Part shown: piece after piece, positions 1 to 64,000 of the stretch
Layout of the letters: each line of letters starts with the position of its first letter
How positions within the stretch are numbered: the first letter of the stretch is position 1
Assembly: GCF_017352195.1 (NCBI RefSeq)
Contig: NZ_CP071445.1
Span: forward strand, 2,294,001-2,358,000
From: Sedimentibacter sp. zth1
GTDB taxonomy: Bacteria > Bacillota > Clostridia > Tissierellales > Sedimentibacteraceae
DNA length: 64,000 nucleotides
Direction of reading: 5' to 3'
Position numbers and translations under genes: made by a program
The notes under the pieces: generated by a model
What the model was told of the DNA's origin: nothing
The model's database searches: none
Seen by the model: only the letters and a program-made list of their open reading frames with translations

Positions 1-2581
1 AGTCCTTCAATACATCACGTTTTAATCTTCTCAATATAAATGGTTCAATTATGCTATGCAGTTTATCTAATGTGTTAATATCATTATTCTTAATAATAGG
101 TGTTTCATATTTATTCTTGAAATTATTGTATGATAATAAAAAATTAGGCATAATAAAATCAAAAATAGACCATAAATCGGACAATGAGTTTTCAATAGGA
201 GTACCGGTTAATGCAAATCGCACATTGCTTTTTATACATTTAACCGATTCAGCATTTAAAGTATATGAATTTTTGATATATTGAGCTTCATCAAGTATGC
301 AGTAATTAAAATCAAAATCTTTATATATATTAATATCTCTTTTGAGTAAATCGTAAGATGTTATAATTAAATTTATGCCCTCAATATTTTTTAGTAATTC
401 AACTCTTTGGGATTTTGCTCCGACAATTGCTATTGTAGAAATTTCAGGAGCAAATTTGTCAACCTCGTTAATCCAGTTGTATATCAAAGACGTAGGGCAA
501 ACAACAATTGATGGTAAATTATTATTCTTTTCTGATAGCAATAAAGCTATAATTTGCAATGTCTTACCAAGTCCCATATCATCTGCCAGTATTCCACCAA
601 GCCCATAAAAAGCTAATGTTTTTAACCATTTAAAACCTGTTTTTTGGTAATTTCTTAATATATTTTCCAATGAATTAGGAATTTCAAAATCAAAATCTTT
701 ATGTGCACCTAAGTTCTTAACAATATTTACAAAATCAGAGTTTTTATGTGCATTAATTATTTCATTTTTACTTAGTAGGTCTTCTATGTTAATCGACCTG
801 AATTTTGGAAGTAAAACTGTATTATCATCATGTTTTGAGTTTATTATATCTAAGTCGTCAGATAGAGATTGAATAGTATCAAAATAATCATCATCTAAAT
901 TTAAAAAAGAACCATCTTTTAATCTAAAATATTTTTTCTTAACCTTATATTGGCTAAGTATGTTTTTTAAATCCGAGAGGCTAAATTCTAAATTATTTAA
1001 ATCCAATTCAATTAAATTATTAGCTAATTTAACACCCATTGAAATAGTTTTAGGAGTTTTGACTTTTATTTTTCCAAAGCTTTCGCTAACATTTACTTCA
1101 CACATTTTAATTAATTTATTTACACCATCAGTAACAAAATTGTATATAGAATTTTCATTTGTTAAAATGTATTTTTTGTTTTTTTGAACGAAACCACAAT
1201 TTTTAATAAAAGAAGTAATATTTAATTCGCCTTTTAAATCTCTAATAATTATTTCTTTAGTATTTTTTTTTATATTTTCAACAAAAGGATTAATATCAAC
1301 ATTGTCGTAGTTAAATACATAATCCAAAATTATTGCATTAGATGTATTAGTATCTAAATATATTTTTGCAACTAATGGATTAATTATTAGCATATCCGAA
1401 ATGTCTTCAGGAATTCTAACACTTGTAAACTTATTTAATGTAGATAAAACGGTAGAATAAAATTTTGATAAATTATCTTGCAGTATTGGTATAGATAAAT
1501 TATTAGTCGCCTTTATTTTTTCAATTGCAGGCAAAACATTATCTATAAATGTACTATCACATTTATAAAAAAATTCATCATGTATTATATAAGCTTTGTT
1601 CAAAAATTTATATATAAAAATTTTATTTTCAAAAAAGTTTTCAATGCAAAAATCATATTTATTAGTCTTAGAATTTTTTTCTAAGTAGAAATTAACAACT
1701 GGATTTTGATTTAAAAATTTTATTTTATTACTTTCATTGTTATGAATGAAAATAACACTTTTATTTTCCAGTAAATCAAATAACAAATCAAGTTGTGAAT
1801 TTGGTATTTTTATATTTTTTTTCGATGGGATATTTTCTGTATTATATCCGTACATATCTAAATAATCATAACACAAATTAACTATAAATTTTGCAAGTGA
1901 TTTTGACAGTTCATCAAAATTATCAATATTGTGGTTAATAACAAAACTTTTACCATAACGATAACTACTAGATGATTTTATATTCTCAGCCAAAGCAAAA
2001 ACATCTTTTACAACATAAGCTTTGTCATCTTTTGATATATTAAATGATAACTCCAAAAATCCTTGCGAATTTGTATATATTTTTGGAATTAAAGATATAG
2101 TTGAATTATTATTATCAATGTAGCTTTTGTTACTTAGTTTTTCTTCATACAGCTTAACTAAATTTATATAATCAGATTCAATCAAATTATAAAGTGGTTT
2201 ATTCCTAATATCTGCAGATTTATTATTGTTGTATAAAAACAAAAGTACAGCTATAATATGCTTGCAAAAAGTATATTTATGTTGCAAATGGTTTTGACAG
2301 CCACATCCGTATTTAATTATATCACCATGCATATCTATTTTAATTTCAACTATTTGATTATCTAAATCTTGATTTTTTACTTTTGCCTTTATTTTTATAA
2401 TGTCTTCTAAGGATTCATCATCAAATATTTTAAATATTGACATATTTGAGACATGTGCGCTATCAAACAACTCAAGACCGCGCATAAATTCATTAGAATC
2501 AAACGCTCTAAGTTTAATAGAAGACAAGTTAAAATTTATTTTCATATTGAACAAAAAATTATTTTTTATTTTTTTTACCAT
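1..2581 (-). CDS. SNF2-family DEAD/DEAH helicase with SWIM zinc finger (3' end outside window)
   Basis: An open minus-strand frame runs from ATG at 2581 (GAGG box five bases upstream) off the window edge, so at least 860 residues are visible and the C-terminal helicase half is missing. Near residues 90-112 there is a SWIM-type CxC...CxH zinc motif (CGC, then CKH). A long, poorly conserved middle region follows. The SNF2 N-terminal ATPase begins around residue 640: Walker A DDMGLGKT near residue 670, DEAQ box near residue 764, then a TGTPIEN motif III. Bacterial SWIM-SNF2 proteins are dsDNA translocases thought to remodel nucleoprotein complexes such as RNA polymerase; the exact role here is unknown. 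Codon use is AT-rich like the neighbours. The family call is firm. Confidence 0.9.
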   Translation of the reverse strand, partial: MVKKIKNNFLFNMKINFNLSSIKLRAFDSNEFMRGLELFDSAHVSNMSIFKIFDDESLEDIIKIKAKVKNQDLDNQIVEIKIDMHGDIIKYGCGCQNHLQHKYTFCKHIIAVLLFLYNNNKSADIRNKPLYNLIESDYINLVKLYEEKLSNKSYIDNNNSTISLIPKIYTNSQGFLELSFNISKDDKAYVVKDVFALAENIKSSSSYRYGKSFVINHNIDNFDELSKSLAKFIVNLCYDYLDMYGYNTENIPSKKNIKIPNSQLDLLFDLLENKSVIFIHNNESNKIKFLNQNPVVNFYLEKNSKTNKYDFCIENFFENKIFIYKFLNKAYIIHDEFFYKCDSTFIDNVLPAIEKIKATNNLSIPILQDNLSKFYSTVLSTLNKFTSVRIPEDISDMLIINPLVAKIYLDTNTSNAIILDYVFNYDNVDINPFVENIKKNTKEIIIRDLKGELNITSFIKNCGFVQKNKKYILTNENSIYNFVTDGVNKLIKMCEVNVSESFGKIKVKTPKTISMGVKLANNLIELDLNNLEFSLSDLKNILSQYKVKKKYFRLKDGSFLNLDDDYFDTIQSLSDDLDIINSKHDDNTVLLPKFRSINIEDLLSKNEIINAHKNSDFVNIVKNLGAHKDFDFEIPNSLENILRNYQKTGFKWLKTLAFYGLGGILADDMGLGKTLQIIALLLSEKNNNLPSIVVCPTSLIYNWINEVDKFAPEISTIAIVGAKSQRVELLKNIEGINLIITSYDLLKRDINIYKDFDFNYCILDEAQYIKNSYTLNAESVKCIKSNVRFALTGTPIENSLSDLWSIFDFIMPNFLLSYNNFKNKYETPIIKNNDINTLDKLHSIIEPFILRRLKRDVLKD

Positions 2582-2754
2582 AATAACCTCGTTGCTTATT
2601 AGTTTAACCTATTCTTATAGAATATTACAATTTTTTATATTTGTCAAACATAGCGAAACAAATTAAATTAATTTTTATACTATACAAATATATTATGTAG
2701 TATAATGAAATTATTACTATTTTAATTTATATAACATAACTTTTGGAGGAAGGC

Positions 2755-4161
2755 ATGAATAAATTATTGAGAAGAATATACTCCGTATCTTTTATGCTAA
2801 AAAAGAAAAGCTCGATTGGTGAAATACCTAGTACAAATGATGTTTATAAAACAGCTATAGATATGGCTTGGCCATCTGCTATGGAAGCAGTATTAGTTAG
2901 TTTAGTAACATCTATAGATACTATGATGGTTGGTAAATTAGGAGCAGGTGCTATAGCAGCAGTAGGTATAACAAACCAACCTAAGTTTATTTTACTTGCT
3001 TTTATATTTTCATTGAATATTGGTGTTACAGCAGTTGTTGCTAGAAGAAAAGGAGAAAATAACAGGAAAGGTGCAAATAGATGCTTAAGGCAAGCAGTGT
3101 TTATTTCGCTAATGTTTTCCGCTGTACTTTCTATTATTGGATTTGTTTTCGCAAGACCTCTTTTACTATTTGTTGGCGCACAGGAAGATGTTATTGAAAT
3201 GGCTGTAACATATTTTAGAATTATTGCAATTGGCAATTTCTTTACATCAGTTAGTCTAACAATTAATGCAGCACAACGTGGTTCAGGTAATACAAAAATA
3301 TCAATGAGAACAAACATAGTGGCAAATATTATAAATTTAATATTTAATTATTTTCTTATAAATGGTTATTTGGGTTTTCCAAAATTGGGCATAGCTGGTG
3401 CGGGTATAGCAACTCTAATAGGCAATATAGTAGCATTTCTTATGTCAATTAAATCTATAAGAAATAAATCGGGATTTTTACATATATCAATTAAAGATAA
3501 TTGGAAATTTGACAAGTTTACAGTAAAAAGCATATTAAATATAAGTAGCAGCTCTTTTGTTGAGCAGATTTGCATAAGAATAGGATTTCTAATGACAACA
3601 AAGCTTGTTGCTTCTATAGGAACAGTTGAATTTGCTACACATCTAATATGTATGAATATAGTAAATTTATCGTTTTCATTTGGAAATGGATTAGGGATAG
3701 GTGCCTCGGCATTAGTAGGACAAAACTTAGGAGCTAAGAGGCCAGATATGTCATATATATATAGCAAGACTATTCAAAGAATAGCATTAACAGTAGGAAT
3801 AATATTATTTTGCGTATTTATTTTAGGTAGACATTTGCTGGTAGAATTATTCACAGATGAACAGTCAATAATTAGTATAGGTAGTAAAATTTTAATTATA
3901 ATTGCATTTACATCTCCTATACAAACTCAAGCAGTTGTTATTGCTGGTACTTTAAGAGGTGCTGGTGATACAAAATTTGTTGCATTTACATCATTGATAA
4001 GCATAGGTTTAGTTAGGCCATTTACAACATGGTTATTTTGTTATCCACTTGGATTTGGTATATTAGGAGCTTGGTTTGCATTTTTTACAGATCAACTGCT
4101 TAGATTTTTAATAAATTCTATTAGATTTAAAACTGGTAAATGGGCAAAAATAAAAATATAA
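2755..4161 (+). CDS. MATE family efflux transporter
   Basis: 468-residue polytopic membrane protein with the two-repeat MATE fold of about twelve membrane helices. Typical family features are the MAWPSAMEAVLVSLVTSID stretch near the start of repeat 1 and GAGDTKFVAFTS in repeat 2. MATE proteins export cationic drugs or metabolites in exchange for Na+ or H+; the substrate here cannot be read from sequence. The start is ATG 2755, because TTTTGGAGGAAGG directly upstream is its ribosome binding site; an in-frame TTG at 2743 would place that site inside the gene. It stands alone between a divergent helicase gene and the MBOAT gene 107 bp downstream. Confidence 0.9.
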   Translation: MNKLLRRIYSVSFMLKKKSSIGEIPSTNDVYKTAIDMAWPSAMEAVLVSLVTSIDTMMVGKLGAGAIAAVGITNQPKFILLAFIFSLNIGVTAVVARRKGENNRKGANRCLRQAVFISLMFSAVLSIIGFVFARPLLLFVGAQEDVIEMAVTYFRIIAIGNFFTSVSLTINAAQRGSGNTKISMRTNIVANIINLIFNYFLINGYLGFPKLGIAGAGIATLIGNIVAFLMSIKSIRNKSGFLHISIKDNWKFDKFTVKSILNISSSSFVEQICIRIGFLMTTKLVASIGTVEFATHLICMNIVNLSFSFGNGLGIGASALVGQNLGAKRPDMSYIYSKTIQRIALTVGIILFCVFILGRHLLVELFTDEQSIISIGSKILIIIAFTSPIQTQAVVIAGTLRGAGDTKFVAFTSLISIGLVRPFTTWLFCYPLGFGILGAWFAFFTDQLLRFLINSIRFKTGKWAKIKI

Positions 4162-4268
4162 AAAACTCAATAAATACACCTTGATTTTGAAGTGTTTATT
4201 ATTTGACATTGAAAATTCAATGCTATATAATAAAATGATTATAAACGATATTTAAATAGGAGATAGTT

Positions 4269-5663
4269 ATGCTTTTTTCAACTTATAAATTTATTTTTAC
4301 ATTTTTACCAATAGTATTTTTGGGTTACTATATTATAAGTAATTTTTTACCCAATAAATATAGTAAAATATGGCTTATTTTAGCATCGTTTTACTTCTAT
4401 TCTCAAGGAAGCGTAAAGTTCTTTCCTATATTTGTATTTACAGTGTTTTTTAACTACTTTGCTGGTTCTGTTATATGCAAATCAAAAGGTATATTAAGAA
4501 AGATTGCATTAGGTATAAGTTTAGCTGAAAACATATTATTATTAGGGTACTTTAAATACACAAATTTCTTTATAGAAAATTACAATTTTTTTACGGGTAG
4601 TAGCGTTTTACTTAAAAATATTATTTTACCAATAGGTATTTCATTCTTTACATTTCAATTAATTGCTTATTTGGTAGATTGCTACAGAGATAAAGTAGAA
4701 AATTATTCAATATTAGATTTTCTTGTTTTTATTACATTTTTCCCGCAACTTATTATAGGACCTATTGTTCATCATAAGGATATAGTTCCACAAGTTTCTG
4801 ATAAAAGTAATAAAAAATTAAATTTAGATAATGTTATATTAGGTATATTTATATTTTCTGTAGGATGTGCTAAAAAGACATTCTTAGCAGATCCATTGAC
4901 AGCTTATGCAAGTCAATTTTTTGCCAATGGTGGATATGGTAATATGTTAGATGGATGGTTATCATCAATATCATATACATTTTCATATTATTTTGACTTG
5001 TCAGGTTATGCCGATATGGCAATTGGATTAGGATATTTATTTAATATTAAGTTGCCACAGAATTTTAATTCTCCATACAAGCAAAGAAACTTTAGAGATT
5101 ATTGGAGATGTTGGCATATGTCTTTGTCAAGATTTTTATCGGATTATGTATTTAGAAGTGTATATCACAAGGGTGATGGTAGTAAAAAATTCTATTTTTC
5201 AGTTATGGTAACCTTCTTTGTGTCTGGTTTTTGGCATGGTTCAGGTTGGACATTCGTACTTTGGGGTATAGTAAACGGTATACTTGTATGTGCTGCGCAT
5301 TTCATGGCAAGAAAGAAATGGAAAATGCCGTTTTTTTTGGCGTGGTGCTTAACATTTTTAGGTGTAATACTAACAAGAGTAATGTTTGTATCACCCAATT
5401 TTACTACTATGATAAATGCTTTTAAGTCATTAGTAACAATTACAGGTGTTAGAAGTGGACTTGTAAACTTTGTATATAATAATTTATATACCATAATACT
5501 TTTAGCTACTTCTGCGTTTATATGTTTCTTTACGAAAAACACTTCACAAATAACGGAGAAATTTTCTCCAAGATTAAAGTATGCAGTATTTGCAGGATTT
5601 TTACTTGCACTATCATTATTCCATATGAATAGCGTAACAAAATTCTTGTATTTTCAGTTTTAG
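4269..5663 (+). CDS. MBOAT family O-acyltransferase (AlgI-like)
   Basis: 464-residue membrane-bound O-acyltransferase. It has the family N-terminus (MLFSTYKFIFTFLP), many hydrophobic helices, the conserved DYWRCWHMSLSRFLSDY segment and the motif FWHGSGWTF, which supplies the likely catalytic histidine H323. MBOAT proteins of the AlgI/DltB class pass acetyl groups from the cytoplasm across the membrane to an extracytoplasmic SGNH partner that O-acylates a cell-surface glycan. That partner is the next gene, 21 bp downstream, so the two form one operon. The start ATG follows AGGAGATAGTT. The acceptor glycan is unknown. The family call is secure; acetyl rather than another acyl group is inference. 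Confidence 0.92.
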   Translation: MLFSTYKFIFTFLPIVFLGYYIISNFLPNKYSKIWLILASFYFYSQGSVKFFPIFVFTVFFNYFAGSVICKSKGILRKIALGISLAENILLLGYFKYTNFFIENYNFFTGSSVLLKNIILPIGISFFTFQLIAYLVDCYRDKVENYSILDFLVFITFFPQLIIGPIVHHKDIVPQVSDKSNKKLNLDNVILGIFIFSVGCAKKTFLADPLTAYASQFFANGGYGNMLDGWLSSISYTFSYYFDLSGYADMAIGLGYLFNIKLPQNFNSPYKQRNFRDYWRCWHMSLSRFLSDYVFRSVYHKGDGSKKFYFSVMVTFFVSGFWHGSGWTFVLWGIVNGILVCAAHFMARKKWKMPFFLAWCLTFLGVILTRVMFVSPNFTTMINAFKSLVTITGVRSGLVNFVYNNLYTIILLATSAFICFFTKNTSQITEKFSPRLKYAVFAGFLLALSLFHMNSVTKFLYFQF

Positions 5664-5684
5664 GATTTTATGGTGGTGAATATA

Positions 5685-7535
5685 ATGAAAAAACAAATTA
5701 AATGGATAATAACCTTTGTATTAATAGCAATAATTTCGGCAGGTTTATTAACACTTGTAAATGTAATTGTTGATCCTTTTGGTGTTTTTGGTGATTACGT
5801 GTTAGATTTTTATGAATATAACATGACATCAAATCCACGACTAGCAAAAGTAAAATATTTAGATAAAAATCATGGTAACTATGATTCATATGTTATAGGT
5901 GGTTCTAAATCAAGTTCTTTAAATCCAGATAAATTGAAAGAGTACTTTAATGGCAACTCGTTTTACAATAATTTTGTATATGGTGGAACATTTAGAGATT
6001 ATGAGATGGAAGTTAAATATATTCTAGACAACTATGAGGTTGAAAATATAATATTACATGAGAGCTTGCATGAAGTTGAGACTGACCCATTCGGTACCAA
6101 AACAGTAAATAATATGTATCATGCTAATATAACTGGTGAAAATAAATTAGATTTTTATAGAAAATTTTTATTTATGGACTTAAAACAGGCATATAATAAA
6201 TTAGTTGCATATGTAAAAAGAAACAAAGATATAGTTGATCCGTCGGCAGTATTTTTAGCTGAAACGGGAGTATACAATAAAATCAAACGTGATAAGGAAA
6301 GCTATGAAAGCATTGGTGAGTTTTTAAACATTCATCCTGAGTTTGATAGACCTATGTATAATGGGAGAATACTTCAGACAGAGTATAATATAGAAGCATT
6401 GAAAAATATAAAAAAAATGTGTGAAGAAAAAGGTGTTAATTTTGTTTTTGTAGTAGCACCAACATATTTTAGAGAAATGAATATATACGAAACAAAGGGT
6501 ATGATTGAGTATTACAAACAAATTTCAGAAATAACAGATTTTTGGAATTTCAGTGGTTACACATCTATTGCATATGATCCAAGAAACTTTTATGATTTAA
6601 GACACTATAGAAATTCAGTTGGAGAAATGATGATAGATAGAATGTTTTCGGACGATGAAAATATTTTAAAAGATATTCCAGATGATTTTGGCCAATTAGT
6701 AACAAAAGATAATTTTAAGGAAATGATGAAAATTGCTTTTCCAGAAGACATTCGTGCTGAGCATAGTGATACCTCTCTTGAAGAAGTTGATGTACCAATT
6801 CTTGTATATCACCATATTTCAAATGAGAAGGATGCTGCACTTACACCCGATAAACTAAGAAAAGACTTAACAGAAATAAAAAAATATGGATATAATACTA
6901 TTTTTTATAAAGACTTAATTGACTATGTAGAAAATGGTACAAAATTACCTCAAAATCCAATAATCATTAGTTTTGATGATGGTTACCTAAGCAATTATCA
7001 GTACTTGTTTCCATTACTAAAAGAATTAGATATGAAAGCTGAAATTTCGATCATAGGTTGGTCGGTAGGAAGAGATACATATATTGATTCAGATAAAGCA
7101 ATTATACCTCATTTTACATGGGGACATGCTTTAGAAATGTATAATTCAGGTCATGTTATGATACAGTCACATACATACGATATGCATAAATATGATCCTA
7201 ATGGTGATGTTGAAAGAAAAGGAGTATTAAAAAATAATGATGAAAGCTATGGGGAGTATGAACGAGCTTTAAGTGATGACTTAAACAAATTAAGCGAACT
7301 AATACAAGATAAAATAGGGGAGAAAGAAGTTGCGTTTACTTATCCTAATGGATATAATGATATGCTTACGGAAAAGTTATTGAAGGATATGGATTATAAA
7401 ATTACTGTTACAGTAAGCGAAGGAATTAACACAATTATGCAGGGAAATTCAAGTTCTCTATATAAATTAAAAAGAATAATTGGAGATTATTACAACGGAA
7501 ATATTGTTGATAAAATAAAAATTTTTAACAAATAA
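5685..7535 (+). CDS. Fusion protein: SGNH-like acyltransferase partner plus NodB polysaccharide deacetylase
   Basis: 616 residues. One N-terminal membrane anchor (about residues 5-30) is followed by a DPFGVF motif. A region resembling the SGNH partners of MBOAT proteins comes next: GGSKSSS near residues 72-78 as the nucleophile block, and DLRHY with a downstream glycine near residues 305-315 as a D..H block. From about residue 370 a NodB polysaccharide deacetylase domain begins: VPILVYHHIS, ISFDDGY with D431/D432, and SHTYDMH with H496 and H501 as expected metal ligands. The protein could thus help O-acylate a glycan and also remove N-acetyl groups from it. The start is ATG 5685 behind GGTGGTGA; an in-frame ATG at 5670 lacks a binding site. 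The NodB call is firm; the SGNH assignment is moderately sure. Confidence 0.82.
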   Translation: MKKQIKWIITFVLIAIISAGLLTLVNVIVDPFGVFGDYVLDFYEYNMTSNPRLAKVKYLDKNHGNYDSYVIGGSKSSSLNPDKLKEYFNGNSFYNNFVYGGTFRDYEMEVKYILDNYEVENIILHESLHEVETDPFGTKTVNNMYHANITGENKLDFYRKFLFMDLKQAYNKLVAYVKRNKDIVDPSAVFLAETGVYNKIKRDKESYESIGEFLNIHPEFDRPMYNGRILQTEYNIEALKNIKKMCEEKGVNFVFVVAPTYFREMNIYETKGMIEYYKQISEITDFWNFSGYTSIAYDPRNFYDLRHYRNSVGEMMIDRMFSDDENILKDIPDDFGQLVTKDNFKEMMKIAFPEDIRAEHSDTSLEEVDVPILVYHHISNEKDAALTPDKLRKDLTEIKKYGYNTIFYKDLIDYVENGTKLPQNPIIISFDDGYLSNYQYLFPLLKELDMKAEISIIGWSVGRDTYIDSDKAIIPHFTWGHALEMYNSGHVMIQSHTYDMHKYDPNGDVERKGVLKNNDESYGEYERALSDDLNKLSELIQDKIGEKEVAFTYPNGYNDMLTEKLLKDMDYKITVTVSEGINTIMQGNSSSLYKLKRIIGDYYNGNIVDKIKIFNK

Positions 7536-7565
7536 AATAGGTAGCCATCTGGTTACCTATTTTAT
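7534..7565 (+). terminator. Intrinsic terminator of the MBOAT operon
   Basis: 13-bp stem (7534-7546 with 7551-7563, one G-U pair) around an ATCT loop, ending in TTTTATTT. The left arm overlaps the stop codon of the SGNH-NodB gene. Confidence 0.85.
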
Positions 7566-7568
7566 TTG

Positions 7569-7778
7569 TTAAAGTTTGTTAAGCTCACCTTCTAATCTTA
7601 CTATTACTTCGCTTTTTTTCATTGGAGCAATATGTCCATGAACATATGTTTAAAAAGGTATTTTCTTAAGATATTGTATGAAATTGTTAAGCTTATCTCT
7701 ATCGTATTTTCCTTGGTTATTATAAAAGTCTTCTCCATCGGCATCACCCCTTATGTAGCCGAGGGTAGGTCGGTCAGT
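7569..7778 (-). pseudogene. Remnant of a metallo-beta-lactamase-fold hydrolase gene
   Basis: The minus frame reads TDRPTLGYIRGDADGEDFY, continues to a TAA at 7650-7652, then in the same frame gives TYVHGHIAPMKKSEVIVRLE and ends in a true stop at 7569. The first block matches the DRPxLGYIxGD opening of clostridial metallo-beta-lactamase-fold proteins. The second resembles the C-terminal end of such proteins (HGH followed by a KKSEV helix). The zinc-binding HxHxDH core between them is absent. I read this as an internal deletion plus an in-frame nonsense codon, leaving about 70 codons of a gene normally near 250. No ribosome binding site or start is visible. The assignment rests on two short blocks only. 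Confidence 0.6.
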
Positions 7779-7814
7779 TTATTTTTAGAATAACTGTACC
7801 TTATACAAAGTATA

Positions 7815-7843
7815 TTGATAATAAATAGAATATTCGCTATAAT
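7815..7843 (+). promoter_or_regulatory. Sigma-A type promoter of the yhfC-like gene
   Basis: TTGATA (7815-7820), 17-bp spacer, TATAAT (7838-7843). Transcription would start near 7850, about 55 bases before the ATG at 7905. With the remnant and terminator upstream, this accounts for the gene-free stretch 7536-7904. Confidence 0.7.
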
Positions 7844-7904
7844 TTAGTTATAACGGATGTCTGTAAGTATTATGTTACCAAAAATTTATTAGGAGGACTT
7901 AAAA

Positions 7905-8705
7905 ATGATATCAAATTCAGCATTATTAGCACTTGTGTTAGACCTAATTATTTGTTTTGTTATTCCAATAGCTGTGTTTATTGTAATTCAGCTTAAGTGT
8001 AAAAAAGCCTTCAAAGCATTTAGTTTTGGAGCATTAGCATTTTTTATATCTCAAATTGTTTTGAGAATACCTATAATAACAAGTTTATTGCCTTGTTTTG
8101 AATGGTATACAATTTTTCAAGATAAATATCCCTACTTGTATTGGATATTTTTAGGTCTGACAGCTGGCATATTTGAAGAAGTTGCAAGATTTATATTTAT
8201 AAAATATTTTATGAAAAAAAATCAAAGATATATAGATGGTATATCTTTTGGGTTAGGTCATGGAGCTATAGAAGCAATACTTATAACAGGCGTATCATTT
8301 GCAACAATTTTGGTATATTCAATAATGATAAATAATGGAACGTTTGTATCAAATACAGTTAGTATACCAAAAGCAACTGCTGATGCCATATATACGCAAT
8401 GTATCAATTTGACATTTACAAATGCAATATTGGGTGGAGTTGAAAGAATATTTTCTATGTGTATTCATATAGGGCTTACTATGATTGTGTTTATAGGTGT
8501 TAGAAATAATAAATCATTTATATATCTGATAATTGCTATTTTAGTACATGGTACAATAGACTCTTCTATAGGACTCATGTCACAAATGCTTGGATTTTCA
8601 ACAATAGCAATGGAGGCAGTTTTTGGTGCAATAGCTATTGTTTTGGTTATATACTCACTATGTATTAAAAAGCGAAACATATGGCAAGCTAATTGCGAAA
8701 TATAA
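7905..8705 (+). CDS. YhfC family intramembrane metalloprotease
   Basis: 266-residue membrane protein with about seven hydrophobic segments. It carries the YhfC/DUF2324 pattern: a glutamate pair in a helix (GIFEEVARFIFIKY), then FGLGHGAIEAIL and a late HGTIDSSIG, together forming E, H and H sites like those of CAAX-type (Abi) intramembrane proteases. The family is predicted to be proteolytic or scaffolding; substrates are unknown. The start ATG lies behind AGGAGGACTTAAAA. It is monocistronic, with its own promoter at 7815-7843 and a shared terminator downstream. Confidence 0.82.
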   Translation: MISNSALLALVLDLIICFVIPIAVFIVIQLKCKKAFKAFSFGALAFFISQIVLRIPIITSLLPCFEWYTIFQDKYPYLYWIFLGLTAGIFEEVARFIFIKYFMKKNQRYIDGISFGLGHGAIEAILITGVSFATILVYSIMINNGTFVSNTVSIPKATADAIYTQCINLTFTNAILGGVERIFSMCIHIGLTMIVFIGVRNNKSFIYLIIAILVHGTIDSSIGLMSQMLGFSTIAMEAVFGAIAIVLVIYSLCIKKRNIWQANCEI

Positions 8706-8752
8706 AAATAGAGTTAGTAGGGTTTTACCTAAAATAAAAAATGTGCTTAGTA

Positions 8753-8787
8753 AAAAAGGTGAAAATTAAAATAATTTTCACCTTTTT
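8753..8787. terminator. Bidirectional terminator between yhfC-like gene and M29 aminopeptidase
   Basis: Perfect 16-bp stem (8753-8768 with 8772-8787) with an A-rich left arm and T-rich right arm, so it can end transcripts from both converging genes. Confidence 0.85.
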
Positions 8788-8818
8788 CAATAATTTTTAA
8801 TAGAAAATTCAATTAATA

Positions 8819-10051
8819 TTATATTGCCCAGTTACCTTTTTCAAAAATAACTGTTTTATTGCCGTTTTCTTCAATACCAGTAACCTTTAAATCCTTAGTG
8901 CCAACCATAAAGTCTACATGATTCATTGAATCATTGCCACCAATTTTTTTTAGGTCTTCCTTAGATAATAGTTCTCCGCCTTTTATTGTGTTTGGATAAC
9001 ATTTGCCAAAAGCAAAGTGACATGATGCATTTTCATCAAATAAAGTATTATAGAATAAAATACCCATATTTGAAATAGCAGAGTCATAAGGAACTAAAGC
9101 AACTTCACCAAGTCTTCTTGAGCCTTCGTCTGTATTTAGAAGTCTTTCCAAAGCTTCGTAACCTTCTTTAGCATCAAAATCAACAACTTTACCATCTTTA
9201 AATGTAACACTAAAGTTATTGATAAGTGTTCCTTGATAACTTAAAGGCATTGAGCTAACAACTTTACCATCAGCATATCTGCAATCTGGTGCTGTAAACA
9301 CTTCTTCAGTTGGCATATTAGGAAAAAATCTAATACCTTTTGTATTAGATTCTCCACCACCTGCCCAAATGTGGTTTTTAGGCATTCCAACAACAAAGTC
9401 AGTTCCTAAAGAGTTTTCATAATGTAGTTTTGCAAATTGTTTCTCGTTTAATATATTACATTTAGAAACTAAATTTGCATCATGCTTTTTCCAAGCTTCA
9501 ACAGGATTTTCTTTTCCTATATGAACGGTTTTAAAAATAGCTTCCCATAATTTTTCTATAGCTTCCTTTTCGTCTAAGTCAGGGAATATTTTTTTAGCCC
9601 ATGCAACGTTTGGAACAGCAAATAAATTCCATTGAAGTTCACTTTTATCAAAACAATCTCTATAATCCTTAAGTGCTATTTCAGACGCTTTTACATTTGC
9701 TAGCAATTTTTCAGATGAAACTCCTTTAAATATTTCAGGGTCCTCTGCTAATACATTCATAAATGCTGCATTTTGTTTTGCGTAATCATTATAAAATGAA
9801 GCTTTCCAGTTAGGAACGTTTTCAAAAACTTCAAGTGGGGCATAGTCAAATTTTAATCGTCCTAATTTTTCATCCTTCCAACTAACAACAACTTCCTTTG
9901 CGCCTGCTTCATAAGCACATTTTGTTATCATTCTTGCAAATTCTGCATACTCAACTGGACATTGTAAAACAAGTATTTGATCTTTTTGAATATTAACACC
10001 AGTTTTAACTGCCAATTCAGCATATTCCATTAGTTTTTCATTTAAATTCAT
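8819..10051 (-). CDS. M29 family aminopeptidase (AmpS/PepS type)
   Basis: 410-residue cytosolic metallo-aminopeptidase matching AmpS/PepS/aminopeptidase T in length and motifs: EVFTAPDCRYADG and GESNTKG blocks in the middle, a CHFAFGKCYPNTIKGG block, and NHVDFMVGT near the end. In the known M29 structures a Glu/Glu/His/Tyr/His/Asp set binds two metal ions; the H and D of HVDFM are two of them. It removes N-terminal residues from peptides, in line with amino-acid fermentation. The start ATG 10051 follows GAGAGGATAAAAAT. It is single, on the opposite strand to its neighbours. A second, shorter M29-like gene lies at 28927-29913. Confidence 0.93.
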   Translation of the reverse strand: MNLNEKLMEYAELAVKTGVNIQKDQILVLQCPVEYAEFARMITKCAYEAGAKEVVVSWKDEKLGRLKFDYAPLEVFENVPNWKASFYNDYAKQNAAFMNVLAEDPEIFKGVSSEKLLANVKASEIALKDYRDCFDKSELQWNLFAVPNVAWAKKIFPDLDEKEAIEKLWEAIFKTVHIGKENPVEAWKKHDANLVSKCNILNEKQFAKLHYENSLGTDFVVGMPKNHIWAGGGESNTKGIRFFPNMPTEEVFTAPDCRYADGKVVSSMPLSYQGTLINNFSVTFKDGKVVDFDAKEGYEALERLLNTDEGSRRLGEVALVPYDSAISNMGILFYNTLFDENASCHFAFGKCYPNTIKGGELLSKEDLKKIGGNDSMNHVDFMVGTKDLKVTGIEENGNKTVIFEKGNWAI

Positions 10052-10131
10052 ATTTTTATCCTCTCAAATTTATAATTTATACTAATATTATACAATATGT
10101 AAACATTATTTCCAATACAATATTTTAATAA

Positions 10132-10163
10132 CAAAAAAACGCGTATATAGTCATACGCATTTA
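10132..10163 (-). terminator. Terminator of the ABC-F gene
   Basis: On the minus strand a GCGTAT/ATACGC hairpin is followed by a run of seven T (plus-strand A run 10133-10139). It lies 33 bases beyond the ABC-F stop codon. Confidence 0.75.
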
Positions 10164-10195
10164 ATATATCAAATTATAGTTTTGTAATAAAAAAA

Positions 10196-11752
10196 TCATA
10201 CTATTTTAGTTGTAAAATTTTCTAAATTCCATACATCTGTTACAAAGCTTTCATAAAAATAAGGTTCATGGCATACTAAAAGAACAGTACCTTTAAATTC
10301 TCTAATAGCCTTTTCCAATTCATCTTTTGCTTCAACATCAAGGTGATTAGTAGGTTCGTCAAGAACTAAAAAATTATGTTCTAAAAGCAGTATTTTGCAA
10401 AGTCTAACTTTTGCATTTTCTCCACCAGACAATACTTTCATCATGCTTGTTATATTATCATTAGTCAAACCACATCTTGCAAGTTCAAGTCTAACCTCAT
10501 GGTTTGTAAGGGAAGGATATAAATTCCAAACTTCATCTAATGCAGTATTTGAATTGTCCTTAGAATCTTCTTGTTCAAAGTATCCTGTTTGAACATTATC
10601 TCCATGAAAAACTGAACCAGATATAGGTGGAATAATACCTAAAAGTGTTTTTAAAAGAGTTGATTTGCCAAGTCCATTAACACCACATATTGCAATCTTT
10701 TTGCCTCTTTCAACTTCTAAATTCATTGGTTTTGTTAGAGCAATATCGTATCCAATTACTAAGTCCTTAGCTTCAATCAAAAATCTACTTGGAGCTTTTG
10801 TTTCCTTAAATTTGAAAGTTGGTTTTGGTTTTTCACGAGGTTTTTCAATTACATCTATCTTTTCAAGTTTTTTAGCTCTACTTTGTGCCATACCTCTTGT
10901 AGCAACCCTAGCTTTATTACGGGCAATAAAATCTTCTAATTTTTCTATTTCTTTTTGTTGCTTTTGAATATCTCTTTCTAATTGTCGTTTTTTAAGATCA
11001 TAAAGACGTTGAAACTCATCGTAATTTCCTACATACCTAGTTAATTCACAGTTTTCAACATGATAAATCAAATTACATACATTATTTATAAATGGAATAT
11101 CATGTGAAATTAAAATAAATGCATTTTCATAATTTTGAAGGTACTTAGTTAACCATTCAATATGATTAGCATCTAAGTAGTTTGTGGGCTCGTCAAGTAA
11201 AAGTATAGTTGGATTTTGTAGTAAAAGTTTAGTAAGTAATACTTTTGTACGTTGTCCACCGCTTAACTCATTTACTTTTTTATCAAGGCCTATATCGCCA
11301 AGACCTAAACCATTTGCAACTTCTTCAATTTTAGAATCAATAGTATAAAACCCACTACTGTCAAGTATAGTTTGAATTTCAGCAGTATCATCCATCATTC
11401 TAGCTACTTCTTCATCAGTTGATTCTGCCATTTTGTCATAAATACTTAACATTTCTTGCTCAATTTTAAATAAATCACTAAAAGCAAGTCTAAGATTTTC
11501 TCTTATAGTTGTATCAGGTTCAAGAACAGAGTGTTGATCTAAATATCCAACAGTTACTCGATTTGACCATTCGACTTGACCTTCATCAGGCATTAATTTA
11601 CCAGTAATAATATTTAAAAATGTTGATTTTCCTTCTCCATTTGCACCAATAAGAGCTACGTGTTCACCTTTTAATAGTCTAAAAGATACATTATCAAGTA
11701 TAGCTCGTGCACCAAATCCGTGAGTTACGTTTTTTACGTTTAATACGCTCAA
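10196..11752 (-). CDS. ABC-F family ATP-binding protein (YkpA/YbiT-like)
   Basis: 518 residues with two ABC ATPase cassettes and no membrane part. Cassette 1 has GANGEGKST (about residue 36), LSGGQRTK and LLLDEPTNYLD. Cassette 2 has GVNGLGKST, LSGGENAK and VLDEPTNHLD. A charged linker between them (ARVATRGMAQSRAKKLEKID) is the P-site tRNA interaction motif of ABC-F proteins. These proteins bind the ribosomal E site and relieve stalling or regulate early elongation. Length and linker fit the YkpA/YbiT group better than the antibiotic-resistance groups, but resistance cannot be excluded. The start ATG 11752 stands behind a GAGAGAGGAATTT leader. It is monocistronic. Confidence 0.92.
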   Translation of the reverse strand: MSVLNVKNVTHGFGARAILDNVSFRLLKGEHVALIGANGEGKSTFLNIITGKLMPDEGQVEWSNRVTVGYLDQHSVLEPDTTIRENLRLAFSDLFKIEQEMLSIYDKMAESTDEEVARMMDDTAEIQTILDSSGFYTIDSKIEEVANGLGLGDIGLDKKVNELSGGQRTKVLLTKLLLQNPTILLLDEPTNYLDANHIEWLTKYLQNYENAFILISHDIPFINNVCNLIYHVENCELTRYVGNYDEFQRLYDLKKRQLERDIQKQQKEIEKLEDFIARNKARVATRGMAQSRAKKLEKIDVIEKPREKPKPTFKFKETKAPSRFLIEAKDLVIGYDIALTKPMNLEVERGKKIAICGVNGLGKSTLLKTLLGIIPPISGSVFHGDNVQTGYFEQEDSKDNSNTALDEVWNLYPSLTNHEVRLELARCGLTNDNITSMMKVLSGGENAKVRLCKILLLEHNFLVLDEPTNHLDVEAKDELEKAIREFKGTVLLVCHEPYFYESFVTDVWNLENFTTKIV

Positions 11753-11825
11753 ATTTTAAATTCCTCTCTCTAAAAAAATAAACTTACTTATATATAATAA
11801 TAAAAAATAGTGTATTTGTAAATAA

Positions 11826-11855
11826 CAAAAACAAGCTTAATATTATTAAGCTTGT
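11826..11855 (-). terminator. Terminator of pncB
   Basis: 11-bp perfect stem (11831-11841 with 11845-11855), followed on the minus strand by TTTTTGTTATTT. It begins 16 bases after the pncB stop codon. Confidence 0.82.
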
Positions 11856-11871
11856 CAAATATATACAAAAA

Positions 11872-13332
11872 TTATTTTACACTGTATTTTTTTATCATCT
11901 CATTTTTGCAATCCCATAATTTTTGTGATAAATCCACAAAATATTGATGAGGGTTGTAAAATCTTTTTATTTCAAGCCAAAATAGACTCAATTGTTCTTT
12001 AGAATAATTTCTTATTTCTTCAAGTGTAGGCATATCATATACACATTTACCATCAATAAATATTGGCTTTTGCAATTTTTTTGCTGTAAAATCAGTAATT
12101 TTTTTCTTTTTCCAAGTATGAATTGGGTCAAAAATTGTATATGGTTTAGTATCATCTATAATTTCGTCCTGTAAAGTTATAACATCGGCTTTAGGTACTC
12201 CAGTTGATTTATCAACCAACCTCCAAACTTGTTTAAATCCAGGATTAGTAACTTTTTCAACGTTTTCAGAAATTTTGATTCTAGGAATGATTTTCCCATC
12301 AATTTCAATTGCAGCAAGCTTGTATACACCGCCAAAAACGGGCTCTGATTTTGCAGTTACAAGTCTTTCACCAACACCAAAGGTATCAATTTGTGCTCCT
12401 TGATTCAAAAGGTCTGAAATTAAGTATTCATCAAGGCTATTCGAAGCGATAATTTTACAATCCTGTAAGCCCTCAGCATCAAGTATTTTTCTGCATTTTT
12501 TAGATAAATAAGCTATATCACCGCTGTCTATTCTAACACCCTTTAATCTTTTTCCCATTGGTTCTAAAACTTCTTTTGAAAGTTTTATAGCATTAGGAAG
12601 CCCACTGTTCATTATATTATATGTATCTATTAAAACAATACAATTGTCTGGATATAGTCTTGCGTAATTTTCAAATGCAATATATTCATCTCCAAATAGT
12701 TGTATCCAAGAATGTGCCATAGTTCCTGCAGCAGGTACACCAAAAACTTCGTCAGCTATAGTTGTAGCAGTACCAGCTACCCCACCAATATATGCAGCTC
12801 TAGCGCCATATATTGCTCCATCGTAACCTTGACATCTTCTTGCACCAAATTCAAGTACAGCTCTTCCTTTTGCAGCTCTAACAATTCTATTTGCTTTCGT
12901 CGCAATTAAACTTTGGTGATTAATTGTAACCAAAACCATAGTTTCCAACAATTGAGCTTCTATAGCTTTAGCTTTAACTGTCAGTATTGGTTCATAAGGA
13001 AATACTGGAGTTCCTTCAGGTATAGCAAAAATACTACCCGTAAATTTAAAATTAAGAAGATAATCTAAAAATTCTTCACTAAAAATTCCTTTGCTTCTTA
13101 AAAAATCAATATTACTTTTTGTAAATCTTAAGTTAGTAATGTAATCTATGATTTGTTCAAGACCAGCTGCTATAGCAAAACCAGCGTTGTCAGGATTTTT
13201 CCTATAGAACACATCAAAATATACTATGCAATCTTTTAATCCTTTCTGAAAATATCCATTAGACATTGTAAGTTCATAAAAATCCATTAGCATAGAAAGG
13301 TTTCTATCATTTCTAACATCAATTGTACTCAT
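11872..13332 (-). CDS. pncB: Nicotinate phosphoribosyltransferase
   Basis: 486 residues, the usual length of the long clostridial PncB group. Recognisable blocks are LMDFYELTMSNGYFQKG at the N-terminus, EFGARRCQGYDGAIYGARAAYIGG in the middle, GVRIDSGDIAYLSKK, and GVGERLVTAKSEPVFGGVYKL. The enzyme joins nicotinate and PRPP, with ATP, to nicotinate mononucleotide in NAD salvage. I place the start at ATG 13332: the GGAG box overlaps an earlier in-frame ATG at 13344, which is therefore part of the binding site. A sigma-A promoter lies at 13379-13407 and a terminator at 11826-11855, so it is a single-gene unit. Confidence 0.95.
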   Translation of the reverse strand: MSTIDVRNDRNLSMLMDFYELTMSNGYFQKGLKDCIVYFDVFYRKNPDNAGFAIAAGLEQIIDYITNLRFTKSNIDFLRSKGIFSEEFLDYLLNFKFTGSIFAIPEGTPVFPYEPILTVKAKAIEAQLLETMVLVTINHQSLIATKANRIVRAAKGRAVLEFGARRCQGYDGAIYGARAAYIGGVAGTATTIADEVFGVPAAGTMAHSWIQLFGDEYIAFENYARLYPDNCIVLIDTYNIMNSGLPNAIKLSKEVLEPMGKRLKGVRIDSGDIAYLSKKCRKILDAEGLQDCKIIASNSLDEYLISDLLNQGAQIDTFGVGERLVTAKSEPVFGGVYKLAAIEIDGKIIPRIKISENVEKVTNPGFKQVWRLVDKSTGVPKADVITLQDEIIDDTKPYTIFDPIHTWKKKKITDFTAKKLQKPIFIDGKCVYDMPTLEEIRNYSKEQLSLFWLEIKRFYNPHQYFVDLSQKLWDCKNEMIKKYSVK

Positions 13333-13378
13333 AATAATCTCCATTATTGTTATATTTAATAATTGTTACAATACATGG

Positions 13379-13407
13379 ATTATACATCAAAATAATATTG
13401 TTTTCAA
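13379..13407 (-). promoter_or_regulatory. Sigma-A type promoter of pncB
   Basis: On the minus strand TTGAAA (13407-13402), a 17-bp spacer and TATAAT (13384-13379). The start would be near 13372, giving a short leader before ATG 13332. Confidence 0.75.
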
Positions 13408-13503
13408 TAGCAAAATATGATTGATTTTTTTTGGATATAATATTAAAATTGTATATATAAGGATTAATGTATTTTTCATTATATGTAAAATGAGGGTGAT
13501 GAG

Positions 13504-14292
13504 ATGATTAATAACTGGCAAAAGTTTTTACTTCCGTATAGTCAGGCAGTAGATGAATTAAAAGTTAAATTTAAAAGTATGCGCAAATCATACAAAGGAC
13601 TAGATGAGTTTTCTCCTATCGAGTTTGTAACAGGTAGGGTAAAAACTATTTCAAGTATAATTGAAAAATTAGGACGAAGGGGACTTTCTATTGATGATGC
13701 AGCTAAATTAGAAGATATTTCGGGCATAAGAATAATGTGTCAACTTGTCGATGATATTACTTCAGTTGTTGATTTGATAAAAGCTAGAGATGGTAAAGAC
13801 CTTGAAATAGTTGAAGAAAGAGATTATACTAAGAATATTAAAGAAAGCGGTTATAGAAGCTATCATGTAATAGTTAATTATTGGGTATATACAGCGGCTG
13901 GACCAAAGGAAGTTTTAGCAGAAATACAAATAAGGACATTGGCAATGAATTTTTGGGCTACTATAGACCATTCTATAAACTATAAATTCGAAGGCAATAT
14001 ACCAGAACATGTAAAAATAAGATTAAAAAATGCAGCTGATGCAGCTTACATACTAGATATGGAAATGTCTGAAATTAAGGATGAAATTAAAGATTCACAA
14101 AAGCTTTTTTTGGCTGAATCTTCACTTACAGAAAAAATATTAAACAAAATACATATTTTATATGTTAATAACAATTATAGTAGTGTAGATTTATTGCGAA
14201 AAGAATTTTACTATGCTAAAAAAAGTGGAAGCTTAGATGAACTGAGAAAGTTGAATGATAAAATAGATTTGATATTTAAAGAAATTGAATAA
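13504..14292 (+). CDS. relQ: Small alarmone synthetase, RelQ/YjbM type
   Basis: 262 residues with only the RelA/SpoT nucleotidyltransferase (synthetase) domain. Motifs include KLEDISGIRIMCQLVDDI, the G-loop region ERDYTKNIKESGYRSYHVIV and EIQIRTLAMNFWATIDHSINYKF with the catalytic EIQ glutamate. No HD hydrolase, TGS or ACT domain is present. It should make (p)ppGpp from ATP and GTP/GDP without ribosome control. The C-terminal helices (YILDMEMSEIKDEIKD) resemble the tetramer-forming end of RelQ. GGGTGATGAG precedes the start. The gene heads a same-strand run with 14344, 15319 and 15832, although the 50-bp gap leaves room for a separate promoter. The synthetase call is firm; RelQ versus RelP is less so. 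Confidence 0.88.
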   Translation: MINNWQKFLLPYSQAVDELKVKFKSMRKSYKGLDEFSPIEFVTGRVKTISSIIEKLGRRGLSIDDAAKLEDISGIRIMCQLVDDITSVVDLIKARDGKDLEIVEERDYTKNIKESGYRSYHVIVNYWVYTAAGPKEVLAEIQIRTLAMNFWATIDHSINYKFEGNIPEHVKIRLKNAADAAYILDMEMSEIKDEIKDSQKLFLAESSLTEKILNKIHILYVNNNYSSVDLLRKEFYYAKKSGSLDELRKLNDKIDLIFKEIE

Positions 14293-14343
14293 TGACTTTG
14301 TTTATACAATAATATTTAATACATAAATATAAAGGGGCAGAAA

Positions 14344-15288
14344 ATGTCAGAAAATAAAAGGAAAAAATTAATAAGGATAATAATATGCGCATTATTACTA
14401 TGTTTAATATTAGTATGCTCATTTAATTACAATAAAAATCACAAAAAAACAGACAAAGTAATAGACTATTTACAATCTTCTGAAAATTCGCTTGAAAAAG
14501 ATGAAGAAAATGAAGAAAATATAGAAAATGAAGAAAATGTTAATGATAATAATCAACGATGTGATAACACTAATATTGTATTTAATGAAAACGATAAAGA
14601 GAATAAATATGATTACATAGATAATGATAACAATGGGGAGGTAGATATCTCTGAAGACGAGTCAAAATATGTTTTTGGTGAAAAGGTACCAGAAAGTGAA
14701 ACTGTAACTGATGACTATTTTTCAGATGCAGTATTTATAGGTAATTCACAAATTGAAGGAATATTGCTATATAAGTCTATGAAGAATGCTACTATATATG
14801 GTGGTAAAGGCATAATGGTAAATACAATATTTACAAAACAAGTTATAAAAAATGATGACTCTGAAAGAATAACAATAATGGATGCTTTGTCAAAAAATAA
14901 ATTTAAGAAAGTATATATTATGTTAGGTGCTAATGAGTTAGGCTGGGAATTTGATTATATATTTATTGAGCAATATGGGAAAGTAATAGATGAGGTAAAA
15001 AAACTTCAACCAGATGCATTGATATATGTAAATGCTATAATGCCAGTTTCAAAAGGGAAAGACACAAAAGACAAGATATATAATAATACAAATATTGAAA
15101 ATTTCAATAAACTTATATTGCAAATGACCAAAGAAAAAGAAGCATACTATATAGATTCCAAAGAGGCGATGGCGGATGAAAATGGGTATTTGCCGGATGA
15201 TGCTGGACATGATGGAGTTCATTTGAATGCTGAATATTACGAAAAATGGTTTAATTATTTAAAAACACATACAGTACAAGAAATATAA
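14344..15288 (+). CDS. Membrane-anchored SGNH/GDSL-type hydrolase
   Basis: 314 residues: an N-terminal membrane helix (residues 11-26), a very acidic Asn/Glu-rich linker (about 30-120) and an SGNH domain. Catalytic blocks are FIGNSQIEG (Ser135), a glycine in the GGKG turn, LGANELG (Asn197) and DGVHLN (Asp290, His293). Such extracytoplasmic enzymes remove or transfer acyl groups on cell-wall glycans. The following DUF4358 lipoprotein gene starts 30 bp downstream, a pairing that suggests joint action at the envelope. The start ATG lies behind AAAGGGGCAGAAA. The fold call is secure; the substrate is unknown. Confidence 0.85.
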   Translation: MSENKRKKLIRIIICALLLCLILVCSFNYNKNHKKTDKVIDYLQSSENSLEKDEENEENIENEENVNDNNQRCDNTNIVFNENDKENKYDYIDNDNNGEVDISEDESKYVFGEKVPESETVTDDYFSDAVFIGNSQIEGILLYKSMKNATIYGGKGIMVNTIFTKQVIKNDDSERITIMDALSKNKFKKVYIMLGANELGWEFDYIFIEQYGKVIDEVKKLQPDALIYVNAIMPVSKGKDTKDKIYNNTNIENFNKLILQMTKEKEAYYIDSKEAMADENGYLPDDAGHDGVHLNAEYYEKWFNYLKTHTVQEI

Positions 15289-15318
15289 TAAAAACAATAA
15301 AGGAAGAAGGTAAAATAA

Positions 15319-15795
15319 ATGAAAACAAAAGGTATAAAAATAATTACATTATTACTATTATCAATTTTTATGGTAGGGTGTACAGCTAAAGAAGATGTAT
15401 CAATTAATGTGGAAGCACTAATGAATGATGCTAAAGAAGCAGCTCAATTTGAAGATGATTTGGTAGAGTTAGATAAAGATATAGTTAACAACATTTATAC
15501 TTCATTGGATTTAGCTGATGTAAAAGAATTTAAAATACTTACATCTTCAACAAGTGTAAAAGCTGAAGAAATAGCTATATTTGAAGCAAATGATGCAAAT
15601 GCAGCACAAAGAATTTTAGATTCAGTTGAGGAAAGATTAAGCGATATGAAATTAGGATTTGAAGGATATATACCCGAAGAGTTAGCAATAGCAGAAAATG
15701 CTATAGTAAAAAAAGAAGGCAATTATGTATTATTTGCAGTTGGTAAAAACTATAAAGAAATTGATAGCATATTCAATAAATATATAGATAAATAA
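15319..15795 (+). CDS. DUF4358 domain lipoprotein
   Basis: 158 residues. The signal sequence ends in the lipobox FMVGC with the lipid-bearing Cys21, so the mature protein sits on the outer face of the membrane. The remainder is one DUF4358 domain, recognised from the KEFKILTSSTSVKAEEIAIFE stretch and a late YVLFAVGKNYKEI. No enzymatic residues stand out. DUF4358 lipoproteins of Clostridia are often encoded beside SGNH or MBOAT genes, and here the SGNH gene is immediately upstream with an AGGAAGAAGG binding site in the gap. The function is unknown; a helper in cell-surface acylation is plausible inference. Confidence 0.8.
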   Translation: MKTKGIKIITLLLLSIFMVGCTAKEDVSINVEALMNDAKEAAQFEDDLVELDKDIVNNIYTSLDLADVKEFKILTSSTSVKAEEIAIFEANDANAAQRILDSVEERLSDMKLGFEGYIPEELAIAENAIVKKEGNYVLFAVGKNYKEIDSIFNKYIDK

Positions 15796-15831
15796 ACCCA
15801 AAAAAAGTAATAACATTAAAATGGAGGTAAA

Positions 15832-16716
15832 ATGTTTATTGAATTATCATTAGATGAAAAAGAGAAATTTATAAGAGATAAATATTGGGGAAAATGTAGA
15901 TTGTCAGGAAAGAGTGCAGCTGTAATAAAAAAGATTAGTGCTGTTGCAAATAATACGAGATCAAATCCTGAAAAATTAGTAGCTGTGGAAGGAATATGGG
16001 CAGGAAATCAGCTATTAAAATATGATGTAAAAATACAAGCAGTGGTATTAGATTTAAATTCTATTAAAACTTTAGAAGCGTATAAAATTATGATTGAATT
16101 ATCGGATAAGGCTGAAGAGGTACATATTGTATCAAATTCTACGTTTAATAAGCTTATAGAAATAGGTACATCAGCAGGGATATTTGTATTGGCAAAGTTT
16201 CCACAAACAAAGCTACAAAACCTTAATCCTAAAAAACATGAGGTTATAGTAGTGCTAGACGGATTAGAAATACCAGGTAACATAGGTACAATAATTAGAT
16301 CGTGCGATGGGACAGAAACAGATGCAATAATAATATGCAATAGAAAAACCAGAATAACACATCCTAAAATTTTAAGAAGTAGCCAAGGGTCGTGTTTTAA
16401 AGTACCAATAGTTGAAGACGAGTCAGAGAAAGTTATAGAATGGCTTCAAAAGAATAAATATAGAATTTTATTAGCAGATACTGATGCTAATGATTATTAT
16501 TACGATGATGAGTATAAAGGAAAAATTGCTATAATCATGGGTAGTGAAAGATATGGAATATCAAGAGAGTGGTATAATATAGAAACTCAGTCAATCAAAA
16601 TACCGATGTATGGTGATTGCGATTCACTAAATGTTGGCATAGCCGCAACTTTAATTTTATACGAGGCTGCCATCAAAAGACATGGTGTTACAAATAAATT
16701 AAGAAAATTAATATAA
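15832..16716 (+). CDS. SpoU/TrmH family 2'-O-ribose RNA methyltransferase
   Basis: 294 residues. An N-terminal L30e-like substrate-binding part (about 1-115) precedes the SPOUT catalytic domain with its three motifs: VLDGLEIPGNIGTIIRSCDG (motif 1 with Asn and Arg), IAIIMGSERYGIS (motif 2) and IPMYGDCDSLNVGIAATLIL (motif 3). These form the trefoil knot that binds S-adenosylmethionine. It should methylate a ribose 2'-OH in rRNA or tRNA; the target nucleotide cannot be told. GGAGG lies seven bases before ATG. It ends the run of genes begun at 13504 and shares a bidirectional terminator with the HD gene. Confidence 0.9.
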   Translation: MFIELSLDEKEKFIRDKYWGKCRLSGKSAAVIKKISAVANNTRSNPEKLVAVEGIWAGNQLLKYDVKIQAVVLDLNSIKTLEAYKIMIELSDKAEEVHIVSNSTFNKLIEIGTSAGIFVLAKFPQTKLQNLNPKKHEVIVVLDGLEIPGNIGTIIRSCDGTETDAIIICNRKTRITHPKILRSSQGSCFKVPIVEDESEKVIEWLQKNKYRILLADTDANDYYYDDEYKGKIAIIMGSERYGISREWYNIETQSIKIPMYGDCDSLNVGIAATLILYEAAIKRHGVTNKLRKLI

Positions 16717-16757
16717 AAATCAAGGAATATTCTAGTTACTAGAATATTCCTTGATTT
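16717..16757. terminator. Bidirectional terminator (SpoU-type gene / HD gene)
   Basis: Perfect 18-bp stem (16717-16734 with 16740-16757) with loop GTTAC. The right arm overlaps the stop codon of the opposing HD gene by two bases. Confidence 0.9.
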
Positions 16758-17241
16758 ATTTCGTATTAAAGCTATATTTATTAGATGTAATCTTTTTGAA
16801 ATTACTACAGTATTCAAATATTGCAATATATTTATCTACAAAGCTTACTATCCAAGCTTCTTTCCCCTTAGGCAATCCAAATGGGAACATATGTCCTTTA
16901 ATTATGTCTTCTTCTAATTCATTTAAATCAAAATATTTCTTTGAATTTTCAAGTGCTATCTTGGGATGATTAATAGCATGTTTTATAGAATCTGAAATAA
17001 TGCCTATATGTTTTCTTTTATAAAACTTGTATAGAAAAAAATCATGTAACAAGGCACCCCTTATGCATGATTGCCAGTCAAGACCCTTCTTCTTAGCTAT
17101 CTCATAGGAATAATATGCTACCTTTAGGCTATGATCATAAACACTTTCATCGTGATGTTTTATATTTTTTGTTTGCTGATATTCTGGATGAGTCAATATA
17201 GGTTCTGCAATACATAAAAAGTCATTATCATATATTTTCAT
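16756..17241 (-). CDS. HD domain phosphohydrolase
   Basis: 161-residue single-domain HD-superfamily protein. Metal-binding blocks are YDHSLKVAYYSYEIAKKKG (first His), GALLHDFFLYKF (the HD doublet), an AINHPKIALE histidine and ends near SFVDKYIA with an Asp, in the normal order H...HD...D. Such small HD proteins hydrolyse nucleotides or phosphoesters, but the substrate is not predictable. The start ATG lies behind TGAAAGGAAACAATCTCA. It is monocistronic and converges with the SpoU-type gene. Confidence 0.85.
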   Translation of the reverse strand: MKIYDNDFLCIAEPILTHPEYQQTKNIKHHDESVYDHSLKVAYYSYEIAKKKGLDWQSCIRGALLHDFFLYKFYKRKHIGIISDSIKHAINHPKIALENSKKYFDLNELEEDIIKGHMFPFGLPKGKEAWIVSFVDKYIAIFEYCSNFKKITSNKYSFNTK

Positions 17242-17365
17242 TGAGATTGTTTCCTTTCATGGCACCAAAGTTTGATAAATATTTTAGCTTACTTAAATAC
17301 TATAACATACAATGCATATATGTAAACACTAAAATATTTCATAAATTGAAATATTTTAGCACACA

Positions 17366-17394
17366 AAAGCACGTTGCTACTTGCAACGTGCTTT
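17366..17394. terminator. Strong hairpin downstream of the M23 gene
   Basis: 12-bp perfect stem AAAGCACGTTGC with its complement (17366-17377, 17383-17394). A second AT-only inverted repeat lies at 17329-17359. Together they fill the gap between the M23 and HD genes. The T run after the stem on the minus strand is short (four T). Confidence 0.65.
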
Positions 17395-17451
17395 AAATTA
17401 GTATATTTAACGTATATAAATTACGTTTTAAATTCATAGTTAAATTTTAAA

Positions 17452-19068
17452 TTATTTATATTGTTGACCTATCCAATTTGCTGGATTCATTGTTTTACCA
17501 TATTTTCTAACTTCAAAGTGAACGTGTGGACCAGTACTATATCCTGTAGAACCTACCAAGCCAATAACTTGACCTTGATATACCTTATCTCCTTTGCTAA
17601 CTAGAAGTTTGCTACAGTGTCCATATCTTGTTGTATATCCACCACCATGATCAATTTCTATCATATAGCCATAAGTACTATACCAACCTGAAAATATAAC
17701 TTTGCCACCATCGGCAGCTTTTATATTGGTTCCTTGAGAAATAGCTAAGTCAAGACCACGATGAAATGAGTTACCCCTAGTTCCGTAACGCGAACTTACA
17801 TAAGCTCCGGGAACTGGATTAATAAATACCCCAACACCTACTTTGGGTGGAGGCGTTTGAGTTCCTACAAGTACAATTTCTGTACGAGGGTTTGAAACAA
17901 TATCTCTTGATACTTCTTCACGGTCAATTTCCACACCGTTTTGTTCAGTTACAATATACTTAATTTCAGCAGCACCTTTAATACCGGCTCGTTTTACTTG
18001 AGATTGATCAGAGTACATATAAGAAACGTATTGTGTTTCTGAATCATATTTAATTTTTTCTTCTGCTACAACAGTATGTTTAATATTAACATTGATAAAA
18101 GGCTTTGGAACAACTAAGCTTAAATCATCACCTGGCATTAACCTGTTCTCATCAGCATCAGGATTAGCTGACATAAGTTCCTCTACTGACATACCATGTT
18201 TTATTGCTATATCCCAATAGGTATCACCAGATTCTACAGTATATGCTATTTTTTCATCAGTTCCAACTATGATATACTCTAATAACTTATCTTTTTCCAT
18301 AATTTCATCGAAGTTAACATTTACTTCTTCTATTTTTACATCCTCATCTAAAGATGTTTCAAGGATATCTTCTTTATTATATGATTTTGTAAAATATTCC
18401 TTAACATCATCTAAGAGTGTATTTGCCTCAACTTGTGTTGCAACAGCACCAATTCGTTTGCTATTAACAACAATAGCATATGCAACAGATTTAAAATCAA
18501 CCTTAGATCTCATTCTAGCATATAGACTAGGTTCAGATGTTAATTCACTATCGTTTGCTCTAGATTCTACAACCTCAATATTTCCAACAATATTAATATT
18601 TGATTTGTATTTGTTTTCTAACTCTTCTTGAATTTCATTAATAGCGCTATCTAATGTTTCTTTATTTCTAATAATACCAACTTGTTCATTATTAAGATAA
18701 ACAGTGTAACTTTTAGCACTATAAAAAGCACTAGTATTATTGTCAGAAAGCATTGATGTACATACTGAAAAGCCAGTTAAAATAACTAGTGAAGTTGCAG
18801 CAATACAGACTGTATTAGTTATTTGAGGTTTGAATTTTTGTATCCAGTTAGGTAGGTTTGAATTTTTAAATGATTTAAAAATTCCATTTTCTAAAGATTT
18901 TTTATGTTTGAATATAGAATTTTTAATTCTTGAAAAAGCATTATCTAATTTTTTTTCATTAATAAAAACATATTTTGCATTTTTTGTTGTTACAGTATTT
19001 TTAGTGCCTTTGGTGTTCTTATTAAAACTACCTCTTGGTACACGCTTTGATTTTTTAATATTCTTCAT
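17452..19068 (-). CDS. LysM-G5-M23 peptidoglycan endopeptidase
   Basis: 538 residues. A basic cytosolic N-terminus precedes a membrane anchor (about residues 75-95). A spacer follows, then a LysM domain (YTVESGDTYWDIA...NRLMPGDDL), a G5 domain (VNIKHTVVAEEKIKYD...VLVGT) and a C-terminal M23 metallopeptidase with HRGLD and GPHVHFEVR zinc motifs. It should cut peptide cross-links in peptidoglycan from outside the membrane. In spore-formers similar proteins act in growth, division or engulfment; which one is not shown here. ATG 19068 has AGGAAGTGTAAT upstream; an earlier in-frame ATG at 19089 has no binding site. It is monocistronic. Confidence 0.92.
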   Translation of the reverse strand: MKNIKKSKRVPRGSFNKNTKGTKNTVTTKNAKYVFINEKKLDNAFSRIKNSIFKHKKSLENGIFKSFKNSNLPNWIQKFKPQITNTVCIAATSLVILTGFSVCTSMLSDNNTSAFYSAKSYTVYLNNEQVGIIRNKETLDSAINEIQEELENKYKSNINIVGNIEVVESRANDSELTSEPSLYARMRSKVDFKSVAYAIVVNSKRIGAVATQVEANTLLDDVKEYFTKSYNKEDILETSLDEDVKIEEVNVNFDEIMEKDKLLEYIIVGTDEKIAYTVESGDTYWDIAIKHGMSVEELMSANPDADENRLMPGDDLSLVVPKPFINVNIKHTVVAEEKIKYDSETQYVSYMYSDQSQVKRAGIKGAAEIKYIVTEQNGVEIDREEVSRDIVSNPRTEIVLVGTQTPPPKVGVGVFINPVPGAYVSSRYGTRGNSFHRGLDLAISQGTNIKAADGGKVIFSGWYSTYGYMIEIDHGGGYTTRYGHCSKLLVSKGDKVYQGQVIGLVGSTGYSTGPHVHFEVRKYGKTMNPANWIGQQYK

Positions 19069-19316
19069 ATTACACTTCCTAAATATCATTTATCGTACCC
19101 CATATGTAAAAAATTAATAAAAACATTTTTTATTAATTTAACTTTTGCAATTTGTCTGTTATAATTAGAGTAAATAGTAAAACACCATACTCATATGGCA
19201 ACTATAATTATATTATAAAAATTTTGTGATGTCAATAAAATTAATTAAACGATTTCATAAAATGGAATTGACGATATTTTTTTCAAATATTGGTTATGAT
19301 ACACTTATCAAATAAA

Positions 19317-19347
19317 TAGCCAAAATATATAGCCAAAATATATAGCC
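19317..19347. repeat. 2.4 direct copies of a 13-bp repeat upstream of the dnaD-like gene
   Basis: TAGCCAAAATATA at 19317-19329 and 19330-19342, plus TAGCC at 19343-19347. It lies 55 bp before the ATG at 19402, in the 333-bp divergent region between the M23 and DnaD genes, where I see no other clear element. Confidence 0.7.
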
Positions 19348-19401
19348 TTGAAAAAATTTGCTCATAATTTATTGTATATTATTTACATTAAGGAGGAAAT
19401 T

Positions 19402-20514
19402 ATGAATTTTATTTTGCAAGAACAAAAAATAGATTTACAGGATACACCAATTGAAAATATTTTTATAACTGACTATATGCCTTTAGCCGATGGCACTTAC
19501 GTTAAGGTATATTTGATGGGTTATAAGTTTGCTACAGACAAAGAAAAGAAAAATAATTTCAACAATGAAACTATAGCTAAAAATTTGAAGATACCTTTGG
19601 CTGATGTTTTAAATGCTTGGACATTTTGGGAAACTCAAGGTATCATAATAAAGCATGAAACTGAGGATGAGTATAACTATAATGTTGAGTTTGTAAACTT
19701 AAAACAACTTTATATTGATAAAATATATAGACATTTACCTAATGCAACAAAAGAAGATGATAATATATCTTATGATACAAGTATTAAAAGTGTTTCAAAT
19801 AAAGAATTATTAAATTCAAATAAAATGACAGATATGAAGAAAATGCATGAAGAAATTGACAAAATATTTGGGGAGCCACAAAATATTAACAATAAGAAGA
19901 AAATACTAAAGTGGCAAAAGCAATATGAACTGAGTCCTGAAATGATGGTTCAAGCTTTTTCATATTGCATAAACAATAAAAAAATCAGAAGATACTCGTA
20001 CATTGAAAGTATAATATCAATGTGGCATAATGAAAATATTACAGATATGGACACTCTTTCTGAATTCTTAGAAAACAGGGAAGATAGATACTTTATATAC
20101 TCTCGAATAAGTAAAGCATTAGGATTTAACAATAGAGTTTTGACAGAAGGAGAAAGAAAAACAATTGATAAATGGGTTGATGATTTTCAATTTTCAATAG
20201 ATATGATTTTAAAAGGTCTAGACAATTCTACTAAAATATCTAATCCAAATATAAACTACTTTGATGCAATACTTGAAAATTGGCATAAGAAGGGATATAA
20301 AAAACCAGAAGATGTAGTAAATGACAAAAAAGTTGTGAAAAAAAAGGTAACATCTAAACAAGTAGTAACAACAGAGAAAAAGAACAAATTTCATAACTTT
20401 GAACAAAGAACTGATCAGTACACACCAGAAGAACTTAAAGAAATAGGCAAAAGAAACTTTGAGCGTAAATTAAAAGAGTTAGGTTTAAATATGCAATCGG
20501 AGGATAAAATATAA
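19402..20514 (+). CDS. DnaD domain replication-initiation protein
   Basis: 370 residues. An N-terminal winged-helix DDBH1-like part (about 15-110, with LADGTYVKVYLMGYKFA) is followed by two DnaD/DDBH2 domains (about 155-225 and 235-310), then a basic tail ending in TPEELKEIGKRNFERKLKELGL. DnaD proteins help DnaA/PriA load the replicative helicase at oriC or stalled forks. The downstream gene encodes the DnaI/DnaC-like helicase loader and overlaps by one base (TAATG), so the two are translationally coupled. I choose ATG 19402 because AAGGAGGAAATT precedes it; an in-frame ATG at 19348 has no binding site. Confidence 0.88.
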   Translation: MNFILQEQKIDLQDTPIENIFITDYMPLADGTYVKVYLMGYKFATDKEKKNNFNNETIAKNLKIPLADVLNAWTFWETQGIIIKHETEDEYNYNVEFVNLKQLYIDKIYRHLPNATKEDDNISYDTSIKSVSNKELLNSNKMTDMKKMHEEIDKIFGEPQNINNKKKILKWQKQYELSPEMMVQAFSYCINNKKIRRYSYIESIISMWHNENITDMDTLSEFLENREDRYFIYSRISKALGFNNRVLTEGERKTIDKWVDDFQFSIDMILKGLDNSTKISNPNINYFDAILENWHKKGYKKPEDVVNDKKVVKKKVTSKQVVTTEKKNKFHNFEQRTDQYTPEELKEIGKRNFERKLKELGLNMQSEDKI

Positions 20515-21497
20515 TGAACGAATCTGTATTGAGTAAAATAAGAACAGAATATGAACATAAGCGATTAAAAGCGTTGAATGATTTAGATAGAAGAAAAGAA
20601 AAAGTTTATACGATGTTTCCAAGGGTTGAAGAAATCGATAAAGAAATTGCATTAACAAGTATAAAGCTATCTAAGATAATTTTGCTTAAACCTGAAAATG
20701 TTGAACAAGAGGTTACTAAATTAAAAGAAAAAATTGATAATTTAAGAAAAGAAAAATCACAAATATTTAAAGATAACAAAATACCAAAGAACTATTTTGA
20801 AATAAAATATAAATGTTCTATTTGCAGAGATACAGGGTTTTTAGACAATGGAAAAAGGTGCAAATGTTATAAACAAAGCATAATAGAAAGTCTTTACCAT
20901 ATGTCAAATATAAAACAAATGCTAGAAAAAGAAAATTTTAACGAATTTAATATAAACATATTTAGTAATCAAAAATTTGGGGATGAACCTATTACACCAA
21001 GACAAAATATGTATACAATATTTGCAACATGTGAAGATTTTTGCAATAATTTTGATAAAGTTAATAACAGTATGCTATTTTATGGTGGAACCGGACTGGG
21101 AAAAACATTCATGTGTAATTGTATTGCAAGTGAACTTATACAAAGAGGAAAAACTGTTATTTATCAAACAGCAGCTAACATAATAGATATAGTTGAAAAT
21201 CATAGATTTAATAAAAATGATGAAACTCAAATTAACAAGGAAAATTATAAATTTTTATTCGACTGTGATTTACTGATAATAGATGATTTAGGTACTGAGT
21301 TCAATAACTCTTTTACAAATTCTGAACTGTTTAATATTATAAATTCTAGAATGACATCAGGCAAAAAAATGGTTGTTTCAACAAATCTTTCATTAGACCA
21401 GCTTGCATCTACATATTCTGATAGAATTATTTCAAGAGTTTTCAATGAGTTTGCAATATGCTATTTTTATGGCAAAGATTTAAGGTGGGAAAGCTAA
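20514..21497 (+). CDS. DnaI/DnaC-like helicase loader ATPase
   Basis: 327 residues. The N-terminal coiled region is followed by a zinc-binding cluster CSICRDTGFLDNGKRCKC (about residues 102-119). The AAA+ domain has Walker A GGTGLGKTF, Walker B LLIIDDLGTE, sensor 1 VVSTNLSLDQL and an arginine near RIISRVF. It matches the clostridial DnaC/DnaI group that delivers the DnaB helicase to DNA. The gene overlaps the DnaD gene, and a terminator follows directly. The family is clear; whether this is the primary loader or a paralogue cannot be decided from the window. Confidence 0.9.
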   Translation: MNESVLSKIRTEYEHKRLKALNDLDRRKEKVYTMFPRVEEIDKEIALTSIKLSKIILLKPENVEQEVTKLKEKIDNLRKEKSQIFKDNKIPKNYFEIKYKCSICRDTGFLDNGKRCKCYKQSIIESLYHMSNIKQMLEKENFNEFNINIFSNQKFGDEPITPRQNMYTIFATCEDFCNNFDKVNNSMLFYGGTGLGKTFMCNCIASELIQRGKTVIYQTAANIIDIVENHRFNKNDETQINKENYKFLFDCDLLIIDDLGTEFNNSFTNSELFNIINSRMTSGKKMVVSTNLSLDQLASTYSDRIISRVFNEFAICYFYGKDLRWES

Positions 21498-21501
21498 CAA
21501 T

Positions 21502-21544
21502 AAAAGAGCAATAAATAATCGAAATGGTTATTTATTGCTCTTTT
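21502..21544 (+). terminator. Terminator of the DnaD/DnaI-like operon
   Basis: 17-bp stem (21502-21518 with 21528-21544) followed by a T run. The A-rich left arm lets it also serve the converging permease gene. Confidence 0.88.
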
Positions 21545-21569
21545 TAATTTGCTTATATATTTATTATAA

Positions 21570-22826
21570 TTAGTTACTAAATTTTGCAGTTAACCATGGT
21601 AAAAACTTATTTAATAATAAGTTAACCAGTATTCCTACTACTGCTGCTAAGCTTAAACCACCGAATGGTATATCTTCAGTTATTTTTATTTCTAGATTAA
21701 ATCCTAAATATTTTTGTAAATATGTTGCATATAATCCTATAAATAATATAACTAACATAGTGATTATATTTTTCCAGTTAAACTTTACTTTTTCTAGTTT
21801 TATAGTTTTAACACCTATAAGTGAAATCATACAGTATAACATAAGTGAAATTCCACCCATAACAGGTTCTGGTATACTACCTAAAAATCCACTAACTTTT
21901 CCTATGAAAGAAAGCAATATTGCAAATGCAGCAGCGATTTCTAGATTTCTTGGATTATAGTTTTTAGTCATTGCCAACACACCTGTGTTTTCTCCATATG
22001 TTGTATTAGCAGGACCACCTATTAAACTAGCAAATATTGTTGCAAGACCATCACCTAGTAATGTTCTATTAAGACCAGGATCTTTTATAAAATCTTTTCC
22101 GACAACTTGACCATTTGTTGTTATATCGCCAATGTGTTCCATGAAAACTGCTATAACTATTGGTGCAATCATCATAATTGCTCCAACATCGAATTTGGGC
22201 AATGTGAAACTTGGTATTGAAAACCATGCTGCTTCAGCAATGTCTTTTGTAACAATTAATGAATTGTCAATAAGTAATGTTAGTAAATATCCAATAAATA
22301 TTGCAAGTATGATATTCAATTGTTTTATAAATCCTTTTGCAAATTTACTAATGCATAATGCACTACCTAAAGTTATAAAAGCAATCAAAAAATTTGTTTT
22401 GCAATGGTCAAATGCTACTGGAACTAAGTTTAATCCTATAACAATTATCATTGGTCCTACAACTTGACCAGGTAATAATTTTCTTATTCTTTTAACACCT
22501 ATTTTATTGACAAGTAAAGAAAATATTACATAAATTAAGCCTGCTACCATTATACCACCTTGTGCATACTGTACTGAACCATACTTAGCTATAACAGCAA
22601 CTATAGGTGGTATAAACGCAAATGATGAACCTAAAAATACTGGGACTTTAAATTTAGTGCAACAGTGAAAAATTAACGTACCAACTCCAGATGAAAATAA
22701 AGCAACAGATATATCAAGTCCAGTTAACATTGGGACTAATACTGTTGCTCCGAACATTGCAAGTAAATGTTGAATACCAAGAATAAAATTTTTAACGCCA
22801 ATTTTCTCAGAATAATTTGTATTCAT
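21570..22826 (-). CDS. uraA: Uracil permease (NCS2 family)
   Basis: 418-residue membrane protein of the nucleobase:cation symporter-2 family with about 14 hydrophobic segments. Family marks are QHLLAMFGATVLVPMLTGLD at the N-terminus, the FLGSSFAFIPPI half-helix region, GHIGD-like HIGDITTNGQVVGKDF with the substrate-binding Glu, and NTTYGENTGVLAMTKNY. It imports uracil by proton symport. Its leader at 22881-22989 carries a PyrR binding loop, antiterminator and terminator, which independently supports uracil over xanthine. The start ATG lies behind GGAGGATTTATAAA. The gene is monocistronic. Confidence 0.92.
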   Translation of the reverse strand: MNTNYSEKIGVKNFILGIQHLLAMFGATVLVPMLTGLDISVALFSSGVGTLIFHCCTKFKVPVFLGSSFAFIPPIVAVIAKYGSVQYAQGGIMVAGLIYVIFSLLVNKIGVKRIRKLLPGQVVGPMIIVIGLNLVPVAFDHCKTNFLIAFITLGSALCISKFAKGFIKQLNIILAIFIGYLLTLLIDNSLIVTKDIAEAAWFSIPSFTLPKFDVGAIMMIAPIVIAVFMEHIGDITTNGQVVGKDFIKDPGLNRTLLGDGLATIFASLIGGPANTTYGENTGVLAMTKNYNPRNLEIAAAFAILLSFIGKVSGFLGSIPEPVMGGISLMLYCMISLIGVKTIKLEKVKFNWKNIITMLVILFIGLYATYLQKYLGFNLEIKITEDIPFGGLSLAAVVGILVNLLLNKFLPWLTAKFSN

Positions 22827-22880
22827 TTTATAAATCCTCCATAAAAATATTATTTTTTATGGTCTAAAATTGCATAATGT

Positions 22881-22989
22881 TATAAAAATAAGCCTTTCTC
22901 ACAGAGAAAGGCTTGTATTTTACATAATAAATCCTAATTTATATACAATCTCAAACCTTTCTGATATCTCTGTATCAGATTAAAAGTTA
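22881..22989 (-). promoter_or_regulatory. PyrR-type transcription attenuator in the uraA leader
   Basis: Read on the minus strand. A stem CTGATA/TATCAG (22978-22973 with 22966-22961) carries the hexaloop CAGAGA, matching the CNGNGA loop bound by PyrR. An asymmetric A/T bulge and a lower stem AACTTT (22988-22983) with AAGGTT (22959-22954) complete the binding loop. Downstream, AAGCCTTTCTC and its complement form a terminator (22914-22890) with a T-rich run at 22889-22881. The segment AGAAAGGTTT (22962-22953) can pair with AAGCCTTTCT (22914-22905) as antiterminator. PyrR with UMP would stabilise the upper loop and so favour termination. PyrR itself is not in this window. Confidence 0.85.
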
Positions 22990-23062
22990 CTTTAAGTATA
23001 ATATTACATATTTATATAAAAATCAAGATAATATTTTCAATTTTAAAATATTTTTCACAAAA

Positions 23063-23644
23063 TTAAACTCTAATACTATTTAAATAAATAGATATTATTC
23101 TTTGTCCATATTGGAGAAGAGAATATCTGTTTTGATTTAAGCACCAATCATAAGTTAAACCACGCTCAATAATAGAAAAATCTTCAGCTAATTCTAAATA
23201 TGAGAGATTACTCTTTAATTCACCCTTTTCAAGCCCTTCTTTTATAATAATTGATATAATTTGGTAGTACCTTCTGTTTCTGTTTAATATATGTCTAGTT
23301 CTATCAGTCATAACTTGCATGCCGTATAAGGTTGTTAAAAATGTTCTATAAGGAGATGTTTCTATATTATTTAGTACATATGCATCAAAAGATAGTAATT
23401 TATCAGCAGCGTGCATACTATTATCAACTGTCTTTTCCCAAGCTTCATAATTATTATCAAAAATATATGCAACAGAAAATAGAAGTTCTTCTTTGCCTTT
23501 AAAATGATGATAAAACGAGCCTCGTGATGTTTTAGATTGTTCAATTATTTGATTAATTGTTGTATTATCATATCCCTGTTTTACAAATAAATTCCATGCA
23601 GTATTCATAATTTTTTGTTTTGTAGTGATTTTCTTAATTTCCAT
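23063..23644 (-). CDS. TetR/AcrR family transcriptional regulator
   Basis: 193 residues. The N-terminal TetR HTH is clear: KIMNTAWNLFVKQGYDNTTINQIIEQSKTS... with the recognition end GSFYHHFKGKEELL. The C-terminal ligand domain is unassigned. It is divergent from the peptidase/5-oxoproline transporter operon, 242 bp away, whose promoter lies between, so control of that operon is the simplest inference. The ligand could be a peptide-derived metabolite, but nothing in the sequence shows this. ATG 23644 has a weak AGAGGTATAATA leader. Confidence 0.88.
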   Translation of the reverse strand: MEIKKITTKQKIMNTAWNLFVKQGYDNTTINQIIEQSKTSRGSFYHHFKGKEELLFSVAYIFDNNYEAWEKTVDNSMHAADKLLSFDAYVLNNIETSPYRTFLTTLYGMQVMTDRTRHILNRNRRYYQIISIIIKEGLEKGELKSNLSYLELAEDFSIIERGLTYDWCLNQNRYSLLQYGQRIISIYLNSIRV

Positions 23645-23742
23645 TATTATACCTCTATAAACTAAAATATTCCTCCATAAACTAATAAAGTAATAATAAC
23701 ATAATTATTACTTAAAATCAATAAAAAGAATTCGAATAGTTC

Positions 23743-23771
23743 TTGACAATTCAATGCTAATTAATTATTAT
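23743..23771 (+). promoter_or_regulatory. Sigma-A type promoter of the peptidase/5-oxoproline operon
   Basis: Perfect -35 TTGACA (23743-23748), 17-bp spacer and TATTAT (23766-23771). Transcription from about 23778 gives a leader of roughly 110 bases before ATG 23887. The promoter lies in the divergent region facing the tetR gene. Confidence 0.8.
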
Positions 23772-23886
23772 TAATATAAAAAAGAACGAAGTACGGAATT
23801 AGATACTAAACCTTTAATATTAATTTTTAAACTAAAAAGGTTTTAATATATTTATTAATTAAAAATGTTTAGAAGGAGATGGATAT

Positions 23887-26800
23887 ATGAGTTTAGATAA
23901 TATTAAAAAAATATTGATTAGTAAAAGCATGACAAAAAATCAAATTAATATTGCTATAAATGCAGCATTATTTATGGGTTTTAATTCTATTTCTTCAAAA
24001 TTTCCAATTGCATCTTTAACAGAAGGAATAAAAATTAATAAATCTGTTGAAGAGTTATTCGGTTTGTACAATATAGATTCAAAAGAACCTCCAAAAGAAT
24101 TTATATCATCAACTAAAAGCGCTGTCAAAATTCCAGACTTTGATTGGAGACCAAAAAAAGGATTAGAAGCTTTATTTGGAGAGGGCATTTTTCTAAAAGA
24201 TAATAATTTTGATTTGTTACCTGATTCATTAAATTTTAAAATTAAATTACCTGATAATAGTAATACATCTGTAGTTATAGCTGCTTGCAACTTTGCATTT
24301 CGTTTTGGTATGGAGACAACAGCTTATGAAGGTTCAATTATAGCAGAGGAAGATTATAATGGAAACTTGATTATTTTCGAAGATAACGGTAGTTGCAGAA
24401 TTACTTTAGAAGATAATGAACAACAAAAAATAGTACATGTATTTGGTCAGAATAAAGAACTTGAAGAATTCTCATCGCTTGTTTGTGAAAAATTTCCTAT
24501 TTTAAATAATTCATATGATTGGGTTAAAGTATTACAAGAAATGACTGAAAGCTTATCAATGAAAAATTTAGATGGTCAACTTTCTTATATAAAAAATTTA
24601 GCAGAAATAACAAATGAAAAAATACAAGCATTTGTTTCTCCAGAAATACAAAATAAAAATATTGATATACATAACGAATTTTCAAATGTAGAGTTTTATA
24701 ATTATAAAGACACAAAAAAAATATATGAAAAAGAATATGATATTCCATGGGAAGTAGATGTTTTAGAAGATATATTAAACGAAGAAGTATATAAAAAAAT
24801 TAAAAAGAATGATAAAGTAGAAATTTATGCAGCAATTAGCGAAGAAAAATCTATTAGAAATAAGGTAGTAGAAAAAATAAAAGAAAATCTTAAAAAACAA
24901 GATGTTAATTGTGAAAATATTCAGTTGCTTTGCTCTTATAAACAAGGAATTTCATGGATTGAAGAAGTTGTATTACCCCAACTAAAACATTTATCAAATG
25001 TGGATAAAATAAAAATTGCTTTTAAACCATTTTTACCTGAAGGTGTTACTGAGTGGATAGATGAAGGTGGAGCAACACCATCTTACAATAACATAGGAAC
25101 TAGCGATCCTAATAAATGGTATGATTTACCTATTAGGTTTTTGCAAGAATTATATCCTGTTGATGAAATTATACAAGAACATATACATATTAGCAAAGAT
25201 AACATTGAATTTTGCAAATATGAAGATAATAAAGACATTACTTACTTATTAGCAGCCATAGATAAACAAGGTAATGAAGTTTACAAGGATACTTATAAAG
25301 TAGCCTACACACAAAGACCATTTTTAGATGAATTTCCATTGATGGGGAAAGTACATCCGTCTACTGGTTATTTAAAAGTAATAGTAAACGGTAGCTGTAT
25401 TGTTAATAAAAGAATTGCAAGTGATGTTGAAAACGTTTGGGATATCTATCAAAAAAACATACTAACTGATTGTAAAAACTATATAGAGAAAAAAATAAAT
25501 GGTTCAATTAAAGCACAATATCAACCATTTTTCTCCCAATTAAAATTAGAGTTATGTGTGAGTGAACCTAACTACAGTTTGAATTCACGACAAGATTTGA
25601 TATCAACTTTAGATGCTCTTCATGAAGATATGTACTTTGTGGGCACAGATTTCTTTAAAAACTATGGAAATAAAGTTGCTGGTGAAGCTTTTGATGCACC
25701 AGGATTAATCCTACCTGTTATAAAAAATAGGGAAGGCAAACCGAGCTTTAAAGTTACTTTGTATGATCAATTAACAGATGTGCCAACTATTTGCACATCA
25801 AATGAGCAGATTGAAGAATTAAAAAATAAAGAGCAAATATCAGCAGTAATAGATGAAATTACATTTGAAAACAACAAATTAAATATTCATGTACAAACTG
25901 ATTTTGAAAACTATGGTATAGTAAAAAATTATGCGTTTTTAATGGACAAGCAGTTACTTGAAATTTGTGACAAATTTACTGGAATAAATAAAATTATATT
26001 TAAAACAAAAAACGGAACATATGAAGCTAGAATAAAAGAAAAAGAGCCTCAAATTAAAGATATTAGTATACAGGACATAGATATATTAGAAAACACACTA
26101 ATAGGATATGACCAATATATAGAAATCATTGAGAAGCTAAAAAGAGTACCTCAATTATCAGTATATAAAATAGCAAACTCATATCTTGGAAGAGAAATAT
26201 ATGCTGTAGAACTTATTTCAAAAGAAGAAGGATATATATCAAGAACAAAGAGAATTACACATTATCCTTCAGAAATTATTAATTGTAGACATCATGCAAA
26301 CGAAGTCTCAAGTACAAATGCTGCATTTATGATAATTAAAGAACTGCTTATAAATGAAAAATATAAGGATGTATCTAATAAAATAAATTTAGTTATTGTT
26401 CCTATGGAAAATGTTGACGGAGCAGCAATACATTATGAATTACAAAAGGATAATCCAAACTGGAAGTTTCATGTTGCTAGATTCAATGCAATTGGTAAAG
26501 AATTTTTCAGTGATCATTTCAAAACTAATACAATTCATAAAGAGGCAGAGGGACTTAGAAACATATATAGAGCTTTTTTACCAGACTTAATAGTGGACAA
26601 CCACGGAGTACCTTCACATGAATGGGAACAACAATTTTCTGGATACACATCACCTTCATTTAAGGGATTTTGGTTACCTAGATCAATATTATATGGGTAT
26701 TTTTGGACTGTTCCTAATGATGAATTTAAAAGTAATCTAATACTAAGCAAAAAAATAGAAGATGTTGTAGCAGTTGCTATTGGAAATAACGAAGAAATGA

Positions 26801-27165
26801 ATTCATTAAATATAGAGTGGTCAGAAAGGTTTGAAAAATTTGCTCATAAGTGGATGCCAAACCTATTCCCTGCTAATTATTATAAAAACATGATTAATTA
26901 TTGGATTCCAAGAGAATTTGATTTAACACAGCGCTATGCTTCACATAGATTTCCTTGGATTACTACAACATATTATACTAGTGAAGTTGCTGATGAAACA
27001 GCACAAGGTGATTACTTAAATCTATGTGCTAGAGCACATTTAACTCATAATTTAGCAATCATAGATTTGATGACTAAATGCAAATGTATTTTTGACTATA
27101 GTTTTAAAATTACTAATTCAAGCGTTTCAACAAGCTGCACAAGACAAAGACCAATAATTGTTTAG
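23887..27165 (+). CDS. Large M14-family zinc carboxypeptidase
   Basis: 1092 residues, far longer than the 300-400 of a plain carboxypeptidase A. The last third holds the M14 core: SYLGREIYAVELIS, then RHHANEVSS with zinc ligands H803 and E806, and DNHGVPSHEW with the third ligand H906. No signal peptide is visible, so it is probably cytosolic. The first 750 residues have no motif I recognise. It is the first gene of a unit with the 5-oxoproline transporter, M29-like peptidase and Pcp, pointing to breakdown of peptides, perhaps pyroglutamyl or cyclised ones. GAAGGAGATGGATAT precedes the ATG. The peptidase fold is firm; substrate specificity is unknown. Confidence 0.85.
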   Translation: MSLDNIKKILISKSMTKNQINIAINAALFMGFNSISSKFPIASLTEGIKINKSVEELFGLYNIDSKEPPKEFISSTKSAVKIPDFDWRPKKGLEALFGEGIFLKDNNFDLLPDSLNFKIKLPDNSNTSVVIAACNFAFRFGMETTAYEGSIIAEEDYNGNLIIFEDNGSCRITLEDNEQQKIVHVFGQNKELEEFSSLVCEKFPILNNSYDWVKVLQEMTESLSMKNLDGQLSYIKNLAEITNEKIQAFVSPEIQNKNIDIHNEFSNVEFYNYKDTKKIYEKEYDIPWEVDVLEDILNEEVYKKIKKNDKVEIYAAISEEKSIRNKVVEKIKENLKKQDVNCENIQLLCSYKQGISWIEEVVLPQLKHLSNVDKIKIAFKPFLPEGVTEWIDEGGATPSYNNIGTSDPNKWYDLPIRFLQELYPVDEIIQEHIHISKDNIEFCKYEDNKDITYLLAAIDKQGNEVYKDTYKVAYTQRPFLDEFPLMGKVHPSTGYLKVIVNGSCIVNKRIASDVENVWDIYQKNILTDCKNYIEKKINGSIKAQYQPFFSQLKLELCVSEPNYSLNSRQDLISTLDALHEDMYFVGTDFFKNYGNKVAGEAFDAPGLILPVIKNREGKPSFKVTLYDQLTDVPTICTSNEQIEELKNKEQISAVIDEITFENNKLNIHVQTDFENYGIVKNYAFLMDKQLLEICDKFTGINKIIFKTKNGTYEARIKEKEPQIKDISIQDIDILENTLIGYDQYIEIIEKLKRVPQLSVYKIANSYLGREIYAVELISKEEGYISRTKRITHYPSEIINCRHHANEVSSTNAAFMIIKELLINEKYKDVSNKINLVIVPMENVDGAAIHYELQKDNPNWKFHVARFNAIGKEFFSDHFKTNTIHKEAEGLRNIYRAFLPDLIVDNHGVPSHEWEQQFSGYTSPSFKGFWLPRSILYGYFWTVPNDEFKSNLILSKKIEDVVAVAIGNNEEMNSLNIEWSERFEKFAHKWMPNLFPANYYKNMINYWIPREFDLTQRYASHRFPWITTTYYTSEVADETAQGDYLNLCARAHLTHNLAIIDLMTKCKCIFDYSFKITNSSVSTSCTRQRPIIV

Positions 27166-27200
27166 TGTGCTTTGAAAAATAAAAAATAAAGGAGAAATTT

Positions 27201-27899
27201 ATGAACTATTTAGTATTATTAGGTGTATTGATTGTAGTTGTTGGTTTTGCATTAAAATTAGATTCAATACTTATTATTATGGCAGCAGCTATTGTAACTG
27301 CAATAACAGGCCATATGGGATTTACAGGATTATTAGAGACCTTTGGGGCAACATTTGTTGGATCGAGATATATGAATACATTCTTGATTGTATTGGTGCT
27401 TACAGGAACATTGGAAAGAAATGGTTTAAGACATGCCGCTGCTGATTTGATAGGTAAAGTTAAGGGTGCTACACCAGCTCATGTTATAGGTGCATATAGT
27501 GTTATTAGAGGAATATTAGGTGCATTCAATGTTGGTTTAGGTGGAGTTGCTGGATTTACAAGACCAGTTCTTATGCCAATGTGTGAAGGTTCTGTAGAAT
27601 CAAAAGGAATCAAGCCAAATGAAGAGCATATGGAGCATGTAAAAGGAATGGCAGCTGGTGTTGAAAACATAGTTTGGTTCTTTACACAAGTGTTATTTAT
27701 AGGTGGTTCAGGAGCTTTACTTGTAAAGGGAGCTATGGAAGGTATTGGATATGTTGTAGAGCTTCCAAAACTTGCAGCAGTTGAAATACCAGTAGCAATT
27801 TTCGCAGTAGTTTTCATAATAGTATATTATAATATTCTTGATAAAGGTTATATGAAAAAATACTATGGAAATAAATCTAAATCTAAAGCAGATAAATAG
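27201..27899 (+). CDS. 5-oxoproline transporter, DUF969 family subunit
   Basis: 232-residue membrane protein with about six helices, matching DUF969: KLDSILIIMAAAIVTAITGHMGF near the start, LIVLVLTGTLERNGLRHAAADLIGK, and NVGLGGVAGFTRPVLMPMCEG. It is always paired with the DUF979 protein, and the pair is commonly next to pyroglutamyl peptidase, as here. On that basis the two are annotated as a 5-oxoproline (pyroglutamate) transporter. AAAGGAGAAATTT precedes the start; the DUF979 gene follows after 17 bp. The family identity is strong; the transport assignment comes from genomic association. Confidence 0.87.
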   Translation: MNYLVLLGVLIVVVGFALKLDSILIIMAAAIVTAITGHMGFTGLLETFGATFVGSRYMNTFLIVLVLTGTLERNGLRHAAADLIGKVKGATPAHVIGAYSVIRGILGAFNVGLGGVAGFTRPVLMPMCEGSVESKGIKPNEEHMEHVKGMAAGVENIVWFFTQVLFIGGSGALLVKGAMEGIGYVVELPKLAAVEIPVAIFAVVFIIVYYNILDKGYMKKYYGNKSKSKADK

Positions 27900-27916
27900 A
27901 AGGAGGTATATATAAT

Positions 27917-28861
27917 ATGTTTTTTATGAATGGAGACGTGAGCTTAGGCTCTAAATTATTAGAAATATTATACATGCTTTGTGGAATTGTATGTATATAT
28001 GCAGGTGTTAAGAATGCCAAGGATAAAGAAAATCCTTCTAGATTGGGAACAGCAATATTTTGGATTGTATTAGGTGTAGTAATGACATTTGGAAGATATA
28101 TTCCAGATTTAGTAAACGGAATATTGGTTTTCATAATGGTAATTCCAGCAGTTATTGGAAAGGTTAAACCAGGAAAATCTGATGCTGCAACACCAGAAAA
28201 GCAAACTGCAGATTATAAAAAAATTGGTATGAAAATTTTCATTCCAGCCTTATTGATAGGTATATTTGCTTTAATCTTTGCATTTATTGAAGGAATAAGT
28301 TCTCTAGTAGGTATGGGAGTTGGAGTTATAGTAGGTGCGATTATTCTTAAAATTTATAACCCTGAGAACAAAGTTAAGACATTCATGGATGATTCTGAGA
28401 GATTTTTATCAATCATAGGACCTGTATGTTTGTTACCTTGCTTATTAGGAGTTCTTGGTAAAATATTTACAGTTGCTGGTGTAGGTGATGTAATATCTAC
28501 ATTAGTAGGTAATATTATTCCAGAAGGAAATTTAGCAGTAGGAATAATTGTTTATGCTATAGGTATGATGTTATTTACAATGATTATGGGAAATGCATTT
28601 GCTGCAATCACTGTAATGACAGTAGGAATTGGTGCACCATTTGTATTTGCATTAGGAGCTGACCCAGTAATTTGTGGTATGTTAGCATTAACTTGTGGAT
28701 ATTGTGGTACTTTATTAACACCAATGGCTGCAAACTTCAATATTGTTCCAGTAGCAATTCTTGAGATGAATGATAAATGGGGAGTAATCAAGAAGCAGGT
28801 AGTTCCAGCTTTATGTTTAATTGCTTTCCAAATTGCATATATGTTGTTATTTGGAATGTAA
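27917..28861 (+). CDS. 5-oxoproline transporter, DUF979 family subunit
   Basis: 314-residue membrane protein with about nine helices, partner of the DUF969 protein. Marks are LEILYMLCGIVCIYAGVKNAKD, RLGTAIFWIVLGVVMTFGRYIPD, and the late MIMGNAFAAITVMTVGIGAPF and CGYCGTLLTPMAANFN blocks, which look like transport signature loops. AAGGAGGTATATATAAT precedes ATG 27917; a second ATG at 27926 is also possible. The next genes encode an M29-like peptidase and Pcp, so uptake of pyroglutamate or its peptides would feed glutamate metabolism. Confidence 0.87.
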   Translation: MFFMNGDVSLGSKLLEILYMLCGIVCIYAGVKNAKDKENPSRLGTAIFWIVLGVVMTFGRYIPDLVNGILVFIMVIPAVIGKVKPGKSDAATPEKQTADYKKIGMKIFIPALLIGIFALIFAFIEGISSLVGMGVGVIVGAIILKIYNPENKVKTFMDDSERFLSIIGPVCLLPCLLGVLGKIFTVAGVGDVISTLVGNIIPEGNLAVGIIVYAIGMMLFTMIMGNAFAAITVMTVGIGAPFVFALGADPVICGMLALTCGYCGTLLTPMAANFNIVPVAILEMNDKWGVIKKQVVPALCLIAFQIAYMLLFGM

Positions 28862-28873
28862 ATAAAACAAACT

Positions 28874-28899
28874 TAGGGACGCGTAATATTGCGTCCCTA
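28874..28899 (+). terminator. Hairpin between transporter and peptidase genes
   Basis: 9-bp perfect stem TAGGGACGC/GCGTCCCTA with an 8-base loop. Only a weak T-rich tail follows (TAAAATTTATTT), so partial read-through into the peptidase gene is likely. Confidence 0.6.
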
Positions 28900-28926
28900 T
28901 AAAATTTATTTTGCGAGGTGAATATA

Positions 28927-29913
28927 TTGAACAATTTAATTGCAAGAGGAGCAAATATTGTTATTAACAACTGGTTAATGCTAAAAGCAAAAGAAAATTT
29001 ATTGATTGTGACAAACGATGACCATCTAGAGGAAGCTAATGTATTGAAAAAATATGCCAAAGAAGTCGGTTCAACAGTAGATATTATGCTAGTTGAAAGA
29101 ACAGGGAAAAAAGTTGGTATATATTTCGATAGAAATGACAGAGTATTCGATCCATATGATGCAATTATTGGCGCAACAAAATATTCTCTAGTTACGACAC
29201 TCGCTGCTAAACGAGCAATATCGTTTGGTAAAAAATATGTATCTTTACCCTTATCTACTAATAATGGTATATCCATGCTTGAATATGACTTTATGACTGA
29301 AGACACAGAAATTAGTAAGATTAAGGCAAATTTATTGATGAAAAATATAAAGGGCTCAAGTAAAATTGATATTACAACAGAATTAGGTACCGATATCAGC
29401 TTCAATATGAAAGGTAGAAAACCAGGTTTTTTTAATGGTAATGTTGAAGATGGTGGAGGATTTTCATCATCTAGTATAGAGGTTTATATTCCTATAGTAG
29501 AAACTGCAACAAATGGTGTTTTGATTCTAGATGGTTCTTATGGTTATATAGGAAGAGTCGAAAATCCGTTTAAGGTTATTTTCGAAGATGGAAAAATAAT
29601 CAATATTGAAGATTGTAAAAGCGGAAAAATTCTCAGAGAGTATTTAGAATCATTTAATGATGCAAGAATGTACTATGCTGGGGAATTAGGAATTGGATTA
29701 AATTCAAAATCACGATGTGACGGTAATTGCTATATTGAAGATGAATCAGCATATGGAACATTTCATCTTGGCTTAGGAAGAAATCATGCTTTAGGCGGAA
29801 ATCATGAAGCTAGTGGACATTTTGATTTAGTGACACATGACCCAAATATATATTTTGACAATAGACTTATTATGGATAAAGGTAAGGTTACAATACACAA
29901 TATGGTATTTTAA
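28927..29913 (+). CDS. M29-like (leucyl) aminopeptidase
   Basis: 328 residues, related to the M29/NicX group but shorter than AmpS. An N-terminal Rossmann-like half (LLIVTNDDHLEEANVLKKYAK) precedes the metal-binding half, with MEDGGGF-like NVEDGGGFSSSSIEVYIP, GELGIGLNSKS, YGTFHLGLGRNHALGG and SGHFDLVTHDPNIYFDN. The H and D in these last blocks are probable metal ligands. It may be an aminopeptidase acting with Pcp or a related M29-fold enzyme. The start is probably TTG 28927, six bases after GAGGTG; an upstream GTG at 28918 overlaps that site. Pcp follows after 50 bp. Confidence 0.78.
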   Translation: MNNLIARGANIVINNWLMLKAKENLLIVTNDDHLEEANVLKKYAKEVGSTVDIMLVERTGKKVGIYFDRNDRVFDPYDAIIGATKYSLVTTLAAKRAISFGKKYVSLPLSTNNGISMLEYDFMTEDTEISKIKANLLMKNIKGSSKIDITTELGTDISFNMKGRKPGFFNGNVEDGGGFSSSSIEVYIPIVETATNGVLILDGSYGYIGRVENPFKVIFEDGKIINIEDCKSGKILREYLESFNDARMYYAGELGIGLNSKSRCDGNCYIEDESAYGTFHLGLGRNHALGGNHEASGHFDLVTHDPNIYFDNRLIMDKGKVTIHNMVF

Positions 29914-29963
29914 GCTTATTAACATTATATCTTAACAATATAAATAAAGGAAAGGTGAGTAAC

Positions 29964-30608
29964 ATGAAAATATTAGTAACAGGTTTTGATCCATTCGGTG
30001 GAGAAAAAGTTAATCCCGCATATGAAGCTGTAAAGCTTTTACCTAAAGAAATTAAAGGCGCTCAGATAATAACAATTGAAATACCTACTGTTTTTGGCAG
30101 AGGTCCTGAGGCTGTAGAAAAAGCTATAATTGAACACAATCCAAATGCTGTAGTATGTGTAGGCCAAGCAGGTGGAAGATCTTGTATCTCAATAGAAAGA
30201 GTTGGTATTAACTTACAAGAAGCATCTATACCTGATAATGACGGAAATCAACCCGTAGACAAAAAATCAAAAGAGGATGGAGAAAATGCTTATTTTGCTA
30301 CAATACCAGTAAAATCTATGGTTAATAACGTTAGAAAGCACGGTATTCCATCACATCTTTCATATACAGCTGGATCTTATGTATGTAATGATGTTATGTA
30401 CTCATTGTTATATACGTTAGACAAGAAATTCCCAGGTGTTAAAGGTGGATTCATACATGTACCTTTTGCTACTGAACAAGTAACAAGCAAAGCAAACAAT
30501 GTTGCTAGTATGCCAGTAGAAACTATTGCAAAAGGATTAGAATATTCAATAGAGGCAATTGTAGACAATGAATTAGATATAAATGAAGCAATGGGAACAA
30601 CAATGTAA
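29964..30608 (+). CDS. pcp: Pyrrolidone-carboxylate peptidase (pyroglutamyl peptidase I)
   Basis: 214 residues, the standard C15 length. The catalytic triad blocks are all present: ISIERVGINL (Glu), AGSYVCNDVMYSLLY (Cys nucleophile) and GFIHVPFATEQ (His), plus the opening VTGFDPFGGEKVNPAYEA. It removes N-terminal pyroglutamate from peptides in the cytosol. It is last in the unit 23887-30608 with the 5-oxoproline transporter and two other peptidases. ATG 29964 lies behind AAGGAAAGGTGAGTAAC. A near-perfect terminator follows and is shared with the converging CoA-transferase genes. Confidence 0.96.
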   Translation: MKILVTGFDPFGGEKVNPAYEAVKLLPKEIKGAQIITIEIPTVFGRGPEAVEKAIIEHNPNAVVCVGQAGGRSCISIERVGINLQEASIPDNDGNQPVDKKSKEDGENAYFATIPVKSMVNNVRKHGIPSHLSYTAGSYVCNDVMYSLLYTLDKKFPGVKGGFIHVPFATEQVTSKANNVASMPVETIAKGLEYSIEAIVDNELDINEAMGTTM

Positions 30609-30621
30609 TTAAAAATGTAAT

Positions 30622-30657
30622 AAAAAAATTACGGGCGAAAGCCCGTAATTTTTTTTT
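30622..30657. terminator. Strong bidirectional terminator (pcp / CoA-transferase)
   Basis: 15-bp stem with a GAAA tetraloop: a run of A, TTACGGGC, GAAA, GCCCGTAA and nine or more T. Confidence 0.95.
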
Positions 30658-30665
30658 CAAATCTT

Positions 30666-31313
30666 CTATTCAAATCTTCCGATTTTTTCAGGAATAATTA
30701 ATTTTGCTTCTGTAGCTGCTTGTACTGATTCAACAGTAGCTTCAGGTCCTAATTCTCTAAGAACTAAACCTTCTTTAGTAACCTCTATAACAGCCATTTC
30801 TGTTATGATTAAGTCTACTTGTTCTCTAGCTGTTAAAGGAAGAGAACATTGTTTTAATATCTTCGGAGCACCTTTTTGTGTATGTTTCATAGCAATTATA
30901 ACTTGGTTAGCACCTACAACTAAGTCCATAGCGCCACCCATTCCTGGAACCATTTTACCTGGTATTTTCCAGTTAGCAAGACTACCTTTTTCATCTACTT
31001 GTAAAGCACCTAATACAGTAGCATCAACATGTCCACCTCTAATAATACCAAAAGAAGTAGCACTATCAAAAAAGCATCCACCTTGTTTTATTGAAACTGA
31101 TTGTCCGCCAGCGTTAACCAATTCTGGATCAGCAACCTCTGGAGCAGGTCCTAAACCTAAGAAACCGTTTTCTGATTGGAAAGTAACATCCATTCCTTCT
31201 GGTATATAGTTTGCAACTAATGTAGGAAGACCTATACCTAAGTTAATAACATCACCATCATGTAATTCTTTTGCAACTCTTTTTGCAATAATTTGTTTAG
31301 CATCAATAGCCAT
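30666..31313 (-). CDS. atoA: Acetate/butyrate-acetoacetate CoA-transferase, beta subunit
   Basis: 215 residues. The class I CoA-transferase beta-subunit motif SENGFLGLGP contains Glu48, which forms the glutamyl-CoA thioester. GIGLPTLVANYIPEG and GMGGAMDLVVGANQVI are also typical. With the alpha subunit it exchanges CoA between acetoacetate and acetate or butyrate, a step needed in lysine and acetoacetate fermentation. Its ATG overlaps the stop of the alpha-subunit gene by one base (TAATG), so translation is coupled. The exact acyl-CoA donor is not decidable from sequence; ctfB is an alternative name. Confidence 0.92.
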   Translation of the reverse strand: MAIDAKQIIAKRVAKELHDGDVINLGIGLPTLVANYIPEGMDVTFQSENGFLGLGPAPEVADPELVNAGGQSVSIKQGGCFFDSATSFGIIRGGHVDATVLGALQVDEKGSLANWKIPGKMVPGMGGAMDLVVGANQVIIAMKHTQKGAPKILKQCSLPLTAREQVDLIITEMAVIEVTKEGLVLRELGPEATVESVQAATEAKLIIPEKIGRFE

Positions 31314-31966
31314 TATTTGTCACCTCCAACAATATGATTTACAAAAATACCTGAAGTCATAACTTCATCAGGACCTATTTCGCCAACTTCTACAATTTCT
31401 TGAGCTTCAACTATAACAGTTTTAGCTGCCATTGCCATAAGTGGGTTAAAGTTCTTTGTAGATTTGTTGTAAATTATGTTACCTTTTTTATCAACTTTGC
31501 TACCATATATTAAGGCAACATCAGCTTTTAGTGGTAACTCTAGTATGTATTCTTTTCCGTCAATAACTTTTTTTTCTTTACCACTTTCTATTTCAGTACC
31601 AATTCCTGTTGGTGTGTAGAATCCACCTAAACCGGTTCCACCACATCTTATTTTTTCAGCAAGAGAACCTTGAGGTACCAAGTCAACAATAGTTTCTCCT
31701 GAGTTCATTTGGTTAGCAGTTTCAGGGTTAGTACCAACGTGAGAAGCAATCATTTTTTTGAATTGCTTAGCAACAACCATTTTACCAACACCTCTATCTG
31801 GGTATCCAGTATCATTACAAATTAATGTTAAGTCTTTTACACCTTTTTCAACTAATGCGTCTATTAATCTTTCTGGTGTACCATTTGCTAAAAAGCCGCC
31901 TACCATTATTGTCATGCCATCTTGTATTTTATCAACAGCTTCTTTAATAGAAATAATTTTATTCAT
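31313..31966 (-). CDS. atoD: Acetate/butyrate-acetoacetate CoA-transferase, alpha subunit
   Basis: 217 residues. MNKIISIKEAVDKIQDG opens the protein, followed by MVGGFLANGTPERLIDALVEKG and the CoA-binding GGFYTPTGIGTEIE region of class I alpha subunits. Start ATG 31966 has AAAGGGTGG seven bases upstream; an in-frame GTG at 31975 lies inside that site. A sigma-A promoter at 32051-32079 and a long 5'-leader hairpin at 32000-32045 precede it. It pairs with the downstream beta-subunit gene. A thiolase gene lies just upstream on the same strand as a separate unit. Confidence 0.92.
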   Translation of the reverse strand: MNKIISIKEAVDKIQDGMTIMVGGFLANGTPERLIDALVEKGVKDLTLICNDTGYPDRGVGKMVVAKQFKKMIASHVGTNPETANQMNSGETIVDLVPQGSLAEKIRCGGTGLGGFYTPTGIGTEIESGKEKKVIDGKEYILELPLKADVALIYGSKVDKKGNIIYNKSTKNFNPLMAMAAKTVIVEAQEIVEVGEIGPDEVMTSGIFVNHIVGGDK

Positions 31967-31999
31967 TATAACCACCCTTTCATAAATTGATTAATTGAA

Positions 32000-32045
32000 C
32001 AAATAGAAAATAATAATAAATTTAATATTATTATTTTCTTATTTG
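32000..32045 (-). promoter_or_regulatory. Long AT-rich stem-loop at the 5' end of the atoD mRNA
   Basis: Arms 32000-32017 and 32027-32045 pair over 18 bp with one bulge. The predicted transcription start lies near 32044, so the hairpin would form the extreme 5' end of the message. It may stabilise the mRNA or act as the thiolase terminator. Confidence 0.6.
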
Positions 32046-32050
32046 TCTTT

Positions 32051-32079
32051 ATTATATATCATATGTGTTAAAAATTCAA
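32051..32079 (-). promoter_or_regulatory. Sigma-A type promoter of atoDA
   Basis: On the minus strand TTGAAT (32079-32074), a 17-bp spacer and TATAAT (32056-32051). Confidence 0.72.
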
Positions 32080-32186
32080 ATGTATTGTTATAAATTTAAC
32101 GAATGTTTCTAAAATAAATTAATATGTTCAATTAATTTATTAAACTAATAAAATTTTCGTTATACTTTAAATTATTATACTTTGAA

Positions 32187-33368
32187 TTATTGTCTTTCAA
32201 CAAGAACTGATGTTCCCATTCCGCCACCTATACAAAGTGTAGCAAGACCTTTTTTAGAATCTCTTTTTTTCATTTCATGTAAAAGTGTAGTTAATATTCT
32301 TGCTCCAGATGCACCAATTGGATGTCCTAATGCGATAGCTCCACCATTTACATTAACTTTTTCTACATCTAAGCCTAAATCTCTGGCTACAGCTATAGAT
32401 TGTGATGCGAATGCTTCGTTTGCTTCAATTAAGTCCAAATCATCTATAGACCAGTTTGTTTTAGCTAAAGCTTTTTTTACTGCTGGAACTGGGCCATATC
32501 CCATTATGCTTGGGTCTACACCTGCTGTTCCATAACCAACTATTTCTGCCATATATTCAAGTCCTAATTCGTCAGCTTTTTCTTTTGACATAACTATTAA
32601 ACAAGATGCACCATCATTGATACCAGAAGCATTAGCTGCTGTAACTGTACCGCCTTTTTTAAATGCAGGTGGAACTTTTGAAGTTTTTTCTATTGTTGCA
32701 CCATGTCTTGGAAATTCATCGTCACTTACAACAATAGGATCTCCTTTTCTTTGAGGAATAACAATAGGAATTATTTCATCAGCAAATCTGCCAGATTTTT
32801 GAGCTGCTTCTGTTTTGTTTTGGCTTTTTACAGCAAACAAATCTTGTTCTTCTTTTGAGATATTCCATTGTTCAGCTATATTTTCAGCTGTCATTCCCAT
32901 GTGGTACTTATTAAAGATATCAAATAAACCATCTTTAATCATTGTATCGATTAATTTTCCATCTCCCATTCTTAGTCCCCATCTTGCCTTTGGAATAGCA
33001 TAAGGAGCATTAGACATACTTTCAGTTCCTCCGCAAAGGATACATTCAGCATCTCCTAAAGCTATGAATTGAGCCGCCATACTTACAGCTCTTAGTCCTG
33101 AACCACAAACTTTACCTAAAGTCAAGGCTGGAGTTTCAACTGGTAATCCAGCACCTATAGATACTTGTCTAGATACATTTTGACCAAGACCAGCTCCTAA
33201 AACGTTTCCTATAATTACTTCATCAATTAAATTCATGTCAATATCTGCGCGTTTTATTGCTTCTTTAGCTGCAATAACGCCCAAATCAATGGCTGATAAT
33301 GAACTTAATGCACCACCAAATGTTCCTATTGGTGTTCTAGCTGCTGATACTATTACTACTTTTCTCAT
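32187..33368 (-). CDS. thlA: Acetyl-CoA C-acetyltransferase (thiolase)
   Basis: 393 residues, the normal length of biosynthetic/degradative thiolase II. Catalytic blocks are [13 protein letters not shown] with nucleophile Cys88, [19 protein letters not shown] with His near 349, and [13 protein letters not shown] with the second Cys near 379. It condenses or cleaves acetoacetyl-CoA and acetyl-CoA, joining the adjacent CoA-transferase to central metabolism (acetoacetate to two acetyl-CoA). AGGAGGCATTTT precedes the ATG. It is transcribed away from a sigma-54 activator gene; the 508-bp region between them contains a candidate operator and activator sites. Confidence 0.95.
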
Positions 33369-33445
33369 AAAATGCCTCCTAAATTTTATAGTACTAATAT
33401 TTTAGATATAACAACATAGTTATATCATAATATAATATGCCAAAA

Positions 33446-33463
33446 GAACTGCGTGAACAGTTC
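33446..33463. promoter_or_regulatory. Candidate operator upstream of thlA
   Basis: Perfect inverted repeat GAACTG-N6-CAGTTC, about 80 bp before the thlA start. No matching regulator is known. An AT-rich inverted repeat also lies at 33623-33652, with no assigned role. Confidence 0.4.
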
Positions 33464-33782
33464 ATAAGTTTGGGTTAAACTTATTATAACGCAATAATGT
33501 CAAGAGTCAACAACTTTGTGAATATTTTAATTATTTAATTATATATTATGTATTTAACCATATTTTCTATATTTTAAATAGATTTTAGTAAAAATAATTC
33601 ACTTATTAAACCGTTCTAAAAAAATAGTTAATAAACTAAAATGTTAACTATTACTCCTAATTCTTTGCATTGAAGATCAAGTTGATTTTATACGGCTATT
33701 ATATAATAAATACTAAGCAAGAACTATGCCAATAATAATGAATTGAAAATCATTAGAATTTACAATAGTTTGCTTATATAAC

Positions 33783-33832
33783 ATATGCAAAAATGCATAT
33801 ATGCGCAAAAAAGCATTTGCAATAATGCATAT
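33783..33832. promoter_or_regulatory. Three phased TGCA-type dyads, candidate activator binding sites
   Basis: Dyad 1 is ATATGCA-AAAA-TGCATAT (33783-33800). Dyad 2 is ATGC-N8-GCAT (33801-33816). Dyad 3 is TGCA-ATAA-TGCA (33818-33829). Their centres are about 15-17 bp apart. The array lies 45-95 bp before the sigma-54 activator gene and some 420 bp before thlA. I found no -24/-12 promoter nearby on either strand. Confidence 0.5.
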
Positions 33833-33876
33833 CACATGATAAAATATATAAAATAAAAAATATATAGGTAAAATAT

Positions 33877-35316
33877 ATGGATAGAAAAGATATTAGAATA
33901 ATTAATCAATTAGAGGAACAAATTAAGTATTTGACTAAACAACAATATATATACAATGAAATGTTAAACAAAGTTGAAGATGGTATATATATAACTGATA
34001 AAATAGGGACTACTTTGTTTGTTAACGATGCTTTTTTAGCACTTTCTGGTTTATCAAGAGATAAAATTATAGGCAAAACTGTTTATTCTTTAAAAAACAA
34101 AAGCATATTGCCTAATTCTTGCTGTGCAAAAGTTATTGAAACAAGAAGTACAGTTTTTACAATCAATAACTATGTTGAAGGTCAAAAATGCCTCGTTTCG
34201 GGTTCCCCAATATTTGATGATGACGGTAAGCTTGTAAGAACAATTGCTGTTATAAGAGATGTATCTGAGCTAAATAACTTGATGAAAAACCTAATTTTAA
34301 GAGAAGATTTAATTATTAACAGCTCAAAATATACTGTTAAGGAAAGCAAGGAAAGCAAAAAGGATGCGTATATTTCAAGTAATGACTATATGAAAGAAAT
34401 ATATAACAATGTCAATAAAGTTGCTAATTTTGATAGTACAATTTTAATACTTGGTGAAACTGGCGTAGGCAAAGATTTTTTAGCGGAATATATATATAAT
34501 GTAAGCAATATAAAAAATAAAGGCAAATTTGTTAAGGTAAATTGTGGAGCTGTTCCTGAAAACCTTTTAGAGTCTGAATTTTTTGGATATGAGGAGGGAG
34601 CATTCTCAGGTGCACTAAAAGGCGGTAAAAAAGGTTTATTTGAAGAAGCAAATAACGGGGTTATATTTTTAGATGAAATCGGTGATATGCCATACTCGTT
34701 ACAAGTTAAATTACTCACCGTTATAAATGATAAAGTGTTTTATAGAATAGGTGGAGTTAAACCGATTAATTTCAATGCAAAAATTGTAGCGGCAACAAAT
34801 GCAAATTTGCTTAAACTTGTTGAACAAAAAAAATTCAGATTAGATTTATATTATAGGCTTAATGTAGTGAATTTTACGATACCCCCACTCAGAAACAGAA
34901 AAGAAGATATAATACCATTATCACAAGAATTTATAGAATATTATAATAATAAATATAGTAAAAATACATTTTTTTCTCCTGGTTGTTTGGAAAAATTTTT
35001 AGCATATGATTGGCCAGGAAACATAAGAGAAATGAAAAATATTATTGAGAGATTAGTGTTGATATCAGATACACCTTGTATTCACACCAAATTGTTTAAA
35101 GAGCAGTTAATTATAGGCGAAAATGAAACACCTGTTATATTTATAGAAAGACCAGAAGAATCAAGTGGAACGTTAAAGGAAAGAATGGAGCAATTTGAAA
35201 GAAAAGAAATAATTAAGGTTCTAAACTCATCAAGAACTCTCAAAATAGCCGCCGAAACACTAGATATTGACATTTCGACACTTGTTAGAAAGAAGCAAAA
35301 ATATAAAATTAAATAA
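33877..35316 (+). CDS. Sigma-54 dependent activator with PAS, AAA+ and Fis-type HTH domains
   Basis: 479 residues. An N-terminal coiled segment is followed by a PAS domain (about 25-130, VEDGIYITDKIGTTLFVNDAF). The AAA+ domain (about 170-390) has Walker A GETGVGKDF, the sigma-54 contact loop GAFSGA (canonical GAFTGA) and Walker B VIFLDEIGDMP. A Fis-type HTH ends the protein (KIAAETLDIDISTLVRKKQ). Such proteins bind upstream and remodel sigma-54 polymerase. It is divergent from thlA and so may control acetoacetyl-CoA genes, but no matching promoter is visible there. A weak GGTAAAATAT leader precedes the ATG. The PAS ligand is unknown. Confidence 0.9.
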   Translation: MDRKDIRIINQLEEQIKYLTKQQYIYNEMLNKVEDGIYITDKIGTTLFVNDAFLALSGLSRDKIIGKTVYSLKNKSILPNSCCAKVIETRSTVFTINNYVEGQKCLVSGSPIFDDDGKLVRTIAVIRDVSELNNLMKNLILREDLIINSSKYTVKESKESKKDAYISSNDYMKEIYNNVNKVANFDSTILILGETGVGKDFLAEYIYNVSNIKNKGKFVKVNCGAVPENLLESEFFGYEEGAFSGALKGGKKGLFEEANNGVIFLDEIGDMPYSLQVKLLTVINDKVFYRIGGVKPINFNAKIVAATNANLLKLVEQKKFRLDLYYRLNVVNFTIPPLRNRKEDIIPLSQEFIEYYNNKYSKNTFFSPGCLEKFLAYDWPGNIREMKNIIERLVLISDTPCIHTKLFKEQLIIGENETPVIFIERPEESSGTLKERMEQFERKEIIKVLNSSRTLKIAAETLDIDISTLVRKKQKYKIK

Positions 35317-35325
35317 ACGTGTATA

Positions 35326-35388
35326 AAAACACCTTCATTTGCAAATATTAGTAGTAACATTGCAAGGAAGGTGTTTTATGTTTTTTTT
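35326..35388 (+). terminator. Hairpin acting as terminator and sequestering the next ribosome binding site
   Basis: AAAACACCTTC (35326-35336) pairs with GAAGGTGTTTT (35367-35377), and an inner TTGCAA pair (35339-35344 with 35360-35365) lengthens the stem. Eight T follow at 35380-35387. The right arm contains the AAGGAAGG binding site and abuts ATG 35378 of the next gene. Confidence 0.7.
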
Positions 35389-35581
35389 GAATGAATTAAA
35401 AATGATATTTAGTAATGGTATAATTTTTGTTTTTATTATAATAAGTTACTTCTTAACATTTAAAACAAGTAAAAAATTAAAAGAGAATGGAAAAACTAAA
35501 GATTATATGATAGTTAGAGGAACAGGCATTTTTTACGGAGTTTTAACAATAGTGGCATTAGTATTAATAAATATATATTAG
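35378..35581 (+). CDS. CLC_0170-like small membrane protein
   Basis: 67 residues with two hydrophobic segments (about 11-25 and 45-65) joined by a basic loop with KTSKKLKENGKTKDYMIVRG. It resembles the small CLC_0170-type proteins found before gerA genes in clostridia; the function is unknown. ATG 35378 is chosen because AAGGAAGG lies eight bases upstream; extension to an earlier ATG would run through the hairpin. The gerA-type gene begins 11 bp downstream, so it belongs to the germination operon. Confidence 0.72.
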   Translation: MFFLNELKMIFSNGIIFVFIIISYFLTFKTSKKLKENGKTKDYMIVRGTGIFYGVLTIVALVLINIY

Positions 35582-35591
35582 TGGGGTTTAT

Positions 35592-37067
35592 ATGGCAATT
35601 AATAAAATTTTAAATGAGACAATACTATCATTAAAAGATAGCTTTAAAGATAATGATGACGTCATATATAGAGATATAGTTTGTAGAAACAAACAAACTA
35701 CAAAAATGTGTATGGTCTATATAGATGGAATGACAAAAAAAGATGAAGTTAGCGAATTTGCAATTGAAGGATTAATAAAATATTTTGATTTAGACAATTT
35801 TGAAACACATTCACAACAAGAAATTGAGAAGATAATAACTAAAACAAGTATCACGATAGCAGAGATAAAAGTTATTGATGATATGAATGAAGCAATAGAC
35901 AATATTCTTTGCGGTGAAACAATGCTATTTGTTGATGGCTGTAGCAAATCTATCATGGTTGGCTCAAGAGGATGGCCAATGCGTGGGATTGAAGAACCGG
36001 CTACTGAGTCATTAATTAGAGGTCCAAAGGATGGTTTCAATGAAACATTAAAAGTAAACATAGCATTAATTAGAAGAAGAATAAAAGATACGAGATTAAA
36101 AGTAAAATTTATGAAACTAGGAACACGTTCAAAAACGGATATAGCTTTAATGTATATGGGTGATAAAGTAAACAAAGAAGTTTTAAAAGAATTAAAAAAA
36201 AGATTAAATAACATAAAAATAGAAGCAATTTTAGAAAGCTCATATATTGAAGAATTAATAGAAGACGATACGTATTCACCATTCCCGCAGATAGAAAATA
36301 CTCAAAGACCTGATGCAGCAGCATCTGCTATACTTGAAGGTCGTGTAGTTATAGGAATTGATAATTCACCTGAAGTATTAATAGTTCCGGCTATTATGAC
36401 AGTGTTTTTGCAATCATCTGAAGATTATTACGAAAGATGGTCATCAACATTGTTGATGAGAATTGTTAGATATTTGGCATTACCCATAACGGTGCTTTTA
36501 CCTGCATTGTATGTAGCAATAACAACCTTCCACCCTAATATGCTACCTACAGAGCTTGCATTATATGTTGCGGCATCAAGAGCGAAAGTACCGTTTCCTG
36601 CTTGGTTTGAAGCAACGCTTTTAGAACTAGTTATGGAGCTTATACGTGAAGCAGGCATGAGAATTATAGGCCCATTAGGTTCAACAATAGGTATAGTTGG
36701 TGGTCTGGTTATTGGGCAGGCATCTGTTGAGGCAGGACTTATTACACCACTGTTAGTTATAATAGTAGCTGCAACTACCATAGCATCATTTGCAATACCT
36801 AGCTATGATTTTGCTACATCATTAAGAATTATTAGGTTTGCTTTTATCATATTAGCAGCTTGCTTAGGTTTATTTGGTATAGCTTTAGGAGTATGCTTAC
36901 TATTAACGCATTTATGTTCATTAAAGAGTATGAGCATACCATATATGATTCCTTTTTCAAGTTTTGTGACAAACAAGGATGATTTAGAAGATACAATAGT
37001 AAGACATAAAATTTCTAACCTAGTGCATAAACCAGAATACTTACAGAAAAAAAGAAAAGAGAGGTAA
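35592..37067 (+). CDS. Spore germination protein, GerA family (receptor A subunit)
   Basis: 491 residues: a soluble N-terminal half (about 1-270) and four to five membrane helices at the C-terminus. Typical GerA blocks are MVGSRGWPMRGIEEPATESLIRGPKDGF, RRRIKD and PFPQIENTQRPD, then GIDNSPEVLIVPAIM and VPFPAWFEATLLELVMELIREAGMR. The A subunit is the germinant-binding part of the GerABC receptor in the spore inner membrane. It is followed after two bases by the B subunit and then the C subunit. The germinant is unknown. In clostridia this set is often named gerKA/KB/KC or gerA/B/C. Confidence 0.95.
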   Translation: MAINKILNETILSLKDSFKDNDDVIYRDIVCRNKQTTKMCMVYIDGMTKKDEVSEFAIEGLIKYFDLDNFETHSQQEIEKIITKTSITIAEIKVIDDMNEAIDNILCGETMLFVDGCSKSIMVGSRGWPMRGIEEPATESLIRGPKDGFNETLKVNIALIRRRIKDTRLKVKFMKLGTRSKTDIALMYMGDKVNKEVLKELKKRLNNIKIEAILESSYIEELIEDDTYSPFPQIENTQRPDAAASAILEGRVVIGIDNSPEVLIVPAIMTVFLQSSEDYYERWSSTLLMRIVRYLALPITVLLPALYVAITTFHPNMLPTELALYVAASRAKVPFPAWFEATLLELVMELIREAGMRIIGPLGSTIGIVGGLVIGQASVEAGLITPLLVIIVAATTIASFAIPSYDFATSLRIIRFAFIILAACLGLFGIALGVCLLLTHLCSLKSMSIPYMIPFSSFVTNKDDLEDTIVRHKISNLVHKPEYLQKKRKER

Positions 37068-37069
37068 AA

Positions 37070-38152
37070 ATGAGAAATCATAAAATAACAGCTTATCAAA
37101 ATACATCAATGCTTATTTTATCATCTTTTATCTTTCAAATATTAGTGCTTCCAGTATTAATAACTAAAACAAATGGACCAACTGCATGGATAAGTATAGT
37201 TATAGCGATGTTTATAGGAATTTTATTTATTAAACCTATTTGTAAAATACAAGAAAAACGTCATGATAAAACTTTATTAGATATTTGCAATGACCTTATG
37301 CCAACATTAATAGTTAAAATAATAGGTACTTTCTATATAGTGTTTTTTATAGTAGCAAGTAGCATATTGTTAAAGGATTTTTCGGAGCAAGTAAAAATAT
37401 TTATGCTTCCTAGAACACCGAATAATTTAGTTATACTTATAATTCTTTTAACATCTTCATATGCTGCACATAAAGGAATAGTTACAATTGCGCAAGTAGC
37501 ACATTTAACCGTTATTATTACATTAATACCATTGTTGCTAGTCACAATATTTTCAACTTCGAACGCAACTTTATCAAATATATTTCCTATTTGGCCACTT
37601 GATTTTGTTGGTATATTAAAAGGTGTGCCGTTTGCTTTTGCTGGATTTTTTGGGTTTTATATATTACTATTTTCAAATCCATATGTTAGAAAATATAAAG
37701 TAAATAATAAACAAAACAAAACGTTTTTTATCTTAAGCAGTGCAATATATATTTTATGCTTTTTCCTAGTAATGTTTAAATTTGGATACGGAGAAGCTAG
37801 AAGACTAGTTTTTCCATTTAATCAAATATTAAAGTTTTTAAATATACCGGGTTCTTTTATTGAAAATTTAGAGGCTTTGGGCATGTCATTAAGTACAGTT
37901 TGTGCATTTGTTTGTCTATCTATTATATTGTATTTTACTAACTTAAGCTTACAAAAAACATTAAAGACCGAAGAAGATAGTTATTTTATTTTTATTCAAA
38001 CTCCAATTATATACATATTAGCGTGTATATTACCAGGAATAAATATTGTTTTAAAATATATACACATTCCTATATATATTTTTTCTGCAATAAATATTCT
38101 TGTAATATTATCGCTTATAGTTCTAGATAAAAAAAGGAGTATGGCAAAATGA
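37070..38152 (+). CDS. Spore germination protein, GerB/endospore permease family
   Basis: 360-residue protein with ten predicted membrane helices, of the amino-acid/polyamine/organocation superfamily. It starts with the usual HKITAYQNTSMLILSS and has the PRTPNNLVILIILLTSSYAAHKG stretch seen in GerAB proteins. It is the B subunit of the germinant receptor, needed for receptor function and probably for ligand recognition or ion release. GAGAGGTAAAA overlaps the end of the A gene, and its stop overlaps the C-subunit start (ATGA), so the three are coupled. Confidence 0.93.
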   Translation: MRNHKITAYQNTSMLILSSFIFQILVLPVLITKTNGPTAWISIVIAMFIGILFIKPICKIQEKRHDKTLLDICNDLMPTLIVKIIGTFYIVFFIVASSILLKDFSEQVKIFMLPRTPNNLVILIILLTSSYAAHKGIVTIAQVAHLTVIITLIPLLLVTIFSTSNATLSNIFPIWPLDFVGILKGVPFAFAGFFGFYILLFSNPYVRKYKVNNKQNKTFFILSSAIYILCFFLVMFKFGYGEARRLVFPFNQILKFLNIPGSFIENLEALGMSLSTVCAFVCLSIILYFTNLSLQKTLKTEEDSYFIFIQTPIIYILACILPGINIVLKYIHIPIYIFSAINILVILSLIVLDKKRSMAK

Positions 38153-39276
38153 AGTATAAAATTTTAGCTTTAGTATTAATTATAATTTTCATGTTTTCTT
38201 TAGTAGGATGCGGAATAAAAGATGCTGTAGAAATTAATAAAAGAGAATACATTTTTGCAGTAGGTATAGACACAAATGATAATGCAACTAGTGAAGAAGA
38301 TGAGTATACTTTTACAGCAGAAATACCCGTATTGAACACAGGTTCGCAAGATAAAAGATTTGTTATAACACAAAATTGCAATGACTTAACTAGTTTTTAC
38401 TATAATAATATATTATCAACAGATAAAATAGCTTCTGATAGTATGATGCAAGTTATAATCATTGGCGAAGATGTATTAAAAGACAAAGATACAATAAAAA
38501 GGATGTTTGATGAAATAGAACGTTCACCTCAAATAAATCGTAAAGTAAAAATTGTTGTGGCAAAGGGAAAAGCGTCAGACATAGTGAATTTTGAAATAGC
38601 AGATAATCCATTGATTGGAAGATATATTAGTGAATTTTTAATTAAATTAAAAAAGCTTAGCTTTCAAACGACATATAGTTTCGATGAAGTTGTATTGTAT
38701 TTGCAAAACTTAGGCAACGCATTAATACCTGCAGTTGAGATTAAAAATGATAGATTGTCAATAGATGGGGCAGCTGTTATAAAGAAATATGAGCTTATAG
38801 ATTATATAAATCATGATGAAAATGGCATAATATCAATGTTGACAAAGGGTGCCGCTACCGGTATGAATGATATAAATATTAAAGTTGATGAAATACCAGT
38901 ATCATTAACATATGAAAATGTTGTAGTTTCGCAGGATATAAATATTAAAGGTGAAAAATTAGATGCAAAGCTATATGTTACAGTTTATTTAAACATAAAT
39001 TCATACGACTTAACAAAAACAAATAGCTCTGATATAGATTTTGAAAGAAAGCTTTGTAATGAAACTAATGCATTAATGTCAAAGTATACTAAGAAACTGC
39101 TACAAAAAATGCAAGAGGATTATAAAATGGACATTTTAGGTATACAAGATGATTTAATGAAATTTGATAAAACTGACTATGACAAAATAAAAGATAAATA
39201 TGAAGAAGTATTTGAAAGTGCAAATATTAACGTTTATTACAATGTAAAAATAAATAATAGTGGTATGGTTAAGTAA
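38149..39276 (+). CDS. Spore germination lipoprotein, Ger(x)C family
   Basis: 375 residues. The signal sequence ends in lipobox FSLVGC (Cys21). The family opening KREYIFAVGIDTND and the RSPQINRKVKIVVAKGKASDIV and EKLDAKLYVTVYLNI blocks identify Ger(x)C. The lipoprotein is the C subunit of the germinant receptor, anchored on the outer face of the spore inner membrane. It overlaps the B gene by four bases. SpoIIR begins 23 bp downstream. Confidence 0.93.
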   Translation: MKYKILALVLIIIFMFSLVGCGIKDAVEINKREYIFAVGIDTNDNATSEEDEYTFTAEIPVLNTGSQDKRFVITQNCNDLTSFYYNNILSTDKIASDSMMQVIIIGEDVLKDKDTIKRMFDEIERSPQINRKVKIVVAKGKASDIVNFEIADNPLIGRYISEFLIKLKKLSFQTTYSFDEVVLYLQNLGNALIPAVEIKNDRLSIDGAAVIKKYELIDYINHDENGIISMLTKGAATGMNDINIKVDEIPVSLTYENVVVSQDINIKGEKLDAKLYVTVYLNINSYDLTKTNSSDIDFERKLCNETNALMSKYTKKLLQKMQEDYKMDILGIQDDLMKFDKTDYDKIKDKYEEVFESANINVYYNVKINNSGMVK

Positions 39277-39298
39277 GTATTTAAGACTTGGAGGAGTT

Positions 39299-39940
39299 AT
39301 GAAATACAAATCAAAAATTTGCTTTATCTTGATACTTCTTGTGATGGCAGTTGTTGTAGCATATGCTTTTGAATCATATTTTGAAATATTACAGCTCGAA
39401 GATAAAGTTATTAGGCTACATATACTTGCAAATTCTGATACATTGCAAGATCAAGATTTAAAGTTAAAGGTAAGAAATAACATTATAGAAAATTTTAGTG
39501 GAAAGCTAAAAAGTGTTGTTTCAAAAAAAGACAGTGAAAAAATAATACATGAAAATTTAAACGAAATAAGAAATATAGCTCAGCAAACAGTATATAAAGA
39601 AGGCTATTATTATGATGTAAGGGTTTTTTATGATAACTATGAATTTCCTGTTAGGCAATACGAGGATTTTACTTTGCCAGAGGGTGATTATGACACGGTA
39701 AGAGTTGAAATTGGAGAAGCAAATGGAAAAAATTGGTGGTGTGTTATGTTTCCACCACTGTGTTTTATGAATGTTGGAAAAGCTTCAGATGCTGATAAGC
39801 TAGATGAAGAAGTAGAGAACAGATTAAAAGAAGTTCTAACAGAAGAAGAAATAGAGATTATAAGAACAAACAGAGGGTATTCAAAAATCAAATTAAAATC
39901 AAAGCTATATGAAATTATTAGAAAAATAATGCAGAAATAA
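39299..39940 (+). CDS. spoIIR: Stage II sporulation protein R
   Basis: 213 residues. One N-terminal signal/anchor helix (about 7-25) leads to the SpoIIR domain, marked by VIRLHILANSDTLQDQDLKLKVRN, an RQY...LPEGDYDTVRVEIGEANGKNWWCVMFPPLCF stretch and a charged end. SpoIIR is made in the forespore and activates the SpoIIGA protease, which releases sigma E in the mother cell. This shows that the organism sporulates. ATG 39299 lies behind TTGGAGGAGTT; earlier in-frame codons overlap gerC. The stop codon lies inside a terminator hairpin later split off by an IS element. Confidence 0.95.
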   Translation: MKYKSKICFILILLVMAVVVAYAFESYFEILQLEDKVIRLHILANSDTLQDQDLKLKVRNNIIENFSGKLKSVVSKKDSEKIIHENLNEIRNIAQQTVYKEGYYYDVRVFYDNYEFPVRQYEDFTLPEGDYDTVRVEIGEANGKNWWCVMFPPLCFMNVGKASDADKLDEEVENRLKEVLTEEEIEIIRTNRGYSKIKLKSKLYEIIRKIMQK

Positions 39941-39951
39941 CTGCATTATTT
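39924..39951. repeat. Left 28-bp target-site duplication of the IS element
   Basis: AAATAATGCAG-AAATAA-CTGCATTATTT, itself a hairpin (11-bp arms). It is identical to 41568-41595. It overlaps the end of spoIIR. Confidence 0.92.
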
Positions 39952-41567
39952 CAGATTGTAGACAAACGCAACTTAGATTATTGCTAAGTTGCGTTTGTTG
40001 TAATTAAATTTATGTATTTCTATAAAATTGAAGATTTCTTTAAAAATACATGTTTTTAAAGGAACAATAAGCCCCATTCTTTTTTTGATTTTTGCTAATT
40101 TTTTTAGATTCATGCATGCAAAAGTAAGCCCAATTTTCTTTTTCATTTGAGCTATTCCAACTTCCGTAGTATATCTTAACCCATGATTTTCTTTTGCAGT
40201 TCCAAAAATTCTTTCGATAGTTTCTTTTCTTAAATCATAGATTTGCTTATTTCCTCTAGTATGTCTAATATCTTCGCATTTTTCAATATATTTCTGCCAA
40301 ATATGTCTGGTAACTACCTTTACGTTGTTTTTACTTGCTGTACATTGTTTTAAGAATGGACATTTGCAGCATATTTTTGCATTACTTTTGTATTCACGAT
40401 AACCATCTCTAGTTGTTGTACAATATTTTAAAATCTGATTATTAGGACATACATAACAATTATAGTATTCATCATATGCATATTCATATTTTTTGAAAAA
40501 TTCTGGTTTGGTCATGGGTCTTTTATATGGAAGTAATGCCTGGATTCCTTCATCCATGATAAGTTTTGCAATTTGTGGTGTTTTATATCCTGCATCTGCT
40601 ACAATCATCTTAGGATTTAATTCTATCAATTTATTAAAAAGTGCAGGGAAAGTTCTGCTGTCATGTAAATTACCAGGATGTACTGTATATCTTAAAATCC
40701 ATCCGTTTTTATCACAAGCTGTTTCTGAACAGTATGCAAATACTTCTTTATGCTCACCTTTATGGAACAGTCCACTTTCTGGATCTGTTGTACTTTCAGT
40801 TATTGTTTTAGTATTTTTATCTTCTGATGCTGAATCATTCCGTTACTGTTATCATCATCATTTTTATCTTCAAACGGCTTTTTACCATGTATTTCTCTGT
40901 CCTTGTTTATTTCTTCTTTTAGTTGCTTTTCGTAAAACATAGTTTCTTTTTTTACATTCTTTTTTATGTTTTTCTTTTTATTTGCAGCTGCTTTAATATG
41001 AGTGGCATCAACGAATATCGTATCTGTGTCTACTAAATTTAATGTTATGATTTCCTCAAGTATCTTATTGAAAATTTGTTCGAATAAATCAGTATCTTTA
41101 AACCTTCTTGTATAATTTTTACCAAACGTTGTGAAATGAGGAACTGGATCAGTTAATCCTAATCCCAAAAACCAGCGATAGGCAACATTTACTTGTATTT
41201 CTTTTACTGTTTGTCTCATGCTTTTTATTCCAAACAAATACTGAATCATAGGTATTTTTATTAGCATCACAGGATCTAAACTCGGTCTTCCAGTATTTTG
41301 TGAATATCTTTCTTTTACCAAATCATAGATAAAACTAAAATCTATTGCATTTTCAATATCTCTAAGGATATGATCTTGCGGAACTAATTCATCAATTGTT
41401 GTCATAACTAGTTGATTTTTTTCATCATTTGTTTTTTTATGCAACATAACTTTTACCACCTTTATTTTCTACTTATATTATACCATAAAAATGCTAAAAT
41501 GTCTTGATTTTTCAATATTTAAACGTGAAAAAAGTCGGTGATTTTCACCGACTTTGTCTTCACTCTG
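39952..41567 (-). mobile_element. IS1182-family insertion sequence (1,616 bp)
   Basis: The ends are imperfect inverted repeats: left CAGATTGTAGACAAA (39952-39966) and right, reverse complement, CAGAGTGAAGACAAA (41567-41553), 13 of 15 matching. A hairpin lies just inside each end: 39963-39997 (14-bp arms) and 41531-41555 (11-bp arms), which would block outside transcription. A 28-bp identical direct repeat flanks the element. It contains one frameshifted transposase gene. The family is assigned from the transposase. Confidence 0.92.
39973..41447 (-). pseudogene. IS1182-family transposase, frameshifted
   Basis: Two minus frames make one transposase of about 490 residues. The N-terminal part (41447 to about 40840) has TGRPSLDPVMLIKIPMIQYL and the first catalytic Asp in FVDATHIKAAANK. 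The C-terminal part (about 40840-39973, offset by one base) has VADAGYKTP with the second Asp and KETIERIFGTAKENHGLRYT with the Glu, plus a zinc-like CCKCPFLKQC. The shift lies in the Asn/Asp/Ser-rich segment near 40840; past it the first frame ends at 40800. No slippery A or T run is there, so this looks like decay. The start ATG 41447 follows AAAGGTGGTAAAAGTT. Confidence 0.85.
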
Positions 41568-41595
41568 AAATAATGCAGAAATAACTGCATTATTT
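41568..41595. repeat. Right 28-bp target-site duplication, still a working terminator
   Basis: Identical to 39924-39951. Here it is followed by TTTTT and stands two bases before the end of the opposing regulator gene, so it is the original bidirectional terminator between spoIIR and that gene. Confidence 0.92.
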
Positions 41596-41597
41596 TT

Positions 41598-42545
41598 TTA
41601 CAAATTGTCTAATTCAATAATTTTAGGGAATTTATTTCTAGCAGTATTTTCCATATCAACTGCAAACTGAGGGAAACCAGCATTTTTATAAAGATGTTTA
41701 GCACATCTATATTCAACCAGTGCTTCATTGTATCTTTCTAATCTATAAAGAGTTAAATATTTCATTTCAAATAATTCAGGTAGTAATCTAGTCATGTTAT
41801 TTTTAAATGAAAAATCAATCCCTTTATTTATATAAGAAAAAGCGGTATTGTAGTCATTTTTATAATAATATAACTTGCCTAATTGAAACAATGTAGCTTG
41901 ATATAATTTGTTTGTGTAAGTCATTGAATTATAACTTTGATAAGATTCAGAAAAATAGAATTTATCTATTGTATCTAAAATATATAATAATATGTTTATA
42001 CATTTTATTTCTTCGTTAAGCTCTCTATAACAACAACTTATAAGATTTAACATTGAATAACCTAAATTTGAATATATATTTTGTTTTGTGTTTTGTATCT
42101 TAAAGGATGGAGTTTCTGCTTGTATACCTTGCTGGCATAATTCAATTACCATATCATAGCGTTTGTTTGTATGAAATTCATATGCAGCTTTTGCATAATA
42201 TAGTAGTGCTAAATTTTGACCGCTTCTAAATAAAGAATGTTTTTCAACTATTTTTATTAGAGAATATAGTTTTTCGAAATTAAGTGCACCAATACAATTT
42301 ATTATCTGGTCTGAATATTCTATTGCTTCAATAATATTATTGTTATATATTTTTTTATAATATTCATTTAAGTCTATGTTTAATTTAGAGGATAGTCTAT
42401 GTAGTACATATATAGATGGTTCACTATCATTATGTTCAATTCTTATTAATTGCTTAACCGAACAAATTCCTTCAGATAATTCTTTCTGAGTTAAGTTATA
42501 TTTTTTTCTTAATTGTTTTAAAATGCTTCCAAAATTTGATTCCAT
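41598..42545 (-). CDS. RRNPP-type (PlcR/Rgg-like) HTH-TPR transcriptional regulator
   Basis: 315 residues. The N-terminal XRE helix-turn-helix (about 5-62, LKQLRKKYNLTQKELSEGICSV...) is followed by about 250 residues of TPR-like helices (for example LFQLGKLYYYKNDYNTAFSYINKG). This architecture is that of PlcR, PrgX and Rgg regulators, which bind small imported peptides. The divergent gene 122 bp away encodes a secreted 50-residue peptide, a fitting pheromone. Both flank a RiPP operon, so I infer quorum control of that operon. ATG 42545 lies behind GGGGGGAAATATT; an in-frame TTG at 42575 is rejected. The architecture is firm; the ligand is inferred. Confidence 0.85.
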   Translation of the reverse strand: MESNFGSILKQLRKKYNLTQKELSEGICSVKQLIRIEHNDSEPSIYVLHRLSSKLNIDLNEYYKKIYNNNIIEAIEYSDQIINCIGALNFEKLYSLIKIVEKHSLFRSGQNLALLYYAKAAYEFHTNKRYDMVIELCQQGIQAETPSFKIQNTKQNIYSNLGYSMLNLISCCYRELNEEIKCINILLYILDTIDKFYFSESYQSYNSMTYTNKLYQATLFQLGKLYYYKNDYNTAFSYINKGIDFSFKNNMTRLLPELFEMKYLTLYRLERYNEALVEYRCAKHLYKNAGFPQFAVDMENTARNKFPKIIELDNL

Positions 42546-42572
42546 AATATTTCCCCCCAGATTTAGTTTTGT

Positions 42573-42620
42573 CAAGAGACATATGTGTCCCTTGAATTTA
42601 ATATGACATTATTTTACAAT
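42573..42620 (+). promoter_or_regulatory. Promoter and palindromic operator of the peptide/RiPP operon
   Basis: TTGAAT (42592-42597), a 17-bp spacer and TACAAT (42615-42620) form a sigma-A promoter reading into the pheromone gene. A 22-bp palindrome, CAAGRGACA-N4-TGTCYCTTG in outline (42573-42594, 18 of 22 symmetric), touches the -35 box, where an activator would contact polymerase. It lies between the regulator and the pheromone gene. Confidence 0.65.
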
Positions 42621-42666
42621 TTATTTAGTTAATAGTCAATACAAAAATCAAGAGGGTGATAGAGAC

Positions 42667-42819
42667 ATGAAAAAAAGATTTAGATGTTATTTATTATTAT
42701 TACTACTTGTAACTATAGTGTTAACATCTAATACATATGAAAACATTAATGGAGATGGTTCATCTGAAAGGGGAGAACTAATTGTAAGTAACTATGCTGA
42801 AAATATAATGTATGTATAG
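42667..42819 (+). CDS. Secreted pheromone-like peptide (candidate ligand of the HTH-TPR regulator)
   Basis: 50 residues: basic start MKKRFR, a hydrophobic core of leucines and valines (residues 8-20), then a short polar tail ending SNYAENIMYV. AGAGGGTGATAGAGAC precedes the ATG. Size, signal-like N-terminus and position match PapR/SHP-type peptides, whose C-terminal 5-10 residues are cut out and re-imported. It is the first gene after the operator/promoter at 42573-42620 and lies 57 bp before the RiPP precursor. I do not recognise a homologue, so function is inferred from context; it could instead be a second RiPP-like peptide. Confidence 0.65.
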   Translation: MKKRFRCYLLLLLLVTIVLTSNTYENINGDGSSERGELIVSNYAENIMYV

Positions 42820-42876
42820 AATTTAATTTTTGAAATTTGTTTAGTTAAACAATAAAAATAAAGGGAGGTGAAAAAA

Positions 42877-42978
42877 ATGATAGATAAAATTACTAAAATG
42901 ATAAAAGGTGTAGTAACTACATATGATACATGAAATTGTGGATCACAAAGATGTGCGGAGTCACATGTAACTTATTAA
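42877..42978 (+). CDS. Candidate RiPP precursor with in-frame TGA at codon 19 (possible selenocysteine)
   Basis: GGGAGGTGAAAAAA is an excellent ribosome binding site for ATG 42877. The frame reads 18 residues (MIDKITKMIKGVVTTYDT), then TGA at 42931-42933, then NCGSQRCAESHVTY and TAA. Read through, it makes 33 residues with a helical leader-like start and a core bearing two Cys. Read literally, it stops at 18 residues with no core. A hairpin ATGTG-CGGAGT-CACAT at 42951-42966 has its loop G about 23 nt after the TGA, within the loose spacing of bacterial SECIS elements. Alternatives are Trp decoding, a nonsense mutation or a sequencing error. The radical SAM maturase follows, 90 bp downstream. 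Confidence 0.6.
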
Positions 42979-42987
42979 TGTAAAAAT

Positions 42988-43023
42988 ATTTGAAGCAAGA
43001 TATTATAATATCTTGCTTCAAAT
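42988..43023 (+). terminator. Strong hairpin between precursor and maturase genes
   Basis: 17-bp perfect inverted repeat (42988-43004 with 43007-43023). No T run follows, so it is more likely a partial terminator or mRNA-stabilising element that favours precursor over maturase expression. Confidence 0.65.
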
Positions 43024-43068
43024 AATATTTATAATTAAAAAAAATACTAAATACAGGAGATACATATT

Positions 43069-44370
43069 ATGGAAAAGTACAAAGGAGCTTATGTAGTTGA
43101 TAAGGAAGATTATTACTTTTTAATTAATCCCTATTTACAAACAACTTCCGAAATAAAAAAAATTGATAATGACTTTAGAAAAAGTATAGAACCTTATGAA
43201 AAAGATTTAATAGATTCATATATTTTATTTAATGATGATAATTATAATTATAATCGTATATCTAATTATTTTGTAAACAAAGAAAAATATAATTTTAATT
43301 CAGTTACATTTACAGAAGCAATGTCATTTGATTGTAATCTTAACTGTATTTATTGTATGCAACAAAACACATGTAAAAGTAGAAATAAAATTACTCCTGA
43401 TGAAAGGGTTACTTTGTGGCAAAAAATTAAGAACCTTTTCAATGCAAATGATATAAAAATTTGTTTGTTTGGTGGAGAACCTTTTTATGATTTAAACTAT
43501 GTAGAAGAGTTATTTAACATAGCTGAAAAGAGAAATATAAATATTTCATCAATAATTGCAGTAACAAATGGAACTATATGTAATGAACAAGTATGTAATA
43601 TTATTAATAAATTTCATATTAGTACTCTACAAATTACATTAGATGGATTAAAAGAAGTTCAAGATTCAAGAAGAGTACTAACGAATGGGAGTTCATATGA
43701 TTTAATTACTAATAATATTGATAGCTTTCTAAAATATACTAAAGCATCAATAATTATTAATACAGTCTTAGATAAGCAAAACAAAAATGATTACATACCA
43801 ATGGTAAGAGAGATAATAAATAGATATAATGACTATGTATTCGGAGATAAACCTAGAGTAATATTTAACTTAGGTACAGAGTGCCATCCAGTAAATAGGT
43901 GTCAATATACTAATGAAAATGCTAGTTATAACGTACAGTTTATGGATACTTATTATGAAAATTTATTTAAACTTATAGACCTAGGTGTTGCTATTAATTC
44001 TATTTTCCCAGGACCTATATGTATAGGAAACAAAAGCAATGATATTGTTACAGGACCAGATGGTAATATATATTCTTGTATATCAGCAATTGGTTTAGAT
44101 GATTTTAAAATTTGTGATTATGAAGATGTTTTAAATAATCCAGCTAAGTTTTTATTTCAGTCTATAAAATTTAGCGAAAGCAATAAAAGTGCAGAATGCT
44201 TTGAGTGTGAATACTCTCCATGGTGTAATGGAGGTTGTAGTTATAATAAATTTGTTGAAGGCAAAAAAAGTAGTTGTCAAAAACTTATTTTTAAAGAAGT
44301 AATAGAAAAAATAGTAAATATATCTTCTATGGTTCAAGAAATATATCCAAATATTTATAGGAAAAAATAA
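43069..44370 (+). CDS. Radical SAM/SPASM peptide maturase
   Basis: 433 residues. The N-terminal part (about 1-80) probably binds the leader. The radical SAM core has the CxxxCxxC cluster motif with Cys89, Cys93 and Cys96, followed by LFGGEPFYD and TLDGLKEVQDSRR. The C-terminal SPASM region is Cys-rich: GPICIG, YSCISAIG, then AECFECEYSPWCNGGCSYNKF and a final SSCQK, fitting auxiliary iron-sulfur clusters. Such enzymes make thioether or C-C cross-links in RiPP precursors, here presumably the peptide at 42877. ATACAGGAGATACATATT precedes the start. It overlaps the next ABC gene by one base. The reaction type is not decidable. Confidence 0.92.
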   Translation: MEKYKGAYVVDKEDYYFLINPYLQTTSEIKKIDNDFRKSIEPYEKDLIDSYILFNDDNYNYNRISNYFVNKEKYNFNSVTFTEAMSFDCNLNCIYCMQQNTCKSRNKITPDERVTLWQKIKNLFNANDIKICLFGGEPFYDLNYVEELFNIAEKRNINISSIIAVTNGTICNEQVCNIINKFHISTLQITLDGLKEVQDSRRVLTNGSSYDLITNNIDSFLKYTKASIIINTVLDKQNKNDYIPMVREIINRYNDYVFGDKPRVIFNLGTECHPVNRCQYTNENASYNVQFMDTYYENLFKLIDLGVAINSIFPGPICIGNKSNDIVTGPDGNIYSCISAIGLDDFKICDYEDVLNNPAKFLFQSIKFSESNKSAECFECEYSPWCNGGCSYNKFVEGKKSSCQKLIFKEVIEKIVNISSMVQEIYPNIYRKK

Positions 44371-46169
44371 TGAGAAATATAAAATTAAGATTAAAAGAAA
44401 TAGTAAGTATACTAAATTTAGTTTGTAAAAATGCACCATTTCAATTTTTATTCAAGCTATTTGTAGTAATTATAATAGCAATTCTTAGACCACTAAATGT
44501 ATACTTTTTTCAAAATGTAATAGATAATATTGTGCAGTCAGAAGCAGGTGCAACATTAAATAGTGAAGTATTATTATGGTTATGCTTATTTTGCATTTCC
44601 ACTTTGATAGTTATAAATGTTAACTTTATAAATAATATACAAAACATTTCATTGAAAAAAAAATTTAATATTAAGTTTCTAAATTCTATGTTGTACAAAT
44701 ATAAAAAAATTGATTACTCGTGTTTTGAAAATACAGAAGTACATAATATTATTACTCGTATGGGGGATAATTTAGACAAAACAATCATTGAACTATTTTT
44801 AAGAATTATAGATATTACTTCTATAATGGTTTCAATTATAGGCTATATTATTATATTTTTACAAGTTTCTGTTTGGTTTGCAATAATATTTTTTGTGGTA
44901 TTATTTATAGTTTTCATTTTAGAATTTAAAGCCATGAATAAAATGAATACTATGTTATATAATCAAACTGAAGATGAAAGAAAGTTAAATTATTTACAAC
45001 ATATACTATCTGATAAACATTCATTACTTGAGTTGAAAATATTTTGTTCAATATCATATATTCTAAACATGTGGAACAAAAAAGCTAAGGAAATTCTTAA
45101 TGTTAGAGTAAAAACAACAATTAGTTCTCAAAAATATTTTGCATTGAATTGTTTATGCACAATTATTTGGATTAGTATAATGCTTATAGTATTAATTAAC
45201 TATTATGAAAAAGACTATATAACACTAGGGTTATTTATTTCTCTTATAGGTAGTGCAAGTACATTATTAAGTATTATAGAATCGCTATCTTATTATATAT
45301 CTGATTTATCGCAAAATTTATTATGTATAGATTATTATAATAAATTTATAAATTTACCTGAGGATCATAAATATAACGAAAAAGAATATGATTTTGAAAA
45401 ACCAGAAATTGTTTTTAAAAATGTATCTTTTACATATCCTGGAACCACACAAAAAATTTTAGATAATATATCTTTTAGTATTAATTATAATGAAAAAGTT
45501 GCGCTTGTAGGCAAAAATGGTTCAGGAAAAACTACAATAATCAAGCTTCTTTGTAAACTATACAAACCTGATAGTGGGGAAATATTAGTAGGCGGTATTA
45601 ATATTAATAATATAGATAGAAATTCTTTAGCTAAGATATATAGTGTTGTTTTTCAGGACTATGCTAACTATGCATTAACCCTTAGAGAAAATATTGCTGT
45701 TGGAGATATAAAAAAACTTAATAATGATGATTCAATAATAAAATCACTAACTTTTGGTTTAAAAAATATGAATATATCACTTGATCAAAATCTTGGCAAA
45801 ATAGATGAAAATGGTATGGATTTATCAAAAGGTCAGTGGCAACAAGTTGCAATAGCAAGAGCGCGTATAGTAGAAAATAATTTTATAGTTCTTGATGAAC
45901 CTACAGCCTCTCTAGATCCTATAGCTGAATGTGAACTATACAATTCATTTCTAGAAGTATTAAATGACAGAGGTTGTATAATAATATCACATAGATTAGC
46001 AAGTGCAAAATTATGCGATAAGATAATAGTAATACATGGTGGACAAATTGTAGAAGTAGGAACTCATACTGAGTTATTAAAACATAAAAATATATATTGT
46101 AATATGTTTAAAACACAAAGTGAATGGTATAGCAAAGGTGAAAAATATGAAAAAAATAAAAACTGTTAA
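44370..46169 (+). CDS. ABC exporter half-transporter 1 of the RiPP locus
   Basis: 599 residues: an N-terminal six-helix exporter domain (about 20-320) and an ATPase domain (about 345-585) with Walker A VGKNGSGKTTI, signature LSKGQWQQVAIARA and Walker B FIVLDEPTASLDP. There is no C39 peptidase domain, so leader cleavage must be done by another protein. The signature LSKGQ departs slightly from LSGGQ. TAATG couples it to the radical SAM gene. It probably pairs with the next protein to export the modified peptide or to give self-immunity. Confidence 0.9.
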   Translation: MRNIKLRLKEIVSILNLVCKNAPFQFLFKLFVVIIIAILRPLNVYFFQNVIDNIVQSEAGATLNSEVLLWLCLFCISTLIVINVNFINNIQNISLKKKFNIKFLNSMLYKYKKIDYSCFENTEVHNIITRMGDNLDKTIIELFLRIIDITSIMVSIIGYIIIFLQVSVWFAIIFFVVLFIVFILEFKAMNKMNTMLYNQTEDERKLNYLQHILSDKHSLLELKIFCSISYILNMWNKKAKEILNVRVKTTISSQKYFALNCLCTIIWISIMLIVLINYYEKDYITLGLFISLIGSASTLLSIIESLSYYISDLSQNLLCIDYYNKFINLPEDHKYNEKEYDFEKPEIVFKNVSFTYPGTTQKILDNISFSINYNEKVALVGKNGSGKTTIIKLLCKLYKPDSGEILVGGININNIDRNSLAKIYSVVFQDYANYALTLRENIAVGDIKKLNNDDSIIKSLTFGLKNMNISLDQNLGKIDENGMDLSKGQWQQVAIARARIVENNFIVLDEPTASLDPIAECELYNSFLEVLNDRGCIIISHRLASAKLCDKIIVIHGGQIVEVGTHTELLKHKNIYCNMFKTQSEWYSKGEKYEKNKNC

Positions 46170-47940
46170 TACGTTTAAAATTATGTTGAAGGCAATTAAG
46201 CAAATTTTTAATATAGTGCCAATTGCTGCATCTTTAACATCTATCATTAATATTTGCATCTCTTTTTTTCCCGCAATTACTGCAAAATTATTAATTACTT
46301 TATTTGATAGTGCTGATAAGACTAATATTTCATATGATATAAATAAGTTGTTACAATGTGCATTTATATTTATCCTATGTTATGCTATTAAATATTTCAT
46401 GGAATTTATTACTAGTATTACTGTTAATGCTTTTATTTTTGAAAAATGTGTAATGTACAGTAGAGTCAAATTAGCTGAAAAATCATCAAAATTGGAAGTT
46501 ATTCAATATGAAGATGACAATATTCTAAATATGAAAAAAAGGGCACAAAATTGCATTGATAATGAACTTTTAAGCATGGTGTTTTTTAAAATAAGTAATA
46601 TAATAAAAAATAGTATTAGTTTAATTTCAGTTGTCATAATATTGGTTAGTTATAGTAAGTTTTTTTTACTAGTTAGTTTATTAAGTGTATTACCATATTT
46701 TATATCTAAATTGATTAGAGGTAATTATTTTTATAAACTTAGAACTAAGCAAGCTAAAGATGAAAGAAAATTAAGTTATCTATATAAATTATTTTCAGAT
46801 AAACAAACTGTTAAAGAAATGAGAGTTATGAATTTTGAAAATTATATTATTGAAAAATGGGAAAATTGTTTTAAGGATATATATGAGAGCCAATGGAAAG
46901 AAGAAAAGAAAGATGCTATATCATTACTAATCTGTGATGTGATTAGGTCATTGGGATATATTGCTTCAATAATAGTATCTATATTGTTAATGTTAAAAGG
47001 TGAAATATCTATAGGTGTACTTGGTGCATGTATATCAAGTTTTCTTTCGGTTCAAGATGCAACATGCAATTTTCTAATAAACATAGCCTCATTACCAAAT
47101 TTAGCACTTTATGCAAATGACTATTACAAATATTTAGATTTACCAGAAGATATAGATGGTATTAAGGAAGTCGTTTCAATAAAAAATGGTATATCTATAA
47201 AAAATATAAAGTTTAAGTATAAAATGAATAATAATTTTAATATAAATAATATAAATTTAGAAATAAAAAAAGGTGAAAAAGTTATAGTGTTGGGTGAAAA
47301 CGGAAGTGGCAAAACAACTTTAATTAAATTAATTCTTGGAATTTATAAAGTTGATGATGGAGAAATACTATATGATAATATAAATGTTAATAATTGTAAA
47401 AAAAGTTGTTTATACAATTTGATTTCAATAGTATCTCAAAATTTTATAAAATACAATTTGAAATTAAGAGAAAATATAGCAATTTCTGATACTTCTATGA
47501 TTGATGACAACAATAAGATAATTAGTTCATTAAAAGCAGTAGACTTAAATAAATTAGATAATTGCGATGAAATGTTAGGTCGAGAGTTTAATGGAATTGA
47601 ACTTTCCGGCGGAGAGTGGCAAAAAATAGCAATAGCAAGAGGCGTATTTAAAAAAAGCGAAATTATTTTCTTGGATGAACCTACAAGTGCTATAGATCCA
47701 TTAGCTGAAAAGGAAATACTGTTTAAATTTTTAGATATTGTGAAAAACAAAACTTCTATTATTGTAGCTCATAGAGTTGGATTGTGTAAACATGCAGATA
47801 AAATAGTAGTAATGAAAAATGGAGCAATAGTAGAGGTTGGAACTCACAATGAATTAATCAATAAATGTGGAGAGTACACTAGACTTTATAATTCACAGGC
47901 AAAATGGTATGTAGAAAAGGAATCAAATAAAAGCATATAA
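46147..47940 (+). CDS. ABC exporter half-transporter 2 of the RiPP locus
   Basis: 597 residues, with the same layout as its neighbour: six membrane helices, then an ATPase with GENGSGKTTL, LSGGEWQKIAIARG and IIFLDEPTSAIDP. The two differ throughout, fitting a heterodimer. ATG 46147 has AAAGGTGAAAAAT upstream and overlaps the previous gene by 23 bp, so translation is coupled. No peptidase domain is present. This is the last gene of the RiPP operon; the next gene converges with no clear terminator between. Confidence 0.9.
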   Translation: MKKIKTVNTFKIMLKAIKQIFNIVPIAASLTSIINICISFFPAITAKLLITLFDSADKTNISYDINKLLQCAFIFILCYAIKYFMEFITSITVNAFIFEKCVMYSRVKLAEKSSKLEVIQYEDDNILNMKKRAQNCIDNELLSMVFFKISNIIKNSISLISVVIILVSYSKFFLLVSLLSVLPYFISKLIRGNYFYKLRTKQAKDERKLSYLYKLFSDKQTVKEMRVMNFENYIIEKWENCFKDIYESQWKEEKKDAISLLICDVIRSLGYIASIIVSILLMLKGEISIGVLGACISSFLSVQDATCNFLINIASLPNLALYANDYYKYLDLPEDIDGIKEVVSIKNGISIKNIKFKYKMNNNFNINNINLEIKKGEKVIVLGENGSGKTTLIKLILGIYKVDDGEILYDNINVNNCKKSCLYNLISIVSQNFIKYNLKLRENIAISDTSMIDDNNKIISSLKAVDLNKLDNCDEMLGREFNGIELSGGEWQKIAIARGVFKKSEIIFLDEPTSAIDPLAEKEILFKFLDIVKNKTSIIVAHRVGLCKHADKIVVMKNGAIVEVGTHNELINKCGEYTRLYNSQAKWYVEKESNKSI

Positions 47941-47961
47941 AAAATATAAATTGTTTTTGGG

Positions 47962-48798
47962 CTAAAATTCTATATAAATTGCACTTGCGTCATCACATTT
48001 TTTGAATCTTGGAAATTTTGATGCATTAAAATCTTTGTTTTCTATTTTTCTAAGTTCATCATAGAAAAACATTAGTTTTTTAGCCTTCAATGTTTTTACT
48101 AAATCATTTATAGTAATATAATTATATTTATCAAATAAAGCAGAAAATCCATCACTAGTGATTAAAACTCTTAAATCATTATCAATAGTTAATTTACTAT
48201 ATATGGCATTGTCAACTGCCTTTTCATCAAAGCCTAGAATATAATATCCGTTAGTTTTATTTTTTTTATTTCTGTTGTCTATTATTTTATCCATTAGTTT
48301 TGTCTTTGCTTCATCTAATGTTAAGCCTTCTTCGCTTGTTAAAATCTTCATTTGTGAGAGTACATTATTATCAAGAGTAACTAAATTTTCATCCAGTATA
48401 GTTTGTATGCTATTAGAACGCGAAAAATTAATTGAACAATCTCCAAGGACAAAATATTCAAGCTCGGTTTTTTCATTATTCCATCTAATAAGAGAAAAGC
48501 TACTTGAAGGCATGTCAATCTCAGAAAGATTATTTACACTTCCATTTACGTATTCTTCATTTATTTTGTGAATACCATCTTTTATTATAGTATGTATAGA
48601 GCAATCTCTATTAACATTATCAGTTAAATAGTTATTCCACCATGTTACAAACCATCTTGCATCACTTATATCATCAGTTAAATTCCTATTATTTAAGCCT
48701 GTTGCTCCATCTAGTACCCAAGCAGCATTTCCAATAACATTAGCTTTATCTTCATTAACTAAAGCACTACCTTTTTCACAAATTATATCTAAATACAT
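47962..48798 (-). CDS. PP2C-like serine/threonine protein phosphatase
   Basis: 278 residues. Metal-binding PP2C blocks are present in order: NEDKANVIGNAAWVLDGATG (Asp17 and Asp30-Gly31), FVLGDCSINF, RVLITSDGFSALFD and KKCDDASAIYIEF. Hydrolysis of phospho-Ser/Thr is expected, but no kinase gene is nearby and the target is unknown. GAGGAGAGCAT precedes ATG 48798. It converges with the RiPP operon, 21 bp from its end; a role in that system is possible but unsupported. Confidence 0.82.
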   Translation of the reverse strand: MYLDIICEKGSALVNEDKANVIGNAAWVLDGATGLNNRNLTDDISDARWFVTWWNNYLTDNVNRDCSIHTIIKDGIHKINEEYVNGSVNNLSEIDMPSSSFSLIRWNNEKTELEYFVLGDCSINFSRSNSIQTILDENLVTLDNNVLSQMKILTSEEGLTLDEAKTKLMDKIIDNRNKKNKTNGYYILGFDEKAVDNAIYSKLTIDNDLRVLITSDGFSALFDKYNYITINDLVKTLKAKKLMFFYDELRKIENKDFNASKFPRFKKCDDASAIYIEF

Positions 48799-49005
48799 AT
48801 GCTCTCCTCGACAATTAATGTTTTTTAAATACTAACACATTTAAATAAGAACAATCAATTAATTATATCCTTGCAAACGTTACTATAAAAAAGTGTAATG
48901 GTAATAATATAATATATAAAATATTTTTATTATACTTTAATATAATAATATGATAATATTCACTATAAAAATAATATTAATAGGACCACATGGAGGAAAT
49001 TTAAA

Positions 49006-50058
49006 ATGAAAAAGTTATTAGCACTTTTATTAATTCTACTTCTTAGCTTTAGCTTAGTAGGATGTTCAAACAATGACAGCACTGAAAATGATACAGCAAA
49101 TCAATTAGAAGATAAATTAGTAATTTATTCTACACATACAGATGAAATGCTTGAATTAGTAGCAGAAGAATTTAAAGCAGAAACAGGTATAGAGGTAGAA
49201 TATATAAATTTAAAGGGTGAATTAGCAGATAGAGTTAGAGCAGAAAAAGAAAATCCACAAGCAGACATTATGTTTGGTGGAGCTTCTTCATTATTTATGG
49301 AAATGACAGAAGAAGGAATATTTGAACCAGTTGAGACAACATGGGCAAAAGATTTACAAGATATATTTAAGGATAAAGATGGCAATTGGTATGGTACAAT
49401 ACAAACACCAGTTATGATATTTTATAACACAGAAATGTTAACAGAAGAAGAAGCACCAAAGGATTGGATAGACTTAACAGATGAAAAATACAAGGACCTA
49501 ATAGTTTCAAGAGATACATTGTCATCATCTATGAGAGCTACACTTATGAGTTTAGTATACCAATATGACAAAGAGCAAAAGCTTGATGAAGCATGGAATT
49601 ATTTAACTGCATTAGATGCTAATATGAAGAATTATTATTCAAGCGGAACATTGCAATTTCAAGCAGTTGGTAGAAAAGAAGCAGCAATAAGCTTCGCAGT
49701 TCAAAGCTCAATAGTTGACAATGTAGTTAAAAATAATGTGCCACTTAAAATTGTTGATGCCAAAAGTGGTTCACCTGTTATAACAGATGGAATAGCAGCA
49801 ATAAAAAATGCACCACATCCGAATGCAGCAAAGGCATTTGTAGAATTTGCAGGAAGTTCAAAAATGCAAGCTAAAATTGCAAATGAATTTAACAGAATAC
49901 CAACACTTAAAGAAGCAATACAAAACAGTCCAGAATGGATGAAGGACTCATACAAAGTAATGGATGTAGATTGGTCAGTAATATCTAAAAACCAAAATGA
50001 ATGGTTGCAAAAATTTGATACAGAAATAAGAGATGCAAACAAGGATAAAGCTAAATAA
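49006..50058 (+). CDS. ABC importer substrate-binding lipoprotein (Fe3+/phosphonate type)
   Basis: 350 residues. The signal sequence ends in lipobox FSLVGC (Cys20). The mature part is a family 1 solute-binding protein of the FbpA/2-aminoethylphosphonate group: KLVIYSTHTDEMLELVAEEFKAETGIEVEY, QADIMFGGASS, YGTIQTPVMIFYNTEML and AVGRKEAAISFAVQSS. The substrate could be ferric iron or a phosphonate; the sequence does not decide. GGAGGAAATTTAAA precedes the ATG. The ATPase and double-permease genes follow directly, so this is a complete importer. Confidence 0.87.
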   Translation: MKKLLALLLILLLSFSLVGCSNNDSTENDTANQLEDKLVIYSTHTDEMLELVAEEFKAETGIEVEYINLKGELADRVRAEKENPQADIMFGGASSLFMEMTEEGIFEPVETTWAKDLQDIFKDKDGNWYGTIQTPVMIFYNTEMLTEEEAPKDWIDLTDEKYKDLIVSRDTLSSSMRATLMSLVYQYDKEQKLDEAWNYLTALDANMKNYYSSGTLQFQAVGRKEAAISFAVQSSIVDNVVKNNVPLKIVDAKSGSPVITDGIAAIKNAPHPNAAKAFVEFAGSSKMQAKIANEFNRIPTLKEAIQNSPEWMKDSYKVMDVDWSVISKNQNEWLQKFDTEIRDANKDKAK

Positions 50059-50078
50059 TCAAATAAAGAGAGAATATT

Positions 50079-51035
50079 ATGGGTAAAGTTATACTAAAAA
50101 ATATATCACATAGGTATGATAAAACAAACGTATTGAATGATATAAATATCGAAATAGAAGATGGCGATTTATTTACACTGTTAGGTCCATCGGGTTGTGG
50201 AAAAACGACACTACTTAGAATAATTGCAGGATTTATAAAACCAACCAGTGGAAAAGTATATTTATATAATCAAGATATAACAAATTTAAGCCCAGAGCAA
50301 AGAAATATAGGCATAGTTTTTCAAAACTATGCTCTTTTTTCACATATGAATGTTTTAGAAAATGTTACTTATGGATTAAAAATTAAAAAATATAATAAGC
50401 ATAAAATAAAGGATATATCAGATTACTATTTAAATTTAGTTGGGATGTATGATTATAAAGATAGAAATATAAATGAACTATCAGGTGGTCAACAGCAAAG
50501 GGTAGCATTAGCAAGGTCATTAGCAATAGAACCAAAAGTTTTGTTATTAGATGAGCCATTGTCAAATTTAGATGCAGCTTTGCGAGACAAAATGAGAGAA
50601 GAAATTAGTAAGTTGCAAAAAAAGTTAAAAATAACTACTGTTTTTATAACACATGATCAAAAAGAAGCACTGGCAATATCTGATAAAATAGCTGTTTTTA
50701 ATAATGGCAAATGTATGCAGGTAGATACTCCACAAAATATATATAACAACCCACAAAATGAATTTGTAGCTAATTTCGTTGGAGAAACAAATACTATTTA
50801 TATAGAAGACAAAGAGCCTATTTTTATTAGGCCAGAAAATATAAAAATATTTAATGAAAAGAAAAATGACAATTTTGTTTCCGGAAAAATTCAAAACATA
50901 ACTTTTAATGGGAGTACAATTGAGTATAAAATAAAAGTAGATACAAAAATTTATAAGGCTATAGAGCTTAATGATGGTAAATCTTACAGAAAAATAAACG
51001 ATGAGGTATATATAGAAATTGATACAGTCAAATAA
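50079..51035 (+). CDS. ABC importer ATP-binding protein (FbpC/PotA type)
   Basis: 318 residues. The ATPase domain has LLGPSGCGKTTLLRIIAGF, the Q-loop VFQNYALFSHMNV, signature LSGGQQQRVALARSLA and LLLDEPLSNLDAALR. The C-terminal quarter is a TOBE-like beta domain (FIRPENIKIFNEKK), shorter than in PotA. It powers uptake through the permease encoded next, which overlaps it by 17 bp. GAGAGAATATT precedes the ATG, 20 bp after the binding-protein gene. Confidence 0.92.
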   Translation: MGKVILKNISHRYDKTNVLNDINIEIEDGDLFTLLGPSGCGKTTLLRIIAGFIKPTSGKVYLYNQDITNLSPEQRNIGIVFQNYALFSHMNVLENVTYGLKIKKYNKHKIKDISDYYLNLVGMYDYKDRNINELSGGQQQRVALARSLAIEPKVLLLDEPLSNLDAALRDKMREEISKLQKKLKITTVFITHDQKEALAISDKIAVFNNGKCMQVDTPQNIYNNPQNEFVANFVGETNTIYIEDKEPIFIRPENIKIFNEKKNDNFVSGKIQNITFNGSTIEYKIKVDTKIYKAIELNDGKSYRKINDEVYIEIDTVK

Positions 51036-52695
51036 TTATATAAAAAAAATACTAAACATAATATTTTTTGGTAGTATATTATGGGTTTTGGTGGGATTCA
51101 TCATATTACCCATGCTTAATACGATTAAAACAAGTTTAGTAAATAACAATATAATTACACTTGAAAATTATAAAGCATACTTTGCAAATCCATCTAATTT
51201 GCTAGTAGTAAAAAATACCTTAAAATTAGGTTTTTCAACAGTTATATGCTGTGGAATAATAGGGACGTTTTTAGCTTTTTACGTAACACTAATAAAAACT
51301 AAATTCACTAAAATTTTAAGAATTATACTGTTAACTCCAATGATGGTGCCAGGAGTAATTATAGTTATAGCATTTATACAACTATATGGTGAAAGTGGTC
51401 TAATAACAAAATCGTTAGAAGTTTTATTTAAATTAAAATCAGCACCATTTAAATTTGAGGGATTTTCAGGCATTTTATTTGTACATTCATATACACAATA
51501 TGTTTTTTTCTATTTAAATGTTTCGGTAGCATTGAGGTATTTAGATTTATCATCTATTGAAGCAGCCAAAAGTTTAGGTGCAAGTAAACTGAAAATATTT
51601 TTTACAGTTATATTACCATCAATATTACCTTCTTTATTTTCATCAACTATAGTTACATTTATATCAGGTATAAGCTCATTCTCAGCGCCTAATCTAATAG
51701 GTGGCAGATTTAAAGTGCTAAGCACTCAAATCTTAATGTCAAAAGCTAATAATCATATAAATATTGCATCTGTTCAGGTAACCATACTATTGATTATGGG
51801 AATATCAATGCTTTTAATTGTAAGACATTATGAAAAAAAACACTCTAATCCAAACTCAATAAAAGCGGTTAGATTAAACAAAATAGAACTAAATAACAAA
51901 TATATTAAAACGATTTTAAATATTATAGTAACACTAATACTGTTGTTAATTATATTGCCGATATTGGCAATTATATTTTTATCATTCGTAAAACCTGGAA
52001 GTTGGATGATTGAAATATTTCCAAAAGAATTCAATTTTGATAATTATATTACTCTATTTACTAAAAAAAGAGTATTAAAGCCATTTATAAACAGTATATT
52101 TATGTCTATAATTGCTGTTATAGTTTCAATTTTTTTTGCAGTACCACTTGCTTTAACTATTGCAAAAAGAAAAAGCAAAATTAATTCAACACTAGAAGTT
52201 ATTGCAATGCTTCCATGGGCTATGCCTTCAAGCACCATTGCTATAAACTTAATTAATACGTTTAATACAAAAAACATATTTGCTTTTAACAATGTATTGA
52301 TAGGTAGATACTATATATTACCGATAGCATATATAATTACTGCAATACCTATAATACTAAGAACTAGCCTGATTGCAGTTTATAAATTCAACAAAGACTT
52401 AGAGGATGCATCCAAAAGCTTAGGAGCAAATAATATAATAACATTTTTTAAGATAACAGTACCTCAAATAAAACCAGCCATAGTATCAAGTGGTAGCTTA
52501 GTATTTATAAGGTGCTTGGGTGAATACACTATGTCAGCACTCTTATATGGAGTTTCAAATAAACCAATATCAATAGCAATGGTAAACGCAATGAATGAGT
52601 TTGACATTGGTTTATCAATGTCATATGGCGTTTTGACAATAATTATCTGTTTTGTAGCAATGATATTTACAGAAAGCTTCGATGATGCATTTTAG
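51019..52695 (+). CDS. ABC importer permease with two fused membrane domains (FbpB type)
   Basis: 558 residues with about twelve membrane helices in two BPD_transp_1 domains (about 50-270 and 330-550), each with an EAA loop: SIEAAKSLGASKLKIFFTVILPS and LEDASKSLGANNIITFFKITVPQ. The fused layout is typical of iron/phosphonate-type importers such as FbpB. The likely start is TTG 51019 (GAGGT eleven bases upstream), because no ATG occurs before conserved sequence; translation is coupled to the ATPase gene. Confidence 0.88.
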   Translation: MIQSNNYIKKILNIIFFGSILWVLVGFIILPMLNTIKTSLVNNNIITLENYKAYFANPSNLLVVKNTLKLGFSTVICCGIIGTFLAFYVTLIKTKFTKILRIILLTPMMVPGVIIVIAFIQLYGESGLITKSLEVLFKLKSAPFKFEGFSGILFVHSYTQYVFFYLNVSVALRYLDLSSIEAAKSLGASKLKIFFTVILPSILPSLFSSTIVTFISGISSFSAPNLIGGRFKVLSTQILMSKANNHINIASVQVTILLIMGISMLLIVRHYEKKHSNPNSIKAVRLNKIELNNKYIKTILNIIVTLILLLIILPILAIIFLSFVKPGSWMIEIFPKEFNFDNYITLFTKKRVLKPFINSIFMSIIAVIVSIFFAVPLALTIAKRKSKINSTLEVIAMLPWAMPSSTIAINLINTFNTKNIFAFNNVLIGRYYILPIAYIITAIPIILRTSLIAVYKFNKDLEDASKSLGANNIITFFKITVPQIKPAIVSSGSLVFIRCLGEYTMSALLYGVSNKPISIAMVNAMNEFDIGLSMSYGVLTIIICFVAMIFTESFDDAF

Positions 52696-52708
52696 TCACA
52701 TAAATACA

Positions 52709-52766
52709 AAAGACGCTCCATTTAATAGACAAGTATGGTGTATTGTCTATTAAATGGAGCGTCTTT
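52709..52766. terminator. Very long perfect terminator stem between permease and activator genes
   Basis: 24-bp perfect inverted repeat (52709-52732 with 52743-52766) around a 10-base loop, beginning AAAGACGCTCC and ending in the complement. It lies between convergent genes. Confidence 0.9.
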
Positions 52767-52771
52767 ATATA

Positions 52772-54169
52772 TTAAGATATAGCTAGCTTTTTAATTTTAT
52801 ACTGAAGAGTTTGTCTAGGTATATTTAAAAGTTTTGCAGCTTTAGTCACATTCCAATCTACCTTTTGCAAAGCAGAAATAATAAGCTCCTTTTCATACTT
52901 TTCAAGAGATTGTTCCAAACCACAAGTATCATCAGAATCAATCATAAGATTAGTTGAATTATTGAGTAAATATTTAAATTGAAACGGTAGATGTTCTTCT
53001 CTAATTATTTCTCCATCATATAGAGAAATTGCACTTTCTATAGCATGTTCAAGTTCTCTAACATTGCCAGGCCAGTCATATTTCATAAAAATCTCTAATA
53101 CTTCTTTTGAAACACCAGTAAAAAATTTCTGACATTTTTTATTATATTTATTTATAAAGTGCTTAATAAGCAAAGGTAAATCTTCTATTCTTTGCTTTAG
53201 TGAAGGTATTTCAAATGTAATAACATTAAGTCTATAAAATAAGTCCTGTCTTAGCTGACTAGTTTCTAAGATCTTTTGTACAGGAATATTGATAGCAGAA
53301 ATAATTCTAACATCAATATCAATAGTAGAACTAGCACCAACCCTTCTTAAACGGCCATCTTGCAATACTCTAAGAAGTTTTGCTTGAAGTTCAAGTGGCA
53401 TAGAATTAATCTCATCTAAAAAAAGAGTACCACCGTGAGCTAATTCAAACAATCCTGCTCTGTTTTCAGCACCTGTAAAACTGCCCTTAACACTGCCAAA
53501 TAAAATGCTTTCAAGTAGATTCGTGGGTAAAGCAGCGCAATTTTGTGCAATAAAAGGTTTAGACCTTCTTTTGCTTGCATTATGTATGGATTGAACAATA
53601 AGCTCCTTACCAGTTCCAGTAGCACCAGAAACAAGAACAGGTGAATCAGATTCAGCAGCCTTAATACCAAGAGACTTTATTTTAAGCATTTCTTTGCATT
53701 GACCAACTATATCCAAAAAATTAAAAACAGCTGTGTTTTTAGTTTTAGTTACATTCGAAACATTTTTATACAATGCACTTTGTAAATTTACAATTTTCTC
53801 AGACAACTCTTTAACCCTTGTTATGTTTTTGGAAATCTCAACAGCTCCAATAATTCTATTATTATAAGTAATAGGTAAGGATGTGTTAACTGTAGATATC
53901 TTGTTGCCTTTGTAATTAACAAAATTTTGTTCAACTTTAAATAATGGCTTACAAGTTTTCATAACCTGTAAAAGAGTACTAGTTTCAAAATCAAGAGAAG
54001 GGTACACTTCAAGGATATGTCTACCCATTGCCTTATTAACATCGATTCCATCTAATTCCTTAGCAGCCTTATTGTAGTATATTATTTTACCAGATGAGTC
54101 AATAATATGAATACCATCATCAATTTGTTCAACTGCCTTTATTAATGCATCAAAAAATTTACTTTCCAT
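52772..54169 (-). CDS. Sigma-54 dependent activator of the lysine fermentation operon (PAS-AAA+-Fis)
   Basis: 465 residues. PAS domain at about 5-115 (AVEQIDDGIHIIDSSGKIIYYNKAAKEL). AAA+ domain at about 150-380 with Walker A GATGTGKEL, contact loop GSFTGA (canonical GAFTGA) and Walker B GTLFLDEINSMP. Fis-type HTH at the end (KAAKLLNIPRQTLQYKIKKL). It would drive the -24/-12 promoter at 54816, in front of kdd. Palindromes TGCCGA-N4-T(C/A)GGCA lie before both that promoter and this gene, suggesting direct activation and autoregulation. AGGAGGTATTGTTAT precedes the start. Lysine or a product as PAS ligand is speculation. Confidence 0.9.
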   Translation of the reverse strand: MESKFFDALIKAVEQIDDGIHIIDSSGKIIYYNKAAKELDGIDVNKAMGRHILEVYPSLDFETSTLLQVMKTCKPLFKVEQNFVNYKGNKISTVNTSLPITYNNRIIGAVEISKNITRVKELSEKIVNLQSALYKNVSNVTKTKNTAVFNFLDIVGQCKEMLKIKSLGIKAAESDSPVLVSGATGTGKELIVQSIHNASKRRSKPFIAQNCAALPTNLLESILFGSVKGSFTGAENRAGLFELAHGGTLFLDEINSMPLELQAKLLRVLQDGRLRRVGASSTIDIDVRIISAINIPVQKILETSQLRQDLFYRLNVITFEIPSLKQRIEDLPLLIKHFINKYNKKCQKFFTGVSKEVLEIFMKYDWPGNVRELEHAIESAISLYDGEIIREEHLPFQFKYLLNNSTNLMIDSDDTCGLEQSLEKYEKELIISALQKVDWNVTKAAKLLNIPRQTLQYKIKKLAIS

Positions 54170-54187
54170 ATAACAATACCTCCTATG

Positions 54188-54224
54188 TGCCGAATAATAG
54201 GCAACACTAGCCCAATATTAGGCG
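54188..54224. promoter_or_regulatory. Two activator-type sites before the sigma-54 activator gene
   Basis: Site B TGCCGA-ATAA-TAGGCA (54188-54203) and weaker site C AGCCCA-ATAT-TAGGCG (54209-54224) have centres 21 bp apart, two helical turns. They lie 19-55 bp upstream of the activator start, reaching into the end of the DUF1934 gene. Confidence 0.6.
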
Positions 54225-54631
54225 AATGTTTTTATACTTAAAATATTAACATATGGAGCGTTATTACTAATGGAAATTCTGTATTTTAATAATATTTCAC
54301 CATAGCCTTCATCATTAAGGTTATGAGCGTATTCTAATGTATATATTTCCATTTGTAAATCGCCATAAATCGTGCTATAAACAGAGTAGTACTTTTTATT
54401 TTTTTCAAATTCAAGAGTAGATGAAAGAGAGCTTATCTTTGTCATAACTAATCTGTCAGTAGATACTCTAAGCCTTGTTTTTATTGTATCTTCATCATTT
54501 TCACTAGCTTCTACATAATCAAAAACCATAAAATCATTTTCTTTTTTTACTACTGCATTAGTTACAAGTTCTAATTCATCTATAATATTATTATCATTAT
54601 CAATTTGTTTGCCTATAATTTTTATTCGCAT
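54218..54631 (-). CDS. DUF1934 (YwiB-like) beta-barrel protein
   Basis: 137 residues, the usual length. Calycin-like DUF1934 pattern: MRIKIIGKQ at the start, LRVSTDRLVMTKI in the middle, STLEFEKNKKYYSVYSTIYGDL and LLKYRISISNNAPYVNILSI near the end. No signal peptide. The function is unknown. It lies 48 bp upstream of the sigma-54 activator gene on the same strand and may be co-transcribed with it from the promoter at 54671-54700. AAAGGATTAAT precedes the ATG. Confidence 0.8.
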   Translation of the reverse strand: MRIKIIGKQIDNDNNIIDELELVTNAVVKKENDFMVFDYVEASENDEDTIKTRLRVSTDRLVMTKISSLSSTLEFEKNKKYYSVYSTIYGDLQMEIYTLEYAHNLNDEGYGEILLKYRISISNNAPYVNILSIKTFA

Positions 54632-54670
54632 ATTAATCCTTTCTCATGTTAACATTTAATAATCATATTA

Positions 54671-54700
54671 ATTATAGCATAAGCTGTTTATAATATACAA
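54671..54700 (-). promoter_or_regulatory. Sigma-A type promoter of the DUF1934/activator unit
   Basis: On the minus strand TTGTAT (54700-54695), an 18-bp spacer and TATAAT (54676-54671). It starts transcription near 54664, divergent from kdd. Confidence 0.6.
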
Positions 54701-54717
54701 GTTGATTTTGACTAGAA

Positions 54718-54733
54718 TGCCGAAAAATCGGCA
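54718..54733. promoter_or_regulatory. Upstream activator site A of the lysine operon
   Basis: Perfect palindrome TGCCGA-AAAA-TCGGCA, about 85 bp upstream of the -24 box, a usual distance for a sigma-54 activator. It shares the TGCCGA-N4-TNGGCA pattern with site B at 54188-54203. Confidence 0.75.
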
Positions 54734-54815
54734 CATAAAAAAATGAATATATAAATATTCGTTCAAAATCATTGATTTAACAGTAAGAGAAAAAAATACA
54801 GTTTTCAAAAAACAA

Positions 54816-54833
54816 TTGGCACATATTTTGCAA
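54816..54833 (+). promoter_or_regulatory. Sigma-54 (-24/-12) promoter of the lysine fermentation operon
   Basis: TTGGCAC-ATATT-TTGCAA, matching the consensus TGGCAC-N5-TTGCA. GG at 54818-54819 and GC at 54830-54831 have the required ten bases between them. Transcription would start near 54843 and give a leader of about 70 bases, very poor in G, before ATG 54912. Confidence 0.92.
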
Positions 54834-54911
54834 TATTGTATATTAATTAACAAAGCTACTAAACAATACAATACAATACAACAATACAAAACAATTCTTA
54901 GGAGGAATATT

Positions 54912-55955
54912 ATGAAAAAAGGAAACCCATACGGAACACACAGAGTAATCAACCCAAAAGGAGTATTACCACAACCAGCACTTAAAATTGACAACACTAT
55001 GGAAATATACGACAATGAAATACTTATAGACGTTCAAACATTAAACGTTGACTCTGCAAGCTTTACTCAAATAAGTGATCAAGCACATGGCGACGTTGAA
55101 GAAATCAAAAAAATCATGAAGGGTATTGTAGCAGAAAGAGGTAAACATCAAAACCCTGTAACAGGTTCAGGTGGAATGCTTATAGGAACAGTAAAAGAAA
55201 TTGGACCTGCATTAGAAGGTAAAACAGACTTAAAAGTGGGAGATAAAATAGCTACATTAGTATCTTTATCATTAACACCATTAGTAATAGAAGAAATTAA
55301 AGACGTTAGAAAAGAAATAGACCAAGTTGATATTAAAGGTCAAGCTATATTATTTGAAAGTGGAATTTATGCAAAAATACCAACAGACATACCAGAAAAC
55401 TTGGCATTATCAGTATTAGACGTAGCTGGAGCACCAGCACAAACTGCTAAATTAGTAAAACCAGGAGATACTGTATTAGTATTAGGTGGAGCAGGAAAAT
55501 CAGGAATACTTTGCTTATATGAAGCTAAAAAAAGAGCAGGAGTTGCTGGTAAAGTAATTTGCTTTGCACACAAAGAAAGTTCACTTCAAAAGGTTAGAGA
55601 TTTAGGATTAGCAGATTATTATATTTCAGGTGACGCAAGTAATGCTGTTGAAGTTTATGAAAAAATTATGGATGTTACAAACGGAGAACTTTGTGACATA
55701 GTAATAACTTGTGTAAGTAGAGAAAACTGTGAAATGGGCAGTATATTAGCTTGTAAAGATAACGGAACAGTTTACTTCTTCAGTATGGCTACAAGCTTTA
55801 CAAAAGCTGCTTTAGGAGCAGAAGGCGTTGGTAAAGATGTTAACATGATAATAGGAAATGGATATACTAAAAATCATGCTGAAGTTTCTTTACAAATCAT
55901 TAGAGAATGTGAACCATTAAGAAAATTATACTCAAAATTATATGCAGGAATGTAA
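54912..55955 (+). CDS. kdd: L-erythro-3,5-diaminohexanoate dehydrogenase
   Basis: 347 residues, the known length of Kdd. MKKGNPYGTHRVINPKGVLPQPA is the family opening, and GDTVLVLGGAGKSGILCLYEAKKRAG is the NAD-binding fold. It oxidises 3,5-diaminohexanoate to 5-amino-3-ketohexanoate with NAD in lysine fermentation, downstream of the two aminomutases encoded next. ATG 54912 has AGGAGGAATATT upstream; an open extension further 5' would cross the sigma-54 promoter and is rejected. It is the first gene of the operon. Confidence 0.95.
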   Translation: MKKGNPYGTHRVINPKGVLPQPALKIDNTMEIYDNEILIDVQTLNVDSASFTQISDQAHGDVEEIKKIMKGIVAERGKHQNPVTGSGGMLIGTVKEIGPALEGKTDLKVGDKIATLVSLSLTPLVIEEIKDVRKEIDQVDIKGQAILFESGIYAKIPTDIPENLALSVLDVAGAPAQTAKLVKPGDTVLVLGGAGKSGILCLYEAKKRAGVAGKVICFAHKESSLQKVRDLGLADYYISGDASNAVEVYEKIMDVTNGELCDIVITCVSRENCEMGSILACKDNGTVYFFSMATSFTKAALGAEGVGKDVNMIIGNGYTKNHAEVSLQIIRECEPLRKLYSKLYAGM

Positions 55956-55977
55956 TAAATAAATTTTTATAGCAAGA

Positions 55978-55999
55978 AAAGGGTACATTAGTACCCTTT
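55978..55999 (+). terminator. Intergenic hairpin between kdd and kamA
   Basis: 9-bp stem AAAGGGTAC/GTACCCTTT with an ATTA loop; no T run. It probably tunes expression or RNA decay rather than stopping transcription. Confidence 0.5.
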
Positions 56000-56028
56000 A
56001 AAATAAAATTAATTTAGGAGGAATTAAA

Positions 56029-57276
56029 ATGGCATATTATAACAACATACCTCTTTGGAAAGATGTTACTGAAGAGCAATGGAACGATTGGCATTGGCAA
56101 GTAGGCAACAGAATAGACACAGTTGAAAAATTAAAACAAATAATTAATTTAACAGAACAAGAAGAAAAAGATATTCAAGAAGTTCTGAAAAAATTCAGAA
56201 TGGGAATAACACCATACTATGCAGCACATATGGACAAAAATGATCATAGATGTCCAATTAGAATGCAAGCAGTTCCAACAATAGTAGAAACACACATAAG
56301 TGATGCTGATATGTTAGATCCATTACATGAAGATACAGATTCACCAACACCAGGATTAACACATAGATATCCAGATAGAGTATTAATGCTTATAACAGAT
56401 CAATGCTCAATGTATTGCAGACATTGTACTAGAAGAAGATTTGCAGGACAACAAGACCATTCAGTTCCACTAGAAAAAATTGACAAATGTATTGAATACG
56501 TTAAAAATCATCCAGAGGTTAGAGACGTATTATTATCAGGTGGGGATTGTTTGTTAGTATCAGATGAAACACTTGAATACATAATCAAAAACTTAAGAGC
56601 AATACCACACGTAGAAATTATAAGACTTGGATCAAGAACACCAGTTGTTTGTCCACAAAGAATTACAGATGATTTAGTAAATATGCTTAAAAAGTATCAT
56701 CCAATTTGGTTAAACACTCATTTCAATCATCCAAAAGAATTTACACCTGAATCAAAAGAGGCAGTAAGAAAGCTTGCTGACGCTGGTATTCCATTAGGAA
56801 ACCAAAGTGTATTATTAAGAGGAGTAAATGATTGTCCACATATTATGATGGATTTAGTACATGAACTAGTTAAAATAAGAATTAGACCATACTATATATA
56901 TCAATGTGACCTTTCTCTTGGAATTGAACACTTTAGAACACCAGTTAGCAAGGGATTGGAAATTATGGAAGCATTAAGAGGACATACTTCAGGATTCTGT
57001 ATTCCAACATTTGTTATAGATGCACCAGGCGGAGGAGGCAAAACTCCTATTATGCCTAATTACATGATATCACAGTCACCTCATAAAGTTGTTTTAAGAA
57101 ACTTTGAAGGTGTTATAACAACATACACTGAACCTGATTTACCAGAATTAGAATGTCAATGTGATGTTTGTAAAGGATTAAGAGAAGTTCATAAAACAGG
57201 TGTTTCAGGATTATTAGAAGGCGAAAGACTAGCACTTGAACCAACTGAATTAGATAGAAATAAAAGATATAAATAA
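56029..57276 (+). CDS. kamA: Lysine 2,3-aminomutase
   Basis: 415 residues, as in the clostridial enzyme. Radical SAM cluster motif CSMYCRHC gives Cys126, Cys130 and Cys133, and TRRRFAGQ follows. GGDCLLVSD, LRLGSR-like IRLGSRTPVV and the PLP-binding Lys338 in APGGGGKTPI complete the active site. It converts L-lysine to L-beta-lysine, the first step of the pathway. A C-terminal Cys pair, ECQCDVC, matches the zinc site of the family. AGGAGGAATTAAA precedes the ATG. Confidence 0.97.
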   Translation: MAYYNNIPLWKDVTEEQWNDWHWQVGNRIDTVEKLKQIINLTEQEEKDIQEVLKKFRMGITPYYAAHMDKNDHRCPIRMQAVPTIVETHISDADMLDPLHEDTDSPTPGLTHRYPDRVLMLITDQCSMYCRHCTRRRFAGQQDHSVPLEKIDKCIEYVKNHPEVRDVLLSGGDCLLVSDETLEYIIKNLRAIPHVEIIRLGSRTPVVCPQRITDDLVNMLKKYHPIWLNTHFNHPKEFTPESKEAVRKLADAGIPLGNQSVLLRGVNDCPHIMMDLVHELVKIRIRPYYIYQCDLSLGIEHFRTPVSKGLEIMEALRGHTSGFCIPTFVIDAPGGGGKTPIMPNYMISQSPHKVVLRNFEGVITTYTEPDLPELECQCDVCKGLREVHKTGVSGLLEGERLALEPTELDRNKRYK

Positions 57277-57310
57277 AATTAATATTTTTTCATTGTAGAG
57301 GTGTTTTATC

Positions 57311-58330
57311 ATGAGATTAATCGACGAAATTAATAATAAGTTTAAATCAATATCAATAATTGGACTTGCAAAAAATGCTGGTAAAACAGTAGCGCTTAAT
57401 TATCTCATAGATAAAGCAAACCAGGAAAAAATAACTATAGGATTAACATCAACAGGAAGAGATGGAGAAAGTAGTGACCTTGTAACTAACACAGAAAAAC
57501 CAACTATCTTTGTAGAAGAAGGAGTATTAGTAGCAACAGCTAGGCATGCCTTGTTACTTTCTGATGCAAAGGTAGAAATACTAGAAGTCACTAACTATAA
57601 TACACCAATGGGTGAAGTTGTTATATCCAAAGTAAAGCATAGTGGAAACATACAAATAGCAGGACCTGCTAATACAAAAGAAATAAAAGAAGTTTCAGAT
57701 ATTCTCATTAAGTACGGAGCTCAAGTAGTTTTTGTAGATGGAGCAATCGATCGAAAAGCATCATCTTCCCCCATTATAACAGATGCTTGCATTATAGCTA
57801 CTGGAGCAGTACTTAGTAGAGACATAAAAAAGGTTGTAGAAAAAACAGCATATACAATTGAATGCTATCAACTCAAAGAAGTTGATAAGCAAATAAAAGA
57901 TAAAATAAACGAAATAGCATCTACATGCATAATAAGTAATACTGGTAAAATAATTAAATTAAACGTTAAAACAGGTATTACGGCAGGTAAAATGATAACG
58001 GAAAATATAGATAAAAATACTACCTGCGTATATGTAAAAGGGGCTATTACATCATTGTTAATAAAAGAATTGTGTCAAAGCGAATTTATAAAAGGCTTCA
58101 AACTTGTGATAGATGATGCGACAAAAATTTTTATAGACAATCATCATTGGAATGAAGCAAAAAAAAGAGGGCTTAAAGTTGAAACTATTAATGCCATTAA
58201 AGTAGTCGCACTAACGCTTAATCCCGTTTCTCCAGAAGGTTATTGCTTTGACAGTGCGGAATTTTCAGAAAAAATGAAGTACTATATAAAAAATACAAAT
58301 ATTATAGATGTGGTATCGGGTGGTGAGTAG
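57311..58330 (+). CDS. kamB: Lysine 5,6-aminomutase reactivase subunit KamB
   Basis: 339 residues, found only in lysine 5,6-aminomutase operons. It has a P-loop-like ISIIGLAKNAGKTVALNYL (about residues 15-33), then LTSTGRDGESSDLVTNTEKP and a VVFVDGAIDRKASSSP motif. The neighbouring MutS-like KamC and the KamDE enzyme make a role in reactivating damaged cobalamin enzyme likely; that role is known from annotation of the family rather than visible here. GAGGTGTTTTATC precedes the ATG. Its TAG stop abuts the GTG of kamC. Confidence 0.85.
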   Translation: MRLIDEINNKFKSISIIGLAKNAGKTVALNYLIDKANQEKITIGLTSTGRDGESSDLVTNTEKPTIFVEEGVLVATARHALLLSDAKVEILEVTNYNTPMGEVVISKVKHSGNIQIAGPANTKEIKEVSDILIKYGAQVVFVDGAIDRKASSSPIITDACIIATGAVLSRDIKKVVEKTAYTIECYQLKEVDKQIKDKINEIASTCIISNTGKIIKLNVKTGITAGKMITENIDKNTTCVYVKGAITSLLIKELCQSEFIKGFKLVIDDATKIFIDNHHWNEAKKRGLKVETINAIKVVALTLNPVSPEGYCFDSAEFSEKMKYYIKNTNIIDVVSGGE

Positions 58331-58331
58331 C

Positions 58332-59933
58332 GTGGAAACATTTATTACAGAAGATTGTAAAAAAAATATAAATTTCGATTATATATTTGATGAGATTAAG
58401 CCTATTACTAAATATGGCGTTTTAGCAAAGAAAAATGCTAAACCATTTCTCCCTGGCCAAGAGGACGAATTACTGGTTGAGCTAAAAAAAGTCGAGGGAT
58501 TTTTAAATACACCAAAACGTCGTCAAGTAATAGATATATTAAAAGAAGTTCGATACATACAAGAGACACTTCAAAGGGCAAAAAACAATATCACGTTAGA
58601 CCTAATAGAATTATTTGAAATCAAAAAATATATAATCTATTTAGAAAAATTGGAAAAAAGCTTAAGAGGCACTTTATTATCCACATACGATGATTTGAAA
58701 ATTAAACCCTTACCGCATCTATATAAATTATTAGACCCGGCAGGGCAAAAATTATTGACATTTTATATATATGACGAATACTCAGAAAATCTTAGAGAGA
58801 TTAGGCACTCAATAAGGCAAACTGAGAAGAGCATAAAAGTCATACAGAAAGAAATCAAAGTAAATATAGAGGCGAAATACAATATAAAATTTAATTTACG
58901 TGACGAGGTTACGGTAAATAAAATACAATCAAATTTAATAGAATCATTAAATAATGAAGAAAATTTAAGAGCCGTAGGTGAAAATTACTTAAGTATAATT
59001 TACGGAATAAAAAACAACCTACAAATAGATAACTTTAAGCAACAGTTGCAAGGACTGAAAGAAGAAGAAGACAAAGAAGAATTAGAAATAAGGAAATATC
59101 TGACACAAAACATTAAAAAATCTTATGAAGATTTGACACGAAATTCTGAAAAAGTAGGTAGAATAGACTATCTTATAGCAAAAGCAAATTTTGCACAAAA
59201 AACAAATTCTGTAATGCCGCAGATAACAAAAGATTTAATAATTGATATAAAAGATGGCAGGAATTTAAAACTAGCAAATATGCTTAAGCAAAAGAAAAAA
59301 GACTATACACCAATATCAGTGTGTTTAAATAAAAATGTAGTTTGTATCACAGGAGCTAATATGGGTGGTAAAACTATTAGCTTGAGAATGGTAGGTCAGA
59401 TTATTTCAGCCGTTGCTTACGGTATGTTTGTACCTTGTGAAAGTGCTAAAGTATGTTTATTCAAGCATATACACATATCAGTTGGTGATGATCAATCAAT
59501 TGAAAAAGGGTTAAGCACATTTGGAGCAGAAATAGTAAATCTAAAAGTAGCTTTAGAAAACGCAGGTGAAAGAAGCTTGATATTAATTGATGAGCTTGCA
59601 GGAGGTACAAATCCTAAAGAGGGGTTTGCAATAACAAAAGCTGTAGTAGAATACCTAAAAAATTCAGATTCATTATCAATTTTCACAACACACTACGACA
59701 ATATAGCTAATGATAAAGATGTACAAAATCTTCAGGTTGCGGGACTAAATTTACCAGAGGGTATAAACGAATTTACCAATATAGAAGATATTTCAAAGTA
59801 TATGAATTATTCATTAGTAGAAGTAAAAGACCAAAGTAAAGCACCAAAAGATGCATTAAACATCGCAAAAATTGCCGGGATACCAGATGAAATTATAAAT
59901 AGAGCTATGAGTTTAGTAGCAAATAGCAAATAG
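58332..59933 (+). CDS. kamC: Lysine 5,6-aminomutase reactivase ATPase KamC (MutS-like)
   Basis: 533 residues. The C-terminal ATPase resembles MutS: Walker A TGANMGGKTISLRMVG (about residues 335-350), a KHIHISVGDDQSIEKGLSTFGAE block, Walker B RSLILIDELAGGTNPKEG and FTTHYDN. The N-terminal half is helical and lacks mismatch-recognition domains, so DNA repair is unlikely. It probably works with KamB to reactivate KamDE. I choose GTG 58332 because GGTGGTGAG lies just upstream, overlapping the kamB end; an in-frame ATG at 58308 has no binding site. Confidence 0.85.
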   Translation: METFITEDCKKNINFDYIFDEIKPITKYGVLAKKNAKPFLPGQEDELLVELKKVEGFLNTPKRRQVIDILKEVRYIQETLQRAKNNITLDLIELFEIKKYIIYLEKLEKSLRGTLLSTYDDLKIKPLPHLYKLLDPAGQKLLTFYIYDEYSENLREIRHSIRQTEKSIKVIQKEIKVNIEAKYNIKFNLRDEVTVNKIQSNLIESLNNEENLRAVGENYLSIIYGIKNNLQIDNFKQQLQGLKEEEDKEELEIRKYLTQNIKKSYEDLTRNSEKVGRIDYLIAKANFAQKTNSVMPQITKDLIIDIKDGRNLKLANMLKQKKKDYTPISVCLNKNVVCITGANMGGKTISLRMVGQIISAVAYGMFVPCESAKVCLFKHIHISVGDDQSIEKGLSTFGAEIVNLKVALENAGERSLILIDELAGGTNPKEGFAITKAVVEYLKNSDSLSIFTTHYDNIANDKDVQNLQVAGLNLPEGINEFTNIEDISKYMNYSLVEVKDQSKAPKDALNIAKIAGIPDEIINRAMSLVANSK

Positions 59934-59958
59934 CAAATAGGAATAACAGGAGGTAAGA

Positions 59959-61515
59959 ATGCAAAGTAAATTAAACCTAAATTCGCAGGTTATTGAAAGT
60001 GCAAGAAATGCAGCAGCAAACATTGCACAAAATGTTCAAGATTTTATTGACGTTCATACAACAGTAACAGTGGAAAGAACAGTAGTTAGATTATTGGGCG
60101 TAGATGGAACAGATGATATGGAGATTCCACTACCAAACGTTATAGTTGACAACATAGTTGAGGGTGGAGGATTAAGCAGAGGAGCAGCATTTTGGATTGG
60201 AAATGCTATGCTTCAAACTAAATTATCACCACAAGAAATAGCTAAAAAAATTAGCATAGGTGAAATAGACATAACAAAATTACCTATAGCAGATAACAAA
60301 GAAATATTTGATGTTATTTATCCTTTAGCTCAAAAAACAGTAGAAAAAATTAGAAACACCAGAATCAAAAGAGAAGAACTTGTTAAAACTTTGGGAGAAG
60401 GTAAAAAACCTTATCTATATGTTATAGTTGCAACAGGAAATATATATGAAGATATAATACAGGCAAAAGCAGCGGCAAAACAAGGTGCAGATGTTATAGC
60501 AGTTATCAGAACAACAGCACAAAGCTTACTTGATTATGTTCCATTCGGAGCAACAACAGAAGGCTTTGGAGGAACATTTGCAACACAAGAAAACTTTAGA
60601 CTTATGAGAGCTGCTTTAGACGAAGTAGGTCAAGAAGTAGGAAGATATATCAGAGTGTGTAACTATTGCTCAGGACTTTGTATGCCCGAGATAGCTGCAA
60701 TGGGAGCGGTTGAAAGACTTGATGTAATGTTAAATGATGCAATTTATGGTATATTGTTTAGAGATATAAATATGCAAAGAACATTTGTTGATCAATATTT
60801 CTCAAGAATAATCAATGGGTTTGCTGGAATTATAATCAATACAGGTGAAGATAATTATTTAACAACAGCTGATGCTTATGATGAAGCACACACAGTTTTG
60901 GCTTCACAACTATTAAATGAACAATTTGCATTAAAAGCAGGGCTAAAAGAAGAACAAATGGGATTAGGTCATGCATTTGAGATGGATCCAAAAATAGAAA
61001 ATGGATTCTTATATGAATTATCTCAAGCTTTAATGGCAAGGGAAATATTCCCTGACGCACCTTTAAAATATATGCCACCAACTAAATTTATGACAGGTAA
61101 TATATTTAGAGGACACTTACAAGATGCATTATTTAATATCATCTCAATTTGGAGCAAACAAGGAATTCAATTATTAGGAATGCCAACAGAGGCAATTCAT
61201 ACACCACACTTACAAGATAGATACCTTTCAATAGAAAATGCTGAATATATTTTCAATAACTGTAGAAATCTTGGTGATGAAATAGAATACAAAAAAGACG
61301 GTATAATTCAAAAAAGAGCACAAGAAGTATTGGCAAGTGCAGAAGAATTATTAAAAGATATAGAAAGAGAAGGAATATTCAGTACAATAGAGCAAGGTAA
61401 ATTTGGTGGAGTTAAACGACCATTTACCGGAGGAAAGGGATTATCTGGAGTAACTGAAAAAGATGAAAAATATTTCAATCCATTTATTGAGTTAATGCTT
61501 GGAGGTGAAAGGTAA
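59959..61515 (+). CDS. kamD: Lysine 5,6-aminomutase, alpha subunit
   Basis: 518 residues, full length for KamD. It is the TIM-barrel PLP/B12 subunit; recognisable parts are VERTVVRLLGVDGTD, GGGLSRGAAFWIGNAML, CNYCSGLCMPEIAAMGAVERLDVMLND-type core and GLGHAFEMDP. With KamE it moves the terminal amino group of beta-lysine (or D-lysine) to carbon 5, using adenosylcobalamin and PLP. AGGAGGTAAGA precedes the ATG. Its stop overlaps kamE by one base, so the two subunits are made together. Confidence 0.96.
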   Translation: MQSKLNLNSQVIESARNAAANIAQNVQDFIDVHTTVTVERTVVRLLGVDGTDDMEIPLPNVIVDNIVEGGGLSRGAAFWIGNAMLQTKLSPQEIAKKISIGEIDITKLPIADNKEIFDVIYPLAQKTVEKIRNTRIKREELVKTLGEGKKPYLYVIVATGNIYEDIIQAKAAAKQGADVIAVIRTTAQSLLDYVPFGATTEGFGGTFATQENFRLMRAALDEVGQEVGRYIRVCNYCSGLCMPEIAAMGAVERLDVMLNDAIYGILFRDINMQRTFVDQYFSRIINGFAGIIINTGEDNYLTTADAYDEAHTVLASQLLNEQFALKAGLKEEQMGLGHAFEMDPKIENGFLYELSQALMAREIFPDAPLKYMPPTKFMTGNIFRGHLQDALFNIISIWSKQGIQLLGMPTEAIHTPHLQDRYLSIENAEYIFNNCRNLGDEIEYKKDGIIQKRAQEVLASAEELLKDIEREGIFSTIEQGKFGGVKRPFTGGKGLSGVTEKDEKYFNPFIELMLGGER

Positions 61516-62273
61516 TGAGTCAAGATCAAAATGTTGATTTAACAAAAATAAAACCATATGGTGATACTTTAAATGACGGAATGGTTCAAATGAGCTTTAC
61601 ATTGCCAGTTCCGTACGGTGATGAAGCAAGTGAAGCTGCAAAGCAATTAGCATCAAAAATGGGCTTTGAAAATCCAGCAGTAGTATATTCACAGGACTTA
61701 GGTATTGGATATACATACTTCGTAATGTATGGTAAATGTTCTCACACTGTTGACTATACTACAATAGAAGTTCCAAAGGTTGATATGGAATTTATGAGTA
61801 TGGAAGAAGTAGAAGATTTTATAGCAGAAAACATAAAAAGAGATGTAGTAGTAGTAGGAGCATGTACAGGAACAGATGCTCACACAGTTGGTATAGATGC
61901 TATCATGAACATGAAAGGATTTGACCATCACTTTGGACTTGAAAGATACAAAGGAATGAAAGCATATAACTTAGGCAGTCAAGTTTCAAATGAAGAGTTA
62001 ATAGCTAAAGCTGTAGAATTACATGCTGATGCAATACTTGTATCACAAGTAGTAACTCAAAAAGACGTTCATATACCAAACCTAACACAATTAGTTGAAA
62101 TGCTAGAAGCAGAAGGTTTAAGAGAAAAACTAGTTCTAGTAGCAGGTGGACCAAGAATTTCACATGAGCTAGCACAAGAGTTAGGCTATGATGCAGGTTT
62201 TGGAACAGGAAGTTATGCAAACTATGTAGCAACATTCATAGTAAATCAAATAGTAGATAGAAAATTAATATAA
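61515..62273 (+). CDS. kamE: Lysine 5,6-aminomutase, beta subunit
   Basis: 252 residues. The B12-binding motif DxHxxG is D121-A-H123-T-V-G126, with His123 as the lower cobalt ligand. K134 lies eleven residues later, the same spacing as the PLP-binding lysine and histidine in the studied enzyme. The C-terminal Rossmann half has LVSQVVTQKDVHIPN and LVLVAGGPRISHELAQELGYDAGFG. It pairs with KamD. This is the last recognisable gene of the operon; kce and kal do not follow. Confidence 0.96.
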   Translation: MSQDQNVDLTKIKPYGDTLNDGMVQMSFTLPVPYGDEASEAAKQLASKMGFENPAVVYSQDLGIGYTYFVMYGKCSHTVDYTTIEVPKVDMEFMSMEEVEDFIAENIKRDVVVVGACTGTDAHTVGIDAIMNMKGFDHHFGLERYKGMKAYNLGSQVSNEELIAKAVELHADAILVSQVVTQKDVHIPNLTQLVEMLEAEGLREKLVLVAGGPRISHELAQELGYDAGFGTGSYANYVATFIVNQIVDRKLI

Positions 62274-62309
62274 ATTAAAAAGTTAAATTAAAAAGTTAAA
62301 TTAAAAAGT
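62271..62309. repeat. Three perfect tandem copies of a 13-bp unit after kamE
   Basis: TAAATTAAAAAGT at 62271-62283, 62284-62296 and 62297-62309. The first copy begins with the kamE stop codon and the last runs into the terminator stem. Confidence 0.95.
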
Positions 62310-62333
62310 ACCTTTGAAAAAGGTACTTTTTTT
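62303..62333 (+). terminator. Terminator of the lysine fermentation operon
   Basis: 13-bp stem (62303-62315 with 62319-62331) with loop GAA, followed by T. It confirms that the operon ends at kamE. Confidence 0.92.
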
Positions 62334-62551
62334 GCTTTTTAATATTTTTTTATTTTTATTCATTTCAATTTAACAAATTATTGGTGGAATTAGATAGTAC
62401 TTATATTAATACTCTTTTGTATTGGTTAGAAAACTAAAGTTATAGCAGCCCTAAATCACAATTTACTTATTATGTAAATAAACAAAGTATAAAGATAAAT
62501 AAGCAATAATTCATATAAATGTATAAATATTTTTTCTATGTAAAATATTGG

Positions 62552-62580
62552 TTTACAAATTATGTTTAGAGGGCTATAAT
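62552..62580 (+). promoter_or_regulatory. Sigma-A type promoter of the S-layer-homology gene
   Basis: TTTACA (62552-62557), a 17-bp spacer and TATAAT (62575-62580), 30 bases before ATG 62611. The rest of the gap 62334-62551 shows only AT-rich sequence. Confidence 0.78.
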
Positions 62581-62610
62581 ATTTAATGTAAATAAAATTA
62601 GGAGGGGATT

Positions 62611-64000
62611 ATGAATAAACATAATTTAAACAAAACATTATCTTTAATATTAGCTTTCATGCTAATTATTTCATCTTCAATATCTACAGTTTATGCGTTC
62701 GATTTTTGCGATGTTGAAGGGAATTGGGCTAATGATTTAATAAATAAGTGGGTAGACAAAGACCTAATTAAAGGATATAGTGATGGGACATTTAGACCAA
62801 ATGATAAAATTAGCAGGGCAGAATTTGTAAAACTAATTAATAGTTCTTTAGATTTTACAGAAATTGAAAATATAAATTTTAATGATGTAAATGAAAATGA
62901 TTGGTTCTATAAAGAAATACAAATAGCAAAAAAATCAGGATATATAAATGGTATTAGTGTTACCAAATTTGCACCTTTGAAACCAATAACTAGAGAACAG
63001 GCAATTTCTATCTTGGTAAGGATTAGTAAATTAGAAGAAAACAATAACGTTGATATATTTAGTGATAATAATCAAATAAGTAGTTGGGCTATTGGAGAAA
63101 TAGGAGCAGCAGCTGAAGTTGGCTTTGTTGAAGGTTATAATGATAAAACATTGAGACCAAGAAATAATCTTTCAAGAGCTGAAGCATTGAAATTAATAGA
63201 TAACGTTGTTTTTTCAAAAAATATTATAATAAATGGAGATAATCAAACTGTAAAAGATAATATAATAGAAGGAAATGTAATAGTAACACAGTCATTAAAA
63301 GAAGGAAACGCCTATTTAGAAAATATAGAAGTTAAAGGCAGTATTATTGTTAATGGCGGAGGAACTGATTCTATACATTTAAAAAACACATTAGCAAACA
63401 ATATAATAGTAAATAAGCCTACAAAAGTTAGAGTTTCTTTAGAGGAAAATTCCAATGTAAAAAGTGTTAATATTAATGGAAATTGCAAACTAGAGGCAGA
63501 TAAAGATTCGACAGTTGATAAAGTTATTGTAAATTCTGAAAACACAGTAGTTTTGTCAGGTAAAATAAGAAATATCTATGTTGAGAAAGGTAGCAAGCTA
63601 GAATTGATTGGTGCTCAAGTAGAAAGTATTACAGTAGATGACCAATTAGATATTTATTTAGATAGCGATTCTTTAGTTGATTTAGTGACAATAAATAAAC
63701 CAACAAATATTTTAGGTGAAGGAAGCATTAAAGAATTAGAAGCTAATACCAATGGCATAGTTGCAGAAGTAGATGTTGAAAAAGTTATACTTGGTGAAGG
63801 TGTAACTGAAGAACCTGTAATACCAGCACCTTCAACAGGAGGTTCTGCAGGAGGTCCTTCAGGTGGAGAAGATATTCCAAAACCAACAGAAAAAATTCTT
63901 AAAGTAACATATAATATTCATGGTTCAGATAAAATCCGTAATTTTAGTTATGTAGGAGACGATACACTTATTTCAGTATATAAAGATTTTGTAGAACAAT
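62611..64000 (+). CDS. S-layer homology (SLH) domain surface protein (3' end outside window)
   Basis: 463 residues are visible, and the gene runs off the window. A signal peptide (about 1-27, ending TVYA) is followed by three SLH repeats (about 30-85, 90-145 and 150-200), recognised by IKGYSDGTFRPNDKISRAEFVKLI, PITREQAISILVRI and VEGYNDKTLRPRNNLSRAEAL. Next comes a long beta-rich, repetitive stretch (about 205-385) with NNIIV/VNING units like a beta-helix, then a Gly/Ser/Pro linker (PSTGGSAGGPSGGE) and a new domain. SLH repeats bind pyruvylated wall polymer. AGGAGGGGATT precedes the ATG. The activity of the missing part is unknown. Confidence 0.92.
   Translation, partial: MNKHNLNKTLSLILAFMLIISSSISTVYAFDFCDVEGNWANDLINKWVDKDLIKGYSDGTFRPNDKISRAEFVKLINSSLDFTEIENINFNDVNENDWFYKEIQIAKKSGYINGISVTKFAPLKPITREQAISILVRISKLEENNNVDIFSDNNQISSWAIGEIGAAAEVGFVEGYNDKTLRPRNNLSRAEALKLIDNVVFSKNIIINGDNQTVKDNIIEGNVIVTQSLKEGNAYLENIEVKGSIIVNGGGTDSIHLKNTLANNIIVNKPTKVRVSLEENSNVKSVNINGNCKLEADKDSTVDKVIVNSENTVVLSGKIRNIYVEKGSKLELIGAQVESITVDDQLDIYLDSDSLVDLVTINKPTNILGEGSIKELEANTNGIVAEVDVEKVILGEGVTEEPVIPAPSTGGSAGGPSGGEDIPKPTEKILKVTYNIHGSDKIRNFSYVGDDTLISVYKDFVEQ

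Follow-up and report, generated by a model that had tools for sequence, protein, structure and literature searches.

A probable selenocysteine codon in the precursor of an unnamed radical SAM peptide family from Sedimentibacter sp. zth1

Introduction

What is the meaning of a TGA codon that interrupts, in frame, what otherwise looks like the precursor gene of a RiPP, placed next to the gene for a radical SAM enzyme? The question is raised by a 64,000-nucleotide stretch of DNA from Sedimentibacter sp. zth1 (contig NZ_CP071445.1, positions 2,294,001 to 2,358,000 of the forward strand), which we call the window and to whose first letter all unprefixed coordinates below refer. A preliminary description had suggested that the codon might specify selenocysteine (Sec), leaving nonsense mutation, Trp decoding, and sequencing error as alternatives. 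We think it probable, at roughly 0.86, that the gene encodes a precursor belonging to a small and as yet unnamed family of radical SAM RiPPs, that its UGA is decoded as Sec by SelA, SelB, SelC, and SelD with a hairpin, and that the peptide is modified and exported. The case for Sec is made by comparison: it rests on homology across the TGA, on Cys in all the relatives found, and on a complete set of genes for the Sec machinery. Actual insertion of Sec, modification, the site of cleavage, export, and the function of the peptide are inferred.

Results

The precursor gene (42877..42978, forward strand) was identified by direct reading and through homologous peptides, and it consists of 18 codons, a UGA probably read as Sec, 14 more codons, and a TAA, or MIDKITKMIKGVVTTYDT-TGA-NCGSQRCAESHVTY-TAA. 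Our reading confirmed the 34-codon frame with one in-frame TGA reported earlier (42931..42933, forward strand), the proposed Sec codon 19, which aligns with a Cys invariant in relatives, and it also confirmed the ribosome binding site GGGAGGTG (42863..42870, forward strand) 5′ of the precursor ATG. The adjacent radical SAM gene is present as described; an intact radical SAM/SPASM maturase is followed downstream by two ABC exporter genes.

The maturase (43069..44370, forward strand; 433 aa, open throughout) was recognized by profile, sequence, and fold comparison. It exceeds the cut-offs for PF04055 (52.8 bits versus 29.5) and for the SPASM model TIGR04085 (43.5 versus 27) and retains the conserved Cys residues; a CX3CX2C radical SAM motif and a SPASM domain beside a short precursor satisfy the criterion for a radical SAM/SPASM RiPP system. 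Because the AlphaFold model of the protein is only moderate (mean pLDDT 66.6, 6 sequences), its fold matches can do no more than confirm that the maturase is of the radical SAM/SPASM kind. Between precursor and maturase lies a 17-pair inverted repeat resembling a terminator or attenuator (42987..43024, forward strand), and the one match to Rfam, which was sub-threshold, fell on this repeat. The first exporter gene (44370..46169, forward strand) encodes a membrane part and an ATPase, with no match to a peptidase domain; it overlaps the gene for the second subunit (46120..47940, forward strand), which was assigned by profile match. Both clostridial relatives (L016 and L017) have the exporter pair 3′ of the maturase in the same gene order, and the Thermotogota loci appear by eye to carry an ABC ATPase and two permease-like proteins instead.

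On the 5′ side there is a divergent helix-turn-helix regulator (41598..42575, reverse strand; HTH_3 over its cut-off, weak TPR matches below theirs), whose control of the cluster we infer from its position, and a small ORF of 50 aa whose N-terminus is signal-like (42667..42819, forward strand; no family over cut-off), which we infer to be a possible signalling peptide. Small ORFs precede the precursors of relatives as well: a 47-aa signal-like peptide at L012:5369-5512 and the octapeptides MYIDSYID and MYIDSYTD at L013:1281-1307 and L014:1285-1311, respectively. An imperfect 24-bp palindrome, TCAAGAGACATATGTGTCCCTTGA (42572-42595; 20/24 by eye), lies where the divergent regulator begins and may be an operator. 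A transposase in two pieces (DDE_Tnp_1_6 and DUF772), in separate frames on the reverse strand at 39973-41459, adjoins the cluster. Elsewhere in the genome, several frames matching a radical SAM model stand close together in rows at G000:C1:2519651-2522441 and 2700537-2706716, and one of them contains two internal TAA codons.

By way of related maturases we came upon a precursor family, present in 2 clostridia and 11 Thermotogota genomes, whose members share the motif Cys-x-[Cys/Asn]-Arg-Ser-Gln-Arg-Cys. A precursor of this SQRC family was found upstream of every related maturase, at 14 loci in 13 genomes with 7 distinct peptides (L012 and L073 are the same genome in this count, and the maturase of L083 is broken). 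The preliminary description had staked the Sec interpretation on codon 19 of such homologues and on conservation beyond it. In all 13 other genomes with the peptide the column of the window's TGA is Cys, never Trp, a stop, or unrelated sequence; no second TGA-bearing relative was found (0/13 genomes), and the codons 3′ of the TGA are conserved across the homologous peptides. The core reads YDT-TGA-NCGSQRC-AESHVTY in the window, YGG-C-TCRSQRC-AN in L013, YSG-C-TCRSQRC-TS in L014, and PLGG-C-TNRSQRC or PLGG-C-INRSQRC, with short tails, in Thermotogota. With C written for U in the alignment, the invariant columns of the precursor peptides are K7, position 19, S23, Q24, R25, and C26. L013, the nearest relative, shares 6 of the 8 residues after the TGA with the window although the two maturases are only 48% identical. 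Selection must therefore have maintained the tail of the window's precursor at least into the very recent past. As aligned, the TGA column is a Cys/Sec pair across the family, and such pairing is described as an accepted, SECIS-independent criterion in the portion of the source available to us (PMC13188914).

The precursor matched no family in NCBIfam or Pfam, and we found no publication on the SQRC family or its Sec form in the open PMC literature, which leaves out most subscription papers. A peptide-profile search of the class gave matches in 9 of 391 genomes. Three are strong (the window, G103, and G099), with TGA in the window only. Seven weak matches in six genomes (L094-L100; E values between 0.001 and 0.01; TGA in one) were judged to be chance because the flanks examined contained no CX3CX2C frame longer than 150 aa. 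G103 and G099 encode SelB over the cut-off, yet both keep Cys at the TGA column; the Thermotogae metagenome-assembled genome (MAG) has no SelB over the cut-off. Two side observations concern neighboring loci. Just 5′ of the SQRC cluster of G103, a methyltransferase frame runs through an in-frame TGA (L016:9529-10224; 232 aa with the TGA as Sec) and resembles arsenite methyltransferase selenoproteins, while scoring below every curated NCBIfam cut-off listed. In a Thermotogota locus, largely identical proteins of 474 and 476 aa lie on both sides of the SQRC cluster (L085:1465-2889 and 7622-9052).

The maturase itself is thinly distributed. Relatives were found in two other genomes of the order (L013 and L014; 48% identity) and in the Thermotogae MAG (L012; 34% in the best segment). 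Yields, with the window's own genome counted each time, were 3/249 genomes of the order, 3/391 of the class, 1/398 of the phylum, and 2/27 of the family, L011 being one of the two (28%); the class and phylum sets are samples. Within the MAG's phylum, 11 of 103 genomes, the MAG included, have a relative. When the maturase was used as a single protein, the contig scan returned one relative, L012, and viral contigs returned none; an alignment query of viral contigs gave 41 loci at 21-34% best-segment identity. Among plasmids there were 48 records, all below 60% identity, the 20 listed reaching at most 28.8%. The in-frame TGA of three Thermotogota maturases proved to be their ordinary end. Another genome from the window's family, G001, carries a different Cys-rich 47-aa peptide, seen by eye and bearing another motif (L011:2742-2885), 3′ of its distant maturase (28%). 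The maturase tree places the window's protein with L013 and L014 (98/99), and the root is unsure, given a long outgroup branch. Since all seven other family members have Cys, Sec would most simply be a replacement on the window's branch.

The genome, a single 3.13-Mb contig, meets the criterion of a complete Sec machinery (selD-selA-selB-selC). The four genes whose presence the preliminary description had made a check are clustered at one locus (G000:C1, about 1.213-1.219 Mb): selC is a tRNA-Sec with anticodon UCA, SelB scores 401.6 bits versus a cut-off of 242.25, SelA 615.7 versus 267.9, and SelD, itself the product of a UGA gene, 396.4 versus 125 when the UGA is taken as Sec. Read through their UGAs, grdA (275.3 versus 130), prdB (432.1 versus 300), and prdC (635.8 versus 490) all pass their curated cut-offs, and two grdB-type genes exceed the PF07355 cut-off with UGA at the usual place. 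The genome thus has six UGA genes of known families (selD, grdA, prdB, prdC, and the two of grdB type) besides the window's precursor. Its glycine- and proline-reductase genes fit the earlier guess of an amino-acid fermenter, and, to judge from its sel and UGA genes, the host cell should be able to make selenocysteine.

The stem-loop noted earlier 3′ of the TGA is also present (42951..42966, forward strand), with a 5-bp stem, ATGTG/CACAT, and a loop, CGGAGT, that begins 22 nt past the UGA; the loop has G at position 2, contains GG, and could form a C-G pair flanking GGA. In the part of the source that could be consulted, the published bSECIS model calls for a loop of 3-9 nt, an upper stem of 4-16 bp, a G among the first two loop bases, a spacing of 16-37 nt, and an energy of -7.5 or below (PMC13188914). 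Of these, the window's hairpin meets the loop, stem, and spacing rules but not the energy limit, reaching -3.8 by itself and -6.0 as a 45-nt fold. Measured under the same constraints, four of the genome's six known UGA genes likewise fall short of the -7.5 limit (-8.9 for selD, -8.4 for prdC, -6.6 and -5.9 for the two grdB genes, -3.0 for prdB, and -0.8 for grdA). The loop and spacing rule, as we coded it, is satisfied by the window, by 5 of the 6 known UGA genes (prdB fails), and by none of 11 Cys loci, which are drawn from the 14 and represent all 7 distinct peptides, L073, L076, and L082 being omitted as copies. We give this result moderate weight because the rule was coded after the hairpin had been seen. 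Among the window's 2274 TGA triplets, 237 satisfy it with a stem of at least 4 bp and 88 (3.9%) with one of at least 5 bp.

In stability the hairpin is unexceptional: of 200 shuffled versions, 98 equal or better its fold (z = 0.12), it is matched by 10.4% of random synonymous recodings that follow the window's codon usage and by 31.9% with uniform codons, and 6.8% of the 2274 TGA triplets do as well on energy. Loose SECIS energy tests were rejected as a means of separating Sec from Cys genes, for 3 of the 7 distinct Cys relatives (L013, L014, and the L074 type) have hairpins that are equally stable or more so. By itself, the hairpin is weak evidence. Because shuffles, recodings, and Cys relatives match it on energy, we rely instead on the Cys/Sec alignment.

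Discussion

The explanation that competes most seriously with Sec is a recent nonsense mutation or base-calling error at codon 19 of a normal Cys precursor, which would make the gene a pseudogene or, if the error is in the base call, leave it really intact. A single base separates Cys codons from TGA, every relative found has Cys, the TGA occurs in one genome only, and the hairpin's stability is nothing out of the ordinary; an event of either kind would give the same sequence. Yet of the 18 single-base changes that would create a stop in a Cys version of the precursor, only 1 falls at codon 19, and the hairpin conforms to the loop rule for SECIS elements, for which the background rate is 3.9%; these odds taken together make a chance nonsense change unlikely. 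The tail, ribosome binding site, maturase, and exporters are intact, moreover, and six other genes of known selenoprotein families in this genome run through UGA. We regard mutation or error as a minor possibility that a single genome cannot exclude.

The remaining alternatives fare much worse. Decoding of UGA as Trp, or leaky read-through, might be entertained given that UGA is rare as a stop, ending only 2 of the window's 44 frames of at least 200 aa, but it does terminate those two, a tRNA-Sec(UCA) is present, and Trp decoding in particular is disfavored because every relative found has Cys and never Trp; we consider it very improbable. Some signalling peptides are about as short as 18 residues, and the 18 codons before the UGA would give a product resembling them if the UGA were a real stop and the tail a product of chance. 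This we find harder still to credit, given a tail that bears the SQRC motif, invariant in the family. The comparative tests proposed at the outset favored Sec, and we retain that interpretation of the TGA.

If Sec is indeed inserted, we envisage that the UGA is decoded by SelA, SelB, SelC, and SelD, aided by the hairpin just 3′, and that the neighboring radical SAM/SPASM maturase next modifies the complete peptide of 33 residues. The selenium of Sec19, the sulfur of a Cys, or both would probably be linked to the carbon of a nearby residue. By inference, the leader would be trimmed near residue 18, at the Gly-Gly that precedes position 19 (Asp-Thr in the window), and the core exported by the two ABC subunits. 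A more specific proposal, which we advance tentatively and hold to be somewhat short of an even chance, is that a Se-C cross-link from ribosomal Sec yields a selenium macrocyclic peptide of a non-SbtM family, that its production requires available selenium and perhaps responds to peptide quorum sensing, and that its sulfur counterparts occur in related clostridia and Thermotogota.

The window's precursor is probably a further case of Sec in a radical SAM RiPP precursor, its maturase belonging to a different family from the one already known. It also brings to light a so far unnamed family of SQRC precursors that clostridia and Thermotogota have in common. The exchange of Cys for Sec sits in the substrate peptide, not in an enzyme active site, and the existence of natural Cys twins, with a 48% identical maturase and the same core motif, would allow the role of selenium in this chemistry to be addressed directly. 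Peptides of this sort can escape gene callers that treat every UGA as a stop.

Among characterized maturases, several resemble that of the window without claiming it. Its best NCBIfam match is CefB, the Cys-every-fifth maturase (NF038107), at 121.2 bits over most of its length, against a curated cut-off of 600. The closest solved sequence is 5wgg (81.7 bits), and 5why is the first Foldseek match of our moderate model; both are structures of CteB, a thioether-forming SCIFF maturase. The SCIFF model TIGR03974 is nevertheless absent from the best 25 of the window's 48 matches and gives 71.1 versus 425 in the relative L085. PapB, likewise a thioether-forming maturase, forms a selenoether with SeCys peptides, according to the part of the report accessible to us (PMC10470005), but the window's maturase scores 77.5 bits against a cut-off of 340 for the PapB model (NF047865). 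The layout of regulator, small peptide, and radical SAM RiPP operon recalls the RaS-RiPP clusters of streptococci, which Rgg/SHP quorum sensing controls, insofar as the available text describes them (PMC13361665). Host and genes differ, and the regulatory link in the window is inferred from layout only.

The nearest precedent is the SbtM system of Geobacter, whose precursor is named SbtA. In these clusters for thio(seleno)oxazole RiPPs, as in the window, a radical SAM/SPASM maturase lies beside a TGA-bearing precursor; the sections of the paper we could consult state that SbtM acts on both Cys and SeCys peptides and that a Sec insertion element directly follows the precursor's TGA (PMC11002830). 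The preliminary description expected a radical SAM substrate containing Sec to be a novel kind of natural product; with SbtM on record, that expectation is not supported. What sets the window apart is its maturase, which is not among the 11 matches listed for the genome (E up to 1) to TIGR04082, rSAM_for_selen, which we take to be the maturase family of SbtM; no match over the cut-off of 350 for this model occurred in the 4 genomes searched. Judged by this model alone, the window's precursor and maturase probably represent another family of Sec-bearing radical SAM RiPPs, apparently unrelated to that of SbtM.
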